Part shown: piece after piece, positions 1-64,000 of the stretch | How the letters are laid out: every line of letters begins with the position of its first letter | Numbering within the stretch: position 1 is the stretch's first letter | Assembly: GCA_947500135.1 (NCBI GenBank) | Contig: CANMQX010000001.1 | Span: 248,001-312,000, forward strand | From: an uncultured Paracoccaceae bacterium | GTDB lineage: Bacteria > Pseudomonadota > Alphaproteobacteria > Rhodobacterales > Rhodobacteraceae | Length of the DNA stretch: 64,000 nt | Direction: 5' to 3' | Position numbers and translations under genes: made by a program | The notes under the pieces: generated by a model | Told to the model about the DNA's origin: nothing | Databases searched by the model: none | Seen by the model: only the letters and a program-made list of their open reading frames with translations

Positions 1-266
1 AGGCGGCACAGGTCGCGGGCGAACCTTTGGGCAAGGCCGATGCCGCGCTGATCCGGGCGCAAACCGGCTTCGCCATCGGTGGGGTGGCACCCGTGGGGCA
101 TCTGAACCCGATACGGGCTTTTATGGATCCGCGCTTGCTGGAATTTGATGAAATTTTCGCCGCAGCGGGCACACCACGGCATATCTTTCCGATCTCTCCA
201 ACAACGCTGATCAAGATTTCTGTAGCACAACAAGCTGATTTTATTACGATTTCCGTACAAATGTAA
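1..266 (+). CDS. YbaK/EbsC-like aminoacyl-tRNA deacylase, 3' part only
   Basis: The last 88 codons of a gene that enters from the left edge, read in the frame beginning at base 3. The visible end resembles the YbaK/ProX editing-deacylase fold: a TGFAIGGVAPVGH segment and a C-terminal HIFPISPTTLIKIS segment. Family members hydrolyse mischarged tRNAs such as Cys-tRNA(Pro), or act as stand-alone editing domains in the cytoplasm. The TTG at base 27 is in frame but is not the start, because family-like sequence continues upstream of it. The exact substrate cannot be told from this fragment. Confidence 0.75.
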   Translation, partial: AAQVAGEPLGKADAALIRAQTGFAIGGVAPVGHLNPIRAFMDPRLLEFDEIFAAAGTPRHIFPISPTTLIKISVAQQADFITISVQM

Positions 267-273
267 AAAACCT

Positions 274-342
274 TCACATTAACCCTTGAAGATCAGGCTC
301 ACCCTTCCGATATCTAATCATGTGAAAGGCATTCACATTAAC
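274..342. promoter_or_regulatory. Two direct copies of TCACATTAAC before the DUF2852 gene
   Basis: The 10-mer TCACATTAAC occurs at 274-283 and 333-342, 59 bases apart, in the spacer before the gene starting at 369. The same 10-mer recurs at 1388-1397 before bpt, and a near copy (TCACATTATC) lies at 2334-2343 before the GGDEF-EAL gene. It contains a TTAAC half-site like those bound by CtrA-type regulators in alphaproteobacteria. A role as a binding site is inference. Confidence 0.4.
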
Positions 343-368
343 GCAAACGGACTGATAAGGAGCCGACC

Positions 369-806
369 ATGAACACCGCAACCACCCACTCCCCGATGGC
401 ATATAACACCCGCCCTGGGTTCTTTGCCCGGGCCGAAGCCTGGCTGGACGAGCGCGGCAAAGGCGCTTGGATCGCCGCCATGGTTTTGGGCTTCATCTTC
501 TTCTGGCCCATCGGCCTCGCCCTTCTTGCCTACATGATCTGGAGCAAACGCATGTTTAACAAATCCTGCACCGGCATGGCCCGGACCCGCGCCCGTCACA
601 TGGGCAAAACATCCGGCAACAGCGCATTCGACGCCTACAAGAACGAGACCCTGCGCCGTCTGGAAGAAGAGCAGGACCGGTTCGAGGATTTCCTCAAGCG
701 GCTGCGCGAAGCCAAGGACAAGGCCGAGTTCGACGAATTCATGAACGAACGGGCACAAGCGTCCAAGGATGACGACAATACCCGCGATGACGACAACGCG
801 GCCTAA
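369..806 (+). CDS. DUF2852 membrane protein
   Basis: A 145-residue protein matching the DUF2852 pattern: a short N-terminus, one hydrophobic segment at about residues 35-57 (AAMVLGFIFFWPIGLALLAY), then a basic linker and a charged, probably coiled-coil tail (about 80-135) rich in Glu, Lys and Arg. The function of the family is unknown. ATG at 369 follows an AAGGAG box at 357-362. The next gene (860-1348) carries the same tail domain, so the two look like a tandem duplication with diverged membrane parts. A hairpin with a short T run follows the stop. Confidence 0.8.
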   Translation: MNTATTHSPMAYNTRPGFFARAEAWLDERGKGAWIAAMVLGFIFFWPIGLALLAYMIWSKRMFNKSCTGMARTRARHMGKTSGNSAFDAYKNETLRRLEEEQDRFEDFLKRLREAKDKAEFDEFMNERAQASKDDDNTRDDDNAA

Positions 807-810
807 GTCC

Positions 811-841
811 AAAATGGGCTCCCGATCCGGGGGCCCATTTT
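811..841 (+). terminator. Hairpin terminator after the DUF2852 gene
   Basis: AAAATGGGC at 811-819 pairs with GCCCATTTT at 833-841, with further C-G pairing inside the arms; the 3' arm ends in four Ts. It separates two related genes, so part of the transcription may continue into the second one. Confidence 0.6.
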
Positions 842-859
842 CCATTCAGGGGAAACATC

Positions 860-1348
860 ATGACAAGCATCGATATGACGACGAATAATCCAACACCGCA
901 GCCAGCCACCAATACCATGCCAGTGGCCGTGCAGGTCCTTTCCACAATCCTCTTTGGCGTCTTTGGCATTCTGGCCGTGATCTTTGCCTTTGATGCGTCA
1001 CTGGTTGGCGGGATCATCGTGGCACTCGTCCTGGGCTGGCGCGGCGGTTTCGCCCCGGGCCGCTGGGGCAATGGCCCGACTGCACCATCCGTCGAAACAC
1101 TCATGTCGCTGACGCCAGAGGCAGGCAAGCGCGGCAGCGGTAATGCAAGCTTTGACGCCTACCGGTCTGACACGCTGGAACGGCTGGAGGAAGAGCAGGA
1201 GCGCTTTGAAAATTTCCTTGGTCGCTTGCGTGCAGCAAAAGACAAATCCGAGTTCGACGACTTCCTTGATCAACGGGCCCGCCGGGTGACCAATCTGGAC
1301 AAGACATCCGCTCCGGAGCTGGAAGAGCCAGAGCAAAGACAGGGCTGA
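860..1348 (+). CDS. DUF2852-like membrane protein, paralogue of the upstream gene
   Basis: A 162-residue protein with hydrophobic segments at about residues 20-40 and 43-60 and a C-terminal charged helix region. Its tail (about 93-141) aligns without gaps with that of the gene at 369-806: FDAYRSDTLERLEEEQERF here, FDAYKNETLRRLEEEQDRF there. The membrane part does not obviously align. ATG at 860 follows an AGGGGAAA box. The spacing and shared tail suggest tandem duplication and joint function, but no biochemical role is known. Confidence 0.7.
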   Translation: MTSIDMTTNNPTPQPATNTMPVAVQVLSTILFGVFGILAVIFAFDASLVGGIIVALVLGWRGGFAPGRWGNGPTAPSVETLMSLTPEAGKRGSGNASFDAYRSDTLERLEEEQERFENFLGRLRAAKDKSEFDDFLDQRARRVTNLDKTSAPELEEPEQRQG

Positions 1349-1392
1349 GACAAACCCGCTCAAATCACCAAAATAGATCCAAGTCCCTCACA

Positions 1393-1407
1393 TTAACCTC
1401 TTGTTAA
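1393..1407. promoter_or_regulatory. CtrA-type site TTAA-N7-TTAA before bpt
   Basis: TTAA at 1393-1396 and TTAA at 1404-1407 are separated by exactly seven bases, the spacing of the full CtrA box known from alphaproteobacteria. It lies 64 bases before the bpt start codon. CtrA binding here is inference from the motif only. Confidence 0.45.
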
Positions 1408-1470
1408 GCGAGGGGCTTGGCGCAGGCGGGAAGCATTGCTAATCTTCGCTGAACCTACGCGGAACAACCA

Positions 1471-2277
1471 ATGCGCCATACGCTGCCCATCGCCCCACAA
1501 TTCTACGTGACGGCCCCACAGCCGTGCCCGTACCTTGAAGGACGGATGGAACGTAAGCTGTTTACGGCATTGCAGGGCGACACCGCAGCAAAGCTCAACG
1601 ATTCCCTTTCAAAACAGGGCTTTAGGCGTTCGCAAAACGTGCTTTACCGGCCGTCTTGCGCGGAATGCTCTGCCTGTATGTCGGCACGGATTGATGTCTC
1701 GCTCTTTGCGCCCAATCGCAGCCAACGGCGGGTGCAGCGGCGGGCAGAACATCTGCAACGGCGGGCAACATCACCTTGGGCGACCGAGGATCAATACGCG
1801 CTTTTCCGCAAATACTTGGACGGACGGCACGCCGCCGGGGGCATGGCCGACATGGACATGTTCGAATTTGCCGCCATGGTCGAGGAAACACCGATCCGGT
1901 CACGGCTGATCGAATATGAAGACGACGAAGGGCTGCGTGCGGTTTGCCTGACCGATATTCTCGATGACGGGTTATCGATGGTCTATTCCTTCTTTGACCC
2001 CGTGCTCGAAAAACTGTCGCTTGGCACTTACATCATCCTTGATCATATCGCCATCGCGCTGGATCTAGGCCTGCCTTACGTCTATCTGGGCTATTGGGTG
2101 CCCGGCAGCCCCAAGATGGGGTACAAGGCAAATTTCAAAGGGTTGGAAGTCTATGGTGACGGGGCGTGGCAACCCTTGGGTGACCCCAACCAATACGACG
2201 CCGATGTGCATCCGCTCTCCAATGATCCGATCGCCGAACAGGTCGCACGGATCAACCTGCCCGACGGGCGCAGCTGA
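1471..2277 (+). CDS. bpt: Aspartate/glutamate leucyltransferase (arginyl-tRNA-protein transferase family)
   Basis: A 268-residue protein of the Bpt/Ate family, which transfers Leu from Leu-tRNA to proteins with N-terminal Asp or Glu, marking them for ClpS/ClpAP degradation (N-degron pathway) in the cytoplasm. The N-terminal ATE domain has the conserved cysteines: PCPYLEGR near residue 18 and a [12 protein letters not shown] cluster near 60-75. The C-terminal GNAT-like half carries [20 protein letters not shown] at about 207-226, a family signature. The length is normal. The start at 1471 gives the expected N-terminus. The single-gene transcript has a CtrA-like box upstream. Confidence 0.93.
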
Positions 2278-2370
2278 CAGATCAGCCCGCCAAAGTAGCT
2301 AAAATCCCAACTGATAACCAGTTCTTAGGCAGATCACATTATCCCCTACCCGGTTAAGTAGGAGTGATTG

Positions 2371-4419
2371 ATGCTAAGGGTCGCAGGCTGTTTCAGTAAC
2401 GAGCATGTTCTGTGGCTCGTCATGGTTGCTGCGGCGATATGCTTGGTTGGGTCAATCCTGACCGTCCGGCTTGCCTTGCGGCTACGCAAAATGACGCCGC
2501 GCGCGCAACGGGTGCAAATCGCGCTGACCGGGATTGTAGGTGGCGGGATGGTCTGGGCGACGCATTTCATCGCAATGCTGGCCTATGAACCGGGGATTGA
2601 GCATGGTTACGAACCCTTCGTGACAGCGCTGTCGCTGATCGTGGCGATCCTGGGGGTTGCACTTTCCATGTTCGTCGCAACCGGTCAGTTTCATCGCCGC
2701 GCACCAGAAATGGGCGGTGTTGTGTTCGGGCTAACGGTCGCAATGATGCACTATCTGGGCATGTCAGCTTATCTTGTTCCGGGCGAAATCATCTGGGAAA
2801 TGGACCTGCTGATCGCATCGGTTGCGCTTGGCGCGGGGCTTGGGGCGTTGTCCTTTCATCGGATTGTGCATCCGGTCACCCGGTTCTGCTGGCTTGGCGG
2901 CGCTGTTGCGATGGTTCTGGCGATCTGCACCATGCATTTCACCGGCATGGCGGCCATCACGATCGCGCTAAACCCAACCATCATCGTGCCCCCCACCCCA
3001 TTGTCTGACACGGCCCTTGCATTGGTTGTGCTGGGCCTGATCATCTTTATCCTGTTCATGGGTATGACAGCCTTCATGATAGAGGCGCATCTGGCACAGG
3101 ATGCCCGGCGCAAATTGCAGGAAATGGCGTTGACCGACCCGCTGACCAACCTGCCCAACCGACAGAAACTTCGGGCATTAATTGATGCCAGGTCAGCACC
3201 TGACAACGACGCATCGCGTAGCATCGCAATCCTGACCTTGGACTTGAATATGTTCAAGCAAATCAATGATCTCTATGGGCATAATGCAGGCGATGCCGCC
3301 CTGATTTCCGTCACGCAACGGATGTCATCGGTTTTGCAACGGGGTGAATTTGTAGCACGCATCGGTGGGGACGAATTTGTCGCACTGAAATATGATATCA
3401 CCGGGCGGGATGACGCACAGGAATTTGCGCAGCGACTGCGAACGCAAGTGTTGCGCCCGGTCAGACATCAGGATCTGCGCCTGCAACTGGGCGTCAGCAT
3501 TGGCCTGTCATGCGCGCCCCAGGATGGCACCGATCTGGCCTTGATACAGGAATATTCGGACATCGCGATGTATCGCGCCAAAAGGTTGGACAATAGCGGG
3601 ATTGTCGCGTTCGAGCCCAAAATGTATGCTGACGACCGGGCCCGCACAGCGATGAAGGCCGATTTGCGCATCGCGCTTGAGGAAGACCAATTCGAACTCC
3701 ACTACCAACAGCAAAACGATATCAAGACGCACAGACCGGTCGGTTTTGAGGCATTAATCAGGTGGAACCACCCCATACGCGGGTGCATCAGACCGGACCA
3801 ATTCATCCCCATCGCCGAAGAAACGGGCATTATCTGTGAAATCGGCAGCTGGGTTTTGCGCACCGCCTGCGAAGAAGCTGCAAGTTGGGAAACACCCTTG
3901 CGGATCGCAGTCAACGTGGCCCCTCAACAACTGCTGCAGCCGGGTTTCAGCGAACAGGTCGCGGATGCATTGGACCGAAGCGGCCTGAACAGCGATCAGC
4001 TAGAGCTTGAGATTACCGAAGCCAGCGTCATTCGCGATCACAACACCACACGTTCCGTCATCCACAGGATCAAGGATCTGGGCGTTCGGATCGCGATGGA
4101 TGACTTTGGCACCGGGTATTCATCGCTGGCCACCTTGCAATCGCTGCCCTTTGACAAGATCAAGATCGACCGCAGCTTTGTTTCCGGCGTCCATCGCGAC
4201 GAAAAACGCGCCGCGATCATCCGGGCCACGATCATGATGGCCAAGGCGATGCATATTCCCGTCCTCGCCGAAGGGGTAGAAGACGCCGACGAACTTGATT
4301 TTCTGCTGTCAGAGGATTGCGCAGAGGTGCAAGGCTACTATTTCGGGCGCCCTGTGAACCGCGAAGAGATGCGAGTTATCGCCGCAACAGACGGTTCCTT
4401 GGCGCGTAAAGCATCGTAG
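2371..4419 (+). CDS. MHYT-GGDEF-EAL membrane c-di-GMP enzyme
   Basis: A 682-residue inner-membrane protein. Residues 1-230 hold about seven hydrophobic helices with MHYT-type motifs (THFIAML, MMHYLGMSAYL, MHFTGMAAI), a domain proposed to sense diatomic gases or oxygen through metal. A GGDEF domain follows (about 250-410) with an intact RIGGDEF motif, then an EAL domain (about 425-675) with intact GFEALIRW, DDFGTGYSSL and KIDRSF segments. Both cyclase and phosphodiesterase motifs look complete, so either activity is possible. I chose ATG 2371, behind GGAG at 2361-2364, over the in-frame TTG at 2368. A PilZ protein at the other end of the window is a possible c-di-GMP effector. Confidence 0.92.
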   Translation: MLRVAGCFSNEHVLWLVMVAAAICLVGSILTVRLALRLRKMTPRAQRVQIALTGIVGGGMVWATHFIAMLAYEPGIEHGYEPFVTALSLIVAILGVALSMFVATGQFHRRAPEMGGVVFGLTVAMMHYLGMSAYLVPGEIIWEMDLLIASVALGAGLGALSFHRIVHPVTRFCWLGGAVAMVLAICTMHFTGMAAITIALNPTIIVPPTPLSDTALALVVLGLIIFILFMGMTAFMIEAHLAQDARRKLQEMALTDPLTNLPNRQKLRALIDARSAPDNDASRSIAILTLDLNMFKQINDLYGHNAGDAALISVTQRMSSVLQRGEFVARIGGDEFVALKYDITGRDDAQEFAQRLRTQVLRPVRHQDLRLQLGVSIGLSCAPQDGTDLALIQEYSDIAMYRAKRLDNSGIVAFEPKMYADDRARTAMKADLRIALEEDQFELHYQQQNDIKTHRPVGFEALIRWNHPIRGCIRPDQFIPIAEETGIICEIGSWVLRTACEEAASWETPLRIAVNVAPQQLLQPGFSEQVADALDRSGLNSDQLELEITEASVIRDHNTTRSVIHRIKDLGVRIAMDDFGTGYSSLATLQSLPFDKIKIDRSFVSGVHRDEKRAAIIRATIMMAKAMHIPVLAEGVEDADELDFLLSEDCAEVQGYYFGRPVNREEMRVIAATDGSLARKAS

Positions 4420-4436
4420 CGGGCGGAACTTGGCAC

Positions 4437-4458
4437 GGCGCAGGCACAGGCCTGCGCC
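4437..4458. terminator. Hairpin between two convergent genes
   Basis: GGCGCAGGC at 4437-4445 pairs perfectly with GCCTGCGCC at 4450-4458 around a 4-base loop. It lies between the GGDEF-EAL gene (+) and the TRAP permease gene (-). No T run follows on either strand, so it may act with Rho or as an RNA 3'-end stabiliser. Confidence 0.4.
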
Positions 4459-4471
4459 ATGATACTAAACC

Positions 4472-6826
4472 TTAGTTGAGCAGGTTTGGAACAATTGTCA
4501 CGACGCCCGGGAACATCCACAGCAACAGTAAACCCGCCACCTGTATCCCGATAAACGGCATCACACCTTTGTAAATCTGACCGGTGGTGATCGATTTTGG
4601 CGCAACCCCCCGCAGATAGAACAGGGCAAAACCAAATGGCGGGGTCAGGAACGATGTCTGCAAATTCACAGCAATCATGATCGTCACCCATTTAGGGTCA
4701 AACGTACCACCATAAATCACGGGGCCCACAATCGGGATCACGATGTAGATGATCTCCAGGAAATCCAGCACGAAACCCAGCACAAACAGGACCAACATCA
4801 CCAGCAAGAACACCTGCAATTCGCTGTCGAATGACCGCAGGAATTGCTGGATGTAATGTTCCCCCCCGAATGAAATCAGAACAAGGTTCAGCAATTGAGA
4901 GCCGATCAGAATGGTAAACACCATCGACGTAACCTTCGCCGTCTCGCGGACCACCGGGGTCAGGACACCACCACTCAGCAACACGCCGCATGACCAGATC
5001 AGACCGAACATCGCAAACAGGAAGCAGCCAAATGCCACGATATAGGCGATCCGATTTTCCAGCAGCACGACCTCCTGGCCCAGTCGCATATCGAAATTCA
5101 CGCCGATGATCAGCATCAACACGATGGCACCTGCGGTCAGCAGCACCAACCGACCCGACCGGCCCTGATCCTGCAACTTGCGATAGGTCGCCAGCAGGAT
5201 CGCACCGCCCGCACCCAGCGCCGCAGCCGGTGTCGGGTTGGTAATCCCACCCAGGATCGACCCCAGCACAGCCACAATCAGCACAAGAGGCGGGAACACA
5301 ACGCGCAGGATTTCATTACCCGCCAGATAACCCGCCGCCGTGCGCAACCCGATAAAGGCAATCAACAACGGAATGGCGATCATCAACGTGGTCGCCCCGG
5401 GCGTCGTCAACGGCCCGATGATCAGCACGTCAACGGCCAGCAGCAGGACAAGCCCGCCCGCACCAATCATCAATGGCACCTTGTTGGCGTAAGGGGCGAT
5501 ACCCCGCGCAATCACCAGCATCAGACCCAGCAGCAACACCGTGATGGCAATGCCAGTGCCAATCGGGGCAGCTTGCGCAACACGGGCCTCAACCAATGTG
5601 GCGCGCTCTTCATCCGACAAGGCGCGCGCCTGCGCGACCCCGCCCGCATCATCAATGGCGGTCTGTTCGGCAATCGCGGCATCCCAGGCATCCTGCCCGT
5701 GCAATTCGATCATCGACGCCTGACATTCATCACTGACCCGGGTGCGCAGCGACGCGGTCTGCCCGGCATCGGTGAAGCTGTCGACAATCACCGACTGATT
5801 GCCCACCAGCCCGACCTGCCCCATGCTGATGGTCAGGGCGATCAGGCCAACGGGCACCGCCAGAAACCAGGTAAAGCCATTTCGCGCCGGTGCCTTTTCA
5901 CCGGATTCCGTGTCACCCAATTGCACCGCAGGTGCCTTGGACGGGTTGAACATCGCAAAGCCAAACGCATAGGTGGCATATAGCACAGCCAACAGGATAC
6001 CGGGCAGCAGGGCTGCCTGAAACAGCGTGCCGACCGAAACAACCGCAGGCTCACCCAGATAGGTCAGCGCATCCGAACAGCCCGCCAACCGGGCGCGGTC
6101 TTCTTGTGCGGCAGAATACAGATCACCGGCCAGCGTGCCCAAAAGCACGATCACAATCGACGGCGGAATGATCTGGCCCAATGTGCCAGAAGCCGCAATG
6201 ACCCCCGTCGACAATTCCGGCGAATAGCCATTCTTCAACATCGTCGGCAAGGCCAGCAAGCCCATGGTCACAACGGTCGCACCCACAATCCCGGTCGACG
6301 CCGCCAGAAACGCGCCGACCAAAACGATAGACACGGCCAGACCGCCGGGCAGCGGGCCAAACACCTTGGCCATGGTTGTCAGCAATTCATCGGCGATGCG
6401 CGACCGTTCCAGCACGATCCCCATCATCACGAACATCAGAACCGCCAGCAGCGTCTCAATGGACTGGCCTGCCAGCACGCGCTCGTTCATCCGGTTGACC
6501 AGAAAACCCACATTACGGTCCAACGCCTGTTCCCAGCCAGCGGGGAACAACGCATCCTCATAGCGGGGCAATTCAGGGAAGCGGAACACCGATATCGCAT
6601 CCGGCCTGACGCCTTCGGCAATCAGGGCGGCATACTCCGCCGAATTGGTGTCAACGGCCGCATGGATCAGCAACCCAGCACTGTCCAAAGCCGCGATAAT
6701 CGCGAATGAGATTACCGCAGAACCACTGATCGCAAAGGCGACAGGAAAGCCTGAAAGGATACCGGCAAACAACGTCAGAAAGACGATAATGATGCCGATC
6801 TCGATGCCATCAAGTCCAAAAAGCAT
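4472..6826 (-). CDS. TRAP transporter large permease (DctM type), expanded
   Basis: A 784-residue inner-membrane protein, the ion-coupled channel subunit of a tripartite (TRAP) uptake system. DctM-like blocks are clear: VVTMGLLALPTMLKNGYSPEL, then ASGTLGQIIPPSIVIVLLG, and a C-terminal SFLTPPFGFALFYLRGVAP. It is much longer than the usual ~430 residues. Two hydrophilic inserts stand out, at about residues 60-115 and 350-425 (rich in Ala, Asp, Glu), plus extra helices between them. Such long forms occur in Roseobacter TRAP systems of the TakPQM type. The start ATG lies 17 bases after the small permease stop, so the two are translated as one operon unit with the binding-protein gene upstream. 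Confidence 0.9.
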   Translation of the reverse strand: MLFGLDGIEIGIIIVFLTLFAGILSGFPVAFAISGSAVISFAIIAALDSAGLLIHAAVDTNSAEYAALIAEGVRPDAISVFRFPELPRYEDALFPAGWEQALDRNVGFLVNRMNERVLAGQSIETLLAVLMFVMMGIVLERSRIADELLTTMAKVFGPLPGGLAVSIVLVGAFLAASTGIVGATVVTMGLLALPTMLKNGYSPELSTGVIAASGTLGQIIPPSIVIVLLGTLAGDLYSAAQEDRARLAGCSDALTYLGEPAVVSVGTLFQAALLPGILLAVLYATYAFGFAMFNPSKAPAVQLGDTESGEKAPARNGFTWFLAVPVGLIALTISMGQVGLVGNQSVIVDSFTDAGQTASLRTRVSDECQASMIELHGQDAWDAAIAEQTAIDDAGGVAQARALSDEERATLVEARVAQAAPIGTGIAITVLLLGLMLVIARGIAPYANKVPLMIGAGGLVLLLAVDVLIIGPLTTPGATTLMIAIPLLIAFIGLRTAAGYLAGNEILRVVFPPLVLIVAVLGSILGGITNPTPAAALGAGGAILLATYRKLQDQGRSGRLVLLTAGAIVLMLIIGVNFDMRLGQEVVLLENRIAYIVAFGCFLFAMFGLIWSCGVLLSGGVLTPVVRETAKVTSMVFTILIGSQLLNLVLISFGGEHYIQQFLRSFDSELQVFLLVMLVLFVLGFVLDFLEIIYIVIPIVGPVIYGGTFDPKWVTIMIAVNLQTSFLTPPFGFALFYLRGVAPKSITTGQIYKGVMPFIGIQVAGLLLLWMFPGVVTIVPNLLN

Positions 6827-6843
6827 GGGGTTTCGCCTCTGAT

Positions 6844-7791
6844 TTAGTGAATTTTAGCGACAAGTTCGGCGGTAGGATCGCCGATCGGGTCTTTATCAAG
6901 GAACTTGCCTTCGCTTTTGGGACCTTCCTTGAACTCAAGGAATGATCGGTAAAAGAAGGCGACCGCCTGTAACAGAACCAATGCGGTGAACGTCACCAGC
7001 AGGACCTTGAACAGGAAATAGGCATTGAATCCGTTGGGCGAAAACCCGATGGTCTCCACATTCCAGCGCAGCGCGCGGGCTTTGGTGATCAACCGGTCCA
7101 ACGTGTCGGATGCGGACGGGTTCGGCACAACCAGATGCCGCCATAGGAAAAACCAGCCATAAAGCCATGTCAGAATGGCGGCAGGCACCATGAACAGCAT
7201 TGACCCGATCATATCGATCAGGCGCTTGGTCCGGTAACTCACGGCGGAATAAACCAGATCAACCCGCACATGACCGCCCTGCACAAATGTATACGTCACA
7301 CACATGCAGACAATCATGGCGTTATAGAATTTCAGCTCTTCCGACCACCAGCTGACATCCTTGGTAAAGGTCGCGCCAAGGCCAATGCCAATCTCGGACA
7401 CGGCAAAAACGCGCTGCATGAAGATGATGACAATCTGCTGCAGCACCATCAAAAGACCGGCCCAGGCAAACAGACGACCCGTGCCATTGGCAAAGCCTTC
7501 CAGCACCCGCACGCAACCCCACATGAACCGGTTTGAGATGAAACCGATGATCGTGATCACCAGGAAAATGGCAAAGACGACAAAGAAAAACTCGACCGAT
7601 GCGCCATAATAGATAAAGCGCATCAGGGATTCCTTGATCTCCACCTCGGGCATGTTGCCGTTGATATAGGGAAGCCATGCCAACCACTCACTTGGGTGCA
7701 ACAGCGCGTAACCAAGGTTGTAAAACGCCTCGATCAGATGGGCAAAGAACCACCCAAATGCGTTTCCGCCCCATGCTTCGACCAAGCCCAT
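6844..7791 (-). CDS. TRAP transporter small permease (DctQ type)
   Basis: A 315-residue membrane protein with about six hydrophobic stretches, in the order binding protein - small permease - large permease typical of TRAP operons. It contains a DctQ-like stretch (CVTYTFVQGGHVRVDLVYSAVSY in part), where the VRVDL segment is the usual family signature. At 315 residues it is longer than classic DctQ (~160-200), in line with the enlarged partner permease. It sits in the inner membrane and forms the complex with the large permease. Translation begins at ATG 7791 after a GGGGGA box. Confidence 0.85.
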   Translation of the reverse strand: MGLVEAWGGNAFGWFFAHLIEAFYNLGYALLHPSEWLAWLPYINGNMPEVEIKESLMRFIYYGASVEFFFVVFAIFLVITIIGFISNRFMWGCVRVLEGFANGTGRLFAWAGLLMVLQQIVIIFMQRVFAVSEIGIGLGATFTKDVSWWSEELKFYNAMIVCMCVTYTFVQGGHVRVDLVYSAVSYRTKRLIDMIGSMLFMVPAAILTWLYGWFFLWRHLVVPNPSASDTLDRLITKARALRWNVETIGFSPNGFNAYFLFKVLLVTFTALVLLQAVAFFYRSFLEFKEGPKSEGKFLDKDPIGDPTAELVAKIH

Positions 7792-7851
7792 GTGGAAAGT
7801 CCCCCCATCGTCATTCTGCTTGATTTGGGCACCCTCCCGGCACCCCTGGTA

Positions 7852-7885
7852 TGAGGGCCCCTATGCAGATCGCATCGGGCCCTCA
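7852..7885 (-). promoter_or_regulatory. Hairpin between TRAP binding-protein and permease genes
   Basis: TGAGGGCCC at 7852-7860 pairs with GGGCCCTCA at 7877-7885. The loop can pair again (ATGC/GCAT). It lies in the 134-base gap between the abundant binding protein and the permeases. Such hairpins commonly protect or terminate part of the transcript so that the binding protein is made in excess; that role here is inference. Confidence 0.55.
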
Positions 7886-7897
7886 CTTTACTGTGGA

Positions 7898-7915
7898 TGA
7901 TCACATGTGTGATCA
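7898..7915. repeat. Inverted repeat TGATCACA-TG-TGTGATCA
   Basis: Two perfect 8-base arms around a 2-base centre, 11 bases after the binding-protein stop codon. It could extend the RNA structure of the neighbouring hairpin or be a protein site; the sequence alone does not decide. Confidence 0.45.
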
Positions 7916-7925
7916 ATTCCGGGCG

Positions 7926-9008
7926 TTAGCCCATCACACGGTCACGCTGAGCGCGGTAAGCGCCTTCGGATTGCTGGATCCAGCCAGAGGATGCAGCCAT
8001 AGATGCGTTGTAGGACGCCCGCAGACGGTCATAGATGTCATCGCCATTGTATTGGTCAAGCGTTTCGCGCGCAGCAGCGCCCATCGCATCCCAAACACTG
8101 TCAGGGAATTCCAGAACCTTCACGCCACCGGCCTGCAGACGCTGCAGGGCAGAACCGTTATTGTTCATGAACTGTGCCAGGTTCCACTGATGTGCTTCAC
8201 CAGATGCGATCTCGATGATCTTCTGATGCTCGGGGCTCAGGCTCTCCCACACGTCAAGGTTTGTGGCCAGCGACAGCGCCGCGCCCGGCTCGTGCATACC
8301 AGCAGTGTAGTAGAACTTGGTGATTTCCTGGAAGCCGGCTTTTTCATCCGCCCATGGGCCGATCCACTCCGTGCCGTCAATCGCACCGGATGCCAGCGCC
8401 TGATACACTTCCGCACCGGGAAGGTTCTGCACAGATGCGCCCATCTTGCCCAATGCTTCGCCACCCAGACCGGGCATACGGAATTTCAGACCCTGGAAAT
8501 CTTCTGGCCCAGCGATTTCCTTGCTAAACCAGCCACCAGCTTGTGGGCCTGTGTTACCGGCAAGGAAAGATTTCAGACCAAAGATCGAGCCAAGCTCATC
8601 ATGGAACCCCTGACCTTCGCCCTGATAATACCAGTTGCTGATTTCCTGCGGCGTCATACCAAATGGCACCGACGTAAAGAACGCATAGCCCGGATGCTGA
8701 CCGACAAAGTAGTAGTCAGCGCCGTGATACATATCCGCCTGACCAGAGGTCACAGCGTCAAACACTTCAAACGCACCAACAAGCTCGCCAGCGGCCTTCA
8801 GATCAATGGTCAGTGACCCGCCCGACAGCGCCGTGATCGTGTCTGCAGCGCGTTGTGCCGCATCATGCACACCGGCAAGACCCCGGCCCCATGTGGTGAC
8901 CAGCGTCAGTGTGCGATTGCCCTGCGCATAGGCCGGTGCGGCCAATGCTGTTGCAGCTGCGGCACCGCCACCAAGTGCTGAGTTTTTAAGAAAAGAACGA
9001 CGATCCAT
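7926..9008 (-). CDS. TRAP transporter substrate-binding protein, TakP-like
   Basis: A 360-residue periplasmic binding protein with a Tat-type signal (MDRRSFLKNSALGGG, twin Arg at 3-4, cleavage near AYA/Q at ~28). The mature part matches the DctP/TakP family: NTGPQAGGWFSKEI, a GLKFRMPGLGGEALGKMGAS segment and GAIDGTEWIGPWADEKAGF. TakP from Rhodobacter binds pyruvate and other 2-oxo acids, so an alpha-keto acid or related carboxylate is the best guess. I chose ATG 9008 because a GGGAGG box sits 8 bases upstream; the longer reading frame to 9038 adds ten residues in front of the Tat signal. First gene of the transporter operon, divergent from a two-component system. Confidence 0.9.
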   Translation of the reverse strand: MDRRSFLKNSALGGGAAAATALAAPAYAQGNRTLTLVTTWGRGLAGVHDAAQRAADTITALSGGSLTIDLKAAGELVGAFEVFDAVTSGQADMYHGADYYFVGQHPGYAFFTSVPFGMTPQEISNWYYQGEGQGFHDELGSIFGLKSFLAGNTGPQAGGWFSKEIAGPEDFQGLKFRMPGLGGEALGKMGASVQNLPGAEVYQALASGAIDGTEWIGPWADEKAGFQEITKFYYTAGMHEPGAALSLATNLDVWESLSPEHQKIIEIASGEAHQWNLAQFMNNNGSALQRLQAGGVKVLEFPDSVWDAMGAAARETLDQYNGDDIYDRLRASYNASMAASSGWIQQSEGAYRAQRDRVMG

Positions 9009-9106
9009 AGAGTAACCTCCCAAAGTTTTGTCCCCCACCCGACTTTTCAGGCAAAGACAGATCGATTTCGTGAGCGCAGGTTAGCCCGCGCGTTTATGTT
9101 GGAAAA

Positions 9107-9122
9107 TACGTAGTACTGCGTA
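9107..9122. promoter_or_regulatory. Candidate response-regulator site TACGTAGTACTGCGTA
   Basis: An imperfect 16-base palindrome: arms TACGTAGT and ACTGCGTA, one mismatched pair. It lies in the divergent region, 99-114 bases before the takP-like start and about 132 bases before the kinase gene. NarL/FixJ-type regulators bind palindromes of this size, and such a regulator is encoded next door. Binding is inference. Confidence 0.45.
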
Positions 9123-9253
9123 GAAAACACGATTTTGTCACAATTTTTGACCAATTGCGCCATCAGTTTACACGCTAACACTCATCACACCCATAGGCAG
9201 AACACCCTGTTGATGTTTGATTCGCAAGCGATTCGCGCGTATCGCTCTTGCAT

Positions 9254-10675
9254 ATGTTCGGGTTCATCTCGCGGCTTCGCGACAATATCAGCATCACCTA
9301 TGGCCAGAAGGTTTTTCTTTTGGCCACGCTGCCATTGATCGTGGCGGTGTTCCTGATTTTTCTTGTCGTAACGGCTGAGTCGCGGCAACTAGCCGAACGC
9401 GAAATCCAAGCGCTTGAAACCCAGTTGATCGAAACCAAGCGCGCAGAGCTCAAGAACTACCTGTCCATCGCGCGCACCGCATTCGTGAATACCTATGGCC
9501 GGGCGGCCCCGGATGATGAAGCAGCCAAACTGGCCGTGACAAGAGAGCTTTCAGCGATGCTTTATGGGCAGGATGGCTATTTCTTTGTGTTCGATTATGA
9601 CGGCAATAACCTTGTGGCACCCCGGCAAACCTTTCTGATCGGCAAAAATTGGACGGGTTTGAACGACCTCAACGGAACGCCAATCACTGACGAACTGATC
9701 CGAATTGCGCGCAGCGGTGGCGGCTACCACAGCTTTGACTGGCCAAAACCCTCTACCGGGGCAAATGAACGGATCATTGTATATGTGAACGGATTGCAGG
9801 ACTGGCGCTGGGTAATTGGCACCGGCGTCTATATCGACGACGTGCTGGAAAACGTCGCCGCCGCCCGCGCCGATGTCGAAGCACGGATCAGGCGCACCTC
9901 GGTATATATCGTCGCCATCGCCATTGCCGCGCTATTTGGGGTTTTCACCACGGGGATGTTCCTCAACATCCGCGAACGGCGGCTGGCTGACGCCAAGTTG
10001 AAAGATCTGACCCAACGGATCATCGACACCCAAGAGGAAGAGCGCGGCAGGGTCGCGCGCGAATTGCATGACGGGATCAGCCAGATGCTTGTCGGGGTGC
10101 GCTACGCGCTGGAATTGGCGCGACGTAAAATGGGGCAAAGCGACAGTTTGAACAAGGGGATCGATGGGCTGGGCTCTGCCATTCAGGAGGTCAGACGGAT
10201 CAGCCGCGACCTGCGCCCCGGCGTGTTGGATGATCTGGGGCTAGGTCCTGCCCTGCAGGCGCTGACGGATGATTTCAGCAAACGCACCGGCATCCATTGC
10301 GAATTCGAAACGGTTGTGTTTCGCAACCGGCTGGACGAAGAAGCGCGCATCGCGCTTTACCGGATCGCGCAAGAGGCGCTGACAAATATCGAACGACATG
10401 CGGAAGCCACGAATGTTGAAATCTCTCTCAAAGGACACCGTAAGGGGGCAATGCTGAAAGTATTCGACAACGGCAAAGGCATGATCTGGCCGCAACCGGC
10501 AAGGCGATCCAGAGGGTTGGGCCTGCGCAATATGCAGGAACGGATCGAACAACTGGGCGGTTCTCTGCGGATCCTGTCCTGCGACACCGGCACCGTGATC
10601 GAGGCGCAAGTCCCGCTCACTCATATGCTCAGCCCGCAAAAACCGGCAGCACAACCCAAGAAGGAAAGCGCATGA
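9254..10675 (+). CDS. Cache-domain sensor histidine kinase (NarL-type partner)
   Basis: A 473-residue inner-membrane kinase. There is a transmembrane helix at about residues 19-41, then a periplasmic single-cache domain (about 45-210) with the GQDGYFFVFDYDGNNLV segment typical of sCache_2. A second helix lies at about 217-238. The cytoplasmic part has a HisKA_3 box (EEERGRVARELHDGISQ, phospho-His in RELHDG) and an ATPase domain with IAQEALTNIERHA (N box) and DNGKGM. Related cache kinases sense small carboxylates. I chose ATG 9254 over the in-frame TTG at 9248. Its stop overlaps the regulator start by four bases (ATGA), so the two are translationally coupled. Position suggests control of the divergent TRAP operon. 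Confidence 0.9.
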   Translation: MFGFISRLRDNISITYGQKVFLLATLPLIVAVFLIFLVVTAESRQLAEREIQALETQLIETKRAELKNYLSIARTAFVNTYGRAAPDDEAAKLAVTRELSAMLYGQDGYFFVFDYDGNNLVAPRQTFLIGKNWTGLNDLNGTPITDELIRIARSGGGYHSFDWPKPSTGANERIIVYVNGLQDWRWVIGTGVYIDDVLENVAAARADVEARIRRTSVYIVAIAIAALFGVFTTGMFLNIRERRLADAKLKDLTQRIIDTQEEERGRVARELHDGISQMLVGVRYALELARRKMGQSDSLNKGIDGLGSAIQEVRRISRDLRPGVLDDLGLGPALQALTDDFSKRTGIHCEFETVVFRNRLDEEARIALYRIAQEALTNIERHAEATNVEISLKGHRKGAMLKVFDNGKGMIWPQPARRSRGLGLRNMQERIEQLGGSLRILSCDTGTVIEAQVPLTHMLSPQKPAAQPKKESA

Positions 10676-11304
10676 CAATCCGCGTTCTGATTGTCGATGA
10701 CCACCCGATGGTCACCGACGGGATCGAGGCGATCCTTGAAACCTACGATGATATCGACGTCGTTGGCACATTGAATAATGGGCAAGAGGCGGTGGACCGG
10801 GTCAACGAACTGGCTCCGGATATCATTCTGCTGGACCTGAACATGCCGGGTCTGTCCGGACTGATCGCGACCGAAATGATATTGGAGGCACGGCCAGAGA
10901 CACGGATTGTCATCCTATCGATGCATGATAGCCCGGAATACATCTCAACCGCACTTAGCCACGGGGCAAAGGGGTATATCCTCAAGGACGTGCCTACAGA
11001 TGAAATCCGCACGGCCATCGACACGGTCATGCAAGGCGGCGAATACATGTGTACCGGGGCAAAAGGGTCTTTAAAGCCGAAAATCAGCGACGGGCGCGAG
11101 ACGCTGACCAACCGCGAACAGATGATCCTGCTGGAATTGGCACAAGGGCAGTCCAACAAGGATGTGGCCAACACGCTGAATATCTCTGTGCGGACGGTGG
11201 AAACCCATCGCAACAATATCAAGCGCAAGCTGGGGATCAGTTCAACAGCCGGGCTGACACGCTACGCGCTGGAACACGGCGTGCTGCAGGGGACAGGCAT
11301 CTGA
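10672..11304 (+). CDS. NarL/FixJ-family response regulator
   Basis: A 210-residue cytoplasmic transcription factor. The receiver domain (1-120) has the acidic pair in LIVDDHPMVTDG and the phospho-Asp in LLDLNMPGLSG (about residue 55), plus the lysine of GYILKDVP. The LuxR-type helix-turn-helix (about 145-205) reads LTNREQMILLELAQGQSNKD followed by VRTVETHRNNIKRKLG. It is the cognate partner of the overlapping kinase gene. The palindrome at 9107-9122 upstream of the TRAP operon is a natural candidate target. Confidence 0.93.
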   Translation: MTIRVLIVDDHPMVTDGIEAILETYDDIDVVGTLNNGQEAVDRVNELAPDIILLDLNMPGLSGLIATEMILEARPETRIVILSMHDSPEYISTALSHGAKGYILKDVPTDEIRTAIDTVMQGGEYMCTGAKGSLKPKISDGRETLTNREQMILLELAQGQSNKDVANTLNISVRTVETHRNNIKRKLGISSTAGLTRYALEHGVLQGTGI

Positions 11305-11531
11305 CAACCCGGCGATTGCCGCAATGCGCGCATCAATCTGGGCGCAACCGGTCAGCAGATGCGTAAATTTTTTGCAATCGGCGGGCAAGCTGCGCATTTT
11401 GTTTGCAAATATAGTATCAGCACAAACCCGCCCTAGATTCGCCTAATTGGTAAGGCCGGTTATCCACGACAGTTTTCAGTGTCAGTGTTTTTGTTTTCCA
11501 CCACATCCCAGTCGATAACAGGAGCAGACCT

Positions 11532-12614
11532 TTGAAAAACCCTTCCGTCAGTTGTTGTGCCCTATCCGCAATCGCCATCGCGGCGGCCTTCACAACAATC
11601 AGCACCGGTGCCGCAGCGCAGGAATGCGGCAGCACCTACCGCATTCAATCCGGCGATACATTGTCAAAAATTGCTGCCACCGTCTACAATGATCCCGGCA
11701 GTTTCCAGATCATCTACAGCGCCAATTCAGACGTCATTGGCCCCAATCCCGGCTTGATCACGGTTGGTATGGCTCTTGAGATCCCCTGCCTGGGTGATGT
11801 CACGGCGTCGACCGCCGCGTCATTCCGGCCTGAACCAACTGTTGAACAGCTGCCCGCACCAGACCTCGATCAAATCCGCATCGTGCAGGGTACCGGATGG
11901 GCGCCTTTCTCTGACGAAGATCAGGAACAAGGCGGCATGCTCACAGAAATTGCAAATGTCGCAATGACAAATGCAGCCGAAGCAACACCATACAAGATCG
12001 ATTTTGTGAATGATTGGGGCGCACATCTTAACCCGTTGATCACTGACCATGCCTATGACTTCAGCCTTGGCTGGTTCAAACCAAACTGCGAACAAATCGC
12101 CCGCCTTGGCGAGGATTCGCAGTTCCGGTGCAACAACTTCGACTGGTCCGAACCAATGTTCGAACAGGTCTTCGGCTATTACAACCGTGCGTCGGAACCT
12201 GCGCTGACATCTTATGCCGACATGCTGGGCAAAACCATCTGTCGTCCCGCTGGCTACGCAACATTCCAGTTGGAAGAAAACGATCTGAAAGAACCCAACA
12301 TCGTTCTTGAACGCCCCGCAGAGGTGAACACCTGTTTCGAAGGTTTGGCCAACGGCACATATGACGCCGTTGCACTCGCCGTGGACACGGCAGAGGGCGC
12401 GATGGTCGAAACCGGCACAGCAGCCGCGATCCGCTACAATGAAAACCTAAGCCAGGTGCTGACCCTGCATGCAGTCATCGCCAAGAACCACCCGCAAGGC
12501 CAGGAAATGCTAACCGAATTCAACTCGGGCTTGGCGGCCATCAAGGAAACCGGCCAATGGTTTGAAATCGTGCGCCGTCATTTGACAGAGCATCGGGCCA
12601 AAACCCAAGGCTAA
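11532..12614 (+). CDS. LysM domain fused to a family-3 solute-binding domain
   Basis: A 360-residue exported protein. The signal peptide covers about residues 1-30 (cleavage near AAA/QEC). A LysM motif follows at about 36-85 (YRIQSGDTLSKIAATVYNDP and MALEIPC), which in other proteins binds peptidoglycan glycan. Residues ~105-355 resemble a bacterial extracellular amino-acid-binding fold (SBP_bac_3), with paired cysteines that may form disulfides. No permease or ATPase gene is adjacent, so it may be a wall-anchored binding protein or a sensor rather than part of a classic ABC importer. The start is TTG 11532, behind GGAG at 11521-11524; no ATG lies close enough to leave a full signal peptide. 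A strong terminator follows. Confidence 0.75.
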   Translation: MKNPSVSCCALSAIAIAAAFTTISTGAAAQECGSTYRIQSGDTLSKIAATVYNDPGSFQIIYSANSDVIGPNPGLITVGMALEIPCLGDVTASTAASFRPEPTVEQLPAPDLDQIRIVQGTGWAPFSDEDQEQGGMLTEIANVAMTNAAEATPYKIDFVNDWGAHLNPLITDHAYDFSLGWFKPNCEQIARLGEDSQFRCNNFDWSEPMFEQVFGYYNRASEPALTSYADMLGKTICRPAGYATFQLEENDLKEPNIVLERPAEVNTCFEGLANGTYDAVALAVDTAEGAMVETGTAAAIRYNENLSQVLTLHAVIAKNHPQGQEMLTEFNSGLAAIKETGQWFEIVRRHLTEHRAKTQG

Positions 12615-12627
12615 TCAGCGCTTTAGA

Positions 12628-12657
12628 CGAGGCCGCGTTTCGACGCGGCCTCGTTTT
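12628..12657 (+). terminator. Rho-independent terminator after the LysM-binding fusion
   Basis: CGAGGCCGCGT (12628-12638) pairs perfectly with ACGCGGCCTCG (12643-12653) around a TTCG tetraloop, followed by TTTT. Confidence 0.85.
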
Positions 12658-12749
12658 ATTTGACGTCACGCGGTCGTGTGCGCTTGTCGTTTGAAATTGC
12701 CGGATGGTTGGCGGATAACCCCCTGGAACCGCAATTTCCGGAGAACGCA

Positions 12750-13619
12750 ATGACCGACACCCCCGCCTACACCCCGCCGAAAACCTGGACATGGGACGCC
12801 GAAAGCGGTGGACAGTTCGCCAATATCAACCGTCCTGTCGCGGGGCCTACCCATGACAAGGATCTGCCCGTCGGCGAACACCCCCTGCAGCTTTATTCGC
12901 TGGCCACACCCAACGGGGTCAAGGTCACGGTCATGCTGGAAGAACTGCTTGAGGCCGGACATGACGCCGAATACGACGCGTGGCTGATCAATATTCAGGA
13001 AGGCGACCAGTTCGGCAGCGGCTTTGTCGACATCAACCCCAACTCCAAAATCCCCGCCCTGATGGATCGCGGCACCGGCACGCGAGTGTTCGAAAGCGGC
13101 GCAATCCTGCTCTATCTGGCCGAAAAATTCGGGGCGTTCCTGCCCAAGGACGCCAAGAACCGGACAGAAGCGCTAAACTGGCTCTTCTGGCTGCAAGGCT
13201 CTGCACCCTATCTTGGCGGTGGCTTTGGTCATTTTTACGCCTACGCCCCGGAAAAGTTCGAATACCCGATCAACCGCTTCGCAATGGAGGCAAAGCGCCA
13301 GCTTGATGTGTTGGACCGCAACCTTGCCGACCGGGCGTTCCTTGCAGGCGATGAATATTCAATCGCCGATATCGCGACCGCGCCTTGGTACGGTGCGCTG
13401 GTCAAAGGGTTGGTTTATGACGCGGCAGAATTCCTTGACGTGACTTCATACACCCATGTGAACCGTTGGACAGATACCGTATTCGCTCGCCCCGGCTTCC
13501 AACGTGGCAAGATGGTGAACCGGGCGTGGGGCGAAGACAGCCAGCAGCTACGCGAGCGCCATGCGGCATCGGATTTTGACACCAAGACATGGGACAAGAT
13601 CAGACCGGCAGACGAATAA
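12750..13619 (+). CDS. yghU: YghU-like glutathione S-transferase
   Basis: A 289-residue cytoplasmic protein of the YghU/Nu-class GST group, which binds glutathione and shows disulfide-bond reductase activity. The family N-terminal extension is present (PPKTWTWD, NINRPVAGPT), then the thioredoxin-like domain (LYSLATPNGVKVTVMLEEL; NPNSKIPALMD; FESGAILLYLAEKFG) and the all-helical domain (about 140-275, with EYSIADIATAPWYG). The start is ATG 12750 with TTCCGGAGA just upstream; the longer frame to 12660 has no support. Single-gene unit bounded by a terminator upstream and an inverted repeat downstream. Confidence 0.92.
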   Translation: MTDTPAYTPPKTWTWDAESGGQFANINRPVAGPTHDKDLPVGEHPLQLYSLATPNGVKVTVMLEELLEAGHDAEYDAWLINIQEGDQFGSGFVDINPNSKIPALMDRGTGTRVFESGAILLYLAEKFGAFLPKDAKNRTEALNWLFWLQGSAPYLGGGFGHFYAYAPEKFEYPINRFAMEAKRQLDVLDRNLADRAFLAGDEYSIADIATAPWYGALVKGLVYDAAEFLDVTSYTHVNRWTDTVFARPGFQRGKMVNRAWGEDSQQLRERHAASDFDTKTWDKIRPADE

Positions 13620-13640
13620 AACTTGACCGAAATGCAATCA

Positions 13641-13668
13641 CCGCTCACGATCACGCAGTCGTGAGCGG
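13641..13668 (+). terminator. Hairpin after the yghU-like gene
   Basis: CCGCTCACGA (13641-13650) pairs perfectly with TCGTGAGCGG (13659-13668), loop of eight. No T run follows, so it may be a Rho-assisted end or a protein site in the promoter of the desaturase gene. Confidence 0.45.
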
Positions 13669-13710
13669 GTTGATCCGCGCGATTCCCTGAAATGGAATGA
13701 AAGGCCGGGT

Positions 13711-14637
13711 TTGAACACGGGTTTTTTGCGGACAGAGCGGGCAACAATGGCCCTCATCATCGCATGCTACGGGCTGTGGACCGGCGCGGGGCTTTTATGG
13801 ACAACGGCATTTTGGCTGCCCGGATTGCTCGCCCTGCCGATACTCGCCGCCTTTCACACCTCGCTGCAACACGAAGCCATCCATGATCACCCCACACGGT
13901 CACGCTTTGTAAACGAAGCTTTGGTCAGCCTGCCCTTGGCCGTCATCTTTCCCTTTCGGCGCTACCGCGACCTGCATCTGCAACATCACCGCGACGAACA
14001 TCTGACCGACCCGTTCGAGGATCCTGAAAGCTACTTCTGGTGCGAAAACGACGTGCGGCAGATGAATGATTTTCAACGGCATATCTTTGCGCTCAACAAC
14101 ACCTTCGTCGGGCGGCTGCTGATCGGACCGCTGCTGACGATGATCGGCTTTGCACGCACTGAATGGTGGCGGTTGCGTGACGGACAACCGGGGATCAGGG
14201 CGGCATGGGGGCTGCACGCTGCCGGGCTTGTTGTTCTGGCCGGCATTCTGACGCAAGTCTTTCAAATGCCGCTCTGGGTCTACTTCCTTTGTGTGGTCTA
14301 CCCCGCCCTTTCGCTGACCGCGATGCGCGCCTATGCCGAACATCAGGCGGCCGAGAATGTTGGCGCGCGTTCTGCCATTGTTGAGGCGCACCCGGTACTC
14401 GCCCTGCTCTACCTCAACAACAACCTGCATATCGTCCACCACGCCAACCCACGCACCCCGTGGTACGACCTGCCAGCACTTTATGCAGAGCGGCGGCAGC
14501 AATTCCTGTCCGCGAATGAAAACACGTTGTTTCTGGGCTATCGCGATATCGCCAAAAGGTTCGCGTTTGCGGTGAAACAACCCGTACAGCATCCGTTCAT
14601 CGGGCAGTCGGAAACGCCGCCTCAAGATAGCAACTAA
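13711..14637 (+). CDS. Membrane fatty acid desaturase family protein
   Basis: A 308-residue membrane di-iron protein. The three histidine clusters of the family are visible: HEAIHDH (about residue 52-58), HLQHHRDEH (about 90-98) and HIVHHANP (about 243-250). Four to six hydrophobic segments lie between them. The family introduces double bonds or hydroxyl groups into acyl chains or related lipids at the cytoplasmic face; the precise substrate is unknown. I used TTG 13711, with AAAGG upstream; an in-frame ATG at 13747 would remove 12 residues and is the alternative. No linked lipid genes nearby. Confidence 0.85.
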   Translation: MNTGFLRTERATMALIIACYGLWTGAGLLWTTAFWLPGLLALPILAAFHTSLQHEAIHDHPTRSRFVNEALVSLPLAVIFPFRRYRDLHLQHHRDEHLTDPFEDPESYFWCENDVRQMNDFQRHIFALNNTFVGRLLIGPLLTMIGFARTEWWRLRDGQPGIRAAWGLHAAGLVVLAGILTQVFQMPLWVYFLCVVYPALSLTAMRAYAEHQAAENVGARSAIVEAHPVLALLYLNNNLHIVHHANPRTPWYDLPALYAERRQQFLSANENTLFLGYRDIAKRFAFAVKQPVQHPFIGQSETPPQDSN

Positions 14638-15054
14638 TCACACGATTTGGACGCGTTTCAACCACAGGTAGTTGGGCTGATCTGCTTGACTCAAACGTCA
14701 TGGGCCGCAAGCAATAGGCGGTTTTTCGCATAAAATTTGTCGGAAATTAGACCTTTTTCAGAACACCTACCAAAACGGTTCGATCCAATTTTTTCCTGAA
14801 AAATGATTGACGTAGCGTTAAAGTAACAAATTGGCACCAAGCACTTTGCCATATTTGGCAGGGTAACAGGCGCGTGATCGGCAAAAACACGCCTATTACA
14901 AGGGGCGCAAATCAAGACGCTTGATCGGTTAATATCTGTCGCTCCTAGATAGGGGTCTGTTCCACGTTAGCGAGTTCACGTGTGTCCCAATACGGTACCC
15001 ACACCACTCAATTGTCAGAAGATGGGGCCCTTCTGACAGGACTTGGGGACGAAT
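14638..15054. other. 417-base intergenic region, AT-rich, with one hairpin
   Basis: No convincing gene. The stretch is visibly richer in A and T than its neighbours, especially 14730-14840. A TTGACG at 14809-14814 could be a -35 element, but I see no good -10 at the right distance. A perfect hairpin sits at its right end (separate entry). Confidence 0.4.
15013..15038 (+). promoter_or_regulatory. Hairpin just upstream of the ribosome-binding site
   Basis: TGTCAGAAG (15013-15021) pairs perfectly with CTTCTGACA (15030-15038), loop of eight. It ends six bases before the GGGGA box that serves ATG 15055. It could modulate translation or stability of the following message. Confidence 0.45.
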
Positions 15055-15693
15055 ATGAATCTCTCAGAACTGATGCTTGCACTGACAAGCGATCCAGAAC
15101 AAATGACGCGCAATATCCTACGGATTGTTCACTTCATCGGCTTGGCGCTTGGGCTGGGCGCAGCCATGTTGCTGGACCTGATGATCCTGCAATATCTCCC
15201 GGGGCGCGTCATTACCAAACAGAATTTCGATTTCATCAGCTTCTGCTCCGACATCGTGGCGGCAGGATTACGGCTGCTATGGATCACCGGGCTTGGGTTT
15301 CTGCTGTTCTACTGGACGTATGAGCCGATCAATCTGACCAATGACAAGATTTGGGCGAAGATGGCAATCGTTGTGATCCTGACAACCAATGGCTACTTCA
15401 TCCATCGAACTGTCCTGCCCTTCCTGAAGGGACAGATGGGCAAAACGATGCTGCAGGGGACAACGCGCAAGCAACAGCATCTTTTGGTCAGCGCGGGGAT
15501 CATCTCCTGCGTGTCATGGTTCGGGCCACTCTTCATTGCCAACATGCCGCAGTTGAACTTCGACGTACCGATGCTGCAAATCCTCGGGGTTTATGCGCTG
15601 GTTCTAGCAACGGTTTTTACGGTGGTGCATCTGGTGCTGCACACATCCGCAAATCAGGCAGAGCGTGACCAGGGGGCCTATCAGATAAACTAA
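15055..15693 (+). CDS. Uncharacterised integral membrane protein
   Basis: A 212-residue protein with about five hydrophobic helices (near residues 22-45, 62-88, 98-115, 145-165, 175-197). Histidines lie at helix ends (IVHFIGLALGLG near 27; GYFIHRTVLPF near 110; TVVHLVLHT near 193), an arrangement seen in some haem-binding membrane families, but I cannot assign a family. ATG 15055 follows a GGGGA box; the in-frame TTG at 15043 lies before that box. A 12-base hairpin follows the stop. No operon partner. Confidence 0.65.
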   Translation: MNLSELMLALTSDPEQMTRNILRIVHFIGLALGLGAAMLLDLMILQYLPGRVITKQNFDFISFCSDIVAAGLRLLWITGLGFLLFYWTYEPINLTNDKIWAKMAIVVILTTNGYFIHRTVLPFLKGQMGKTMLQGTTRKQQHLLVSAGIISCVSWFGPLFIANMPQLNFDVPMLQILGVYALVLATVFTVVHLVLHTSANQAERDQGAYQIN

Positions 15694-15702
15694 CAACATC
15701 AT

Positions 15703-15733
15703 GTGGAATGACGGCATACATCCGTCATTCCAC
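15703..15733 (+). terminator. Hairpin after the membrane-protein gene
   Basis: GTGGAATGACGG (15703-15714) pairs perfectly with CCGTCATTCCAC (15722-15733), loop of seven. C-rich rather than T-rich sequence follows, so factor-dependent termination or RNA end protection is likely. Confidence 0.5.
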
Positions 15734-15841
15734 CCCCAGATTGACGCCAATTAGCCTTGGTCAAGTTTCGTCAAACAAGCATCACTCGAAATAAAGTTGC
15801 GATTTTCTGCCGTATTGCGACATTTTCTCCACCTTGTGGTG

Positions 15842-15870
15842 TTGACCCCCCTGCAGACGCAGATTAAGTT
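15842..15870 (+). promoter_or_regulatory. Candidate promoter of the ilvIH operon
   Basis: TTGACC at 15842-15847 and TAAGTT at 15865-15870, with a 17-base spacer, fit a sigma-70 promoter (good -35, weak -10). Transcription would begin a few bases before the leader peptide gene at 15893. Confidence 0.5.
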
Positions 15871-15892
15871 CGCGCTACGCAAAGGAACCCCG

Positions 15893-15940
15893 ATGAATAA
15901 CGTCGTACTAATCGTAGGAAAACAGCGCATGGGCCGGTAA
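15893..15940 (+). CDS. ilvIH attenuator leader peptide
   Basis: A 15-codon reading frame, MNNVVLIVGKQRMGR, with an AAAGGA box seven bases before its ATG. Codons 4-8 are Val-Val-Leu-Ile-Val, the three end products of the pathway encoded downstream, which is the hallmark of a translation-controlled attenuator. The end of the frame (GCGCATGGG, 15925-15933) is complementary to CCCATGCGC (15959-15967), which touches the terminator. Ribosome stalling at the Val/Leu/Ile run when charged tRNAs are scarce would change which hairpin forms. The peptide itself probably has no other role. Confidence 0.78.
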   Translation: MNNVVLIVGKQRMGR

Positions 15941-15967
15941 CGGTGAAACCATAACGATCCCATGCGC
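15925..15967 (+). promoter_or_regulatory. Upstream hairpin of the ilvIH attenuator
   Basis: GCGCATGGG (15925-15933) pairs perfectly with CCCATGCGC (15959-15967). The 5' arm lies inside the leader peptide codons and the 3' arm shares one base with the terminator stem. It may be the antiterminator or the pause hairpin; with so little overlap the exact switch is not settled by inspection. Confidence 0.6.
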
Positions 15968-15992
15968 CCCCGACATCCTCGGGGGTTTTTTT
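15967..15992 (+). terminator. Attenuator terminator before ilvI
   Basis: CCCCCGA (15967-15973) pairs perfectly with TCGGGGG (15979-15985), loop CATCC, followed by seven Ts. It is a canonical Rho-independent terminator placed between the leader peptide and ilvI (start 16033). Confidence 0.88.
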
Positions 15993-16032
15993 GTGACTGA
16001 ACGAAAACACTGACGCGAAGGACGCGAGAAAA

Positions 16033-17787
16033 ATGACAAAAGCCATGACGGGCGCAAAAATGGTCGTACAAGCTCTGATAGATCAGGGCGTGGACGTCGT
16101 CTTTGGTTACCCCGGTGGCGCCGTCCTACCGATCTATGACGAGATCTTTCAGCAAAACCACATCCAGCACGTATTGGTGCGCCATGAACAAGGCGCCGTT
16201 CACGCAGCCGAAGGGTATGCGCGGGCGACCGGCAAACCGGGCGTTGCACTGGTCACATCTGGACCCGGCGCCACGAACGCGGTGACCGGTCTGACCGATG
16301 CGCTGATGGACTCAATTCCGATCATCGTGCTGACCGGTCAGGTGCCGACCTTCATGATCGGCTCTGACGCGTTTCAAGAGGCCGACACCGTCGGCATCAC
16401 CCGCCCCTGCACCAAACATAACTGGCTGGTGAAAGAGACGGATAAACTGGCCTCTGTCATGCACGAGGCATTCCACATCGCCACATCCGGCCGCCCCGGC
16501 CCGGTTGTCATCGACATCCCCAAGGATGTGCAATTCGCCACCGGCAAATACACCGAGGCGCGGCAGGTCGAAACCCATTACGCCCCGCAGGTCAAAGGCG
16601 ACATGGAGATGATCACCGAACTGGCCAAGGCAATGGAAACGGCCAAGCGGCCGGTTTTCTACACAGGCGGCGGCGTGATCAATTCCGGCCCGGCGGCCAG
16701 CCAATTGCTGCGCGAACTGGTGGCGGCGACCGGCTTTCCGATCACCTCCACACTGATGGGGCTGGGCAGCTATCCGGCCTCTGGCGACAACTGGATCGGC
16801 ATGCTGGGGATGCATGGGCTGTACGAGGCCAACATGGCCATGCATGACTGCGATCTGATGATCAATATCGGCGCGCGATTCGACGACCGGATCACCGGAC
16901 GGCTGGACGCGTTCAGCCCCGGTTCCACCAAGGCACATATCGACATCGACGCCTCATCGATCAACAAGGTGATCAAGGTCGACATCCCGATCCTGGGCGA
17001 TTGCGCCCATGTGTTAGAGGATTTGCTGAACGTCTGGAAATCCCGCGGCCGCAAGACTGATAAGGAAAATGTCACCAAATGGTGGCACCAGATCAATGAA
17101 TGGAAAAAGGTCGATTGCCTGAAGTTCAAGCAGGAAGGCAAAGTTATCAAGCCGCAATACGCACTGGCGCGGTTGGAAGAACTGACCAAAAAACATGATC
17201 GCTACATCTGTACCGAGGTTGGCCAGCACCAGATGTGGGCGGCGCAATATCTGGGGTTCGAGGACCCGAACCGCTGGATGACTTCCGGCGGGTTGGGCAC
17301 CATGGGCTACGGCTTCCCCGCTTCGATCGGTGTGCAGATGGGCCATCCGGACGCGCTCGTGATCAACGTCGCGGGCGAGGCCTCATGGCTGATGAACATG
17401 CAGGAACTGGGCACGGCGATGCAATATCGGCTGCCGGTCAAGCAGTTCATCCTGAACAATGAACGGCTGGGCATGGTGCGGCAATGGCAGGAACTGCTGC
17501 ATGGGGAACGCTATTCCTCCAGCTGGTCCGAAAGCCTGCCCGATTTCGTCAAACTGGCAGAGGCGTTTGGTGCCAAGGGCATCCAATGCCAAGACCCCGA
17601 CAGCCTGGACGACGCGATCATGGAAATGATCACCCATGACGGCCCAGTCCTGTTCGACTGTCTGGTGGAAAAGCACGAAAACTGCTTCCCCATGATCCCG
17701 TCAGGCAAGCCGCATAACGAAATGCTGCTGGGCGAAAACGCGGACGTCGCCAACGCGATCAAATCCGATGGGGCGGTGATGGTCTGA
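16033..17787 (+). CDS. ilvI: Acetolactate synthase, large (catalytic) subunit
   Basis: A 584-residue thiamine-diphosphate enzyme joining pyruvate with pyruvate or 2-oxobutyrate, the first common step of Val, Leu and Ile synthesis. TPP-binding N-domain with the catalytic Glu in RHEQGAVHAAEGYARATG (about residue 52), central FAD-type domain (LMGLGSYP, IGARFDDRITG), and C-terminal TPP domain. The metal-binding motif reads GEASWLMNMQEL (448-459), with Glu where the classic motif has Asp. Preceded by an attenuator; the regulatory subunit ilvH lies 1.4 kb downstream behind an inserted gene. Confidence 0.96.
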   Translation: MTKAMTGAKMVVQALIDQGVDVVFGYPGGAVLPIYDEIFQQNHIQHVLVRHEQGAVHAAEGYARATGKPGVALVTSGPGATNAVTGLTDALMDSIPIIVLTGQVPTFMIGSDAFQEADTVGITRPCTKHNWLVKETDKLASVMHEAFHIATSGRPGPVVIDIPKDVQFATGKYTEARQVETHYAPQVKGDMEMITELAKAMETAKRPVFYTGGGVINSGPAASQLLRELVAATGFPITSTLMGLGSYPASGDNWIGMLGMHGLYEANMAMHDCDLMINIGARFDDRITGRLDAFSPGSTKAHIDIDASSINKVIKVDIPILGDCAHVLEDLLNVWKSRGRKTDKENVTKWWHQINEWKKVDCLKFKQEGKVIKPQYALARLEELTKKHDRYICTEVGQHQMWAAQYLGFEDPNRWMTSGGLGTMGYGFPASIGVQMGHPDALVINVAGEASWLMNMQELGTAMQYRLPVKQFILNNERLGMVRQWQELLHGERYSSSWSESLPDFVKLAEAFGAKGIQCQDPDSLDDAIMEMITHDGPVLFDCLVEKHENCFPMIPSGKPHNEMLLGENADVANAIKSDGAVMV

Positions 17788-17823
17788 TCGTAAGTTTACA
17801 ATCGCAACAGGCCATCCTTTGGG

Positions 17824-17843
17824 GTCCGACGTCTTGCCGACAC
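17824..17843. repeat. Short member of a dispersed CCGACGT/TTGCCGAC repeat
   Basis: GTCCGACGTCTTGCCGACAC lies in the 189-base gap after ilvI. It matches, with one change over the first 18 bases, the minus-strand reading around 61691-61706, and belongs to the same motif family as 29091-29120. Confidence 0.45.
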
Positions 17844-17976
17844 ACATCTGACCTCAGCCCTATGGAAGTGTCATGCTATCCCGCGCACTGAATATTGGTC
17901 TGGTCATACCCTGCAACACCATCCTGTCTGGTGATGCAGGGCAAATTGCAGGCCGTCAGAAAACCGGGGGGACGTA

Positions 17977-19161
17977 ATGATCGAAGTAAGCGACGGGCGT
18001 CGTCTCTGCCTATGGTTGGCTTGGCTGAATGTGGTTGCTGGCCTTCTACTTTTGGCAGCATTCGCGACCAACGGTATTGATCGCCCTGAAACAGGCGATT
18101 GTACGGAAAAGGTTATCGATTTCCACGTCTTCTGGGCCGCCGGCGGTTTTGGGATCCAGGGCACGCCACTGCTTGCCTTTGATCAGGACGCGCTGCGCGC
18201 AGCCTATGGTACTTGTTCAACGAAATGGCTGCCTTGGGTACATCCTGCACCCGCCATGGCACTTCTTGCGCCGTTTGCTATGTTGCCATTCCTTCCAGCA
18301 TGGGGGCTATTCAACGCCGTCTCACTCACAGCACTTGCGGCAGCACTGCCCACCTTCACCGGGCACCGTAGTGGAGTGTTCGTCGCCACCCTGCTCGCCC
18401 CCGCAATGCTGCCCGCGCTCATGGCAGGGCAATTTAGCTTGCTGTGGATTGCTGGTTTGCTTGGAGCAATTGCGGCCATACGGGCAGATCGACCTATATT
18501 CGCGGGCTTACTGATCGGTTGCCTGACGATCAAGCCGACACTTGGTTTGCTGATCCCTGCGGCACTGGTTGCGGTTTGGGCATTCCGCACCATCATCGTC
18601 GCTGGCCTGACATCCATAACGATCCACGCAGGTGCAATTCTATACTATGGGGCGGACTACTGGTCTACTTGGCGCGATGTCTCAGCGTATCACGCCATCG
18701 GCAACATAAATGAACTGGGCAACCTCGATAAGATGACAAGTATCTCCGCTGCCCTTTCGCGCCTCGGAATTGAGCCTCAAACGGGCGTTGCCTTAAATCT
18801 AGGCCTTGCTTTGCTGCTGGTGGTGGTGGTGTTTGTTGTCTGGCGTAAATATACGGTTCACTCCGACATTGCTGTAGGCGTTCTGTTTGCGGCCATCCCC
18901 GTCGCAACACCCTATCTTTGGTATTACGATGTCGCATTTCTCGCTATCGCCGCGATGTTTCTGCTCAAGGCCAAAAAATTTACGATCGGGCCAGTGTTCG
19001 GCATCGCTGTATTTGTCGCGTGGCTCGGACCCGGACTTTCTGTCTGGTACGCCGCGACAATCGGCGATGGCACACTTCTTCCCCCCGTTTTTTTCATCCC
19101 CCCTGTGCTGCTTCTGACCCTTGGTTTATGCCTCGCCCAGACAACCCGCGGCACACCTTAA
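17977..19161 (+). CDS. GT87/DUF2029-type polytopic glycosyltransferase
   Basis: A 394-residue membrane protein with about ten hydrophobic segments. The first large loop has the acidic FHVFWAAGGFGIQG region (about 50-63) and later segments carry YYGADYWSTWRDVSAYH (about 227-243), as in the DUF2029 / glycosyltransferase family 87, whose members use polyprenyl-phosphate sugars (for example mannose) outside the membrane. ATG 17977 follows a GGGGGGA box. It stands between ilvI and ilvH, which normally adjoin, and its codon choice looks less GC-biased than its neighbours. That suggests insertion by transfer. Its acceptor is unknown. Confidence 0.75.
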   Translation: MIEVSDGRRLCLWLAWLNVVAGLLLLAAFATNGIDRPETGDCTEKVIDFHVFWAAGGFGIQGTPLLAFDQDALRAAYGTCSTKWLPWVHPAPAMALLAPFAMLPFLPAWGLFNAVSLTALAAALPTFTGHRSGVFVATLLAPAMLPALMAGQFSLLWIAGLLGAIAAIRADRPIFAGLLIGCLTIKPTLGLLIPAALVAVWAFRTIIVAGLTSITIHAGAILYYGADYWSTWRDVSAYHAIGNINELGNLDKMTSISAALSRLGIEPQTGVALNLGLALLLVVVVFVVWRKYTVHSDIAVGVLFAAIPVATPYLWYYDVAFLAIAAMFLLKAKKFTIGPVFGIAVFVAWLGPGLSVWYAATIGDGTLLPPVFFIPPVLLLTLGLCLAQTTRGTP

Positions 19162-19186
19162 CAAAACACCTGAAAGGACACCGGCC

Positions 19187-19753
19187 ATGTCACCGCTAAA
19201 AATCAAGAAAGGCGCCACCAGTCATTCCGCCTATGACCTCCGGCCTAACTTTTCGGACAAGGAAGAACAGCACACGTTGGCCATTCTGGTCGAAAACGAA
19301 CCGGGTGTTCTATCCCGCGTCATCGGGCTTTTCGCCGGGCGCGGCTACAATATCGACAGCCTGACCGTGGCAGAGGTGGACCATCTGGGCCACCGGTCAC
19401 GGATCACCATCGTCACCACAGGCACGCCACAGATCATCACCCAGATCAAGGCGCAGCTGGGCCGGATCGTCGATGTCCACAAGGTCAATGACCTGACCGT
19501 CGAAGGGCCATCAGTGGAACGCGAACTGGCCCTGTTCAAGGTCGTTGGCACCGGTGATCACAGGATCGAAGCCGTCCGTCTCGCTGATATATTTAGGGCA
19601 AATGTGGTTGATAGCACATTGGAATCATTTGTTTTTGAAATCACGGGCACGTCCGAGAAAATCGACGCCTTCGCCGAACTCATGCAGCCTTTGGGGCTGG
19701 AAGAAATCGCGCGGACCGGTGTGGCCGCACTGTCACGCGGATCAGACACCTGA
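19187..19753 (+). CDS. ilvH: Acetolactate synthase, small (regulatory) subunit
   Basis: A 188-residue protein with an N-terminal ACT domain (about 25-100; LAILVENEPGVLSRVIGLFAGRGYNIDSLT) that binds valine for feedback control and activates the large subunit. The C-terminal half (about 105-180) has the family FRANVVDSTLESFVFEITG stretch. ATG 19187 sits behind GAAAGGA; the frame extends back to 19121 only inside the preceding gene. It begins 25 bases after the GT87-type gene. A hairpin follows the stop. Confidence 0.95.
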   Translation: MSPLKIKKGATSHSAYDLRPNFSDKEEQHTLAILVENEPGVLSRVIGLFAGRGYNIDSLTVAEVDHLGHRSRITIVTTGTPQIITQIKAQLGRIVDVHKVNDLTVEGPSVERELALFKVVGTGDHRIEAVRLADIFRANVVDSTLESFVFEITGTSEKIDAFAELMQPLGLEEIARTGVAALSRGSDT

Positions 19754-19762
19754 CATAAAGAC

Positions 19763-19791
19763 GCCCGCCCCGGGGGAGGTTCCGGGCGGGC
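19763..19791 (+). terminator. GC-rich hairpin after ilvH
   Basis: GCCCGCCCCGG from 19763 pairs with CCGGGCGGGC ending at 19791, with one bulged C. Only a short T-rich stretch follows (GATTTGC), so termination strength is uncertain. Confidence 0.55.
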
Positions 19792-19866
19792 GCCTGATTT
19801 GCAGCCCCTCACGTCCGATTGGGGCGCGACGCGAGGGGCCTTGGCATATCTGACAGAGGCTGTCAG

Positions 19867-20118
19867 TTAGCCATCAGTTGCCGGCAGCAGGCCAGCTTCT
19901 GTCGCAACAGTAATTTCGTCGACATCCAAGAGGCCATCGCCTGTGCTGTCGAGCGCTGTGAAATCGTCTTCAGTCATGTCAGGCATAACGGCCTGCAGTT
20001 CAGGAAAGCTGTACATCCCATCGCCATTCACGTCGATCGCGGCGTCCTGTGCAAAAGCTGGAGCAGCCAGCGCAGTGACAACAGCAAGGGGTGTCAGCAG
20101 CTTCATGGTACGGGTCAT
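19867..20118 (-). CDS. Small exported EF-hand calcium-binding protein
   Basis: An 83-residue protein with a signal peptide (residues 1-25, cleavage near AFA/Q) and two EF-hand loops: DVNGDGMYSFPE at about 30-41 and DSTGDGLLDVDE at about 58-69. Both have Asp at loop positions 1 and 5 and Glu at 12, so both should bind calcium. It is likely periplasmic; its target is unknown. I chose ATG 20118 with AAAGGAG eight bases upstream; the longer frame to 20262 has no such box and would bury the signal peptide. Confidence 0.85.
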   Translation of the reverse strand: MTRTMKLLTPLAVVTALAAPAFAQDAAIDVNGDGMYSFPELQAVMPDMTEDDFTALDSTGDGLLDVDEITVATEAGLLPATDG

Positions 20119-20466
20119 TTTCGTTCTCCTTTTGGGACATGTAAGAAGGTCTTTTGCCTTCACAAATAGAAATGGCGATGTCTGACCCAGTTTACCATGG
20201 GCCTGACCGAAAACCTGCAAAGACGGCACAGCGCTGCCAAAAACTGAAACAATCATGCGCAAAACAGCGCCGACGTTTCGAATTTTGCGACAACAAGCAA
20301 GGATTTACCGACGTAACGTCATGTTTCCGGCGACCAACGGCCTTCACGACCTGGCCGCGTCAAATTCGGTTCATTGGCCCTTGAAACGCGCCGTCGCACC
20401 TCCAGCCCCCTTGCCCCTGCCCCAAGCGCGGGACAATGTAGTCACAACAAGCGCAGAGGCATCACA
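20119..20466. other. 348-base divergent promoter region
   Basis: It separates the EF-hand gene (-) from the nucleoside hydrolase gene (+). The only structure I see is an 11-base palindrome GACGTAACGTC at 20310-20320. No coding signal stands out. Confidence 0.35.
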
Positions 20467-21408
20467 ATGGCAGTACGCAAAATCATCATCGACACCGATC
20501 CGGGACAGGACGACGCCGTCGCCATCCTGCTGGCGCTGGCATCCCCCGAAGATATCGATCTTTTGGGAATTACGGCGGTCGCAGGGAATGTCCCCCTCGC
20601 CTTAACGGCCAAGAATGCGCGGATCGTGTGCGAACTGGCCAAACGTCCCGATGTCAAAGTTTTTGCGGGCTGCGATGCGCCGCTCTCCCGCAAACTGGTC
20701 ACGGCCGAACATGTGCATGGCAAAACCGGGCTGGACGGCCCGCAGCTTGACGATCCGCAGATGCCCTTGCAGGACCAGCACGGCGTTGACTTCATTATCG
20801 AAACCCTGCGCGCAGAACCATCCGGCACTGTCACCCTTTGCCCTATTGGCCCGCTGACGAATATCGCCACCGCCTTTGAACGCGCGCCCGACATCATCCC
20901 GCGCATTCAGGAAATCGTCCTGATGGGCGGCGCTTATTTCGAAGTGGGTAACATCACCCCAACCGCCGAATTCAATATCTACGTGGACCCAGAGGCGGCC
21001 AAGATCGTCTTTGGCGCAGGCGCACCGCTGACGGTCATGCCGCTCGACGTGACCCATAAGGCACTGACCACACGGCCACGGATCGATGCATTCCGGTCCA
21101 TGCATACCAAAGTGGGCGACATGGTCGCCGCCTGGACCGACTTTTTCGAACGGTTCGATATGGAAAAATACGGCTCCGAAGGCGCACCGCTACATGACCC
21201 CTGCACAATCGCCTATCTGATTGAACCGCAACTATTCGAAGGGCGGCACATCAATGTCGAAATCGAAACCTCATCCGAGCTGACCCTCGGCATGACGGTC
21301 GCCGATTGGTGGCGCATCACCGACAGGCCCAAAAACGCGATGTTCATGAAAGACATCGACGCCTCCGGCTTTTACGCGCTGCTGGCGGCACGACTGGCGC
21401 GGTTATGA
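20467..21408 (+). CDS. Inosine/uridine-preferring nucleoside hydrolase family
   Basis: A 313-residue enzyme that cleaves ribonucleosides to base and ribose. The calcium-binding [16 protein letters not shown] motif is at residues 9-24, VFAGCDAPL at about 63-71, the [13 protein letters not shown] segment at about 165-177 and the catalytic-site HDP of [11 protein letters not shown] at about 242-252. It likely acts in cytoplasmic nucleoside salvage; the base preference cannot be told. ATG 20467 gives the expected start. Its stop overlaps the SelO start by four bases (ATGA), so the two genes are translationally coupled. Confidence 0.92.
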
Positions 21409-22808
21409 AGATCCTGTTTGATAACAGCTACGCCACCCTGCCCCCGCAGATGTTCACCGCAATGGCCCCCACGCCTGTGGCGCAGCCGCAGATCATCACC
21501 ACGAACGCCGCACTGGCAACTGAACTTGGCATTGAGGGCGCAGGCGCGCCAGAGGCGGCCCAGGTTTTCGCCGGAAACCACCTGCCCGACGGAGCCACCC
21601 CCCTGGCACAGGTCTATGCAGGCCACCAGTTCGGCAACTGGAACCCGCAACTGGGCGACGGGCGGGCCATCCTGCTGGGTGAGGTGATCGGAACCGACGG
21701 TATCCGCCACGACATCCAACTCAAAGGTTCTGGCCCAACCCCTTATTCGCGCGGCGGCGACGGGCGGGCCTGGCTTGGCCCGGTGATGCGCGAATATCTG
21801 GTCAGCGAGGCGATGCATGCGATGGGCGTGCCAACAACCCGCGGGCTGGCCGCCGTCACAACCGGCGAGAATGTCTACCGCGAAGAAATCCTGCCCGGCG
21901 CCATCATCACCCGCACAGCACAAAGCCATATCCGGGTCGGCACCTTCCAGTTCTTTGCCGCGCGCGGCGATATGCAGGCGTTACAGGCACTGACCGACCA
22001 CGTCATCGCCCGGCATTATCCAGATGCGACCGGCCCTGCCGACCTGCTGGATGCGGTCATCGCCAATTACGCCAGACTTATCGCAAAATGGATGTCGCTG
22101 GGCTTTATCCATGGGGTCATGAACACCGATAACGTCTCCATCGCAGGCGAAACAATTGACTACGGGCCATGCGCCTTTATGGATGCATTCCACCCTGACA
22201 CGGTGTTCAGCGCCATCGATCAATATGGGCGCTATGCCTATGCCAATCAGCCCGGCATTGGGGCGTGGAACATGGCGCAATTCGCCACCTCCCTGATCCC
22301 GCTGATGCCCGACCGAGATGCTGCAATCGACGATTTCACCGCCGCAGTCCATCGGCTGCCACCGCTGTATGAACAGGCGTGGCTAACGGCATTCGGGGCC
22401 AAGCTGGGCATTGCGACCCCCACAGAGGACGACAAAACCCTGATCTCCGACCTTCTGGACCTGATGACCAATGACGGGGCGGACTTCACCAACATATTCG
22501 CCGCTCTGGGTCAGCACAACGCACGCGACCAGTTCATCGACCGCGACGCATTTGATGCATGGCAGGCCCGTTGGCAGGCGCGGGGTCCTGATGCGGCATT
22601 GATGACCGCATCCAACCCCAAGATCATCCCCCGCAATCACCGGGTGGAAGAAGCGATCAACGCGGGCCGCAACGGCGATCTGGCCCCGTTTCACAACCTG
22701 CTGGCGGCGGTCACACAGCCCTACGCGCCATTGACCGAAGCAACAGCAGCCTATGCCCGCCCCCCGACAGAGGACGAACAAGTCACCCGGACATTCTGCG
22801 GGACCTGA
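21405..22808 (+). CDS. selO: Protein adenylyltransferase SelO (YdiU)
   Basis: A 467-residue pseudokinase-fold enzyme. Members transfer AMP from ATP to Ser, Thr or Tyr of other proteins and are linked to redox control. Visible motifs: [20 protein letters not shown] (about 66-85), [17 protein letters not shown] (about 106-122), [20 protein letters not shown] with the metal-binding residues (about 238-257), and the conserved C-terminal FCGT with a cysteine three from the end. The length is typical. The start overlaps the nucleoside hydrolase stop. The 3' end overlaps the convergent EamA gene by 26 bases. Confidence 0.93.
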
Positions 22809-23682
22809 CGGGCCGGTTGATCAGGAACAACCCAACCGCCACCAGAACCAGCGCGCCAATCAGGTCCGCGCCAACGTCTTCGCCCAACAGTAACCAGCCC
22901 ATGCCAACCGCCAGAACGGGCGTCAGAAAGCTGAACGATGCGACACCAGAGGCAGGATAAATCGACAACAGCCATAGCCAAAAGATGAACCCGGCACTGA
23001 CGACCACGACGATCTGAAAGATCAGGCCAGCCATATGGATCGGTGCAAAATCCCGAATGAACGGGCCGAAAAACAAGGCGGCCAGCAACAGGATCGGGGC
23101 CGAGACGGCCACCTGCCAGAACAGTTGTATTTCCGGGCGGACCCGCGCCAAGGGTGATGCCTTCGCCAGCAGCGCCGTAATGGCCCAGCCCCAAGCAGCC
23201 GCCAATGCCGCCAGATCACCCCAAAGGTTCCCTGCCCCCTCGTCCCGCAAAAGAATGGCTAGACAGACACCGGCAAAGGCCAGCGCCAGCCCCAGCGCCT
23301 TCAGCCCCGTCATCCGATCATCATGGATCACGAAATGCGACATCAGTGCCAGCCAGACAGGCATCGAATAAAAAATCACTGCAGACCGGCCCACGGTCGT
23401 CAGATCAAGCGCGATAAACATGCACAAAAACTCAAAGGCAAATGTCAGGCCAACCGCCCAGCCCGCCCATCTTGTGCCCTTCTCAAACCGCAACGGAATA
23501 CCGCGCCAGCGCATCCATAACCAGATACAAATAACCGCCCCTGCAGAACGCGCACCTGCAAAGAAAACAGGCTGTAGCCCTTCATTCGTGACCTTGATCA
23601 CAACCTGATTGAAGGCCAGCAAAAGGGCAAAGCCGGTCAGCGCCGTGGCACCAAACAAATCGATCTGCGTCTTGCGTTCCAT
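22783..23682 (-). CDS. EamA/DMT-family transporter
   Basis: A 299-residue inner-membrane protein with ten predicted helices in two EamA repeats (about 8-135 and 145-290), the plan of drug/metabolite exporters. Helix 1 begins [20 protein letters not shown]. Each repeat ends in a proline-containing pattern ([30 protein letters not shown]). The substrate is unknown. I used ATG 23682; the open frame runs 41 codons further, but that part is hydrophilic, repetitive in codon use and lies in the spacer after the DUF3179 gene. It follows that gene by 31 bases and probably shares its transcript. Confidence 0.85.
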
Positions 23683-23713
23683 CCGCGCACAAGATGCGCG
23701 CGCGGTCAGACTG

Positions 23714-24679
23714 TCAACTGCCCAACATCCACTCCCCATCAGGCCAGAAGGCATGGAAGGCAAAGGCAAACATGATGTCATGGGCAAGGTCCGCGCCCGC
23801 CGCATCCTTCACCCTAACATTGCCCACTTCCTTACCTGCGCCAATCTGGCGCGTATCCAGCGCGGACGCCTGACCCTCATCCCATGTCAGCGTCACGCCC
23901 CCTTCTGTAATCGCGCCCGTTTCGGCCAGCCGAGTCAGCGGCCAAGCCCGGTCACCCACCCGCACAACGCGGACGAGCGGTGGGATGTCATGTGGCGGCA
24001 TTTCACCTGAATACAGGAACGGGCGGGCCGAACTGTCATAGCTTGTATAAGGGTTTGTGCCATAGCTGCGGGGAAAGCCTGGTTCAGCCATGACAACCCC
24101 GTCCGGATTGCGGGTGGCAAACCTTTCCCAACTTTCCATCCATGTGGGCAATGTGGCCAATTCGGTGCCGGTCAATGCGCCCACAATCGCCTGACCAACA
24201 GCCTGCTGCCACCAGCTTTCGGTTTCGCGGTCATACATCACCATATCGGAATTCCGCAGCTTGCCTGACACGCCAAAGGACAAGACACCGGCATCCGTGC
24301 GCCGATCAAAGGTGATGCCCGAATTGCACAAAGGGCAGAACGTGACAGCGACCGGAATGCCCGCCACCTCATCATTCACGATCTCATGCCATGTCAGATA
24401 GCGGATCGGATAGGCGCGCGGGGCCGCACCCTCAATCTCAACCGTGATCACTGGCTCGCGCAGGGTTAGCCCGGATTTTTCCACCACAGACACAAATGCG
24501 GGGTTATCAAGCGCGGGAATACCATCTTTGGGCGGCCCGCCGGACAGGATTTCAACCCAGCTTTCGACGCTGGTCTGTTCAAAATCGGTATTGGGCCATT
24601 CAGACCGCCAGAATTCGGGGCTAGCGACGGCGGTGTTGGCAGCAACGCAAAAGGCGGCAATCAGGGGGATCAGGCGCAT
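23714..24679 (-). CDS. DUF3179 domain exported protein
   Basis: A 321-residue protein with a signal peptide (cleavage near AVA/S at about 19) and a DUF3179 domain: ILSGGPPKDGIPALDNP (about 44-60), YLTWHEIVNDEV (about 94-105) and the cysteine motif VTFCPLCNSGITFDRR (about 111-126). The family is periplasmic or extracellular and of unknown function; the CxxC pair suggests metal or redox chemistry. I chose ATG 24679 with GGAGAG upstream. It is first in a two-gene minus-strand unit with the EamA transporter. Confidence 0.88.
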   Translation of the reverse strand: MRLIPLIAAFCVAANTAVASPEFWRSEWPNTDFEQTSVESWVEILSGGPPKDGIPALDNPAFVSVVEKSGLTLREPVITVEIEGAAPRAYPIRYLTWHEIVNDEVAGIPVAVTFCPLCNSGITFDRRTDAGVLSFGVSGKLRNSDMVMYDRETESWWQQAVGQAIVGALTGTELATLPTWMESWERFATRNPDGVVMAEPGFPRSYGTNPYTSYDSSARPFLYSGEMPPHDIPPLVRVVRVGDRAWPLTRLAETGAITEGGVTLTWDEGQASALDTRQIGAGKEVGNVRVKDAAGADLAHDIMFAFAFHAFWPDGEWMLGS

Positions 24680-24729
24680 GGGTCTCTCCGGCAATTTAAG
24701 CCAGAGTGGCCGAAGGCCTGCGCTGCGAA

Positions 24730-24759
24730 AAGCCCCCTCGCAGCAAAGTGAGGGGGCTT
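24730..24759 (-). terminator. Terminator of the cyclophilin operon
   Basis: AAGCCCCCTC (24730-24739) pairs perfectly with GAGGGGGCTT (24750-24759). Read on the minus strand it follows the cyclophilin stop by 11 bases and continues into a TTTT run. Confidence 0.75.
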
Positions 24760-24770
24760 GATCAAATCGC

Positions 24771-25515
<745 letters not shown>

Positions 25516-25523
<8 letters not shown>

Positions 25524-26022
25524 CGGCGGCCACCTTGACGCTGATCATCCGGTCAGGGTTCATCGGCGGCTCACCACGCATGATCGCATCAACATGCTCC
25601 ATGCCAGATGTGACCTGACCGTAGACAGTATACTGACCGTTCAGGAAATCATTATCGCTGAAGTTAATGAAAAACTGGCTGTTGGCAGAATTGGGGTTCT
25701 GCGACCGGGCGGCACCCAGCGACCCACGGGCATGGGGGATCTTGGAAAATTCGGCAGGCAAATCAGGCATGTCAGAACCGCCCGTCCCCGCACGGCCAAT
25801 GTTGAAATCTTTCTCCATATTGCCATTGGCCACATCGCCCGTCTGAGCCATGAACCCATCAATCACCCGGTGAAAACACACATTGTCATAGGCGCCGGCG
25901 CGGGCCAGTTCCTTCATGCGCGCGCAATGCTCTGGCGCAACGTCAGGCAGCAGTTCAATGGTCACATCGCCACCCTTCAGGGTCATGATGATCGTGTTTT
26001 CAGGGTCTTTGATATCGGCCAT
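25516..26022 (-). CDS. Cytoplasmic peptidyl-prolyl isomerase (cyclophilin B type)
   Basis: A 168-residue single-domain cyclophilin without signal peptide, catalysing cis-trans isomerisation of Xaa-Pro bonds. It shows [50 protein letters not shown] and [11 protein letters not shown]. It begins with [18 protein letters not shown] at ATG 26022; the frame extends upstream to 26289 without support and into the pgk gene on the other strand. Paired with the exported cyclophilin immediately downstream, giving one isomerase for each side of the membrane. Divergent from pgk. Confidence 0.92.
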
Positions 26023-26155
26023 AATTTGGGTTCCTTCAGGCTTTGCTTTGTCCCCTGACATAGGACCCATGGGCGCGAATGCCAAGCCGGTCTGGTTGAC
26101 GGCAGCGTTCCCTTGCCGCAATGAAGCGGCGATCAAAACCCGAAAGGAACGGCAG

Positions 26156-27331
26156 ATGGCTTGGAAAACACTGGACGACATGGATTTTGCAGGCAAACGG
26201 GCGCTGGTACGGGTGGATATCAACGTGCCGGTCGAAAACGGCGCGGTCACGGATGCCACGCGGATTGAACGGATCGTACCGACGGTCATGGATATTCAGG
26301 ACAAAGGCGGCAAGGTGATCCTGATGGCCCATTTCGGGCGACCCAAGGGCAAGGTCGTGCCAGAGATGTCACTGGAAATTATCGCACCCGCCGTGGCGAA
26401 TGTGCTGGGCCTGCCAGTGACCTGGGCCAATAGCGATTATGCTGACGCGGTATCGGAGATGGAGGATGATGAGGTCCTCTTGCTCGAAAACCTGCGCTTC
26501 AACCCGGGCGAAGAAAAGAATGATGAAGGTTTCGCCAAACGGCTCGCCTTGCTCGGCGATATCTATGTCAACGACGCCTTCTCTGCCGCCCACCGCGCCC
26601 ATGCCAGCACAGAGGCGTTGGCCCATCTGCTGCCCGCCTGCGCTGGACGGCTGATGGCCGAAGAACTTGGCGCATTGGAAAAGGCGCTTGGCACACCTGA
26701 ACGGTCAGTCGTCGCCGTGGTCGGCGGGGCGAAAGTATCTACCAAGCTGGACCTGCTGGGCAATCTGGTCGGCAAGGTCGATCACCTCGTGATCGGCGGC
26801 GGCATGGCCAACACATTCCTCGCCGCGCAAGGGATCAATGTCGGCAAATCGCTTTGCGAACATGATCTGGCCGACACCGCGCGCGACATTCTGAGCAAGG
26901 CTAAGACGGCAGGCTGTGAAATCATCCTGCCCCGCGACATCGTCGTCGCACGCGAATTCAAGGCCGGGGCGGACAATGAAACCGTCGCACCCGACGCCTG
27001 CCCTGCTGACGCGATGATCCTTGATGCCGGGCCCGCCACTGTCGCCTATATCAGTGACGTGTTGGACAATGCCAAAACCCTCGTCTGGAACGGCCCACTG
27101 GGGGCATTCGAGATTGCACCTTTTGACGCGGCCACCAACGCAGCCGCAGCAAAGGCGGCCAGCCTGTCAAAGGCGGGCAAGCTGATCTCGGTCGCTGGCG
27201 GCGGTGACACTGTCGCGGCGCTCAACCAGGCGAACGCGGCGGATGATTTCACCTATATCTCCACCGCCGGCGGGGCTTTTTTAGAATGGATGGAAGGCAA
27301 AACCCTGCCCGGAGTTGCGGCCCTGGGCTAA
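26156..27331 (+). CDS. pgk: Phosphoglycerate kinase
   Basis: A 391-residue glycolytic/gluconeogenic enzyme interconverting 1,3-bisphosphoglycerate and 3-phosphoglycerate with ADP/ATP. The signature [15 protein letters not shown] is at about residues 15-29, HFGRPKG at about 62-68, [16 protein letters not shown] at about 108-123, and the nucleotide-binding [13 protein letters not shown] segment near 346-358. ATG 26156 sits behind AAAGGAA. Other glycolytic steps (class I aldolase) lie 2 kb downstream. Confidence 0.97.
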
Positions 27332-27369
27332 CCCTCCTCGCAAGAAATTCAAAAAACGCACTTGATTTG

Positions 27370-27401
27370 TGAACATCGTTCAAATATATGAACAGTGTTC
27401 A
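27370..27401. promoter_or_regulatory. Paired palindromes TGAAC-N3-GTTCA before an exported-protein gene
   Basis: TGAACATCGTTCA at 27370-27382 and TGAACAGTGTTCA at 27389-27401, with starts 19 bases apart, directly before the ribosome-binding site of the gene at 27416. The same 13-base pattern occurs twice at 62803-62861 before another unknown exported-protein gene. The shape suits a TetR-type dimer, and the location suits repression; both are inference. Confidence 0.65.
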
Positions 27402-27415
27402 AGAAGGAAATTGCC

Positions 27416-29026
27416 ATGAAACATCTTGCTACCCTTTCCGCCTGCTCAGCCATCGCGCTGACCTCCCTTTCACCTGCCCTCGCCCAAGACCGCGACCCGC
27501 AAGCAACCTTGGGCGAATTCTTCACCCCCGACCGGATCGCAATGGCACTGGCCAACACAGCGATTTCGGGCATCCGCACCCGGATGGAACTGCAATATGA
27601 CCATCTGTCCGCTGACCCGATGCGCGGGGTCGTGTCAATCTCGGGCATCGTGGCCCGCCCGCTCCTGCCCTATGATCAGGCGCGGCAATGCGAAATAACC
27701 ATCGAACGGGCCACGCTCAGCAGTGATCTGGCGCATCCGTTCCAAACGGCGGCAGAGTTGAACCTGAACCTGATCGGGGCACGCGCCAATCTGGCTTGCG
27801 TCGAACGCGATATCGCACTGGCATTGCGCACGGCGGGCTACAAAGACCTGCCACTGGACCAGTTCAAAATGCGGGCAAGCTACGCCTACACAACCGGCGA
27901 AACCGCCGTTGACAGCACCATCGCGATTAACGGGTTCGGGGTGCTGGACTATTCGGCCAGCGGGACCATCCTGCCGCGTTTGGGCGAATTCGGCTACCCT
28001 GATGACCCGGCGATCCGGGTGACACGGGCCGTTGCGACATTGAAAGACGACGGCGGTTGGGATGCAATTTCGCAAGTCCTGCCAGAAAACCTGCGCGACC
28101 CGGTGACCATCCGCGAACTCGGCACCGAATTCGTCTCGCAAGCGCTGTCGGAAGGCGGGTTGCGGCCCCTTGGCGCAGTAGAACGGCAATTCATTGGTGA
28201 TCTGATGACCGAGGTCGAAGATTTCGTCGCCGATCCGGGCGAAATCACTGTGCAGGCCAACCTGCCCCCCGGTGGCATCGTCGTCGAACCCGAAATGTAT
28301 GCAGCCCCTCAGAACCTGATCGCGGCGCTTGGGCTAGAGGCACGCAGCACGCCAATCGCGCGGACGCAGATCCTCAGCATCGCGGATCTGGCCGCGTTGC
28401 AAACGCCAGATGACCTGTCAGCTGACGAACGGATCGCCTTTGCGACCGCGCTCTTGGATGGGGCTGGTGTGCCACGCGGGGCCGCTTTGGTCCCCGATCT
28501 GTTGGTGCCGCTTCTGGGTGATGCAGACAATGCCGGGCCTGCGGCGGCGCTCCTTGCACAAGCCATGCAGGAAACTGATGCCTTTACGGCTTACGGCTAT
28601 GCTTTGATCGCTGCGGCCAACGACATGTCCGGGGCGGTCGCACAGCTTGACCGGCTAGAGGCGCGAATGACCACACAAGCCGTGCTCGCCGCACAAGAAT
28701 CCCATCTTGTGGCCAGCGCGGCCCCTGCCCCGATCGATCAGGTGACAGGCAATGACCCGCGTGATCTGCGGCGACTGGCGCTGGCGCATTTCAGCGGCGC
28801 GGGGGCAGTCCGGTCCTATGCACGGGCCTATTACTTCGCACTTCTGGCAGAGGCGGCAGGCGATATCGCCGCTTCATCCCTGCGCGAAGAAATCGAAGCG
28901 CGCTTTGGCGCACGCGGGCCAGCGGTGGCCGAACTCTGGCAAGGGATCGCCGCCGAAATGCAGCAGCGCGCCATCACCGACTGGATCAATGCCGATCTAC
29001 CAACGCAATACCTGACAACTGATTGA
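27416..29026 (+). CDS. Uncharacterised exported protein, 536 residues
   Basis: The signal peptide is at about residues 1-24 (cleavage near ALA/Q). The N-terminal half (about 30-290) looks beta-rich with alternating hydrophobic residues; the C-terminal half (about 310-520) is alanine-rich and helical, perhaps of TPR/Sel1-like solenoid type (ALAHFSGAGAVRSYARAYYF near 459). I cannot assign a family. ATG 27416 follows AAGGAAA; an in-frame TTG at 27395 lies within the operator. It follows pgk by 84 bases but has its own paired palindromes, so separate regulation is likely. A hairpin follows. Confidence 0.7.
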   Translation: MKHLATLSACSAIALTSLSPALAQDRDPQATLGEFFTPDRIAMALANTAISGIRTRMELQYDHLSADPMRGVVSISGIVARPLLPYDQARQCEITIERATLSSDLAHPFQTAAELNLNLIGARANLACVERDIALALRTAGYKDLPLDQFKMRASYAYTTGETAVDSTIAINGFGVLDYSASGTILPRLGEFGYPDDPAIRVTRAVATLKDDGGWDAISQVLPENLRDPVTIRELGTEFVSQALSEGGLRPLGAVERQFIGDLMTEVEDFVADPGEITVQANLPPGGIVVEPEMYAAPQNLIAALGLEARSTPIARTQILSIADLAALQTPDDLSADERIAFATALLDGAGVPRGAALVPDLLVPLLGDADNAGPAAALLAQAMQETDAFTAYGYALIAAANDMSGAVAQLDRLEARMTTQAVLAAQESHLVASAAPAPIDQVTGNDPRDLRRLALAHFSGAGAVRSYARAYYFALLAEAAGDIAASSLREEIEARFGARGPAVAELWQGIAAEMQQRAITDWINADLPTQYLTTD

Positions 29027-29039
29027 TCAGTTGCAAAAC

Positions 29040-29069
29040 CCCCGGGCGGTGCATCTATCCCGCCCGGGG
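29040..29069 (+). terminator. GC-rich hairpin after the exported-protein gene
   Basis: CCCCGGGCGG (29040-29049) pairs perfectly with CCGCCCGGGG (29060-29069), loop of ten. No T run follows on the plus strand. Confidence 0.55.
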
Positions 29070-29090
29070 ACAAAACCTTGCCATACGCGT

Positions 29091-29120
29091 GGCCGACGTC
29101 TGGCCGACGCTTTGCCGACC
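29091..29120. repeat. Dispersed repeat copy with GGCCGACG/TTGCCGAC units
   Basis: Three related units run in tandem: GGCCGACGT, CTGGCCGACGC and TTTGCCGACC. The 29 bases from 29092 match, with a single difference, the reverse complement of 61666-61694. Both lie in intergenic gaps. The rest of the 308-base gap up to the aldolase gene holds the ACCGTACGGT palindrome (29180-29189). Confidence 0.6.
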
Positions 29121-29334
29121 GGTGATTTGCCAGCAAATAAAGGCGTTAACCTACGATTCGGCCAAAAATGGCAAACAGCACCGTACGGTAGGGTCGCGCA
29201 ACACCCCGTGGCCTGAAAAATTCCGCACTGCCTGTTAGCGCCACCACAATTGCCACAGCCAAACCCGTCCCTTAGAACCACCACCATGCGGGCAAGCGCC
29301 CGAAAACACGGTCATTTTGGTTAAGGTGGATTTC

Positions 29335-30228
29335 ATGTCAAATCAGGAACAAGCAGCACAAGTGCGCGACGGCAACGGATTTATTGCAGCGCTCGATCAA
29401 AGTGGCGGCTCAACCCCCAAGGCGCTCGCCGCTTACGGCGTGTCCTCGGATGCCTACAACAATGATGACGAAATGTTCGACCTGATCCACGACATGCGCA
29501 GCCGGATCGTCAACGCCCCCGCCTTCACCGGGGACAAGATTGTCGGCGCCATCCTGTTTGAAATGACCATGGATCGCGCCATCAACGGCAAGCCTAGCCC
29601 CCTGTTTTTGTGGGAAGATCGGCGCGTCGTGCCCTTCCTGAAAATCGATAAGGGCCTGATGGACGAAGCCGATGGCGTGCAATTGATGAAGCCGATGGAC
29701 CACCTTGACCGGCTGCTGCCCCACGCAGTCAAAAAGGGGATCTTCGGGACCAAGATGCGCTCTGTGATCAACGCAGCCTCTGCCACCGGGATCGCCGCAA
29801 ACGTCGCCCAGCAGTTCGAGATCGGCAAGCAGGTCATCCGCCACGGACTGGTGCCGATCCTGGAACCGGAAATTAACATTCAGATGACAGATAAGGCCCA
29901 AGCCGAAGAAATCCTGCGCGACGCTGTCCTGGCCGAACTGAAAAAACTTGGCCCGAACGAAGTCATCATGTTGAAACTGACCCTGCCCGAGCAGGCGAAT
30001 ATCTACCAACCGCTGATCGACCACCCCAACGTGATGCGCGTGGTGGCGCTCTCTGGCGGCTACACACGGCAAGAGGCCAACGCACGACTGGCCCAAAACA
30101 AAGGGATCATCGCCAGCTTTTCGCGTGCGCTGACAGAAGGGTTATCCGCCGATCAAAGTGACACGGCTTTCAATGCCACGCTTGGCACCACAATTAACGA
30201 CGTTTTTGCGGCCTCTGTCGCGGGATAA
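29335..30228 (+). CDS. Fructose-bisphosphate aldolase, class I
   Basis: A 297-residue Schiff-base aldolase splitting fructose 1,6-bisphosphate in the cytoplasm. Features of the short class I group: GFIAALDQSGGSTPKAL (about 15-31), LFEMTMDRAING, PFLKIDKGL (about 97-105), and VPILEPEINI (about 173-182); lysines in these segments include the likely Schiff-base residue. I chose ATG 29335 behind AAGGTGGA; the in-frame upstream start at 29317 lies before that box. Together with pgk it forms a loose glycolysis/gluconeogenesis group. Confidence 0.93.
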   Translation: MSNQEQAAQVRDGNGFIAALDQSGGSTPKALAAYGVSSDAYNNDDEMFDLIHDMRSRIVNAPAFTGDKIVGAILFEMTMDRAINGKPSPLFLWEDRRVVPFLKIDKGLMDEADGVQLMKPMDHLDRLLPHAVKKGIFGTKMRSVINAASATGIAANVAQQFEIGKQVIRHGLVPILEPEINIQMTDKAQAEEILRDAVLAELKKLGPNEVIMLKLTLPEQANIYQPLIDHPNVMRVVALSGGYTRQEANARLAQNKGIIASFSRALTEGLSADQSDTAFNATLGTTINDVFAASVAG

Positions 30229-30283
30229 GCCCACAAACAAACGCATTTTAGGGATTCACAAACCGAATCGTTTATGCGATTCT

Positions 30284-30318
30284 CCTCGAAAGCCGCGCAT
30301 CAGACGCGGCATTCGAGG
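30284..30318 (+). promoter_or_regulatory. Hairpin covering the ftsB ribosome-binding site
   Basis: CCTCGAA (30284-30290) pairs with TTCGAGG (30312-30318), and inside it GCCGCG (30292-30297) pairs with CGCGGC (30305-30310), with one A-A mismatch between. The 3' arm contains the GAGG that serves ATG 30326. It may also terminate transcription from the aldolase gene. Confidence 0.55.
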
Positions 30319-30325
30319 CAAGCAA

Positions 30326-30625
30326 ATGTTAAAACGCAACCGCCCACCCCTAGGTGCCGTATTCTATTTCTTTGGTGCGCTTATGCTGGGGCTTTATTTC
30401 ACCTTTGCCGCCGTGCAAGGGGATTATGGGCTATTCAAACGGATCGAGATTGAGGCCGAAGGTCGCGCGCTCACCACCGAACTGGCCGCCTTGGAGACTG
30501 AAGTGGCGCGGATGGAAAACCTGACCAGCCGGCTATCTGACAATTTCCTTGATCTTGATCTGCTGGATGAACAGGCCCGCGATGTGCTGGGTCTCATCCG
30601 CGCCGATGAAATCGTCATCCGCTAG
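30326..30625 (+). CDS. FtsB/DivIC-type septum formation initiator
   Basis: A 99-residue bitopic protein: a short cytoplasmic start, one membrane helix at about 10-29, then a coiled coil at about 38-75 (EAEGRALTTELAALETEVAR) and a short C-terminal periplasmic tail ending in EIVIR. This is the plan of FtsB/DivIC, which joins FtsL and FtsQ in the divisome. ATG 30326 with GAGG upstream is the only sensible start. Its position before pdhA, and after glycolytic genes, follows the common eno/pdh-linked arrangement of ftsB in alphaproteobacteria. Confidence 0.85.
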   Translation: MLKRNRPPLGAVFYFFGALMLGLYFTFAAVQGDYGLFKRIEIEAEGRALTTELAALETEVARMENLTSRLSDNFLDLDLLDEQARDVLGLIRADEIVIR

Positions 30626-30702
30626 ACGCAACGCGGCTATGCGGGCACCGGGTGACGGCACGTCACTTTGACTCTCGCAATTCACCGATGCATGCTTTAT
30701 GG

Positions 30703-30724
30703 AATAGTTTAATGCTAAACTATT
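30703..30724. promoter_or_regulatory. Palindrome AATAGTTTA-ATGC-TAAACTATT before pdhA
   Basis: Perfect 9-base arms (30703-30711 and 30716-30724) around a 4-base centre, 26 bases before the pdhA start codon. It is AT-rich, typical in size for a MarR- or GntR-type operator, and different from the E. coli PdhR site. It likely controls the pdhABC operon. Confidence 0.6.
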
Positions 30725-30749
30725 TTGTCCAAGCGCCGGAGGATAGCAC

Positions 30750-31754
30750 ATGCCGCCTAAAAAGAAGGCCGCCGCGAAACCCAATGTTTCTGCCGAAGAA
30801 CTACTAGGTCACTACCGAGAAATGCTGCTGATCCGGCGGTTTGAAGAAAAGGCAGGCCAGCTTTACGGCATGGGCCTGATCGGTGGTTTCTGCCACCTCT
30901 ATATCGGGCAAGAGGCCGTCGTTGTGGGGCTTGAGGCTGCCGCAGAGGAAGGCGACAAGCGCGTCACATCCTACCGCGACCACGGTCACATGCTCGCCTG
31001 TGGCATGGACCCCAAAGGCATCATGGCAGAGCTGACCGGCCGCGAAGGTGGCTTTTCGAAGGGCAAGGGCGGCTCCATGCACATGTTCTCGAAAGAGAAG
31101 CATTTTTACGGCGGCCACGGCATCGTCGCAGCACAGGTACCGCTTGGTGCTGGTCTGGCCTTTGCCGATAAATACAAGGGCAATGACCGCGTGACCTTCA
31201 CCTATTTTGGTGACGGTGCAGCCAACCAAGGCCAAGTCTACGAGACCTACAACATGGCCGAGCTTTGGGACCTGCCCGTCGTTTTTGTCATTGAAAACAA
31301 CCAGTACGCCATGGGCACCTCTGTCAAACGCTCCACTAAATCCCCCTCCCTGTGGGAACGTGGTGCCGCCTATGGCATCCCGGGTGAGGAAGTGGACGGC
31401 ATGAATGTTCTGGCGGTGAAAGAGGCCGGCGAACGCGCTGTCGCCCACTGTCGCGCAGGCAAAGGGCCATACATTCTGGAAGTCAAAACCTACCGCTATC
31501 GCGGCCATTCCATGTCTGACCCGGCGAAATACCGGACCCGCGAGGAAGTGCAAAAGATGCGCGACGAGCGTGATCCAATCGAGCAGGTCCGCGAAATGCT
31601 GCTGACCGGCAAACACGCGTCAGAGGATGACCTGAAAGCCATCGACAAAGAGATCAAGGCCATCGTGAACGAAGCCGCCGAGTTCTCCAAGGAAAGCCCG
31701 GAACCCGCGCTGGAAGAACTTTGGACAGATATCTATGCAGAAGTGGAGGCGTAA
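30750..31754 (+). CDS. pdhA: Pyruvate dehydrogenase E1 component, alpha subunit
   Basis: A 334-residue subunit of the pyruvate dehydrogenase complex, which decarboxylates pyruvate and passes the acetyl group to lipoyl-E2. TPP binding is marked by YFGDGAANQGQVYETYNMA (about 151-169) and NNQYAMGTS (about 184-192); the phosphorylation-loop-like YRYRGHSMSDPAKYRTREE lies at about 249-267. The N-terminus begins MPPKKKAAAKP. ATG 30750 follows GGAGGA. First gene of pdhABC; the next start is four bases after its stop. A palindrome lies just upstream. Confidence 0.96.
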   Translation: MPPKKKAAAKPNVSAEELLGHYREMLLIRRFEEKAGQLYGMGLIGGFCHLYIGQEAVVVGLEAAAEEGDKRVTSYRDHGHMLACGMDPKGIMAELTGREGGFSKGKGGSMHMFSKEKHFYGGHGIVAAQVPLGAGLAFADKYKGNDRVTFTYFGDGAANQGQVYETYNMAELWDLPVVFVIENNQYAMGTSVKRSTKSPSLWERGAAYGIPGEEVDGMNVLAVKEAGERAVAHCRAGKGPYILEVKTYRYRGHSMSDPAKYRTREEVQKMRDERDPIEQVREMLLTGKHASEDDLKAIDKEIKAIVNEAAEFSKESPEPALEELWTDIYAEVEA

Positions 31755-31757
31755 ACC

Positions 31758-33128
31758 ATGGCAACTGAAATCCTGATGCCCGCCCTGTCGCCGACCATGG
31801 AAGAAGGCACACTAGCCAAATGGCTGGTCAAAGAAGGCGACACCGTCGCATCCGGCGACATCATGGCCGAGATTGAAACCGACAAGGCAACGATGGAGTT
31901 CGAGGCCGTTGACGAAGGTATCGTTGGCAAGATTATCGTCGCCGAAGGCACCGAAGGGGTGAAGGTAAATGACGTGATCGCAATTCTGGTGGAAGAAGGC
32001 GAAGACGTCCCCGCAGAAGGCGCAGCACCTGCCGCAGCCGCCGCCCCGGCGCAAGAAGCCGAAGCACCAAGCCCTGCACCAGCCGCCGCTGCGGCGCCCG
32101 CAGCCCCTGCCCCCGACGTCACACCAGATTGGGATGCAGATGTAGAACTGAAGCCTACAACCGTCCGCGAAGCACTGCGCGACGCCATGGCCGAGGAAAT
32201 GCGCCGGGATGAGGACGTATTTCTGATGGGTGAAGAGGTCGCCGAATATCAAGGCGCCTATAAGATCAGCCAAGGCCTGCTAGATGAATTCGGTGCAAAG
32301 CGGGTGATCGACACGCCCATTACCGAACATGGATTTGCCGGGATCGGCACCGGCGCTGCCTTTGGCGGGTTGAAGCCGATTGTGGAGTTCATGACGTTCA
32401 ATTTCGCCATGCAAGCCATTGATCACATTATTAACTCTGCTGCAAAGACGCTATATATGTCCGGCGGTCAGATGGGCGCGCCCATGGTTTTCCGTGGCCC
32501 CAATGGTGCAGCCGCCCGGGTCGGTGCACAGCACTCTCAGGATTACGCCGCATGGTATATGCAGATCCCCGGTCTGAAAGTGGTGATGCCCTATTCGGCG
32601 GCTGATGCAAAAGGTTTGATGAAAACCGCAATTCGCGACCCGAACCCAGTGATCTTCCTCGAAAATGAAATCCTCTACGGCAAATCCTTTGATGTACCCG
32701 TCATGGATGATTTCACCATCCCCTTCGGCAAGGCCAAGATCGAGCGCGCAGGCGATGATGTAACAATCGTCAGCTTCGGGATCGGCATGACCTATGCGCT
32801 GGCAGCGGCTGAAAAGCTGGCCGAGGACGGGATCAACGCAGAGGTCATCAACCTGCGGACCCTGCGCCCGATGGATAGAGATACGATCCTGGCCTCTGTC
32901 CGCAAAACCAACCGTTGTGTCACCGTTGAGGAAGGCTGGCCGCAAGGCAGTGTCGGCGGCTATATCAGTTCAGTCATCATGCAGCAGGCGTTTGACTATC
33001 TCGATGCCCCGGTGATCAACTGCACGGGCAAGGATGTGCCCATGCCTTATGCCGCCAATCTTGAAAAGCACGCGCTGGTGACGACCGATGAAGTGGTTGA
33101 AGCCTGCAAACAAGTGACCTACCGGTAA
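31758..33128 (+). CDS. pdhB: Pyruvate dehydrogenase E1 component, beta subunit with lipoyl domain
   Basis: A 456-residue subunit. Residues 1-78 are a biotinyl/lipoyl domain with the acceptor lysine K43 in [12 protein letters not shown]. An Ala/Pro-rich linker (about 85-120) leads to the E1-beta transketolase domain (about 130-456: [36 protein letters not shown]). The extra lipoyl domain on E1-beta is a known feature of alphaproteobacterial complexes. It sits 3 bases after pdhA and 12 before pdhC. Confidence 0.96.
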
Positions 33129-33140
33129 GGAGACGACGCG

Positions 33141-34454
33141 ATGCCAACAGAAATTCTGATGCCCGCCCTGTCACCCACCATGGAGGAAGGCACGCTGGCC
33201 AAATGGCTGGTTAAGGAAGGCGACGCCGTCGCATCCGGCGATGTCATGGCCGAGATTGAAACGGATAAGGCCACGATGGAATTCGAAGCTGTAGACGAGG
33301 GAACCATCGGCAAAATCGTCGTCCCCGAAGGCACCGAGGGGGTGAAAGTCAATGACGTGATCGCGGTCTTGTTGGAAGATGGCGAAAGCGCGGATGATAT
33401 CACCGCATCAGCCGCACCCGCCCCGGCGGCGCAGCCGGCGGCGGCTGCGGAGGCGGCTCCCGCAGGAGCCCCCGACAAGGCCGGCCCCGCTGCGGCCCCT
33501 GCCCCTGCTGCCCCAGTCAAAGATGGTAACCGCATCTTCGCCACACCGCTCGCACGGCGTATCGCACAAGATAAGGGCCTTGATCTGTCACAGCTCACCG
33601 GGTCTGGGCCACATGGCCGGATCATCAAGGCAGATGTTGAAAACGCGCAACCCGGCGCGCAACCTGCCAAAGCAGATGCACCAGCCGCCAAAGCTGATGC
33701 CGCTGCCGCGGCCATGGCAACCGGACCCACAACAGATGTGGTTCTGAAAACCTACCAAGACCGCCCCTTTGAAGAGGTCAAACTCGACGGGATGCGCAAG
33801 ACGATTGCCGCACGCCTGACAGAGGCCAAGCAATCCGTGCCGCATTTCTACTTGCGACGCGACGTCAACATCGATGCATTGTTGAAATTCCGCAGCCAGT
33901 TGAACAAACAACTTGAGGCGCGGGGCGTAAAACTGTCGGTCAACGATTTCATCATCAAAGCCTGTGCCTTGGCCTTACAGGAGGTCCCTGAAGCCAACGC
34001 TGTCTGGGCAGGTGATCGGACATTGCAGTTCGAGAAATCTGATGTTGCCGTGGCTGTGGCAATCGAAGGGGGGCTGTTTACACCCGTCCTGAAGGACGCG
34101 GATACGAAATCGCTGTCTACATTGTCGGCCGAGATGAAAGATCTCGCCGTTCGCGCGCGCGAACGAAAACTCGCCCCACATGAATATCAAGGCGGCAGCT
34201 TTGCCATTTCAAACCTTGGCATGTTCGGCATCGACAATTTCGACGCAATCATCAACCCGCCACATGCGGCCATTCTGGCAGTCGGTGCCGGGGTGAAAAA
34301 GCCAATCGTTGGGGCTGATGGCGAACTGGCAATCGGGACCGTTATGTCGGTGACACTGTCGGTCGATCACCGGGTTATTGATGGCGCATTAGGTGCGAAC
34401 CTGCTGCAGGCGATCAAAAACAACCTTGAAAACCCGATGACCATGCTCGCTTAA
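33141..34454 (+). CDS. pdhC: Pyruvate dehydrogenase E2, dihydrolipoyllysine acetyltransferase
   Basis: A 437-residue core protein. The lipoyl domain (1-78, K43 in [12 protein letters not shown]) is nearly identical to that of pdhB, down to its DNA, which suggests gene conversion or recent duplication of the domain. Then come an Ala/Pro linker, the E1/E3-binding domain (about 133-170; [30 protein letters not shown]) and the acyltransferase domain (about 205-437) with the catalytic [14 protein letters not shown] 33141 is preceded by AAGGAGA. E3 (lpd) is not in the window. Confidence 0.96.
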
Positions 34455-34460
34455 GCATTT

Positions 34461-34492
34461 GAAAACGCGTGGCTTAAAAGCCCCGCGTTTTC
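34461..34492. terminator. Terminator between pdhC and cysE
   Basis: GAAAACGCG (34461-34469) pairs with CGCGTTTTC (34484-34492), and the loop pairs again (GGCT/AGCC). ATTTTC follows on the plus strand. It lies between convergent genes and may serve both. Confidence 0.7.
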
Positions 34493-34541
34493 ATTTTCAG
34501 ACCGACGGCAGCAAACATGCAGTCAGAATTGCAGCGCCGCT

Positions 34542-35351
34542 TTAGTCGACAGTTCCCAAAATCTGATCCATTGTCATGGATGGTTGCGAACACCCCGCCT
34601 CGCCCACGATCTTTGCTGGCACGCCCGCGACGGTCTTCATCGGCGGCACTTCCGTCAACACAACAGACCCAGCTGCAATCCGGCTGCAATGGCCGACTGT
34701 GATGTTACCCAGCACCTTTGCACCGGCGCCGATCAACACCCCATTGCCGATCTTTGGATGGCGATCATCGTCTTCCTTACCGGTGCCGCCCAAGGTGACC
34801 GAGTGCAGCATCGATACATTGTCACCGACCACTGCCGTCTCCCCGATCACGATGGAATGGGCGTGGTCTATCATGATGCCCTGCCCGATCTGGGCGGCCG
34901 GGTGGATATCAACGCCAAAAATCTCGCTCACCCTCATTTGAACGAAGTAGGCAAGATCGCGGCGATCACTCTGCCAGAGCCAATGGCCAAGCCGATAAGC
35001 TTGAATGGCCTGAAAGCCCTTAAAGAACAACAGCGGCTGCACAAAGCGATGGCAGGCCGGGTCGCGATCAAATATCGCCACGAGATCCGCGCGCGCCGCC
35101 GCCGTCAGTTCTGGCGCTGCCAGATAGGCAGCATCGGCGATTTCCCGCAAAATCTGTTCGGACATCTCGGGCGAGGCGAGCTTCATCGACATCCGGTAGG
35201 CCAATGCACCTTCGAACGTCGCGTGGTGCAGTACACCCGCATGAATCAGTCCGCCCATCAACGGCTCTGCCGCAATGGCGCTTTCTGCTTCTTCGCAAAT
35301 GCGATGCCAAACCGGATCAATCTCTGTCAGGGACGGTTTTGCATATGCCAT
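34542..35351 (-). CDS. cysE: Serine O-acetyltransferase
   Basis: A 269-residue enzyme making O-acetylserine for cysteine synthesis. The N-terminal helical domain (about 1-135; DPVWHRICEEAESAI) is followed by the left-handed beta-helix of hexapeptide repeats (about 140-250) with the catalytic segment IDHAHSIVIGETAVVGDN and VTLGGTGKEDDDRHPKIGNG. I chose ATG 35351, nine bases after GAAGG; an in-frame ATG at 35360 touches that box. Immediately downstream of the GTA cluster and on the same strand. Confidence 0.95.
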   Translation of the reverse strand: MAYAKPSLTEIDPVWHRICEEAESAIAAEPLMGGLIHAGVLHHATFEGALAYRMSMKLASPEMSEQILREIADAAYLAAPELTAAARADLVAIFDRDPACHRFVQPLLFFKGFQAIQAYRLGHWLWQSDRRDLAYFVQMRVSEIFGVDIHPAAQIGQGIMIDHAHSIVIGETAVVGDNVSMLHSVTLGGTGKEDDDRHPKIGNGVLIGAGAKVLGNITVGHCSRIAAGSVVLTEVPPMKTVAGVPAKIVGEAGCSQPSMTMDQILGTVD

Positions 35352-35431
35352 GGCTGTCATCCTTCATCTGGAACTTGTTATGTAGTCCAGACAAGTGGGG
35401 TTCGCCAACAACAAACATGTGATGGTTGATA

Positions 35432-35725
35432 TCAAGCGGTGTGATCGCGTCGTGTTGCGATAACCTGATCGATAACGATCTTCAGACATTTCAGGTATTC
35501 ACTATCGCACTGGCCAGGCCGTGCAGATTTGTCATACCGCGCTGTGGCAGACAACAAGGTGCCGATCCCGAATACGGGATGCGGCTGCCCAATGTGTTTG
35601 CGATATCTGTCTGCAGTACGCGCGTGTTCACACAAGGTCCGCGCCACGCACACCCTGTGTCGTGGATCGGCGTGTAATAACACGCGCGCAGCTATATCAA
35701 GATCGGCAAGTTGAACGGGACGCAT
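35432..35725 (-). CDS. Short gene trailing the GTA cluster
   Basis: A 97-residue protein, MRPVQLADLDIAARVLL..., rich in Ala, Arg and His, helical in appearance, with ADRYRKHIGQPHPVFGIGTL in the middle. No membrane segment or signal. It starts nine bases after the gp15 stop, same strand, which ties it to the GTA transcript. I believe a similar short gene follows gp15 in other Rhodobacterales GTA clusters (possibly the DUF7742 family), but I cannot confirm the family name here. Function unknown. Confidence 0.7.
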   Translation of the reverse strand: MRPVQLADLDIAARVLLHADPRHRVCVARTLCEHARTADRYRKHIGQPHPVFGIGTLLSATARYDKSARPGQCDSEYLKCLKIVIDQVIATRRDHTA

Positions 35726-35734
35726 CTGTGAAAG

Positions 35735-38700
35735 CTACGCTTGGACGTCGATATTGCGAAATAACCCAGGACCATAACGGGCCGAAATCTGTGCAACCTC
35801 AATACGATAAGGCAATGCACCAACCTCTGTTGCGACATTTGCCACGGGGTACAACCAATCAGGCTGGGTCACTGTGACCTCGCGACGCAGTTCACCATCC
35901 TGTATCACGCGTATCAGATAAGCCTCGCTTTCTTCGCCCAGCGGAGTATCTGTTCCATTCCACAGATCACCGTCAATGCGGCTGCACCTGATCCAGGACA
36001 CGACAAGCCCGGACGCAGCTTCCACCGCCCGTAAATGCGCAACTGGGTAAGGGCGTAAACCGTTGCCCTGAAACGCATGCGTCTCGTATTTGTAACTTGG
36101 CGCATCCATAGTCGCAGACGCTGGACCATAGCGAAAATGACGGGTGATACCTCGGGCAGAGGTTGCCAGGCTGATTTGGGACGGCGTGCCATCCAGCATG
36201 ACAACGCGGGACCCTATCGGCCAGACATCTGGCATCAGCCCCCTTGTCCCCAACTGGCCCCGCAGCAACCGATGAAGTTGAAAACGGTTACTGCCTGACG
36301 GGATCGCATCACGAAATTGGACAATCTCCCACCGATCAGGCGACCCATCGCCAATCGCAAAGGCATTGCTACCGCCAAGCAGCGCCTCTGTCGTTGTCGA
36401 ACTCAAGTCGCCGCTGATCAGTTCAATTTCGAACCCGGACTGCCTGTCCCAAATGCCCGATGGTCCCGATGATAGGGGCGACTGGGCCAATCCAATTAGT
36501 GAGGCATCGTTGATCAGCTCTTGCAACGCGTAGCCGCTATCCTGTGCTGCACTATATAGCGCAACCGTACCGGGCCAAGGCGAACTGCTGGCCGCAACAT
36601 GGGGGGCGGTTTCTACCTCATCACCGGTCAAAAGCGGTAAATCCATGAACAGCATCTCAACCGGGACAGGGCCTGCAAATGGCTGCAACACCACATCTTC
36701 ATCCAATGTAGTCTGTTGCAGGTAAGTCTCCGCATTGATCCGGGTCGCCTCGACCAGACGCAATCCCGCCTCTTCAATCCTGTCAATGCGATAGACCCCT
36801 TCATGTGTATCCGTTTCGATAGAGACAACATCTCCGGGGCCGACACTGATCTGCGATGGCGGCAAAGCGAAGCTGGCCGTATCACGGGCGATCCGCGCCT
36901 CTTCAATCCAGCGGGACACCGTTTGCCGACCTTCATTGCGGGTTAATGCAAGCGGAACTTCAGAACGATTTGTGGCAAAGCTTGCCTCATCGGGATGAAC
37001 AATCTCAGACGCGGCAGGGGCAAAATCGCCATCAGCCGTCAGATAGCTCAGCTGCACGCGCCCAGCAATTTCCGCCGCTGGCGCCCGCGTCAACGCAATT
37101 GACCGATCTTGTTCACGATCAATGGCCAGGCTGTCATCTGCAATCACATGGTCAATCGCACCATCCCGATTTTTGAAAATTAGCAGCCCATCGCGCTCGA
37201 CTGCCTCAAAACCATAAGTCATCATCAATGGCTGTAAGGCTGCACGGGCCGAACCAGCATCCGGCACGATGTAGCCGCGCACGACGCCATAAAGGCGCGA
37301 GACATCAAATTGGGTAACGCCTGATCGGGTACAAATCTCTGCCACAACAGAGGCAAGCGACCGATTAGTCAAGCGCCCGTTCAGCCAATGCCCACGCGCG
37401 TAGTTTTCACCGTCAGACCACAGGCTACGATTGCCGGGAAAGAACGGATAAGGCCGTGCGTCCCATGCCCAAACATGCATGCGATCGATGGCAACCATGC
37501 GTCCGCTATATTCAGCTGAGGTTGGGTTATTCGCGGCATCGGAAAAATGCTCTGACATCGCACGCAGATATTGCATCTGGATGAAATCATCACGATTGCC
37601 ATTTGAATAATGCGGGGTTTGCGATTCCGAGGATTTTGGATCAATGAATTTATTGGGTTGGTTGGTGCCTTTGTCGAGGGCTGAACAACCAAACTCTGTA
37701 AACCAAATCGGCTTGCTTTGCGGTTGCCAATCTGTTGGCGTAGCTTGGCGAACACCGTTGATCCGGTTGTGATGTTGGTTGCCCCACCAACCTTCGAAAT
37801 CCTTATAACGCCATACCCATGGCTCACCTTCGCCATCCGTGATCGGCGTGCGGCGCTGCGCATCCCGCGCCTCTGGCGTTGCGTAGTACCAGTCATACCC
37901 TTCACCACCAGCGATGTTCGATTTTAGATAATCCAAGTTATAGATTGAACCGGCGGATTGATCCGCATGATCATCACCATCACGCCAGTCCGACAGGGGC
38001 GTGTAATTATCGACACCAATGAAATCGATATTCCGGTCCGCCCATAGCGGATCAAGGTGAAACAGCTTATCACCTGTGCCTGCTGGTTGGTATCCGTGAT
38101 ACTCTGACCAGTCAGCAGCATAGCTGATCTTGCAATCAGGCCCCAAGATACCACGTACCTCTGCGGCGAGCACACGCAATGCCTCAACCGCAGGAAATGT
38201 GTTTCCCGGACCTTGGATTTGCGTCAGGCCACGCATTTCAGAACCAATACAAAAGGCCGAAACCCCACCCGCCGCCGCGCAAAGATGCGCGTAATGCAGG
38301 ATAAACCTGCGATAACCCCAGGCATTGGGGCCTGTATAGTCCACCCTGTCCCCGACGATAGAAAAGTCAGCGACCGAGGCCGCGCCCATAAATGCGCCAA
38401 CCTCGTCCACCGCCGCCTGCGTGCCATCGGGTGTACCTGTGACGGTTGGGGCCAGCGATGTCGTGATCCGCCCCCGCCAAGGCAAGGCCGCCTGCCCCAC
38501 ATCACCCGTCCAGGGATCGATCAAACTGTTCCCCGACAACTGATCCATCAGGATGAAAGGATAAAACACCGGCTCCAGCCCGCGTGCCCGCATATCCCTG
38601 ATCGCCTGAACCACGGACGTATCGGTGGGGGTGCCACCATAGATCGGCGCTCCATCCTTAAATGGCACACGCGCGGCAGTGGCGCGAACATCCCCCGATA

Positions 38701-39652
38701 CGCGCCATGGCATAGCACTCGCGTCAGTGTTGTGCTGCTCGACCTTCGGACGAACCGAACATTCTCCGCAGCGTAGGTCATCCCCGAACCACGACACCAC
38801 CATGACCACTGATTTGCAGGCTGGCAGCTCTTCCTCCAATGTATCCATCGATATCTGGAAATCGGTCCCGCCCATCGGCGAGTTGGCATTGATTGCCAAC
38901 TGCTGGCCATATGCGGCGGATAAGTAGACCGGCGTGGTGGCGAGCGAATATTCACCCGTTCCGGGGATCAGCGCGACACCTTTGACCATGTCATGTAAGT
39001 CTTGCTGATCGGGAGGTGCATCCGTGTCTGCAGGTCGGCTCACTTCGAAACTGAATTGCGGAATACGATTGCCGAACTGGCCGAGCGGCAAATCCTCAAA
39101 GACGACATATGCGGTGCCACGATAAGCAGGGGCGTTGTCAGCCCCTTCAACCGCCGTAATCTTGGGGTCCGGCAGTTGGTCATCCGTTCCATGATAGATG
39201 CGCATATTCAGGTCATTGCGGGCTAGTTCGACCCCGTCCGCCCAGATACGGCCAACACGGGAAATCGCCCCATCGCAAAGGCCGATCGCCATGCTGACGG
39301 AATAGGAATAGGTCGTGACTTCCGGTTCTGGCGGACGTGACCCCTTACCACCACCGCCGGTAGTCTTTTTTCTTTCCTTGAAATGACTAGCCCAGATCAC
39401 ATGCCCCGCGATACGCATCCGTCCGTAAACCTGCTGGATATCAGTCCCTTCACTGGCGCCGGTCAGACGAAAACGATCAACGCGACCTGTCTCAACCGCA
39501 TCGCTGCCACCACCCAACAACTGCTGGTCAATCCTGCGGCCAATAACGGCGCCTGCGGCGCGTCCGATTGTTGCCATTGACAGGCCAAGCACCGATCCAC
39601 CGATTGAACCGCCAACAGCCATGCCTGCAACAGAAAGTGCGATTGTCGCCAT
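35735..39652 (-). CDS. GTA gp15, large tail-tip/baseplate host-attachment protein
   Basis: A 1305-residue protein, matching RcGTA gp15 (the baseplate megatron) in length and order. The N-terminus is Gly-rich and hydrophobic (about 1-45). A TIM-barrel-like GTA domain occupies about 430-740, with IDFIGVDNYTPLSDWRDGDD and PIWFTEFGCSALDKG, the latter in the position of a glycosidase acid residue. A phage tail domain follows (about 800-980) and beta-rich C-terminal parts end at IDVQA. It closes the tail and contacts the recipient. I used ATG 39652 (MATIALSVAG); the frame upstream to 39703 overlaps gp14. Start is five bases after the gp14 stop. Confidence 0.93.
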   Translation of the reverse strand: MATIALSVAGMAVGGSIGGSVLGLSMATIGRAAGAVIGRRIDQQLLGGGSDAVETGRVDRFRLTGASEGTDIQQVYGRMRIAGHVIWASHFKERKKTTGGGGKGSRPPEPEVTTYSYSVSMAIGLCDGAISRVGRIWADGVELARNDLNMRIYHGTDDQLPDPKITAVEGADNAPAYRGTAYVVFEDLPLGQFGNRIPQFSFEVSRPADTDAPPDQQDLHDMVKGVALIPGTGEYSLATTPVYLSAAYGQQLAINANSPMGGTDFQISMDTLEEELPACKSVVMVVSWFGDDLRCGECSVRPKVEQHNTDASAMPWRVSGDVRATAARVPFKDGAPIYGGTPTDTSVVQAIRDMRARGLEPVFYPFILMDQLSGNSLIDPWTGDVGQAALPWRGRITTSLAPTVTGTPDGTQAAVDEVGAFMGAASVADFSIVGDRVDYTGPNAWGYRRFILHYAHLCAAAGGVSAFCIGSEMRGLTQIQGPGNTFPAVEALRVLAAEVRGILGPDCKISYAADWSEYHGYQPAGTGDKLFHLDPLWADRNIDFIGVDNYTPLSDWRDGDDHADQSAGSIYNLDYLKSNIAGGEGYDWYYATPEARDAQRRTPITDGEGEPWVWRYKDFEGWWGNQHHNRINGVRQATPTDWQPQSKPIWFTEFGCSALDKGTNQPNKFIDPKSSESQTPHYSNGNRDDFIQMQYLRAMSEHFSDAANNPTSAEYSGRMVAIDRMHVWAWDARPYPFFPGNRSLWSDGENYARGHWLNGRLTNRSLASVVAEICTRSGVTQFDVSRLYGVVRGYIVPDAGSARAALQPLMMTYGFEAVERDGLLIFKNRDGAIDHVIADDSLAIDREQDRSIALTRAPAAEIAGRVQLSYLTADGDFAPAASEIVHPDEASFATNRSEVPLALTRNEGRQTVSRWIEEARIARDTASFALPPSQISVGPGDVVSIETDTHEGVYRIDRIEEAGLRLVEATRINAETYLQQTTLDEDVVLQPFAGPVPVEMLFMDLPLLTGDEVETAPHVAASSSPWPGTVALYSAAQDSGYALQELINDASLIGLAQSPLSSGPSGIWDRQSGFEIELISGDLSSTTTEALLGGSNAFAIGDGSPDRWEIVQFRDAIPSGSNRFQLHRLLRGQLGTRGLMPDVWPIGSRVVMLDGTPSQISLATSARGITRHFRYGPASATMDAPSYKYETHAFQGNGLRPYPVAHLRAVEAASGLVVSWIRCSRIDGDLWNGTDTPLGEESEAYLIRVIQDGELRREVTVTQPDWLYPVANVATEVGALPYRIEVAQISARYGPGLFRNIDVQA

Positions 39653-39657
39653 AAGAC

Positions 39658-40089
39658 CTATCCTTGTGAAACTGAGAAACGGGCAGCGATACGGCGACGC
39701 CAAGGTGCCGAAAGCGGGCTTTCGATCACCCCGTGGCCCGTATAGGCGTGAATGAACTGAGGATAAGGCGCAGACCGGGAAAACAAGCCCAGATGTTTTG
39801 CAACCGCCCCATCACGCATACGAAACAACAGGATCTGACCCGGCATGAACGGGCCATCTTTCACCAATCGCATATGGCGAATGGCAGCCGCTAACAGCAG
39901 TTCTTCTCCTTGAGGCTCTGCCCAGTCCGCCGTGTAGCTGGGAACCGCCTCCGGCTCATTGCCATAGACATCGCGCCAAACACCACGGATCAATCCTAGA
40001 CAATCGCAGCCAATCCCTTTGGCTGTCGCCTGGTGCATGTAAGGCGTGCCAATCCATGCTCTTGCCGCCTGTGCAAGTTCGACCGTCAT
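39658..40089 (-). CDS. GTA gp14, NlpC/P60-type cell-wall peptidase
   Basis: A 143-residue tail-associated peptidase. The catalytic Cys lies in GIGCDCLGLIRG (about residues 24-35) and the His in AVAKHLGLFS (about 95-104), the NlpC/P60 pattern. In RcGTA the equivalent protein sits in the baseplate and is thought to open the recipient's peptidoglycan. I chose ATG 40089, which overlaps the gp13 stop by four bases (ATGA); the longer frame to 40146 lies entirely in gp13. Confidence 0.92.
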   Translation of the reverse strand: MTVELAQAARAWIGTPYMHQATAKGIGCDCLGLIRGVWRDVYGNEPEAVPSYTADWAEPQGEELLLAAAIRHMRLVKDGPFMPGQILLFRMRDGAVAKHLGLFSRSAPYPQFIHAYTGHGVIESPLSAPWRRRIAARFSVSQG

Positions 40090-40970
40090 CGGCTGCGGCT
40101 CCCGCCGGAGGTATTTCCGTTCGATCTGGGTACGCTCGCTAGCCAATCGTCACCAGGTATGTCAGGAAATCCCCGAAAGTTGATGAAATTGGCGAACTTT
40201 TCACGGCATGTCGCCGCGCGCTTGTCGCATCCGGCCGTTAACCGGACCAGATCGCCGGGCTTTGCGATAGCGCGGATCGGCTGCCACAATGTTATGATCC
40301 TATCCCCGTCAACAGTCTGATCCAGCTTGATAACCTCACGCAGCCCGGCTGCATCGCCCAATATGACCTCCAACGCGCCGGCATCGAACCATTGATCGTC
40401 AAACCCCGAAACGGCATCAAACCGAAACACATGCGCATCCTGAACGGCTGCAATTGGGGCAGTGACGGAAAACGCGGGATCAGAAAGATCAAAACCGCAG
40501 CGGGTATCACCCAAAACAGCGTTGCAATCACGCAGGTAGGATCGTCCTTGCGGCTGATTCAGCGCATCAGTCAACCCGCGCAATTCAGCCTGAAAACCAC
40601 CGGATGCGCGGGTTATCTCACCGATCGTGCCGGTAAATCGAACCTGCCTTGCATCGGGATCATCCCATTGCACCAGCCAGATGGTCACCTGCGCCCCATC
40701 ATAACGCCCTGCATCAATGTCGGCTTCGCTGATGGCGTCTGACTGCAGAACGCCCAGCGCCTCGGTGTTGTTGACGGACAAGCCCGTGGTGCTAGCCAGC
40801 GCACGCGCAGACAAACCGCATTCTGGAACAAAATTGATGCCGTCAAAGTGGATCAATTGGTCATGATCCGTGAACCCCAAGGTCAGGCCATCGCGACGTG
40901 TCAGCGCCCAGCAATAGCAGGTATGCGTTGCACCTGCCGCCAGATGCGCATGCAAACTGGCAACACTCAT
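40086..40970 (-). CDS. GTA gp13, DUF2163 baseplate hub protein
   Basis: A 294-residue protein of the DUF2163 family (phage conserved BR0599-type). It starts MSVASLHAHLAAGATHTCYC and has an iron-sulfur-like cysteine set, with cysteines near 17, 19, 49, 168, 174 and four near the C-terminus (GCDKRAATCREKF). In the RcGTA particle the equivalent is the hub, and an iron-sulfur cluster has been reported for it. Overlaps both neighbours by four bases. Confidence 0.9.
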   Translation of the reverse strand: MSVASLHAHLAAGATHTCYCWALTRRDGLTLGFTDHDQLIHFDGINFVPECGLSARALASTTGLSVNNTEALGVLQSDAISEADIDAGRYDGAQVTIWLVQWDDPDARQVRFTGTIGEITRASGGFQAELRGLTDALNQPQGRSYLRDCNAVLGDTRCGFDLSDPAFSVTAPIAAVQDAHVFRFDAVSGFDDQWFDAGALEVILGDAAGLREVIKLDQTVDGDRIITLWQPIRAIAKPGDLVRLTAGCDKRAATCREKFANFINFRGFPDIPGDDWLASVPRSNGNTSGGSRSR

Positions 40971-41599
40971 ACGCGGATCTCCACAATTGGGACATTGGGG
41001 GCTTCGCCTGCCTGAAAACTGGAAAGCGACGTCATGACGGCATCGGTGTCAAAACGAACAGGCACATCAAACTCAAAACCGGCACGTATCTCAGCGCCTT
41101 GATCCGGGGGGTGCGGAAAGGTGACTTCACCAGTCTCAATATCGACGTCAAAATCAACACCGTCCTGCACCGTATCGCCGCCCACGGCCACACGCACGGT
41201 TCCGGCAACGGGTTTTGTAATCGGGCGGGCATAGGTTGTCGGACCAGAACGATAGGTCTTCGTCAGTTGAAAACGCGCGGTGGTCTCATCCCCCACCGCA
41301 ATCAACTGATCCAGCGCATCTATCTCGTCGGATGGCGGGCAGGATTTGTAGTCACTCCAATCCTTCCAACGAAAGCCAATCAACTGGCCTTGGCGGGCCT
41401 CAAAGAAGGCAATCAACGCCTCGACATCATCCAATGAGCGCAATCCAAACCCGGCATCATAGCGACGACGCGAATGCGCCCAAGGCGTGTTGCGTTCTTC
41501 AAACCCATTGGCCAGTGTAATGATATCTGTCCGGCGTTCCGGACCGCCCACTGAACCAAAGCTTAGCGACGCCGGAAACCTCACCTCATGAAATGCCAT
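40967..41599 (-). CDS. GTA gp12, DUF2460 distal tail protein
   Basis: A 210-residue protein of the DUF2460 family: MAFHEVRFPASLSFGSVGGP at the start, RRRYDAGFGLRSLDDVEALI and FEARQGQLIGFRWKDWSDYK in the first half. The equivalent RcGTA protein forms the ring between tail tube and hub. It starts 11 bases after the gp11 stop and its own stop overlaps gp13 by four bases. Confidence 0.92.
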   Translation of the reverse strand: MAFHEVRFPASLSFGSVGGPERRTDIITLANGFEERNTPWAHSRRRYDAGFGLRSLDDVEALIAFFEARQGQLIGFRWKDWSDYKSCPPSDEIDALDQLIAVGDETTARFQLTKTYRSGPTTYARPITKPVAGTVRVAVGGDTVQDGVDFDVDIETGEVTFPHPPDQGAEIRAGFEFDVPVRFDTDAVMTSLSSFQAGEAPNVPIVEIRV

Positions 41600-41610
41600 C
41601 TGTCGTCTCC

Positions 41611-42270
41611 CTACCGATTACGCTGACCGCGACCCAAAGCGCGGGACATCTGTGTGGCGATCTGTCCTTGACTACGCTGAAAGCTTTGGGCGTCTGGCGT
41701 GCTGATGTTCATATTGACGGTCACAGCACCGCCACCTTGGGTCCGCACGCCCAATCGACCATCAGCGCCACGGCTAAGCGGCATGATGGCCTCTGGCCCC
41801 GCCTCACCCATCAGTCCAGTACCGCCTTGCATTGGAAAGCTCGTTGGACTGCTCACGACGCCGCCCTTCGCAAAGGGCATGACGCGGCCTTGTGAAAACG
41901 GGGCGCCATCTGCGAAGGGCATCATACCTGATACAGCTGCGTTCAGCCCATCCGCTAAAATGCCACCAAAGTGGTCCGTGATGGGGCGGGTGGCCGAAGA
42001 ATAGACAGTGTTGATCATCGCATTGGCCACGGTGCCCAGCGCATCCGACAGCTTCATGCCATCCAGCGCCAAACCGTCGAAAGCACGGCGTAAACCACCG
42101 GCAAAGCCGCGCTCCAGACTGCCTAGATCACGCGTTGTATCACCTAAGGTGGATTGCACGCCCCGCAATTGATCATCAAAGGCAGCGGTCATTGCGGCGG
42201 TGTCACCCAAACTGCGCTCCAACGCACTGACATCGCTGTCCAGCGCGTCCAACCTATCAATCTCATCCAT
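41611..42270 (-). CDS. GTA gp11, tail tape measure protein
   Basis: A 219-residue helical protein. Residues 1-75 are charged helices (LDALDSDVSALERSLGD), followed by an amphipathic/hydrophobic middle (about 75-120) and a Gly-rich C-terminus with PMQGGTGLMGEAGPEAIMPL, the usual end of tape-measure proteins. Its short length matches the ~50-nm tail of GTA particles. ATG 42270 (an in-frame GTG is at 42273) overlaps gp10.1 by eight bases. Confidence 0.9.
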   Translation of the reverse strand: MDEIDRLDALDSDVSALERSLGDTAAMTAAFDDQLRGVQSTLGDTTRDLGSLERGFAGGLRRAFDGLALDGMKLSDALGTVANAMINTVYSSATRPITDHFGGILADGLNAAVSGMMPFADGAPFSQGRVMPFAKGGVVSSPTSFPMQGGTGLMGEAGPEAIMPLSRGADGRLGVRTQGGGAVTVNMNISTPDAQSFQRSQGQIATQMSRALGRGQRNR

Positions 42271-42466
42271 CACTCATGTCCTTTGCATCATCGGGAAAGG
42301 CCTGCTGCAACGCGTCCAGCCTTAGCCTATCCATGGGCGCAACGGCATGTGTTGCGCCAAGCATCAGTTGCAGTTCAGCCGGTGTCATCGCCCAAAAATC
42401 GCGTGGTCTCAGGCGCAAACCGTGCAGGCCTGCACGCATCAGGCCGGGCCAATCAAGCCCGGTCAT
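42263..42466 (-). CDS. GTA gp10.1, tail assembly chaperone-like protein
   Basis: A 67-residue protein: LDWPGLMRAGLHGLRLRPRD then FWAMTPAELQLMLGA, the pattern of the short phage tail assembly family (TIGR02216). It sits between the tail-tube-side gene gp10 and the tape measure, where siphophages keep tail chaperones. ATG overlaps the gp10 stop by four bases. Confidence 0.88.
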   Translation of the reverse strand: MTGLDWPGLMRAGLHGLRLRPRDFWAMTPAELQLMLGATHAVAPMDRLRLDALQQAFPDDAKDMSDG

Positions 42467-42777
42467 GACGGCGGGGTAAAGGCGCGGGCCAACAGGATTG
42501 CAGCAACCTTCGCTGCGCCTACCGGACCGCCCTCAATCTCTGCGGTGATCAGATCTGATGCACCGCCACGCCAACCACCGCCACGCAAACCCGCAACAAT
42601 GACCGCCATCACATCGCGACCCGAAAAAGCGCCGTTTTCAAACCGACGGATTAAGTCAATCAACGATTCTGCATCCAAAGCCGCTTCCAGCTCCGCCAGC
42701 GCACCCAATGTCAGCTTGCAATCATGGGCAACCCCATCGACTACGACAGCAACCTCTCCCGCCCAAGGGTTTGGCAT
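42463..42777 (-). CDS. GTA gp10, tail assembly protein
   Basis: A 104-residue protein of the GTA gp10 family, related to phage tail assembly chaperones: CKLTLGALAELEAALDAESL near residues 20-39 and FSGRDVMAVIVAGLRGGG near 51-68. Its start overlaps the gp9 stop by one base (TAATG). Confidence 0.9.
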   Translation of the reverse strand: MPNPWAGEVAVVVDGVAHDCKLTLGALAELEAALDAESLIDLIRRFENGAFSGRDVMAVIVAGLRGGGWRGGASDLITAEIEGGPVGAAKVAAILLARAFTPPS

Positions 42778-43193
42778 TAGATCAGGGCCGTAAAGGTTAG
42801 CGCACCGGCCGAGGCGAGCGACAATTCGTAAGTTGCCTCGCCATTATACGACCCAGCATATTCGATTGAGGTAATCTGAAACGGACCTTCAACTGTACCA
42901 AAATCGGGAATAACCACCTGAAAATCGGGGGTTTCACCGTCAAAGAATATCTGGCGGGCCCGTTCATCAGTACCGGCATCCTTGAACACACCAGAGCCAG
43001 AGATGGAGGCCGTTTTCACCCCAGCGCCACCCAGCAGCTGACGCCAGCCGCCTTCGCTTTCTAGGCTGGTGACATCCACACTTTCGGCGTTGAAACTGAT
43101 CCGCGTCGCACGCAATCCTGCCGCCGTTTCAAATGATCCATCGCCCGTCATGTCGATCTTCACAAGCAAGTCTTTTCCGTTCTGGGCCACCAT
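42777..43193 (-). CDS. GTA gp9, major tail (tube) protein
   Basis: A 138-residue protein, MVAQNGKDLLVKIDMTGDGS at the start and TEYELSLASAGALTFTALI-like end, of the phage TP901-type major tail family. It polymerises into the tail tube. Beta-rich with few charged clusters. Preceded by a 26-base gap after gp8, with AAGGAG upstream of its ATG. Confidence 0.93.
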   Translation of the reverse strand: MVAQNGKDLLVKIDMTGDGSFETAAGLRATRISFNAESVDVTSLESEGGWRQLLGGAGVKTASISGSGVFKDAGTDERARQIFFDGETPDFQVVIPDFGTVEGPFQITSIEYAGSYNGEATYELSLASAGALTFTALI

Positions 43194-43219
43194 TGGCGCA
43201 CTCCTTCAGTTGTCTGGGG

Positions 43220-43633
43220 TTACGTGTCATCCGCCACGCGGGCACGAAAAATCAGGTTAATCTGGCGGACATCACCAGTGCCGACACGGGCGGCCTTCGC
43301 CTTGTAAAAATTCAACGACACCAATGCGCCACGGCTCAAGGTAAGATCGGCGTCGACCAGCGCGTCTGATACTGCTGCCGCAACGACTTTTGCTGATGCG
43401 AACCCCGCGCTTTCGGTCACAACCGTCACGGTGAATTCATGCAAAGCACCGCCTGCGGTTTTGTCAGACGCATCGCGCACAATCTCGGGGCCCAACACCA
43501 CATAAAGTTGCGGTAGGGCTCCTAACGGCAGCGCATCAAATATCGACGTCCCCACAAGGTTGGTCATGCCGGTATCCGCAGACAGATGTTGATAAACCGC
43601 CGTCTGCAGAGCCGCAGAAACACCATAGCTCAT
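43220..43633 (-). CDS. GTA gp8, tail terminator (DUF3168)
   Basis: A 137-residue DUF3168 protein: MSYGVSAALQTAVYQHLSAD at the start and LPQLYVVLGPEIVRDASDKT in the middle. The RcGTA equivalent caps the tail tube and joins it to the head completion proteins. I chose ATG 43633, overlapping the gp7 stop by four bases; the frame to 43660 lies in gp7. Confidence 0.9.
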   Translation of the reverse strand: MSYGVSAALQTAVYQHLSADTGMTNLVGTSIFDALPLGALPQLYVVLGPEIVRDASDKTAGGALHEFTVTVVTESAGFASAKVVAAAVSDALVDADLTLSRGALVSLNFYKAKAARVGTGDVRQINLIFRARVADDT

Positions 43634-43968
43634 GACGCAACCTCCTCTTCGGCGAAACACACCAGAAACTGCGCATTGGCATCTTTCTCTGCGACAGCAT
43701 TGATCTGAAAGACCCGATTGCCATCGCGGAACCGTTGACCCGGCTTGGGGCGTGACGGGGCACCGTAAGAGGCAGCACGGACAGTGATGCGGTAAGGTAC
43801 GCGCGACACAGTTGTGGCAGAGGCGGCGACCTCCCTGCCCGACCTTGCTTTAATCTCGGCCCACAGCACCCCAATGGATTGCCAGTCATCTGTATAGCCA
43901 CCGGCTCCGTCGGCCACGCGCAACGGTGCCTCCAAAACCAGCGAATGATTTAGATGGGGCATGGTCAT
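43630..43968 (-). CDS. GTA gp7, head-tail stopper
   Basis: A 112-residue protein of the phage head-tail adaptor (SPP1 gp16-like) family: LEAPLRVADGAGGYTDDWQS then ARSGREVAASATTVSRVPYR and PGQRFRDGNRVFQINAVAEK. It closes the connector after DNA packing. Overlaps gp6 and gp8 by four bases each. Confidence 0.9.
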   Translation of the reverse strand: MTMPHLNHSLVLEAPLRVADGAGGYTDDWQSIGVLWAEIKARSGREVAASATTVSRVPYRITVRAASYGAPSRPKPGQRFRDGNRVFQINAVAEKDANAQFLVCFAEEEVAS

Positions 43969-44564
43969 ACCCTGCCCCCCATGAACACACGAACCGTGCG
44001 GTAGCGTTCGATCAGCGAAGACACACCAAAGGGCATCGGCGGCGTGCCCTGGGTCGTGTCATGGCGATATTCATAAAAATGCGCAGCCAACATCATGACC
44101 GCTTGGGCAAGATCAGCAGGCAGATCGCCCCATTCGGGCCCAAACCCGGCCAGCATACCAATCCGCACGGACCCGTTAACCGGAACACTGGGCAAGCTCG
44201 CGGTCGTGGCATTCAGGCTGGGTCGTTGATTGTCCGGTTCCAACATCCAGGCGTCACCATCGGCGAATGTCTCATCACCGCCCATATCAATCAGCATCAA
44301 GGCGGTGATCGCGTTGACTGGCGCCACAGGAAGCGGCTGACGTTGCTCGCTACGCCACGCGGTCAATGTCCAGCTGAACTCACGTTCGATCAGGATTTTC
44401 CCGGTCCGGGCCTCAATTGCGGCCAAACTGGCACGCAGATAACCTTCCAGAACCGTATCTTGCAGTCCATCATCGGCGAAACCCGAACCAAGGCGCAAAT
44501 GGTCTTTAAATTGTGCGACCGGCAGGGCCGATTGCGGCACGGTGGTCTCTTCGACTAACATCAT
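43965..44564 (-). CDS. GTA gp6, head-tail connector/adaptor
   Basis: A 199-residue protein of the phage connector family (phiE125 gp8/HK97 gp6-like): LPVAQFKDHLRLGSGFADDG near residues 16-35 and RTGKILIEREFSW near 56-68. Two ATGs (44564, 44561) are possible starts. It is the first gene after the 166-base structured gap that follows the capsid gene. Confidence 0.9.
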   Translation of the reverse strand: MMLVEETTVPQSALPVAQFKDHLRLGSGFADDGLQDTVLEGYLRASLAAIEARTGKILIEREFSWTLTAWRSEQRQPLPVAPVNAITALMLIDMGGDETFADGDAWMLEPDNQRPSLNATTASLPSVPVNGSVRIGMLAGFGPEWGDLPADLAQAVMMLAAHFYEYRHDTTQGTPPMPFGVSSLIERYRTVRVFMGGRV

Positions 44565-44607
44565 GAAACTACTCCGAAAATCACTGATGGCCCATCAGGC
44601 TCTGGGA

Positions 44608-44690
44608 CCCGGACGCACGCACACCCCCCGCATTGCTCGGACGGAAGGGAGCAGCTAGACAATGCGGGGATTGCCTCGCGTGCGTCCGGG
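44608..44690 (-). promoter_or_regulatory. Long two-part hairpin downstream of the GTA capsid gene
   Basis: Outer arms CCCGGACGCACGC (44608-44620) and GCGTGCGTCCGGG (44678-44690) are perfect complements, and inner arms CCCCGCATTG (44626-44635) and CAATGCGGGG (44660-44669) are perfect too. It lies in the RNA between capsid and gp6. A role in raising capsid over downstream genes is inference. Confidence 0.7.
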
Positions 44691-44693
44691 GTT

Positions 44694-44715
44694 GAGCCGC
44701 CGGTTAAGGCGGCTC
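44694..44715 (-). promoter_or_regulatory. Second hairpin directly after the GTA capsid stop
   Basis: GAGCCGCC (44694-44701) pairs perfectly with GGCGGCTC (44708-44715), loop of six, 15 bases after the capsid stop on the minus strand. A short T-rich run is absent, so it is more likely a 3'-end stabiliser than a full terminator. Confidence 0.6.
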
Positions 44716-44730
44716 CCTTCACAACCAGTG

Positions 44731-45912
44731 TTAGCTGGTCGCAAACTTGAGCAGCTTGATCGCGGCAAAGTCGCTAACGGCTCCGCCCACACGCTTGGTG
44801 GCATAGAACAGGACATGCGGTTTGGCCGAGAATGGATCGCGCAGCACCCGCAGATCAGGGCGTTCGGCAACGGTGTAACCAGCGCTGAAGTCACCAAAGG
44901 CGATACCCATCGCATCATCCGCAATGTCAGGCATGTCTTCGGCAATCAGTACACGATAACCCATCAATCGGGCAGGCTCGCCCACAGCCAAACCATCGAC
45001 CCAAACAAAACGGCCGTCGGCGTCCTTCAGCTTGCGCACATGACCAGCGGTACGTGAATTCATCACAAAGGTGCCGTTTGCGCGGTACTCAGCGCCCAAC
45101 GCATAGACAAGATCCACAATGGCGTCCGCACGGGTAATGCCCCCAGCTGTGCCAGAGGGAACATAGCCAAGGCTGCCCCATGTCCAGCTATCATCAGCAA
45201 CAGACGGATAGGTCAAAAGACCCGTTGGCTTGTCGACACCATCACCGTTGATAAATGCGTCAGCCTCGGACCGGGCGAACTTGTCCGCAATGCGGCCCGC
45301 CAGCCAGCCTTCAATATCAAAGGCGCTGTCATCCAGCAGACGCTGAGACGCTTTAGGAAGCGCAGACAGTTCATGAAGCGGAATCGAGATACGTTCGATC
45401 TGTGGTGTATCAGTTTCAGTGATTGTGCTCGTCTCGGTGGCCCAGCCTGCGCCCAACTCGGAATGATCAACCAAAACATCATAGGACGTGGCGTCGACAT
45501 TCACTACATTGGAAACCGAACGGATCGATGCCGTTGAACTCAGCGTACTCTGAATGGTCTCAGCGGTCTGCGGGTCCACCAGATAGCCGCCATCAGCCGC
45601 GATATTCGTGGCAAGGGCCTTGCCTTCCATCTCAAGCCCACGCAGGGCGTCATCATCGCCCGACCGCAAATAGGCCGCAAATGCCTTCTGGTGTGGTGCA
45701 TCCTCTGCAGCAGCCGCCGCCAGCGCAGGGCGGGCATTCATCATCGTTTTTCGATCCAGCTTGTTCATCCGGTCATCCTGTTTTTGAAGTTTGGCATTCA
45801 CGCCGTGGGAAAAGTCTTTGAAATCGCTCACGAACCCGGCAATTGCCGCATTCAAAGCCTGGGCAGGAGACACATCTTCCCCGACCCGAGAATTGCTCTC
45901 AGTTGTCGTCAT
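44731..45912 (-). CDS. GTA gp5, major capsid protein (HK97 fold)
   Basis: A 393-residue HK97-family capsid. Residues ~1-105 form the helical delta/scaffold region removed by gp4 (KLQKQDDRMNKLDRKTMMN). The shell domain begins near 110 (ATNIAADGGYLVDPQTAETI), with SQRLLDDSAFDIEGWLAGRI, EADAFINGDGVDKPTGLLTY and the C-terminal FGDFSAGYTVAERPDLRVLR. ATG 45912 follows AAAGGA. The only large gap of the cluster, with strong hairpins, comes after it. Confidence 0.95.
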   Translation of the reverse strand: MTTTESNSRVGEDVSPAQALNAAIAGFVSDFKDFSHGVNAKLQKQDDRMNKLDRKTMMNARPALAAAAAEDAPHQKAFAAYLRSGDDDALRGLEMEGKALATNIAADGGYLVDPQTAETIQSTLSSTASIRSVSNVVNVDATSYDVLVDHSELGAGWATETSTITETDTPQIERISIPLHELSALPKASQRLLDDSAFDIEGWLAGRIADKFARSEADAFINGDGVDKPTGLLTYPSVADDSWTWGSLGYVPSGTAGGITRADAIVDLVYALGAEYRANGTFVMNSRTAGHVRKLKDADGRFVWVDGLAVGEPARLMGYRVLIAEDMPDIADDAMGIAFGDFSAGYTVAERPDLRVLRDPFSAKPHVLFYATKRVGGAVSDFAAIKLLKFATS

Positions 45913-45939
45913 CAATCATTCCTTTGATCGTGGCGGGGG

Positions 45940-46470
45940 TTAGTCCCGTGCCATCAAACGGCGCGCACCTTCAAATGCAGCAGCCAGGTCACGCATCGTA
46001 GTATCCGCTGGGTCATCCCCCTTGGCATCCACACGCGCATCAGGAAGCATGGGGAACGTGACCAAAGACACCTCCCACAGTTCCAGCTCAGACAACAGGC
46101 GTCCGCCTTTGCCATTCTTTTGGGCCTTCACAGTGCGATAGCCGATGGATAAACCATCAATCGCCCCAGCCCCAATCAGCGATGCAGCCTCACGACCCTT
46201 TGCAACGTCAGTCAGCAAACGGCCCTTCACCCACAATCCGCGATCATCTTCGCGAACCTCATCCCAAACGCCAATCGGTTGGGCCGGATCATGCTGCCAT
46301 AACATCTTGATGGACCGGCTCTGCGACAAAGACGCGGCATAGGCACCTTTCTCTACAGTATCGCCACCCTGGTCCGATTTCCCGAAAAGAGAGGCATAGC
46401 CGCTGATGATCGTACCATCAGTGACGGTCACCTCAGCGCCAAGGGCACAAAACTTGCGTTCCAAACTCAT
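45940..46470 (-). CDS. GTA gp4, prohead protease
   Basis: A 176-residue serine protease of the HK97-type prohead family, which trims the capsid N-terminus during assembly. Visible: ISGYASLFGKSDQGGDTVEK (about 21-40), the His of KMLWQHDPAQPIG (about 54-66), the Ser of LSIGYR (about 106-111) and ELELWEVSLVTFPM (about 124-137). I chose ATG 46470, which overlaps the gp3.5 stop by four bases. Confidence 0.93.
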   Translation of the reverse strand: MSLERKFCALGAEVTVTDGTIISGYASLFGKSDQGGDTVEKGAYAASLSQSRSIKMLWQHDPAQPIGVWDEVREDDRGLWVKGRLLTDVAKGREAASLIGAGAIDGLSIGYRTVKAQKNGKGGRLLSELELWEVSLVTFPMLPDARVDAKGDDPADTTMRDLAAAFEGARRLMARD

Positions 46471-46679
46471 AGGGGTCTCCCGCTCAGCACTTTGACAATT
46501 TCGAAAACCAGCAACCCGGCGCAGCCACAGACAATCAGCCAGATTTGCCATTCCAGACGCGACACCATGAATTCGATGCGGCCTAAGCGAACATCAACCT
46601 GCGCGAACCAGAAATCCGATACCGGTGGTTGGGTGGGCTGCCGCGGGTGGCCCTGAATATCTACAACTTTATTATCCAT
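46467..46679 (-). CDS. GTA gp3.5, small membrane-type protein
   Basis: A 70-residue protein with a hydrophilic N-terminus (MDNKVVDIQGHPRQPTQPP) and one hydrophobic helix near residues 43-63 (WLIVCGCAGLLVFEIV). It stands where orfg3.5 stands in RcGTA, between portal and protease. The role is not established. Overlaps gp3 by eight bases and gp4 by four. Confidence 0.8.
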   Translation of the reverse strand: MDNKVVDIQGHPRQPTQPPVSDFWFAQVDVRLGRIEFMVSRLEWQIWLIVCGCAGLLVFEIVKVLSGRPL

Positions 46680-47850
46680 CGCCAACCTCCAGCGCCGGCA
46701 AGCCAAGCATCGACCGCTTTTCAGCATCCGTCAGAAAACTGGCATCCGATATCCGACGCCATTGGGCATCACGTTCAACAGACAAGGCAGGGATCTGATC
46801 CAAATCAGGATGCAACACGACACGCTCATCGGCGTAATCTGATAGCCAGTTGGCAATGGACGTGACAACACGGGTCGCCAATGGCAGCACGGTCAGCCGA
46901 TAAAACGCGCGGTTCGCCTCTTGGTAATTGGCATAGGTGGCATCACCGGGAATACCCAGCAACATCGGTGGCACACCAAAAGCCACAGATATTTCACGGG
47001 CGGCGGCCTCCTTGGTTTTCTGGAATTCCATATCCGACGGGGAAAAGCCCATCGGCTTCCAGTCCAGACCGCCCTCCAGCAACATCGGGCGACCCGCATT
47101 CCGCGCGCCCTGGTGCTGTGTCTCCATTTCTCCCAGCAAGCGATCATATTGATCAGCACTCAACGACGATTGGCCATCCGCACCACGATAGACAATCGCA
47201 CCCGACGGACGGGCCGCATTGTCCAGCAGCGCCTTCGACCAGCGGGACGCGGCATTATGCACATCAATAGCTGATGCAGCCGCCTGCAATGGCGAAAACC
47301 CATAATGATCATCCTGTGGGTGGAAGATTTTGATATGACAAATCGGGCTGCGGTCTTCGGTGACAGCAAAGTGATGTTTGCGACCAGATACATGATACTC
47401 GTAACCCACCGGCCAACCGTCAGCACCGGGAACAACCTGCATCCGATCAGACCGCAATACATGCATTTCGACAGGCAGGCCATCGTCAGCAACTGCCTCC
47501 AGATAACCATTGCCGGTCAGCAGGATTTGACCAAACAAGGCTTCCAGCAATTCGGCACGGCCCTGCCCTGTGTTGGGCCGGGCCAACAGGGACAAAACCG
47601 GATGCGTGTCATAACGACGTTCGGCATTCTGCAAGACAACCGGCAATGCAGCAGCGGCTTCTGCAATCAGCTTGACCGCACGAAAGCCAATCGGGTTTCC
47701 GGTGAACCCTGTTCGGGTCAGCGAAACAACATCACGCGGGGACCAGGCCACGCGACCAGCACCGGACATCGCCATCACACGTCCCGTCGCCGAGGCTTTC
47801 ACCTCAACTTCAGATGTATCCGGCTTCGCACGGTTTAAAAAATCAAACAT
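46672..47850 (-). CDS. GTA gp3, portal protein (HK97 family)
   Basis: A 392-residue portal: SLTRTGFTGNPIGFRAVKLI near 42-61, LLARPNTGQGRAELLEALFG near 89-108, ILLTGNGYLEAV, and the C-terminal FGVPPMLLGIPGDATYANYQ. It forms the dodecameric ring through which TerL pumps DNA. I chose ATG 47850 with AAGGAG six bases upstream; the frame to 47952 adds a stretch in the spacer without family features. Confidence 0.94.
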   Translation of the reverse strand: MFDFLNRAKPDTSEVEVKASATGRVMAMSGAGRVAWSPRDVVSLTRTGFTGNPIGFRAVKLIAEAAAALPVVLQNAERRYDTHPVLSLLARPNTGQGRAELLEALFGQILLTGNGYLEAVADDGLPVEMHVLRSDRMQVVPGADGWPVGYEYHVSGRKHHFAVTEDRSPICHIKIFHPQDDHYGFSPLQAAASAIDVHNAASRWSKALLDNAARPSGAIVYRGADGQSSLSADQYDRLLGEMETQHQGARNAGRPMLLEGGLDWKPMGFSPSDMEFQKTKEAAAREISVAFGVPPMLLGIPGDATYANYQEANRAFYRLTVLPLATRVVTSIANWLSDYADERVVLHPDLDQIPALSVERDAQWRRISDASFLTDAEKRSMLGLPALEVGDG

Positions 47851-47973
47851 CCAAAACTCCTTGGTGCCAGTCGCTTGGGCCAGTCGGTCATGACCGTCTG
47901 CGAACCACGAAAAACAATTTGCATCCAATTGATTACGAAGCCGGGACACCACCGTGCGGTGCTCCGCGCAACA

Positions 47974-49380
47974 CTAGCTCAGCCCACGTATCTGGGGGTT
48001 TTGCCACGTTTTTGCGGGATCAATCATCAAATCCTGCAAGGCCCAGACCAGCGCATCCACCCGGTCGGGTGAACCCGATCCAGCGAATCCTTTGGTTGTC
48101 ATCTGGCACATCTGGTCCTCAAGCTCACCCAGACCGCGCATGTGCCTGATGCGGCCCTGCTCATACAAGGCGGCCACGGGCTCTGCGCGCGCGGACTTGC
48201 CTTTTGATGCATGCACCGAACGATAAGGTACTAACGGGTCCACCTGGCGGATCACGGCCTCAACCATATCTCCACCCTGATTAACCTCCGCCACAAGGCG
48301 ATCCGCGCCATGTCGGCGCATGGCCTTGATCGCTGCGGTCGCCCAATCCAGCGGGCGGGCCGCAGGGATAGACGCATCCTCCAGCACATAGGCGCGCCAT
48401 GTATGTACCGGTCCATCCATCACGGCACCGACGACAGCAATACCGCATTCGTCAGAACCGGCATGCGCCGTCCCCGGCGGATCAACGGCAACCACAACGC
48501 GATCCAATGTGGGATGCGTGGTCGTCTGACAATCTGCCAATTGCCCGGGCGACCATAGGGCACCATCAATTTCCGTCAGCATCGCGCCATCGATTTCCTG
48601 ACGACCCAGCGATGTGCCGCCATAGCGCGCTTCGATCTCGGCCAGAAAACCGGGGGCCAGATTGGCCCTGTTGGCGTGAGTCGGGGCATGGGTCGTCACT
48701 GTGGTATCAGCGGCCATCAAATCACGCAGGACCGCAACACGCCTCGGGGTGGTAGTGATACAAGCACGCGGGTTCTGACCCAGCCGCAGACAAAACTGCA
48801 CCATATCCCAAGTGTCGCGGCCGTTGCGCCATTTGGCCAACTCGTCAGCCCAGACCGCATCAAATTGCGGACCACGCAAGGTCTCGGGCTCGTGGGCTGA
48901 AAACAGCTGTGCCGTCGCACCATTCGGCCAGACCAGCAGACGACGGCCCGACACCCATTCAGGGCGCCGGTCAGGTGGGCTAACGGCCATGATGCCACTT
49001 TCTCCAAAGACCATGACCTCCCTTGCCTGCTCTATCGTTTCGGCGACAAAACCAACGCGACGCGCTTCGCCCCGCGCACCGGGCGTCGGCCCCTCGATCA
49101 TGGAACGAACCCACTCGGCCCCAGCCCGCGTCTTGCCAGCACCGCGACCGCCCAGAATGACCCAGTTTCGCCAGTCACCTTCCGGCGGCAACTGATGCGG
49201 CATGGCCCAGAAATCAAACAGATGCGGCAGTGCCACAAGCTGGGCAGCACTCAGCCCTGTCAGAAACTCGGTCTGACGCGATTGCCGCGCGGAGGCGATC
49301 AAGTTGGCTCCCGATTTCAGCGCGCAGCGCGACAAGGTCGATCTCTTGGCCCGCGATGGATTTTCCGGATTGGGCATCAT
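47974..49380 (-). CDS. GTA gp2, terminase large subunit
   Basis: A 468-residue DNA-packaging motor. The N-terminal ATPase has Walker A GGRGAGKTRAGAEWV (about 81-95) and Walker B with FDAVWADELAKW (about 180-191); the C-terminal nuclease has VVAVDPPGTAHAGSDECGIA (about 300-319) and DRVDALVWALQDL near 441-453. ATG 49380 (or 49377) stands behind GAGGAGG but gives a 167-base overlap with gp1; TTG 49302, behind GGGAG, is an alternative start that would reduce it. Ends 123 bases before the portal gene. Confidence 0.93.
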   Translation of the reverse strand: MMPNPENPSRAKRSTLSRCALKSGANLIASARQSRQTEFLTGLSAAQLVALPHLFDFWAMPHQLPPEGDWRNWVILGGRGAGKTRAGAEWVRSMIEGPTPGARGEARRVGFVAETIEQAREVMVFGESGIMAVSPPDRRPEWVSGRRLLVWPNGATAQLFSAHEPETLRGPQFDAVWADELAKWRNGRDTWDMVQFCLRLGQNPRACITTTPRRVAVLRDLMAADTTVTTHAPTHANRANLAPGFLAEIEARYGGTSLGRQEIDGAMLTEIDGALWSPGQLADCQTTTHPTLDRVVVAVDPPGTAHAGSDECGIAVVGAVMDGPVHTWRAYVLEDASIPAARPLDWATAAIKAMRRHGADRLVAEVNQGGDMVEAVIRQVDPLVPYRSVHASKGKSARAEPVAALYEQGRIRHMRGLGELEDQMCQMTTKGFAGSGSPDRVDALVWALQDLMIDPAKTWQNPQIRGLS

Positions 49381-49594
49381 GTGCCTCCTCTGCCGCCAAA
49401 ACACTCAGGTGGGCGGTGTGCAATTCATTCAACTTGGCGATAATGGCGGTCTGATACCGAAGGTCATCTGCACCAAGGTCGTCAATCATCTGTTCCAACT
49501 TGTGGCGGACGACGCCAAAGAGTCGGGTAATTTCAGCAATGCGCGCCTGCGCGTCGCATTGGTCCTGCAATCTGCGTTCGTTCAATTCAGTCAT
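49214..49594 (-). CDS. GTA gp1, terminase small subunit
   Basis: A 126-residue helical protein, MTELNERRLQDQCDAQARIA at the start, with a charged coiled region (about 25-80) and the conserved end EIDLVALRAEIGSQLDRLRA (about 89-108), the region thought to meet TerL in RcGTA-type TerS. I chose ATG 49594; the longer frame to 49678 enters the promoter region. First gene of the GTA cluster; its 3' third overlaps the 5' end of TerL in another frame. Confidence 0.85.
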   Translation of the reverse strand: MTELNERRLQDQCDAQARIAEITRLFGVVRHKLEQMIDDLGADDLRYQTAIIAKLNELHTAHLSVLAAEEAHDAQSGKSIAGQEIDLVALRAEIGSQLDRLRAAIASDRVSDRAECCPACGTAASV

Positions 49595-49729
49595 GATTAA
49601 TCGGACCTGTAAGGAAACTTCCGTTACAGTCGAGCGGCAAAGCCCAATAAAACTTGGTTCAAGCTCGCCTTCTAGCACGCTCAGAATAGGTTTCAGGGCG
49701 TCTACAAGTCAATCAATCTGGGGTTGCGT

Positions 49730-49739
49730 ACCGTACGGT
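49730..49739. promoter_or_regulatory. 10-base palindrome ACCGTACGGT before the GTA cluster
   Basis: A perfect palindrome 136 bases upstream of gp1. The identical 10-mer occurs at 29180-29189, also intergenic, 146 bases before the aldolase gene; a one-base variant (ACCGCACGGT) is at 61710-61719 beside a dispersed-repeat copy. It may be a regulator site for the GTA promoter; unproven. Confidence 0.4.
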
Positions 49740-49742
49740 GCA

Positions 49743-49765
49743 GTTAAGATTTCACTAATCTTAAC
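49743..49765. terminator. Hairpin between mltG and the GTA promoter
   Basis: GTTAAGATT (49743-49751) pairs perfectly with AATCTTAAC (49757-49765), loop of five, seven bases after the mltG stop on the minus strand. AT-rich and without a T run, it may be an mltG end signal or a protein site in the GTA promoter. Confidence 0.5.
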
Positions 49766-49771
49766 AGAGTG

Positions 49772-50935
49772 TTACCCATCACTCCCGTTGGCGCGCTCTG
49801 TCTCAATCTCGCGCCAGCGGGCGACATTGCGGTTGTGATCATCAAGATTGGTGGCAAAGGCATGACCACCCGACCCGTCAGCCACGAAAAAGATGTATTC
49901 GGTGCTGTCAGGGTCAAGTGCGGCCTCGATACTGGCGCGGCCTGGATTGGCAATCGGGGTTGGTGGCAGCCCATCAATCACATAGGTATTCCACGGGGTT
50001 TCAGCACGTAGCTCACTTTGCCGCAAGCCGCGACCAAGGACACCCTCGCCGCGCGTGATGCCGTAAATGACGGTCGGGTCAGTCTGCAACTTCATGCCCC
50101 GGTTCAAACGATTTACAAAAACGCTCGCCACCTGGCGGCGTTCATCTGCAACGCCGGTCTCTTTTTCAATGATACTGGCCAGAACCATCGCCTCTTCCGG
50201 TGTCTCAAGCGGCAGTCCCTCAACACGCCCGGCCCAAGCCTCAGCCAGAATTTGCGTCTGGGTTGACGCCATTAGCGCCAAGACCGACGACACCGGCTGT
50301 CCTTCGGTCAGGTCATAGCTTTGCGGGGCAAGACTACCTTCGGCAGGTATTTCAGTGACATCCGATTGCAGCAAATCCAATTCGCCCAGCGAATAGGCAA
50401 TCTGCCAACTCGTCACCCCTTCAGCAACGACCACCTGATAAGTTGTATCAGTCGCCTCACGCACTTCAGTGTATTCAGCAGGCACTTCTGCATCTTCAAC
50501 ATTAAAGCTGACAATTTCGACGAAACGGTTTGAGCTCGGATCCAACTCGCGAACATCGACCAGCGTGCGGTTGACGCCAATCCGATAGATGACCTCTGTC
50601 CCGCAAGTGTTACGGCCACCGCGTGTTACGATATCGACAATCTCTTGCATCGATGCGCCTTCCGGCACCCGAAAACTACCGGCCTTCAACTGACCTGACT
50701 TATCAGAATAGTCAGCCCCCATGCGGAAAATCGTGGGCGAACTAACGGCTTCTTTCTCAACCAACTGGTCTGCAACGCTGCGCATGTTTGAACCGGGCGA
50801 TACCCGCAAACATATCGCTTGCGCCAACGGTCCGTCCTGCCGGTATTGGTTGGTGCCCCATGTGACAACACCAACAAGCAAAAACAACGCAACAATCAGA
50901 AATGTCAGCGCGTTAGCAGCGATATGGCGCCACAT
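49772..50935 (-). CDS. mltG: Endolytic murein transglycosylase
   Basis: A 387-residue inner-membrane-anchored enzyme (helix at about 7-27) that cuts nascent glycan strands and sets their length. A LysM-like N-domain (about 38-110) is followed by the YceG catalytic domain: ASIIEKETGVADERRQVASV with the catalytic Glu (about 252), LQTDPTVIYGIT, SPYNTY-like TPWNTYVIDGLPPTPIANPG and YIFFVADGSGGHAFA. Its start overlaps the fabF stop by one base (TGATG), a conserved fabF-mltG arrangement. Confidence 0.95.
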   Translation of the reverse strand: MWRHIAANALTFLIVALFLLVGVVTWGTNQYRQDGPLAQAICLRVSPGSNMRSVADQLVEKEAVSSPTIFRMGADYSDKSGQLKAGSFRVPEGASMQEIVDIVTRGGRNTCGTEVIYRIGVNRTLVDVRELDPSSNRFVEIVSFNVEDAEVPAEYTEVREATDTTYQVVVAEGVTSWQIAYSLGELDLLQSDVTEIPAEGSLAPQSYDLTEGQPVSSVLALMASTQTQILAEAWAGRVEGLPLETPEEAMVLASIIEKETGVADERRQVASVFVNRLNRGMKLQTDPTVIYGITRGEGVLGRGLRQSELRAETPWNTYVIDGLPPTPIANPGRASIEAALDPDSTEYIFFVADGSGGHAFATNLDDHNRNVARWREIETERANGSDG

Positions 50936-52203
50936 CAGCTGACTTTCCCAAAGATGACGCTGGCATTCGTACCGCCAAAGCCAAAGGAGTTCGACAAGGC
51001 AATGTCGATTTTTGTCTCATGCTTGGCATTAGCACATAGATGAACGGGTGTATTCGCCGCCCCCTCAGCCGGGTTATCCAGATTGATCGTGGGCGGGGCC
51101 ACCTGATCACGGATTGCCAGAATCGAAAACACAGCTTCAATCGCGCCAGCGGCACCAAGCAAATGGCCGGTCGCCGATTTGGTCGAGGACATCGTCAAAC
51201 CTGATGCCCCATCCCCCATCAACCGCTCAACAGCACCAAGCTCAATTGTGTCAGCCATGGTCGATGTCCCGTGCGCATTCACGTAATCAATCTGGCTAGG
51301 CTCAATACCCGCGTTGCGACAGGCCGCGCGCATGGCACGCTCGGCACCTTCATGATCTGGCGGCGGGGCTGTTATGTGATGCGCATCACCGCTCAACCCA
51401 TAGCCCAGTATTTCGGCGTAGATTTTCGCGCCGCGGGCCTTGGCATGTTCATATTCTTCCAAAACGACCACACCAGCACCTTCGCCCATGACAAAACCAT
51501 CGCGGTCGTTGTCCCACGGACGGCTGGCCTTGGTCGGGTCATCATTATATTTTGTGCTCAAGGCTTTACATGCATTGAAGCCAGCGATGCCAAGCTCGCA
51601 GATTGCAGCCTCCGCACCGCCCGCAATCATAACCTCTGCATCGCCATGCTGAATCAGGCGGGACGCGTCACCAATCGCATGCGCACCCGTCGAACAGGCA
51701 GTCACAACAGCGTGGTTCGGGCCACGGAACCCGTATTTGATCGATACCTGACCGGAAATCAGATTGATCAACGCGCCCGGCACGAAAAACGGCGACACGC
51801 GACGCGGGCCCTTTTCAGCCATCATGTTAGCCGTGTTGGCAATGGAATTCAGGCCACCAATACCCGATCCAATCATGACGCCGGTACGCTCCAAATCTTC
51901 ACGATCCTCAGGGGCCCAACCGGCATCCTTGATCGCCTGCTCAGCAGCAGCCAATCCAAACAGGATAAAGGTATCGACCTTCCGCTGCTCCTTTGGCTCT
52001 AAATAATCATCAGCATTGAACGTACCGTCAGTTCCGTCGCCCAGCGGAACCTCACAGGCATATTGGGTCGTGACACGTTCGGGGTCAAAGGTCTGGATGC
52101 GACCGGCACCAGACTGACCATCAAGAATCCGCTTCCAGGACGCTTCCACACCATTTGCAAGTGGGGTCACCAGACCCAAGCCTGTAACTACAACGCGACG
52201 CAT
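50935..52203 (-). CDS. fabF: 3-oxoacyl-[ACP] synthase II
   Basis: A 422-residue condensing enzyme elongating acyl-ACP with malonyl-ACP. Catalytic Cys170 in AVVTACSTGAHAIGDA; the two His lie in YVNAHGTSTMADTIELGAVE (about 311) and SATGHLLGAAGAIEAVF (about 348); the end is SNSFGFGGTNASVIFG. Normal length. It belongs with fabD, fabG and acpP upstream, although an opposite-strand gene now separates it from acpP. Confidence 0.97.
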   Translation of the reverse strand: MRRVVVTGLGLVTPLANGVEASWKRILDGQSGAGRIQTFDPERVTTQYACEVPLGDGTDGTFNADDYLEPKEQRKVDTFILFGLAAAEQAIKDAGWAPEDREDLERTGVMIGSGIGGLNSIANTANMMAEKGPRRVSPFFVPGALINLISGQVSIKYGFRGPNHAVVTACSTGAHAIGDASRLIQHGDAEVMIAGGAEAAICELGIAGFNACKALSTKYNDDPTKASRPWDNDRDGFVMGEGAGVVVLEEYEHAKARGAKIYAEILGYGLSGDAHHITAPPPDHEGAERAMRAACRNAGIEPSQIDYVNAHGTSTMADTIELGAVERLMGDGASGLTMSSTKSATGHLLGAAGAIEAVFSILAIRDQVAPPTINLDNPAEGAANTPVHLCANAKHETKIDIALSNSFGFGGTNASVIFGKVS

Positions 52204-52422
52204 ATTCTGCCCTCACCTTTTGGCGTATTTCCGACCCCTGATACCCTAGCCCGGACCATAGGGGCAAGAGCGCAGGACGGCTTCCCTCTCTGGTAGGCAA
52301 GATCACCTGCACACCCCGGCAGCAAATGGTAAAACACAAGGAAATCGAAGTGATTCATACGTTTTCACGTCAGCTTAACCCCAGCCTGTTAAGTGAATTG
52401 TCTTTCTGAACAGGTAGAAGAC

Positions 52423-53019
52423 GTGAACGCCAACCTTTCGACGCTTTGCCTAATTGCGCTGCTCTGGTTTGGGGTAAGCCCCGCCATGGCCAATTGCAGG
52501 GTGCTCGACCTCGTCGACCGAATTCACACATTGCAAATGCGGCTTATCATCAGCCCCGACACACCATCATTCCAATCGGATATCCGCTTGATACGGCGCT
52601 ACGCAGGGATGCTGGATGACGATATGCTTCTTGACGCAGTGGACGCATTTGGCTTTTCACGGCAAGGCATGACGACGATGCGGTATTCTGCTTATGTCCA
52701 GGATTTGCTCAATCAAACCAGCATTGACGATATCGAAACAGCGCGGCGGCACTATCAGGACCCAAGCGTGTTGAATAATATCGAAAGCATGACTGGCTAT
52801 CTGGATAATTTGCGCTGCACTGCGGTCGAAATCGCCAACACACCAATGCCAGAACCGTCAGTCGAAGATTTTGGACAAGGGCTGCGCGATTCGATCCGTG
52901 AAAAACTGGACTGGCGAATTGCGCTGATCGGGATTGCGCTGATCACAGGGGTCATTCTACTAGGCCGCATTCGGTCATACCCGCAGCCACGCGACTGGCC
53001 CTCACAAGATGTCGACTAA
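52423..53019 (+). CDS. Membrane-anchored periplasmic protein related to the PilZ protein's sensor part
   Basis: A 198-residue protein. The signal peptide ends near AMA/N at about 23. A helical periplasmic domain (about 25-135) is bounded by two cysteines, and a membrane helix lies near 163-182. The domain resembles that of the gene at 62914-63837: IHTLQM here against VHLLQL there, and a TGYLDNLRC end against TGQYLYSLGC. No cytoplasmic effector domain is present. GTG 52423 (MNANLSTLCL) follows AGGTAGAAG; the longer frame from 52393 blurs the signal peptide. It lies on the opposite strand between acpP and fabF. Confidence 0.65.
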   Translation: MNANLSTLCLIALLWFGVSPAMANCRVLDLVDRIHTLQMRLIISPDTPSFQSDIRLIRRYAGMLDDDMLLDAVDAFGFSRQGMTTMRYSAYVQDLLNQTSIDDIETARRHYQDPSVLNNIESMTGYLDNLRCTAVEIANTPMPEPSVEDFGQGLRDSIREKLDWRIALIGIALITGVILLGRIRSYPQPRDWPSQDVD

Positions 53020-53047
53020 CTGCGACACCCATATCGCCCAAAAGAAA

Positions 53048-53074
53048 CGGCGCCCCAAACAAGTTGGGACGCCG
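53048..53074 (-). terminator. acpP terminator
   Basis: CGGCGCCCCAA (53048-53058) pairs with TTGGGACGCCG (53064-53074) with one mispair that is G-U in RNA. On the minus strand TTTCTTTT follows, 22 bases after the acpP stop. It may also stop the convergent gene. Confidence 0.75.
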
Positions 53075-53095
53075 CGGTAAAGGTCGATACGGCTT

Positions 53096-53329
53096 TTACT
53101 GCGCGCCGTTGATGAATTTAACCGCGTCACCAAAAGTTTGGATCGTTTCGGCCGCATCATCAGGGATTTCGATCCCGAATTCCTCTTCAAATGCCATAAC
53201 CAGCTCGACTGTGTCCAAGCTGTCAGCACCCAGATCATCGATGAAAGACGCAGCTTCCGTAACCTTGTCTTCTTCAACACCAAGATGTTCTACAACGATC
53301 TTGCGCACCCGGTCTGCAACGTCGCTCAT
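53096..53329 (-). CDS. acpP: Acyl carrier protein
   Basis: A 77-residue acidic carrier of growing acyl chains. The phosphopantetheine site is Ser37 in [19 protein letters not shown]; helices and acidic surface are as in bacterial ACP. ATG 53329 follows GAGGAAT. Third gene in the fabD-fabG-acpP order, with its own terminator, which would allow the high level expected for ACP. Confidence 0.97.
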
Positions 53330-53442
53330 GTCAATTCCTCATGTCTTTCTGGGCCTATGCCCGTTCTACTGTGGGTGTTTCACCCGTCGTTCGTGCCCCG
53401 TCCATTCAGGGGCGTTACCAATCTGCGCAGCAAACATCTGAC

Positions 53443-53452
53443 GTGACGTCAC
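53443..53452. promoter_or_regulatory. Palindrome GTGACGTCAC in the fabG-acpP gap
   Basis: A perfect 10-base palindrome, 114 bases before the acpP start, in a 195-base gap that probably contains a separate acpP promoter. Its meaning is unknown. Confidence 0.3.
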
Positions 53453-53524
53453 ATGCACCTTTCGGCAAATCTGCGAGGCCTATAGCAGAGAATTCGGCTC
53501 AGGCAAACGGTTTCGCACCGCTCG

Positions 53525-54262
53525 TCAGAACATGGCCATGCCACCATTCACATGCAAGGTGGTACCGGTAACATAAGCCGCTTCGGGGCTGGAAAGGTAC
53601 AAAACCGCCGCTGCAATCTCCTCCGCATTACCCATCCGACCGGCGGGCACTTGCGACAGGATACCGGATTTCTGCTCATCATTCAGCTTATCAGTCATCG
53701 CCGTTGTGATGAAACCCGGCGCAACGCAATTGACAGTAATGCCCCGACTGGCGACCTCATAGGCAATGGATTTGGACATGCCCACCATACCGGCCTTTGA
53801 AGCCGCGTAATTCGCCTGCCCCGGATTGCCTGTCGCACCAACAACGGATGATATATTGACGATGCGGCCCCAACGGGCCTTCATCATGCCGCGAATAACG
53901 CCTTTGCACAGGCGCATCGTCGATGTCAGATTGACCTCTAGCACCGATGACCATTCCTCGTCAGACATCCGCATAAAGATGTTGTCGCGGGTGATACCAG
54001 CATTATTGACAAGGATATCGACCGATCCCATGGCATCGGCAGCCTGCTTTGGCAGAGCATTCACAGCCTCTGCATCACTCAGATTGCAAGGCAAAACATG
54101 GGCGCGGTCACCCAGCTCAACGGCCAGTGCCTGCAACGGATCAACCCGCGTGCCAGACAACGCAACAGTCGCACCTGCCGCATGCAGGCTTTTGGCAATC
54201 GCAGCACCAATACCGCCAGAGGCACCAGTGACGAGAGCATTCTTACCTTCCAAATCAAACAT
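53525..54262 (-). CDS. fabG: 3-oxoacyl-[ACP] reductase
   Basis: A 245-residue NADPH-dependent short-chain dehydrogenase reducing 3-oxoacyl-ACP. Cofactor motif ALVTGASGGIGAAIAKSL (about 8-25), NNAGITRDN (about 86-94), catalytic Ser-Tyr-Lys in NISSVVGATGNPGQANYAASKAG (the Tyr and Lys near 150-154). The C-terminus ends HVNGGMAMF, as usual. Starts 14 bases after fabD. Confidence 0.96.
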   Translation of the reverse strand: MFDLEGKNALVTGASGGIGAAIAKSLHAAGATVALSGTRVDPLQALAVELGDRAHVLPCNLSDAEAVNALPKQAADAMGSVDILVNNAGITRDNIFMRMSDEEWSSVLEVNLTSTMRLCKGVIRGMMKARWGRIVNISSVVGATGNPGQANYAASKAGMVGMSKSIAYEVASRGITVNCVAPGFITTAMTDKLNDEQKSGILSQVPAGRMGNAEEIAAAVLYLSSPEAAYVTGTTLHVNGGMAMF

Positions 54263-54276
54263 CTATCGACCTTTCC

Positions 54277-55215
54277 TTAACCCTTGACCGCAGCAACGGC
54301 AGCCGCGACATCATTAGGTGTTCCAACATTCCGCGTGACAACCGCACGATCAATCCGTTTCACCATGCCCGACAATGCCTTCCCGGCGCCAATCTCAAAA
54401 ACGTCTGTCACGCCTTGCGCCGCCATATAGGCCACGCTTTCGCGCCAGCGTACTGATCCGGTGATCTGTTGCACCAACAGGGTTCTGATCTGATCAGGGT
54501 CATCCACTGCGGCAGCACGTACATTCGCAACGACAGGCACGGACGGGGTTGCGATGTTAACATCAGCCAGTGCCTCTGCCATGGCGTCGGCGGCGGGCGC
54601 CATCAATGCACAATGAAACGGTGCGCTGACGGGCAGCAACAGGGCACGCTTGGCCCCCTTCTCTTTTGCAATCTCGACCGCACGTTCCACCGCAGCCTTG
54701 TGGCCCGACACCACAACCTGCGCCGGATCGTTATCATTGGCAGCCTGACAAATCTCACCTTGGGCCGCCTCCTGGGCCACCCCCTCAACCGTCGCGAAAT
54801 CCAGGCCTAACAGGGCGGCCATCGCACCAACGCCAATCGGCACCGCCTCTTGCATGGCGATCCCGCGCGCGCGCAGCAATTTCGCTGTGTCTGTCACAGT
54901 CAGCGCGCCAGCCGCGGCCAATGCCGAATACTCACCCAATGAGTGCCCGGCCACGAACGACGCTGCACTGATGTCCACGCCCTCAGCTTCCAAAGCGCGC
55001 ATTGCGGCCATCGACATCGCCATTAACGCGGGCTGGGCGTTGCGCGTCAGGGTCAGATCCTCAATTGCACCGTCCCAAATCAACCCGGACAGATCTTCAT
55101 CAAGGGCCTCATCGACCTCGTCAAACACTGCTTTGGCGGCTGGATAGGCTTCTGCCAGTTCCTTGCCCATCCCGATTGCCTGCGCACCTTGGCCCGGAAA
55201 AACGAATGCCCGCAT
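54277..55215 (-). CDS. fabD: Malonyl-CoA:ACP transacylase
   Basis: A 312-residue enzyme loading malonyl groups onto ACP. FPGQGAQAIGMG near the start, catalytic Ser92 in AGHSLGEYSALAAAG, the Arg in LLRARGIAMQEA, and the His in PVSAPFHCALM (about 199). I chose ATG 55215 (MRAFVFPGQG) behind GGGAGG; the frame to 55305 is spacer. First gene of the fab cluster. Confidence 0.96.
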   Translation of the reverse strand: MRAFVFPGQGAQAIGMGKELAEAYPAAKAVFDEVDEALDEDLSGLIWDGAIEDLTLTRNAQPALMAMSMAAMRALEAEGVDISAASFVAGHSLGEYSALAAAGALTVTDTAKLLRARGIAMQEAVPIGVGAMAALLGLDFATVEGVAQEAAQGEICQAANDNDPAQVVVSGHKAAVERAVEIAKEKGAKRALLLPVSAPFHCALMAPAADAMAEALADVNIATPSVPVVANVRAAAVDDPDQIRTLLVQQITGSVRWRESVAYMAAQGVTDVFEIGAGKALSGMVKRIDRAVVTRNVGTPNDVAAAVAAVKG

Positions 55216-55383
55216 CGGCCCCTCCCTTTGAATTGCTTTTGTTCCTCTTGGCTTAACCTGACCGCGCGCGCCATACAAGCAGCCGGTCGTTTCGCTTTTT
55301 TGCACAGCCGCCTTGCGCTGCGCGCTATGGTCTCCGGCAATAGCTGGATGTTAGCCTGCGCCAAACCAACGCCGGAGCGCCAG

Positions 55384-56583
55384 ATGACAATCGTCAACAC
55401 CACCACCAAATACGGAACGGTCACCAAGACCTTTCATTGGCTCACTGCCCTGCTGATCCTGACGGTGGTTCCGCTTGGAGCCATTGCAAATCGGCTGCCC
55501 TACGAGACCAATGAACAGCTTGCATTCAAAGCGCAGCTCTTTTCCTATCATAAGACACTGGGGGTTCTGATTTTCGTTGTGGCCACAGCACGGGTCCTTT
55601 GGGCGCTGACACAGACCAAACCGGGCAACCTGCACCCGGACCGCAAGGGCGAGACGTTTCTGGCAGAGCTGGTCCACTGGCTGCTTTATATCTCTTTGAT
55701 CGCGGTGCCGCTGACAGGCTGGGGTCATCATGCCGCCACAACCGGTTTTGCCCCGGTGCTCCTACCAATCGGGCAAGACCTACCCTTGGTGCCCAAAGAC
55801 GAAGGTGTGTCAGAACTATTTGCGTCCCTACACTGGATCTGGAGCAAAATCATGATCGGCGCGATCCTGCTGCATATTGCGGGCGCGCTCAAACACCAGT
55901 TTGTCGATAAAGACAGCACATTGGTGCGAATGTGGTTCGGCAACCGTTCAACAACTGATGTTCCGGCACATAGTTCGGACCGCATCGCGCCGATTGTCGC
56001 CGTTGCGATTTATTTGCTGGCAACTGGTGCGGGGGCCGCAACTGGCATGTTCAGTCACGAACAGACAGGGCCAGCCGACCCGGTCTTGGCCGAGGTGGCG
56101 TCAGATTGGGTTGTGCAGGATGGGACGATCCAGATTACCGTGACACAGCTTGGCAGCCCGGTCACGGGCAGTTTCGATGACTGGACCGCCGCTATCAGTT
56201 TTGATCCAGACGCCGCTGGTGCAAAGGGATCAGTAACAACGACAATCGCAATCACATCGCTCACACTCGGATCGGTCACAGAGCAAGCCATGGGGCAGGA
56301 TTTCTTTGATGCCGAAACCCATCCGACGGCAAAGTTCAATGCTAAGATAAACGAGGTTGAGACAGGACTTGTCGCTGATGGCACACTTGCGATCAAAGGA
56401 AACACCATTCCTGTCAGCCTGCCGTTCACCTTGGAGATTGTTGACAACACGGCACAGATGACAGGTCAACTGACCCTTGATCGGCGCGACTTTAACATCG
56501 GGCAAAGCATGGGCGATGAAACCAATCTTGGCTTCACGGTTGAGGTTGCAGTGAACCTGACGGCAACGCAGGACGGCCAATAA
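55384..56583 (+). CDS. Cytochrome b561 domain fused to YceI-like domain
   Basis: A 399-residue protein. Residues 1-190 are a four-helix b561-type membrane domain with haem-ligand histidines: TKTFHWLTALLIL, SYHKTLGVLIFV, LVHWLLYISLIAVPLTGWGH and LHIAGALKHQFVDK. A further helix at about 195-215 leads to a periplasmic YceI-like beta-barrel (about 230-395; DFFDAETHPTAKF, LTLDRRDFNIG), a fold that binds isoprenoids such as ubiquinone precursors. The b561 part could exchange electrons with a quinone held by the YceI part. ATG 55384 follows GGAG. Convergent with a stand-alone YceI gene. Confidence 0.88.
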   Translation: MTIVNTTTKYGTVTKTFHWLTALLILTVVPLGAIANRLPYETNEQLAFKAQLFSYHKTLGVLIFVVATARVLWALTQTKPGNLHPDRKGETFLAELVHWLLYISLIAVPLTGWGHHAATTGFAPVLLPIGQDLPLVPKDEGVSELFASLHWIWSKIMIGAILLHIAGALKHQFVDKDSTLVRMWFGNRSTTDVPAHSSDRIAPIVAVAIYLLATGAGAATGMFSHEQTGPADPVLAEVASDWVVQDGTIQITVTQLGSPVTGSFDDWTAAISFDPDAAGAKGSVTTTIAITSLTLGSVTEQAMGQDFFDAETHPTAKFNAKINEVETGLVADGTLAIKGNTIPVSLPFTLEIVDNTAQMTGQLTLDRRDFNIGQSMGDETNLGFTVEVAVNLTATQDGQ

Positions 56584-56585
56584 GA

Positions 56586-56615
56586 AAGGCCGCGCCGATA
56601 ATCCGGCGCGGCCTT
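56586..56615. terminator. Bidirectional terminator between the two YceI-domain genes
   Basis: AAGGCCGCGCC (56586-56596) pairs perfectly with GGCGCGGCCTT (56605-56615). CTTT follows on the plus strand and TTCTTA on the minus strand. Confidence 0.8.
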
Positions 56616-56636
56616 CTTTGCAAAGGTCTGCAGGTG

Positions 56637-57224
56637 TTACTCCGCTGCTACCGCTTCGACAGAAATCTGAACCGGAATTTCTTCGGGAATGAACGGTGCG
56701 AACATGCCCAAATTATAATCTGCCCGGTTCAGCGTCACACTTGCATCCAGGCCCATAGCCTTTTTACCTTGGTGCGGCGGGAACGGATATTCATCTGTCT
56801 GTTGATTCAGTTTTGCGTCCAGAACAACTGACTGGGTCACGCCGTTCAGCGTCAGATCGCCGGTGATATTGGCTGTGTTGTCGCCCGTCACTTCAATCCC
56901 TGTCGAGACGAAGGTGACATCGGGAAACTCATCAAGTTTGAAGAAGTCGCCGGATTGCAGGAAATGCCCGGTCCGTGCGTCAAAGCCGGTAATCATGGTT
57001 TCTGCGGGGAATGTCACCGACACGCTAGAGGCGGCAGGATCTTCTGCGTCGAACATGATGTCGCCAGTGAAGCCGGAAAACATGCCGTAGGTCGTGGAAA
57101 ACCCGGCATGGTCGTATGTAAATACGATCTGGCTGTGACCCGGCTCAAGAACAAAAGCTTCAGAGGCGGCAACTGATGTTGACAGCGTCGCGGCAAGTAA
57201 GGCTGTGGAAAGAAGGTGTTTCAT
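56637..57224 (-). CDS. YceI family periplasmic protein
   Basis: A 195-residue protein with a signal peptide (cleavage near VAA/S at about 20) and a single YceI lipocalin-like barrel: VLEPGHSQIVFTYDHAGFST (about 25-44), LQSGDFFKLDEFPDVTF (about 90-106) and ASVTLNRADYNLGMFAP (about 162-178). The fold carries isoprenoid lipids in the periplasm. ATG 57224 follows TTGGAG; a frame start at 57236 lies before that box. Partner in kind of the b561-YceI fusion opposite. Confidence 0.92.
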   Translation of the reverse strand: MKHLLSTALLAATLSTSVAASEAFVLEPGHSQIVFTYDHAGFSTTYGMFSGFTGDIMFDAEDPAASSVSVTFPAETMITGFDARTGHFLQSGDFFKLDEFPDVTFVSTGIEVTGDNTANITGDLTLNGVTQSVVLDAKLNQQTDEYPFPPHQGKKAMGLDASVTLNRADYNLGMFAPFIPEEIPVQISVEAVAAE

Positions 57225-57349
57225 CGATTTCTCCAAGGGTGAATATGATAAGCCTTAGAGATAGCGCCAGCCACGCCAATGCAATTCTGCAAAACTAAAC
57301 AAAATGTGTTCGGCGGTTCACTGCTCACATTTTGGGAGTCGATGAAAAC

Positions 57350-57940
57350 TTAGGCGGCGGCGCTGTTCAGCGTTTCCGGTACGACCATCAGATCATGACC
57401 CAAACGATCACGCAAGCCCAGCAACTGCGCCTCTGTTCCTTCGGCAACTGGTACGGTTTGGACCGTGTTGCGATACCGCAAAACAAGATTCGATTTGCCT
57501 GTTTCTTCGTTATAGTCAAGGAACACGCCGCCAATCGTATCAAAACCATAGCAAGCCACGGTGGTGGGCTTTCCCGCCCGGTTGCAGATCACCTCGCGAA
57601 TTTCGCCAACGCTGTTATCGACGTGAATCTCGCCTCTGGTGCCGCGGCTGGCAAACCATAAAAGGTAGATCGCAACAGCCGCAAACAGCGTCGCAGCACC
57701 GATGCGGACAGCGCCAACATTACCGTCGAACATCATCGCGGGCACCAGCAGGATGCCAAAACCGGCGGTCAGGAAACAGGCGCCGAAAAAGAACGCCACG
57801 ACTTGGGATACGACGACGCTCAATGACGGGCCACGGCCCGAACGCACGATGTAGCCCCAATAGGTATCTTCCACCTCAAACGAAGATGGGCGCGCCAGAC
57901 GTTGTTGTTTTGCCTGCACATTCACGTTTGCATTGGCCAT
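57350..57940 (-). CDS. Uncharacterised membrane protein, two helices
   Basis: A 196-residue protein. Hydrophobic helices at about residues 48-73 and 82-100 (VGAVRIGAATLFAAVAIYLL) are followed by a C-terminal soluble part (about 105-196) with beta-like GEIHVDNSVGEIREVICNRA and a DYNEETGKSNLVLRYRN segment. No family recognised. I chose ATG 57940 (MANANVNV), eight bases after AAGGAG; the frame to 57970 starts before that box. Single gene, divergent from rpsF. Confidence 0.65.
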   Translation of the reverse strand: MANANVNVQAKQQRLARPSSFEVEDTYWGYIVRSGRGPSLSVVVSQVVAFFFGACFLTAGFGILLVPAMMFDGNVGAVRIGAATLFAAVAIYLLWFASRGTRGEIHVDNSVGEIREVICNRAGKPTTVACYGFDTIGGVFLDYNEETGKSNLVLRYRNTVQTVPVAEGTEAQLLGLRDRLGHDLMVVPETLNSAAA

Positions 57941-58095
57941 CCCAGCCGCTCCTTGCCGTTTTTTTGACACCTACTTGATGCGTTTCAAACACGGCTATAA
58001 ATGGGCAACTTAAAGGCTTGGTTAAGAAATTGGCGATTGTTACCGCAAGGTCACGATTGGAAGGGTTGCATCACCACAAACCCACTGTATAAGGC

Positions 58096-58168
58096 CCCAT
58101 CCTTTTGCAAGTTGTATGAACTGCGCAGCCTCTCGTGGATGGGACGCAGAAGGTCAAACAGCCCATCC
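58096..58168 (+). promoter_or_regulatory. Switch-like leader before rpsF
   Basis: GGATGGG at 58137-58143 can pair with CCCATCC at 58096-58102 or with an identical CCCATCC at 58162-58168. The two hairpins exclude each other, and the second one lies 35 bases before the rpsF start. Leaders of rpsF operons in many bacteria bind the S6:S18 pair for feedback; whether this one does is inference. Confidence 0.5.
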
Positions 58169-58202
58169 TTTGAAATGCGCCGAGAAACGAACTGGAGTAC
58201 GC

Positions 58203-58556
58203 ATGCCGCTATACGAGCATGTCATGATTGCGCGTCAGGACCTGTCCAACACGCAAGCTGAAAGCCTCATCGAACATTTCGGAACCGTTCTTGCTGACAA
58301 TGGCGGCAAGATGCTGGAGAACGAATATTGGGGCGTCAAGACGATGGCCTACAAGATCAACAAGAACCGCAAAGGGCACTACGCCCTGCTGCGCACTGAC
58401 GCCCCTGCCCCTGCCGTGCAGGAAATGGAACGTCTGATGCGCCTGCATGAGGACGTGATGCGCGTGCTGACCATCAAGGTCGACGCACATCAGGAAGGCC
58501 CCTCTATTCAAATGCAAAAGCGTGAAGACCGCGACAGCCGTCGCGAGCGTCGTTGA
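58203..58556 (+). CDS. rpsF: 30S ribosomal protein S6
   Basis: A 117-residue protein that pairs with S18 on the 30S platform. MPLYEHVMIARQDLSN at the start, NEYWGVKTMAYKINKNRKGH (about 43-62), and a basic/acidic tail QKREDRDSRRERR. ATG 58203 follows TGGAG; the frame upstream to 58116 is leader. First of rpsF-rpsR-rplI. Confidence 0.97.
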   Translation: MPLYEHVMIARQDLSNTQAESLIEHFGTVLADNGGKMLENEYWGVKTMAYKINKNRKGHYALLRTDAPAPAVQEMERLMRLHEDVMRVLTIKVDAHQEGPSIQMQKREDRDSRRERR

Positions 58557-58576
58557 TCAAAGAAAGGACCTAAATC

Positions 58577-58804
58577 ATGGCAACTAAACCATTTTTCCGC
58601 CGTCGTAAGTCCGATCCGTTTGAGGGCGATAACGCCCCCAAGATCGACTACAAGGACACAAAATTGCTGCAGCGCTATATCTCTGAGCGCGGCAAAATCG
58701 TGCCTGCCCGCATCACCGCTGTCGGTGCAAAGAACCAGCGTAAATTGGCCCAGGCCATCAAGCGCGCTCGGTTCCTCGCCCTGCTGCCCTACGCTGTAAA
58801 GTAA
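58577..58804 (+). CDS. rpsR: 30S ribosomal protein S18
   Basis: A 75-residue basic protein: [40 protein letters not shown] and the [16 protein letters not shown] end, all standard for S18. AAAGGA upstream of ATG 58577. Twenty bases after rpsF and twelve before rplI. Confidence 0.98.
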
Positions 58805-58816
58805 GGAGAAACCGCA

Positions 58817-59455
58817 ATGGAAATCATCCTTCTCGAACGTGTGGCCAAACTGGGCCAGATGGGCGAAGTCGTGAACGTCAAGGAAGGTTACGCACGTAAC
58901 TTCCTGCTGCCGCAAGGCAAGGCGCTGCGCGTCAACGCATCCAACATGGCGCGGTTTGAGGCTGAAAAAGCCCAGATGGAAGCCCGCAACCTGGAAAGCA
59001 AGAAAGAAGCAGAATCACTGGCTGAAAAGCTGGATGGTCAGAAGTTCGTCATCATCCGTTCTGCTTCTGATGCCGGTTCGCTTTATGGTTCTGTCACCAC
59101 GCGTGACGCGGCCGATGCGGCGACCGACAACGGTTACAGCGTTGATAAGAAACAGATTGTGCTGACCGGCCCGATCAAGGAACTGGGTCTGCATGACGTG
59201 CTGATCAACCTGCACCCTGAAGTTCAGGCGACCATCACACTGAACGTCGCACGTTCGGTTGAAGAGGCTGAATTGCAGGCCTCTGGCAAGTCGATCCAGG
59301 AACTGGCTGCTGAAGAAGAAGCCGCTGCTGAATTCGAAATTCAGGAACTGTTCGACGATATCGGTGCTGCTGCATCTGAGGATGACGAACTCGCAGAATC
59401 TGCTGGTGTTCAAACCGAAGAAGACGCACCTGCCGAGGATAGCGAAGAGGACTAA
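58817..59455 (+). CDS. rplI: 50S ribosomal protein L9 with acidic tail
   Basis: A 212-residue protein. The N-domain [20 protein letters not shown] with [15 protein letters not shown] and the long connecting helix (about 40-75) are typical; the C-domain ends near 150. Residues ~165-212 form an acidic extension ([20 protein letters not shown] and [11 protein letters not shown]) beyond the usual ~150 length, a tail seen in alphaproteobacteria. AAGGAG upstream. Confidence 0.97.
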
Positions 59456-59480
59456 TCCTCTGTCACAAAACGATTAAATC

Positions 59481-59508
59481 AGGTCGCCCGTCTTGGGCGG
59501 CCTTTTTT
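59481..59508 (+). terminator. Terminator of the rpsF-rpsR-rplI operon
   Basis: AGGTCGCCC (59481-59489) pairs with GGGCGGCCT (59495-59503), one G-U, loop of five, followed by six Ts. Confidence 0.88.
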
Positions 59509-59627
59509 GTTTTCGCCAGGCCCCCATGTGATTGCGACGAAATGTGCCTATCGCCGGTGACACACCCTTGTTACCTGCGACCAGCAGTTGTCTACTGAAA
59601 CCATATCAAACAATCTGGGGGTTCTTC

Positions 59628-61583
59628 ATGTCACTACGTCTAAACCGTCGTCACTTTATCGCAGGGTCTGCCGGGCTTGTTGCGATGCATCCGTTTTCGG
59701 TCAACGCAGCCACCGGTCAGGCGCATCTGCGTTTGATGGAGACCACTGACCTGCATGTGCATGTTTTTCCTTATGATTATTACGCTGATCGGCCTGTTGA
59801 TACAGTCGGACTCAGCCGCACCGCCAGTATCATCGAAGGTGTACGCGCGGAGTCCACGAACTCATTGCTGCTGGACAATGGCGACTTCCTGCAAGGCAAT
59901 CCAATGGGCGATTACATCGCCTATGAACGGGGCATGAAGGAAGGCGATATGCATCCGGTCATCACCGCAATGAACGCGCTTGGATTCGATGCCTCGACCC
60001 TTGGTAATCATGAGTTCAATTATGGTGTTTCATTCCTGATGAAATCCGTGGCGGGGGCCGCCTTTCCCGTGGTTTCTGCCAATGTTATCAAAGAGATGGG
60101 GGCGTCACCCACTGCCGACACGACCCTTGTGTCACCTTATGCGATCATTGATCGCGAGATTACCGATGGCGACGGTAACACACACCCAATCAAGATCGGT
60201 CTGATCGGTTTTGTCCCGCCGCAGATCATGAACTGGGACCGCAAACATCTGGAAGGCAATGTGCAGGCCCGCGATATCGTGGAAAGTGCCCGGGCTTATG
60301 TACCCCAGATGAAGGAACAAGGTGCTGATATCATTGTCGCTTTGGCCCATTCGGGTATCGGCGGTGCGGATCACGAGGATGGCATGGAAAACGCCGCCAT
60401 TCCGCTGGCGGCAGTGGATGGCATCGATGCAATCATGACCGGGCATAGCCATCTGGTGTTCCCATCGTCGAACTATGACGATTGGGCAGGTGTTGATGTG
60501 GTCGCCGGCACGATTGGCGGCAAGCCGGGTGTGATGGGCGGTTTTTGGGGCTCGCATATGGGTCTTGTCGATCTGTTGTTGGAGCGTGATGGCGATGGCT
60601 GGCGCATCCTGTCACACACGTCAGAGGCCCGTCCGATTTCCCGCCGTGAGGAAGACCGCAGCATCACCGCCCTGGTCGAGGATTATCAGCCGGTGCTTGA
60701 CTCCATTCAGGATATCCATGAAGAAACATTGACTTACGTGCGCACGGCTGTTGGCAAGACCGCCGCCCCGCTGCATTCCTATTTTGCCTTGGTGGCTGAT
60801 GATCCTTCTGTCCAGATCGTATCCAATGCGCAGACCTGGTATATTAAGGAACAGTTAACGGGCACTGAGTACGAAGGCCTGCCGATCCTGTCGGCGGCGG
60901 CACCGTTCAAGGCGGGTGGTCGTGGCGGGCCGGAATATTTCACCGATGTGCCGGTGGGTGATGTTGCGATCAAGAACGTGGCGGATCTGTATCTATACCC
61001 CAACACTGTACGGGCGGTTAAGGTCACGGGCGCGCAGGTCAAGGACTGGCTGGAACGCAGTGCGGGCATGTTCAATCAGGTGGAGGCTGGCGCGACGGAT
61101 GCCGTTCTGCTGAACCCTGAATTCCCCAGCTATAATTTCGATGTGATTGATGGGGTGACCTATCAGATCGATCTGACCCAACCGTCGAAATTCGACCGCG
61201 AAGGGGCGGTGATCAATCCGGATGCCAACCGGATCGTTGACTTGCAGTTCGAAGGGCAACCAATTGATCCTGATCAGGAATTCATCATTGCTACAAACAA
61301 CTACCGCGCCTCTGGCGGGGGTAGCTTCCCCGGTACGGGCGATACGATCATCTTTGAAGGCCCCGACACGAACCGCGATGTGATCGTGCGCTATATCGTG
61401 GACAAGGGCACGGTTGATCCCAAGGCTGATGCGAATTGGTCATTCAAGCCGATGCCCGGTACGTCGCTGATGTTTGAAACCGGTCCAGCTGGTGCCGCCT
61501 ATGCTGATAGCGTGGCGGGGATGAAGATTGCGCCTGCGGGCACGTCTGATAGCGGTTTTGCCCTGTTCCGGATCGAAATGTAA
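59628..61583 (+). CDS. Tat-exported 5'-nucleotidase / 2',3'-cyclic-nucleotide phosphodiesterase
   Basis: A 651-residue periplasmic hydrolase of the CpdB/UshA family. Tat-type signal [20 protein letters not shown] (twin Arg at 7-8). The calcineurin-like metallophosphatase domain (about 35-330) has the metal ligands [47 protein letters not shown] and [11 protein letters not shown]. The 5'-nucleotidase C-terminal domain (about 360-620) includes [17 protein letters not shown] and [15 protein letters not shown]. It degrades extracellular nucleotides for phosphate and nucleoside uptake. ATG 59628 follows TGGGGG. Codon choice has more T-ending codons than neighbours. Confidence 0.94.
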
Positions 61584-61665
61584 GGCACCAAACAAGTATC
61601 GGAGCGCGTGGTGCCCCGACATGGACGAATCAAGAATTAATGCAGCTTTGCCTGCCGTTTTGGGC

Positions 61666-61706
61666 GGTCGGCAAAGCGTTGGCCAGACGTCGGCAAAACG
61701 TCGGAC
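61666..61706. repeat. Dispersed repeat copy, inverted
   Basis: Read on the minus strand, 61666-61694 matches 29092-29120 with one difference, and the adjoining 61691-61706 matches the copy at 17824. It lies in the 195-base gap between two convergent genes, next to ACCGCACGGT at 61710-61719. Confidence 0.6.
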
Positions 61707-61778
61707 CCCACCGCACGGTCCCCTTGGATTAACGCCGCTTGCGGGGCAAAGGTGAAGATGGGTTAACCATTGTCCGGC

Positions 61779-62759
61779 TCATTCGCTGCGTTCTCTTTGA
61801 TCGTAAATGACCCTGCAACTTGCGGCGTCGCGCTGCAGCATGACGTCTTCGGCCCATGGGTGCGCGCCTGCCTGATGGTTTTGCAGCATCCGCGCCGTAT
61901 ATTGCTGTGCGATGGCGTCCATGCCGTCGAACGCTTCATCAAGCGCCTGATCATAGGGCATGTCCTGAGACCCTGCGGCGATGACCGCGTCTGCATTGAC
62001 GAAATAGCGGATCATTGCATCCTGGGCTGCGAATTGGGTTTGCGTGAATGCGTCCCGCCCGGCGATTTTCACCTCACTAAGGAAATACGCCCCGCAACGC
62101 CGCAGCAAGTAACTTTGGTCGAACCCCTGCTCCATCATCATTTCTGTGAGGTCGGTCAGCGCAGGTAACCCTTGCGGTTCCTCGACGACAACCCTGATCG
62201 CGGCCTCCAATGGCGTTTGTTTGTCTTGCGCCCGTGTCCTGTCGAGGAACACAAATCCAACGTCATATTCCCCCGCCAAGGGCACCCTTGCGCTGACGGT
62301 AAATCGGTCGCGAAAGTAATCAGCCTGCAGCGGGTCCTGCAACCGTCTGACGCCTTTGAATGTGTGGACGTTATCGACCTGATAGATGACGTTGCCGTCC
62401 AGATCGCGAATGATGATCGCAAGTTCCATTTCCTGCGGGTTATCGGGCTGGCCCGGATTATGCTTTCCCACATTCGCAAGGTAGATCACTGCGTCGATCT
62501 GTTCACCGATGACATAGGTGCTGCTGTCGCGCTTGCCCCATCCCCCGCGTTCATTGCGCGGTGCTTGTTTGTCAATCACGTAAGCCTCGATCAGGCGGAG
62601 CGGATCCATGGCATCTTGCGCGGCCTCGATTGACAGGTTGCGTTCGGTCATTGTTGTCTCGCTTCCTTCGATCTCGATGATTTGGGCCGCGATGGGAGAT
62701 GCGAAAATACTGGCCAAGGCCGCGGCCGCGCATAGGCTGGTTGTTGAAAATCTGGACAT
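61779..62759 (-). CDS. Uncharacterised exported protein, 326 residues
   Basis: A signal peptide at about residues 1-25 (ASPIAA/Q) is followed by an all-soluble protein. Segments with a beta-sandwich feel (IGEQIDAVIYLANVG, IIIRDLDGNVIYQVDNVH, VPLAGEYDVGFVFLDRT) lie at about 85-195; the C-terminal third (about 210-320) is helical with two cysteines (RRCGAYFLSEV; ASCRVIYD). No family recognised. I chose ATG 62759 behind GTGGGGA; the frame to 62816 runs into the operator. Two TGAAC-N3-GTTCA palindromes lie upstream, as for the gene at 27416. Confidence 0.7.
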   Translation of the reverse strand: MSRFSTTSLCAAAALASIFASPIAAQIIEIEGSETTMTERNLSIEAAQDAMDPLRLIEAYVIDKQAPRNERGGWGKRDSSTYVIGEQIDAVIYLANVGKHNPGQPDNPQEMELAIIIRDLDGNVIYQVDNVHTFKGVRRLQDPLQADYFRDRFTVSARVPLAGEYDVGFVFLDRTRAQDKQTPLEAAIRVVVEEPQGLPALTDLTEMMMEQGFDQSYLLRRCGAYFLSEVKIAGRDAFTQTQFAAQDAMIRYFVNADAVIAAGSQDMPYDQALDEAFDGMDAIAQQYTARMLQNHQAGAHPWAEDVMLQRDAASCRVIYDQRERSE

Positions 62760-62802
62760 GTCATTTCCCCACGAAAGACTGGTTTCTGGTGGTTTTCTGT
62801 AT

Positions 62803-62861
62803 TGAACGATGTTCATATACTATGAGAAACGTGCCGAGTCAACAATTGTGAACAACGTTCA
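62803..62861. promoter_or_regulatory. Two TGAAC-N3-GTTCA palindromes before an exported-protein gene
   Basis: TGAACGATGTTCA at 62803-62815 and TGAACAACGTTCA at 62849-62861. The nearer one is 44 bases before ATG 62759 on the minus strand. The pattern is shared with 27370-27401, but here the starts are 46 bases apart. Confidence 0.65.
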
Positions 62862-62913
62862 ATTATTGAGAAAGACCGCCGTAACCAGAGTCCTGATGCA
62901 CATTTAGGCTGCG

Positions 62914-63837
62914 TCAGGCAACCTGCGCGACTGAAATCTTGTTCCCTTGGTACAGTTCGCGCACGATGCGTTGCCGCAATGCCTGCCGAAACAAAACGCC
63001 CACGTAATGCGCGTTGCCCCACGCGACCGTCCCGGCATGCCATTCGCCGAGGATAAGGATATCGACGCCCACTCCGATCTGGATCGACTTGTCGGCATTG
63101 TGGCGCAGTTTGACGCCCATGCCGCTGACATCAAGGACGACGCCATCGCGGTCCTGCCCAGCAATGCGAAAACGAGTCGCATAGTGGCAGTCAAAGCGCC
63201 GCGCCCGACGTCGACGGCGTTTCATACATGTCCGGATCAGAAAGGCCGCAACACCGGCACCAACAATCGCCAACACCCCGGATATCGCCCCACTTGGCGT
63301 TGCGAGGTAGCGTTTAACGCCGTCAAAGGGCGTTTCTTCGTCGGTTTCCTTTTCCGCAAGGTTTGCAACCTCTTGCGGATTATCGGGCGGTAGCATGCTG
63401 ACCGCGCCCTGCCCCGGTCGGGCATTGGCACCGCGCGGAATGCAGCCGAGGCTGTAAAGATATTGCCCGGTCAGCCGCAAATTGCTGCGCACATCCACCT
63501 GTTGAAAGTGGAACGGTAGCGCCGCCAGGCCCATGCTTTCATAGACGCTTAACAAGCGGTTTGTATTGTCGACGAAATCTGTGAACACCGCATCCGCCCC
63601 GTCAGTCGGATGCATAGCCGCGATTTCGGCCAGATCGTCAGCCTGCAGATGCGGTATCTGTCCGGCGATGAACCGCAGCGCATTTTCCGCCAGTCGATCA
63701 TCTGGCCGTTTCGCCAGATCAAGCTGCAACAGATGGACCTGACTGAGTGCGCGCGCCATCAGACATTCAGCCTGCACGCCCGCTGGCGCACAAAGCATGA
63801 TCATCATTATCACGCCATAGATCCGGCCCATCGTCAT
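62914..63837 (-). CDS. Transmembrane PilZ protein with periplasmic sensor-like domain
   Basis: A 307-residue protein. The signal peptide ends near VQA/E at about 23, then a helical periplasmic domain (about 25-133) is bounded by two cysteines, followed by a linker, a membrane helix near 184-204 (AISGVLAIVGAGVAAFLI) and a very basic stop-transfer stretch (KRRRRRARR). A cytoplasmic PilZ domain (about 213-300) has the c-di-GMP motifs, Arg-rich RRARR and DVSGMG (D-x-S-x-x-G). It may pass a periplasmic cue to a c-di-GMP-dependent output or the reverse. ATG 63837 or 63831 is possible. A paralogue of the sensor part is at 52423-53019. Confidence 0.8.
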   Translation of the reverse strand: MTMGRIYGVIMMIMLCAPAGVQAECLMARALSQVHLLQLDLAKRPDDRLAENALRFIAGQIPHLQADDLAEIAAMHPTDGADAVFTDFVDNTNRLLSVYESMGLAALPFHFQQVDVRSNLRLTGQYLYSLGCIPRGANARPGQGAVSMLPPDNPQEVANLAEKETDEETPFDGVKRYLATPSGAISGVLAIVGAGVAAFLIRTCMKRRRRRARRFDCHYATRFRIAGQDRDGVVLDVSGMGVKLRHNADKSIQIGVGVDILILGEWHAGTVAWGNAHYVGVLFRQALRQRIVRELYQGNKISVAQVA

Positions 63838-63913
63838 CTTTCCTGCCCAATGCAGGGCCCTGATAACGCATGCGCCTTAAATCGGGCTTAAGACACGCAA
63901 ACCCATGCAGCCA

Positions 63914-63942
63914 CAAAAAAAGGCACCCAACCGGGTGCCTTT
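63914..63942 (-). terminator. Terminator of the gene entering from the right edge
   Basis: AAAGGCACCC (63919-63928) pairs with GGGTGCCTTT (63933-63942), loop of four. Read on the minus strand it ends in seven Ts (63914-63920), 25 bases after the stop codon at 63967. Confidence 0.9.
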
Positions 63943-63966
63943 CGATCGCGTCGCGACATGCGTCGC

Positions 63967-64000
63967 TTATTCTTCTTCGAGCTTTTCAACAGCCTTTTGC
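63967..64000 (-). CDS. 3' end of an unidentified gene
   Basis: The last ten codons before a TAA read QKAVEKLEEE in the frame that ends 25 bases before a strong terminator. Too little is visible to name it. The placement of the terminator makes this frame the likely one. Confidence 0.5.
   Translation of the reverse strand, partial: QKAVEKLEEE

Follow-up and report, generated by a model that had tools for sequence, protein, structure and literature searches.

Side-by-side hairpins in a conserved branched-chain amino acid leader upstream of ilvI: a predicted transcription attenuator of Rhodobacteraceae

The window (the whole 64,000-nucleotide stretch analysed here, from an uncultured Paracoccaceae bacterium) contains an ilvI gene and its leader; the leader elements and the three genes described below lie on its + strand. 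ilvI (16033..17787) encodes the large subunit of acetohydroxyacid synthase (AHAS) and carries three TPP-enzyme domains (Pfam TPP_enzyme_N, _M, and _C). It is followed by a gene of the GT87 family (17977..19161; Pfam PF09594, E 3.5e-17) and by ilvH (19187..19753), which encodes the AHAS small subunit (Pfam ALS_ss_C and ACT_AHAS_ss). The AHAS of the window was searched in 60 related genomes and gave a match in 51; a same-genus set of 30 loci, comprising the window and 29 others, was used for close comparison, with three more full-length same-genus matches left out. ilvH lies downstream within 27 of the 30 same-genus stretches examined, and a GT87 gene is found between ilvI and ilvH in four (L001, L002, L003, and L008). 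ilvI and ilvH share a strand and are presumably co-transcribed, although the GT87 gene intervenes here.

The region 5′ of ilvI had been interpreted as a transcription attenuator in a sequence-only reading, and the promoter pair, leader frame, ribosome-binding box, codon run, hairpin, and terminator listed there were all located. The probable promoter (15842..15869), assigned from its sequence and conservation, consists of a -35 TTGACC (15842-15847) and a -10-like TTAAGT (15864-15869). A Shine-Dalgarno (SD)-like AAAGGA (15881..15886), placed by sequence and by alignment with relatives, precedes the 15-codon leader peptide frame MNNVVLIVGKQRMGR (15893..15940), which starts with ATG at 15893 and stops with TAA at 15938-15940. 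Codons 4-8 of this frame (15902..15916) read GTC GTA CTA ATC GTA and specify Val-Val-Leu-Ile-Val; they are considered the regulatory codons from the sequence and its relatives. Eight bases separate the last of them from a 9-bp hairpin, H1, the position expected of an antiterminator. The 5′ arm of H1, GCGCATGGG (15925..15933), codes for the end of the leader peptide, and the 3′ arm, CCCATGCGC, occupies 15959..15967. A small hairpin between the arms, Hs (15934..15943; CCG-GUAA-CGG), holds the stop codon in its GUAA loop. The intrinsic terminator (15967..15992) is formed by CCCCCGA (15967-15973) and TCGGGGG (15979-15985), followed by seven T residues (15986-15992). H1 and the terminator meet at the boundary bases GC (15966..15967), which, by geometry and footprint folding, can pair either with the H1 5′ arm (C15926 and G15925) or in the terminator (U15986 and G15985). 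A single shared base had been reported previously; there are two, G15966 and C15967, once the G·U pair G15966.U15986 is counted. The folding energy of a 141-nt stretch was only moderately better than that of shuffled sequences (z -2.05, with 7/200 shuffles equally good), so the case was built on comparison. An Rfam scan of the window brought no family to its cut-off, and so gave no known riboswitch or leader; the leader itself matched Atu_C8 (RF02502) best, though weakly, with 32.2 bits at 15892-16002 against a cut-off of 50. Directly 5′ of the promoter, at 15797-15829, TTGCGA occurs twice, each time followed by TTTTCT, with the copies 18 bp apart. By eye, loci of the same genus show similar sequence there, and the pair might be an operator.

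The leader frame, H1, and terminator are retained in all 30 same-genus loci, window included. The exact pattern of these three elements is present in 29, and the remaining locus (L030) keeps the architecture with one G·U pair in H1; the letters of H1 are identical in 29/30. TTGACC stands at the same place in 30/30 of these loci, and TTGAC in 69 of 71 loci from other genera. Conservation was followed further in a family set of 248 genomes, one per genus and including that of the window. The exact H1 pattern was found in 147 of them, a few of which are clearly not leaders (e.g., G614 and G627), and a backwards-read control pattern gave none among the matches listed. In the class, the exact pattern was found in 10/385 genomes, five of these from the family of the window. 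A parser applied to 113 loci recovered the pattern in 112, with ilvI located 46-137 nt downstream in 106/112 (99 distinct cores); the exceptions are L087, L093, L094, L095, L096, and L100. As these parsed loci and the exact-pattern counts show, H1 is nearly invariant in sequence, beyond what its pairing requires. A covariance model, R1, was built from 80 leaders (9 same-genus and 71 others) and matched 213 of the 248 family genomes at E values up to 0.01, including six weak matches with E above 1e-4; 35 genomes gave no match in this search. A scan for this leader ahead of AHAS genes in other families covered 29 class loci (L058-L086), of which only L058 and L059 carried it; both belong to the family of the window. 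The AHAS genes at L079 and L080, from another family, have a different branched-chain amino acid (BCAA) frame (MSLLIVPCAPNEGLA and MSKILVPRAPFLGRT, respectively) ahead of a terminator.

The exact-pattern set is unfit for testing H1 because its members were selected by the H1 pattern, and covariation was therefore assessed in the 68 family genomes that have an R1 match without the exact pattern. Leaders were taken from 55 of these, and 45 form alignment A3; several of the eleven weaker leaders are degenerate. In A3, 10/18 pairs change on both sides (29 cells), a value reached in 0/500 shuffles, and sliding the 3′ partners as a control left only 2-5 such pairs. The compensatory changes fall in all three helices, with five pairs in H1, two of the three pairs in Hs, and three in the terminator; because A3 was fitted to R1, these numbers lean towards the model. 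Hs was also compared with shuffles: the stop codon lies inside a hairpin of at least 3 bp in 126/128 leaders, compared to 79/128 with shuffled flanks. A possible third hairpin in the H1 loop is suggested by 62/128 segments that fold below -1 kcal/mol, with a mean 0.90 kcal/mol better than shuffles.

For codon and folding counts, 137 leaders were parsed and 128 kept. The nine dropped comprise weak matches with poor parses (L214, L215, L219, L220, L221, L222, and L223) and two leaders with misparsed terminators (L191 and L208); the frame of L208 stops before H1, a case against the rule. A leader frame is present in all 128 kept leaders. Counted from the stop codon, positions -12 to -8 encode Val, Ile, or Leu in 88-98% of leaders, compared to 26% at -13 and 5% at -7, so that by codon counts in the predicted frames the leaders offer a short frame with end-product codons whose position relative to the hairpin is tuned. 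Codon choice is also skewed when the family-wide leaders are set against the 36 ORFs of the one window: GTA makes up 50% of leader Val codons versus 6%, CTA 38% versus 4%, and GGA 74% of leader Gly codons versus 7.5%. An earlier paper considers codon bias in the leaders of attenuators (PMC1183508). A Gly codon follows the BCAA block (15917-15919 in the window; codon -7) in 76/128 leaders and is GGA in 60. The motif TGCG, which echoes the 3′ arm of H1, lies at most 20 nt past the terminator stem in 45/128 leaders (a raw count) and is absent in the window.

The overlap of H1 and the terminator was determined in the 137 parsed leaders over a search range of -7 to +6. Two nucleotides are shared in 53 leaders, three in 69, and another number in 15, some of which are misparses; the bases involved are GC or GCC in most cases. 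The two hairpins are thus adjacent and share a few bases at their feet, and the trp-type arrangement, with a long antiterminator that occupies a large part of the terminator 5′ arm, was not found. In 122/137 leaders, this agrees with the suspicion in the sequence-only reading that the switch differs from a classic overlapping antiterminator. The effect of a ribosome was modeled by folding the leaders with a footprint that began 12 nt before the first P-site base and ended 15 nt past it. Over 128 leaders, the mean probability of the terminator closing pair was 0.35, 0.28, 0.31, and 0.29 with A-site codons -12, -11, -10, and -9, respectively, and 0.89-0.92 with any A-site codon from -8 through the stop. 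The difference between the at-stop and stalled states exceeded 0.2 in 105/128 leaders and was reversed in sign (below -0.05) in 2/128. For the window, the value was 0.00-0.13 with the ribosome at codons 4-7 and reached 0.92 once it had moved to codon 8; the conserved codon 8 is ineffective in the folding model. In the predicted folding, therefore, a waiting ribosome favors an alternative structure. The terminator core also forms when the ribosome is stalled (mean 0.82), and since it forms in both states, only its foot is contested. The closing pair is likewise low without a ribosome (0.31), and in three of five relatives viewed singly its stalled value stays high (L112, 0.82; L114, 0.77; L059, 0.58). 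Equilibrium folding without RNA polymerase is only a proxy, and it ignores the order of synthesis, which should favor H1. A longer competing helix was not seen in a non-exhaustive search for alternative helices.

Collectively, the conserved frame, BCAA codon block, H1, terminator, and promoter, together with covariation, support the attenuator proposed from the sequence, and ilvI is very probably subject to ribosome-mediated transcription attenuation. The leader frame and terminator persist in relatives, the reverse of what would have spoken against that proposal, and the terminator between leader and first gene is conserved and covarying, with its activity predicted from sequence. Poor charging of Val, Leu, or Ile tRNAs would raise expression of ilvI, and probably of ilvH too. 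With ample amino acids, the ribosome would reach the stop codon and cover Hs and the 5′ arm of H1; with H1 blocked, the terminator would close down to the U tract, and transcription would end before ilvI. When charging is low, the ribosome would wait at codons 4-7, just 5′ of H1, and H1 could form ahead of synthesis of the terminator 3′ arm, holding the boundary bases, which are GC in the window and GCC in many relatives. Deprived of its basal pairs, the terminator would then let RNA polymerase read on. The contest would be over two or three boundary bases instead of a long shared strand, and we consider it the probable, though by no means certain, main switch of the ilvI attenuator.

Leaders resembling that of ilvI were also found before transporter genes. 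R1 matched 34/385 class genomes, five of them from the family of the window. Fifteen loci outside the family were read, with weaker R1 places in the class left out; 11 (L229-L239) precede a gene for an MFS protein about 400 aa long, and the remaining four (L240-L243) appear to be chance matches. For six MFS proteins (from five of the L229-L239 loci and from L031), the best NCBIfam match was Bcr/CflA in every case, five above the cut-off and that of L235 just below. An MFS alignment scan of named genomes, covering the best 80 of 296 relatives, placed an R1 match just 5′ of the MFS gene in 49/80. The 49 include Pelagibius, Bradyrhizobium, Devosia, Pelagibacterium, and Paraburkholderia (two records), along with some Rhodobacteraceae records. 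The transporter leaders (L229-L239, L031, and 49 of L249-L328) are built from a Val-rich frame, H1, a stop codon in a hairpin, and a terminator, and the distance to the MFS match downstream is about 10-180 nt. Their covariation is weaker than in ilvI leaders, with both-side changes in 7/18 pairs and 25/500 shuffles reaching that value. The genome of the window encodes an MFS homologue (44% identity), and R1 gave no match upstream of it, where no such leader was seen.

Eleven of the 49 transporter leaders have the Atu_C8 form. The Rfam entry, labeled "Rhizobiales sRNA," resembles the window leader in its Val-rich frame, an H1 of GCGCATGGG/CCCATGCGC, a stop codon in the inner hairpin, and a terminator; it differs in that H1 stands 6-9 nt off the terminator and the inner hairpin is longer, and the window scores below its cut-off. 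H1 and the terminator do not overlap in any of the 11. The Atu_C8 cut-off was exceeded in 12 of 15 loci submitted, namely the 11 and L031 (L031, L272, L296, L304, L308, L311, L312, L313, L316, L320, L321, and L328). Because all 12 stand directly 5′ of an MFS gene, Atu_C8 looks like a leader, and the loci seen suggest that it belongs to a transporter gene as its leader and is not a free-standing sRNA. The footprint model predicts no switch for the Atu_C8-form leaders (0/11 above 0.2; 5/11 below -0.05) and a weak one for the other transporter leaders (13/36 above 0.2; 4 below -0.05). With the switch weak or absent in transporter leaders, boundary competition fails to explain the wider group.

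These leaders bear on a different account of the ilvI switch, in which H1 and its inner hairpin, formed behind RNA polymerase, oppose termination on their own, either by obstructing the exit channel sterically or by contacting the polymerase, and the shared boundary is only incidental. The Atu_C8-type leaders keep codons, H1, and terminator even though 6-9 nt separate their H1, of the same sequence, from the terminator, without overlap (11/11) or a predicted switch (0/11), and the near invariance of the H1 sequence, not just of its pairing, points the same way. Such a device would need no boundary, yet 2-3 nt are kept in 122/137 ilvI leaders, and the Atu_C8-type leaders may use another pairing; we know of no RNA polymerase contact for a module of the H1 type. 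On balance, we regard this account as unlikely, while giving it some weight. A broader reading is held with similar reserve: a portable RNA module, made of a Val-codon leader, a near-invariant H1, and a stop codon in the inner hairpin, might conceivably serve as a ribosome-gated antitermination device that needs no strand overlap. Its target would be BCAA synthesis in Rhodobacteraceae and, in other Proteobacteria, where one form of it is entered in Rfam as a free sRNA, a transporter of the Bcr/CflA family.

Three further accounts appear very improbable. The commonest textbook attenuator uses a long overlapping antiterminator, and this, together with the non-exhaustive search for alternative helices, leaves slight room for such a hairpin, or a protector hairpin, so far unfound. 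However, H1 and the terminator explain the states inspected when the window leader and five relatives were folded with a footprint, the strongest complementarity between the codon block and the terminator is the one used by H1, and relatives keep H1 and its boundary; a hidden classic design is hardly to be expected. The minimum-free-energy fold of the window contains a helix between the SD region (15881-15893) and the terminator 3′ arm and U tract (15978-15992), by which an untranslated leader could be antiterminated or the terminated RNA silenced. Duplex energies are slightly better than those of shuffles, with mean z -1.29 in 30 same-genus loci and -1.48 in 69 other loci, and z below -2 in 6/30 and 28/69, respectively. 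Purine-rich SD sequences nevertheless pair easily with the G- and U-rich ends of terminators (z -1.95 in the window), an initiating ribosome would cover the SD, and the helix can arise only late, once the terminator 3′ arm has been made; it is a poor candidate for the true alternative structure. There is as little reason to suppose that the leader serves chiefly to make a short terminated RNA or a peptide that acts in trans, with control of ilvI secondary. The listing of the related Atu_C8 among sRNA genes in Rfam would fit this idea, as would the report that an attenuator RNA of Sinorhizobium meliloti, rnTrpL, and its peptide, peTrpL, act in trans (PMC7298713). Against it, the element stays before ilvI (106/112) or an MFS gene (49/80, among the best 80 of 296 relatives). 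The conserved end of the peptide, RMGR, lies outside the codon block and coincides with the H1 sequence; its Arg is replaced by Cys in 6/128 leaders, and L204 and L183 keep H1 pairing despite the change. The contest for the boundary bases is the account we favor over all of these.

A side-by-side arrangement has a precedent in Corynebacterium glutamicum ilvBNC, where an adjacent antiterminator and terminator are reported to overlap at a boundary GCC, with mutational support (PMC11857589). The likeness extends to an AHAS operon, a leader peptide with BCAA codons, and the contest for GCC between the two hairpins (PMC11857589 and PMC10272879). C. glutamicum belongs to another phylum, and its leader as described there has three hairpins, including an anti-antiterminator that takes up the leader start (PMC11857589); no counterpart of that hairpin was found in the window leader. 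By this analogy, the two leaders appear to share a design, and common descent is not claimed. Control of AHAS genes by leaders in alphaproteobacteria is already known from Caulobacter ilvBN (PMC4117421), an ilvB leader peptide (PMC1273637), and an "ilvIH cis regulatory" element of S. meliloti (PMC2573895). These share class, kind of gene, and leader peptide attenuation with the window leader, a likeness by description, not by anatomy. A cysS leader, motif uORFC-8-2, is likewise a leader attenuator and comes from the same taxonomic order, Rhodobacterales; it differs by Cys codons inside the first stem and by the gene controlled (PMC8632094). Among the matches listed in a literature search, with most subscription papers outside its scope, none dealt with the structure of a Rhodobacteraceae ilvI leader or with a BCAA leader before a Bcr/CflA gene.

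The trp, leu, and ilv leaders of Escherichia coli combine end-product codons with an intrinsic terminator and use the stalled ribosome as sensor, and their antiterminators take up much of the terminator arm. The family described here follows the same leader-peptide logic and differs by its overlap of 2-3 nt. A 2004 survey of proteobacterial attenuators and a 1994 Caulobacter paper, both cited elsewhere, may cover part of what is described here. The transporter leaders raise the question of why a transporter of a drug-efflux family should be placed under valine codons. If the boundary contest is correct, the ilvI attenuator would work with hardly any strand exchange, through competition for two or three bases. 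A contest of this kind kept throughout the family, and matched by the GCC reported from an unrelated phylum, would then represent a repeated minimal design, testable by simple mutations.
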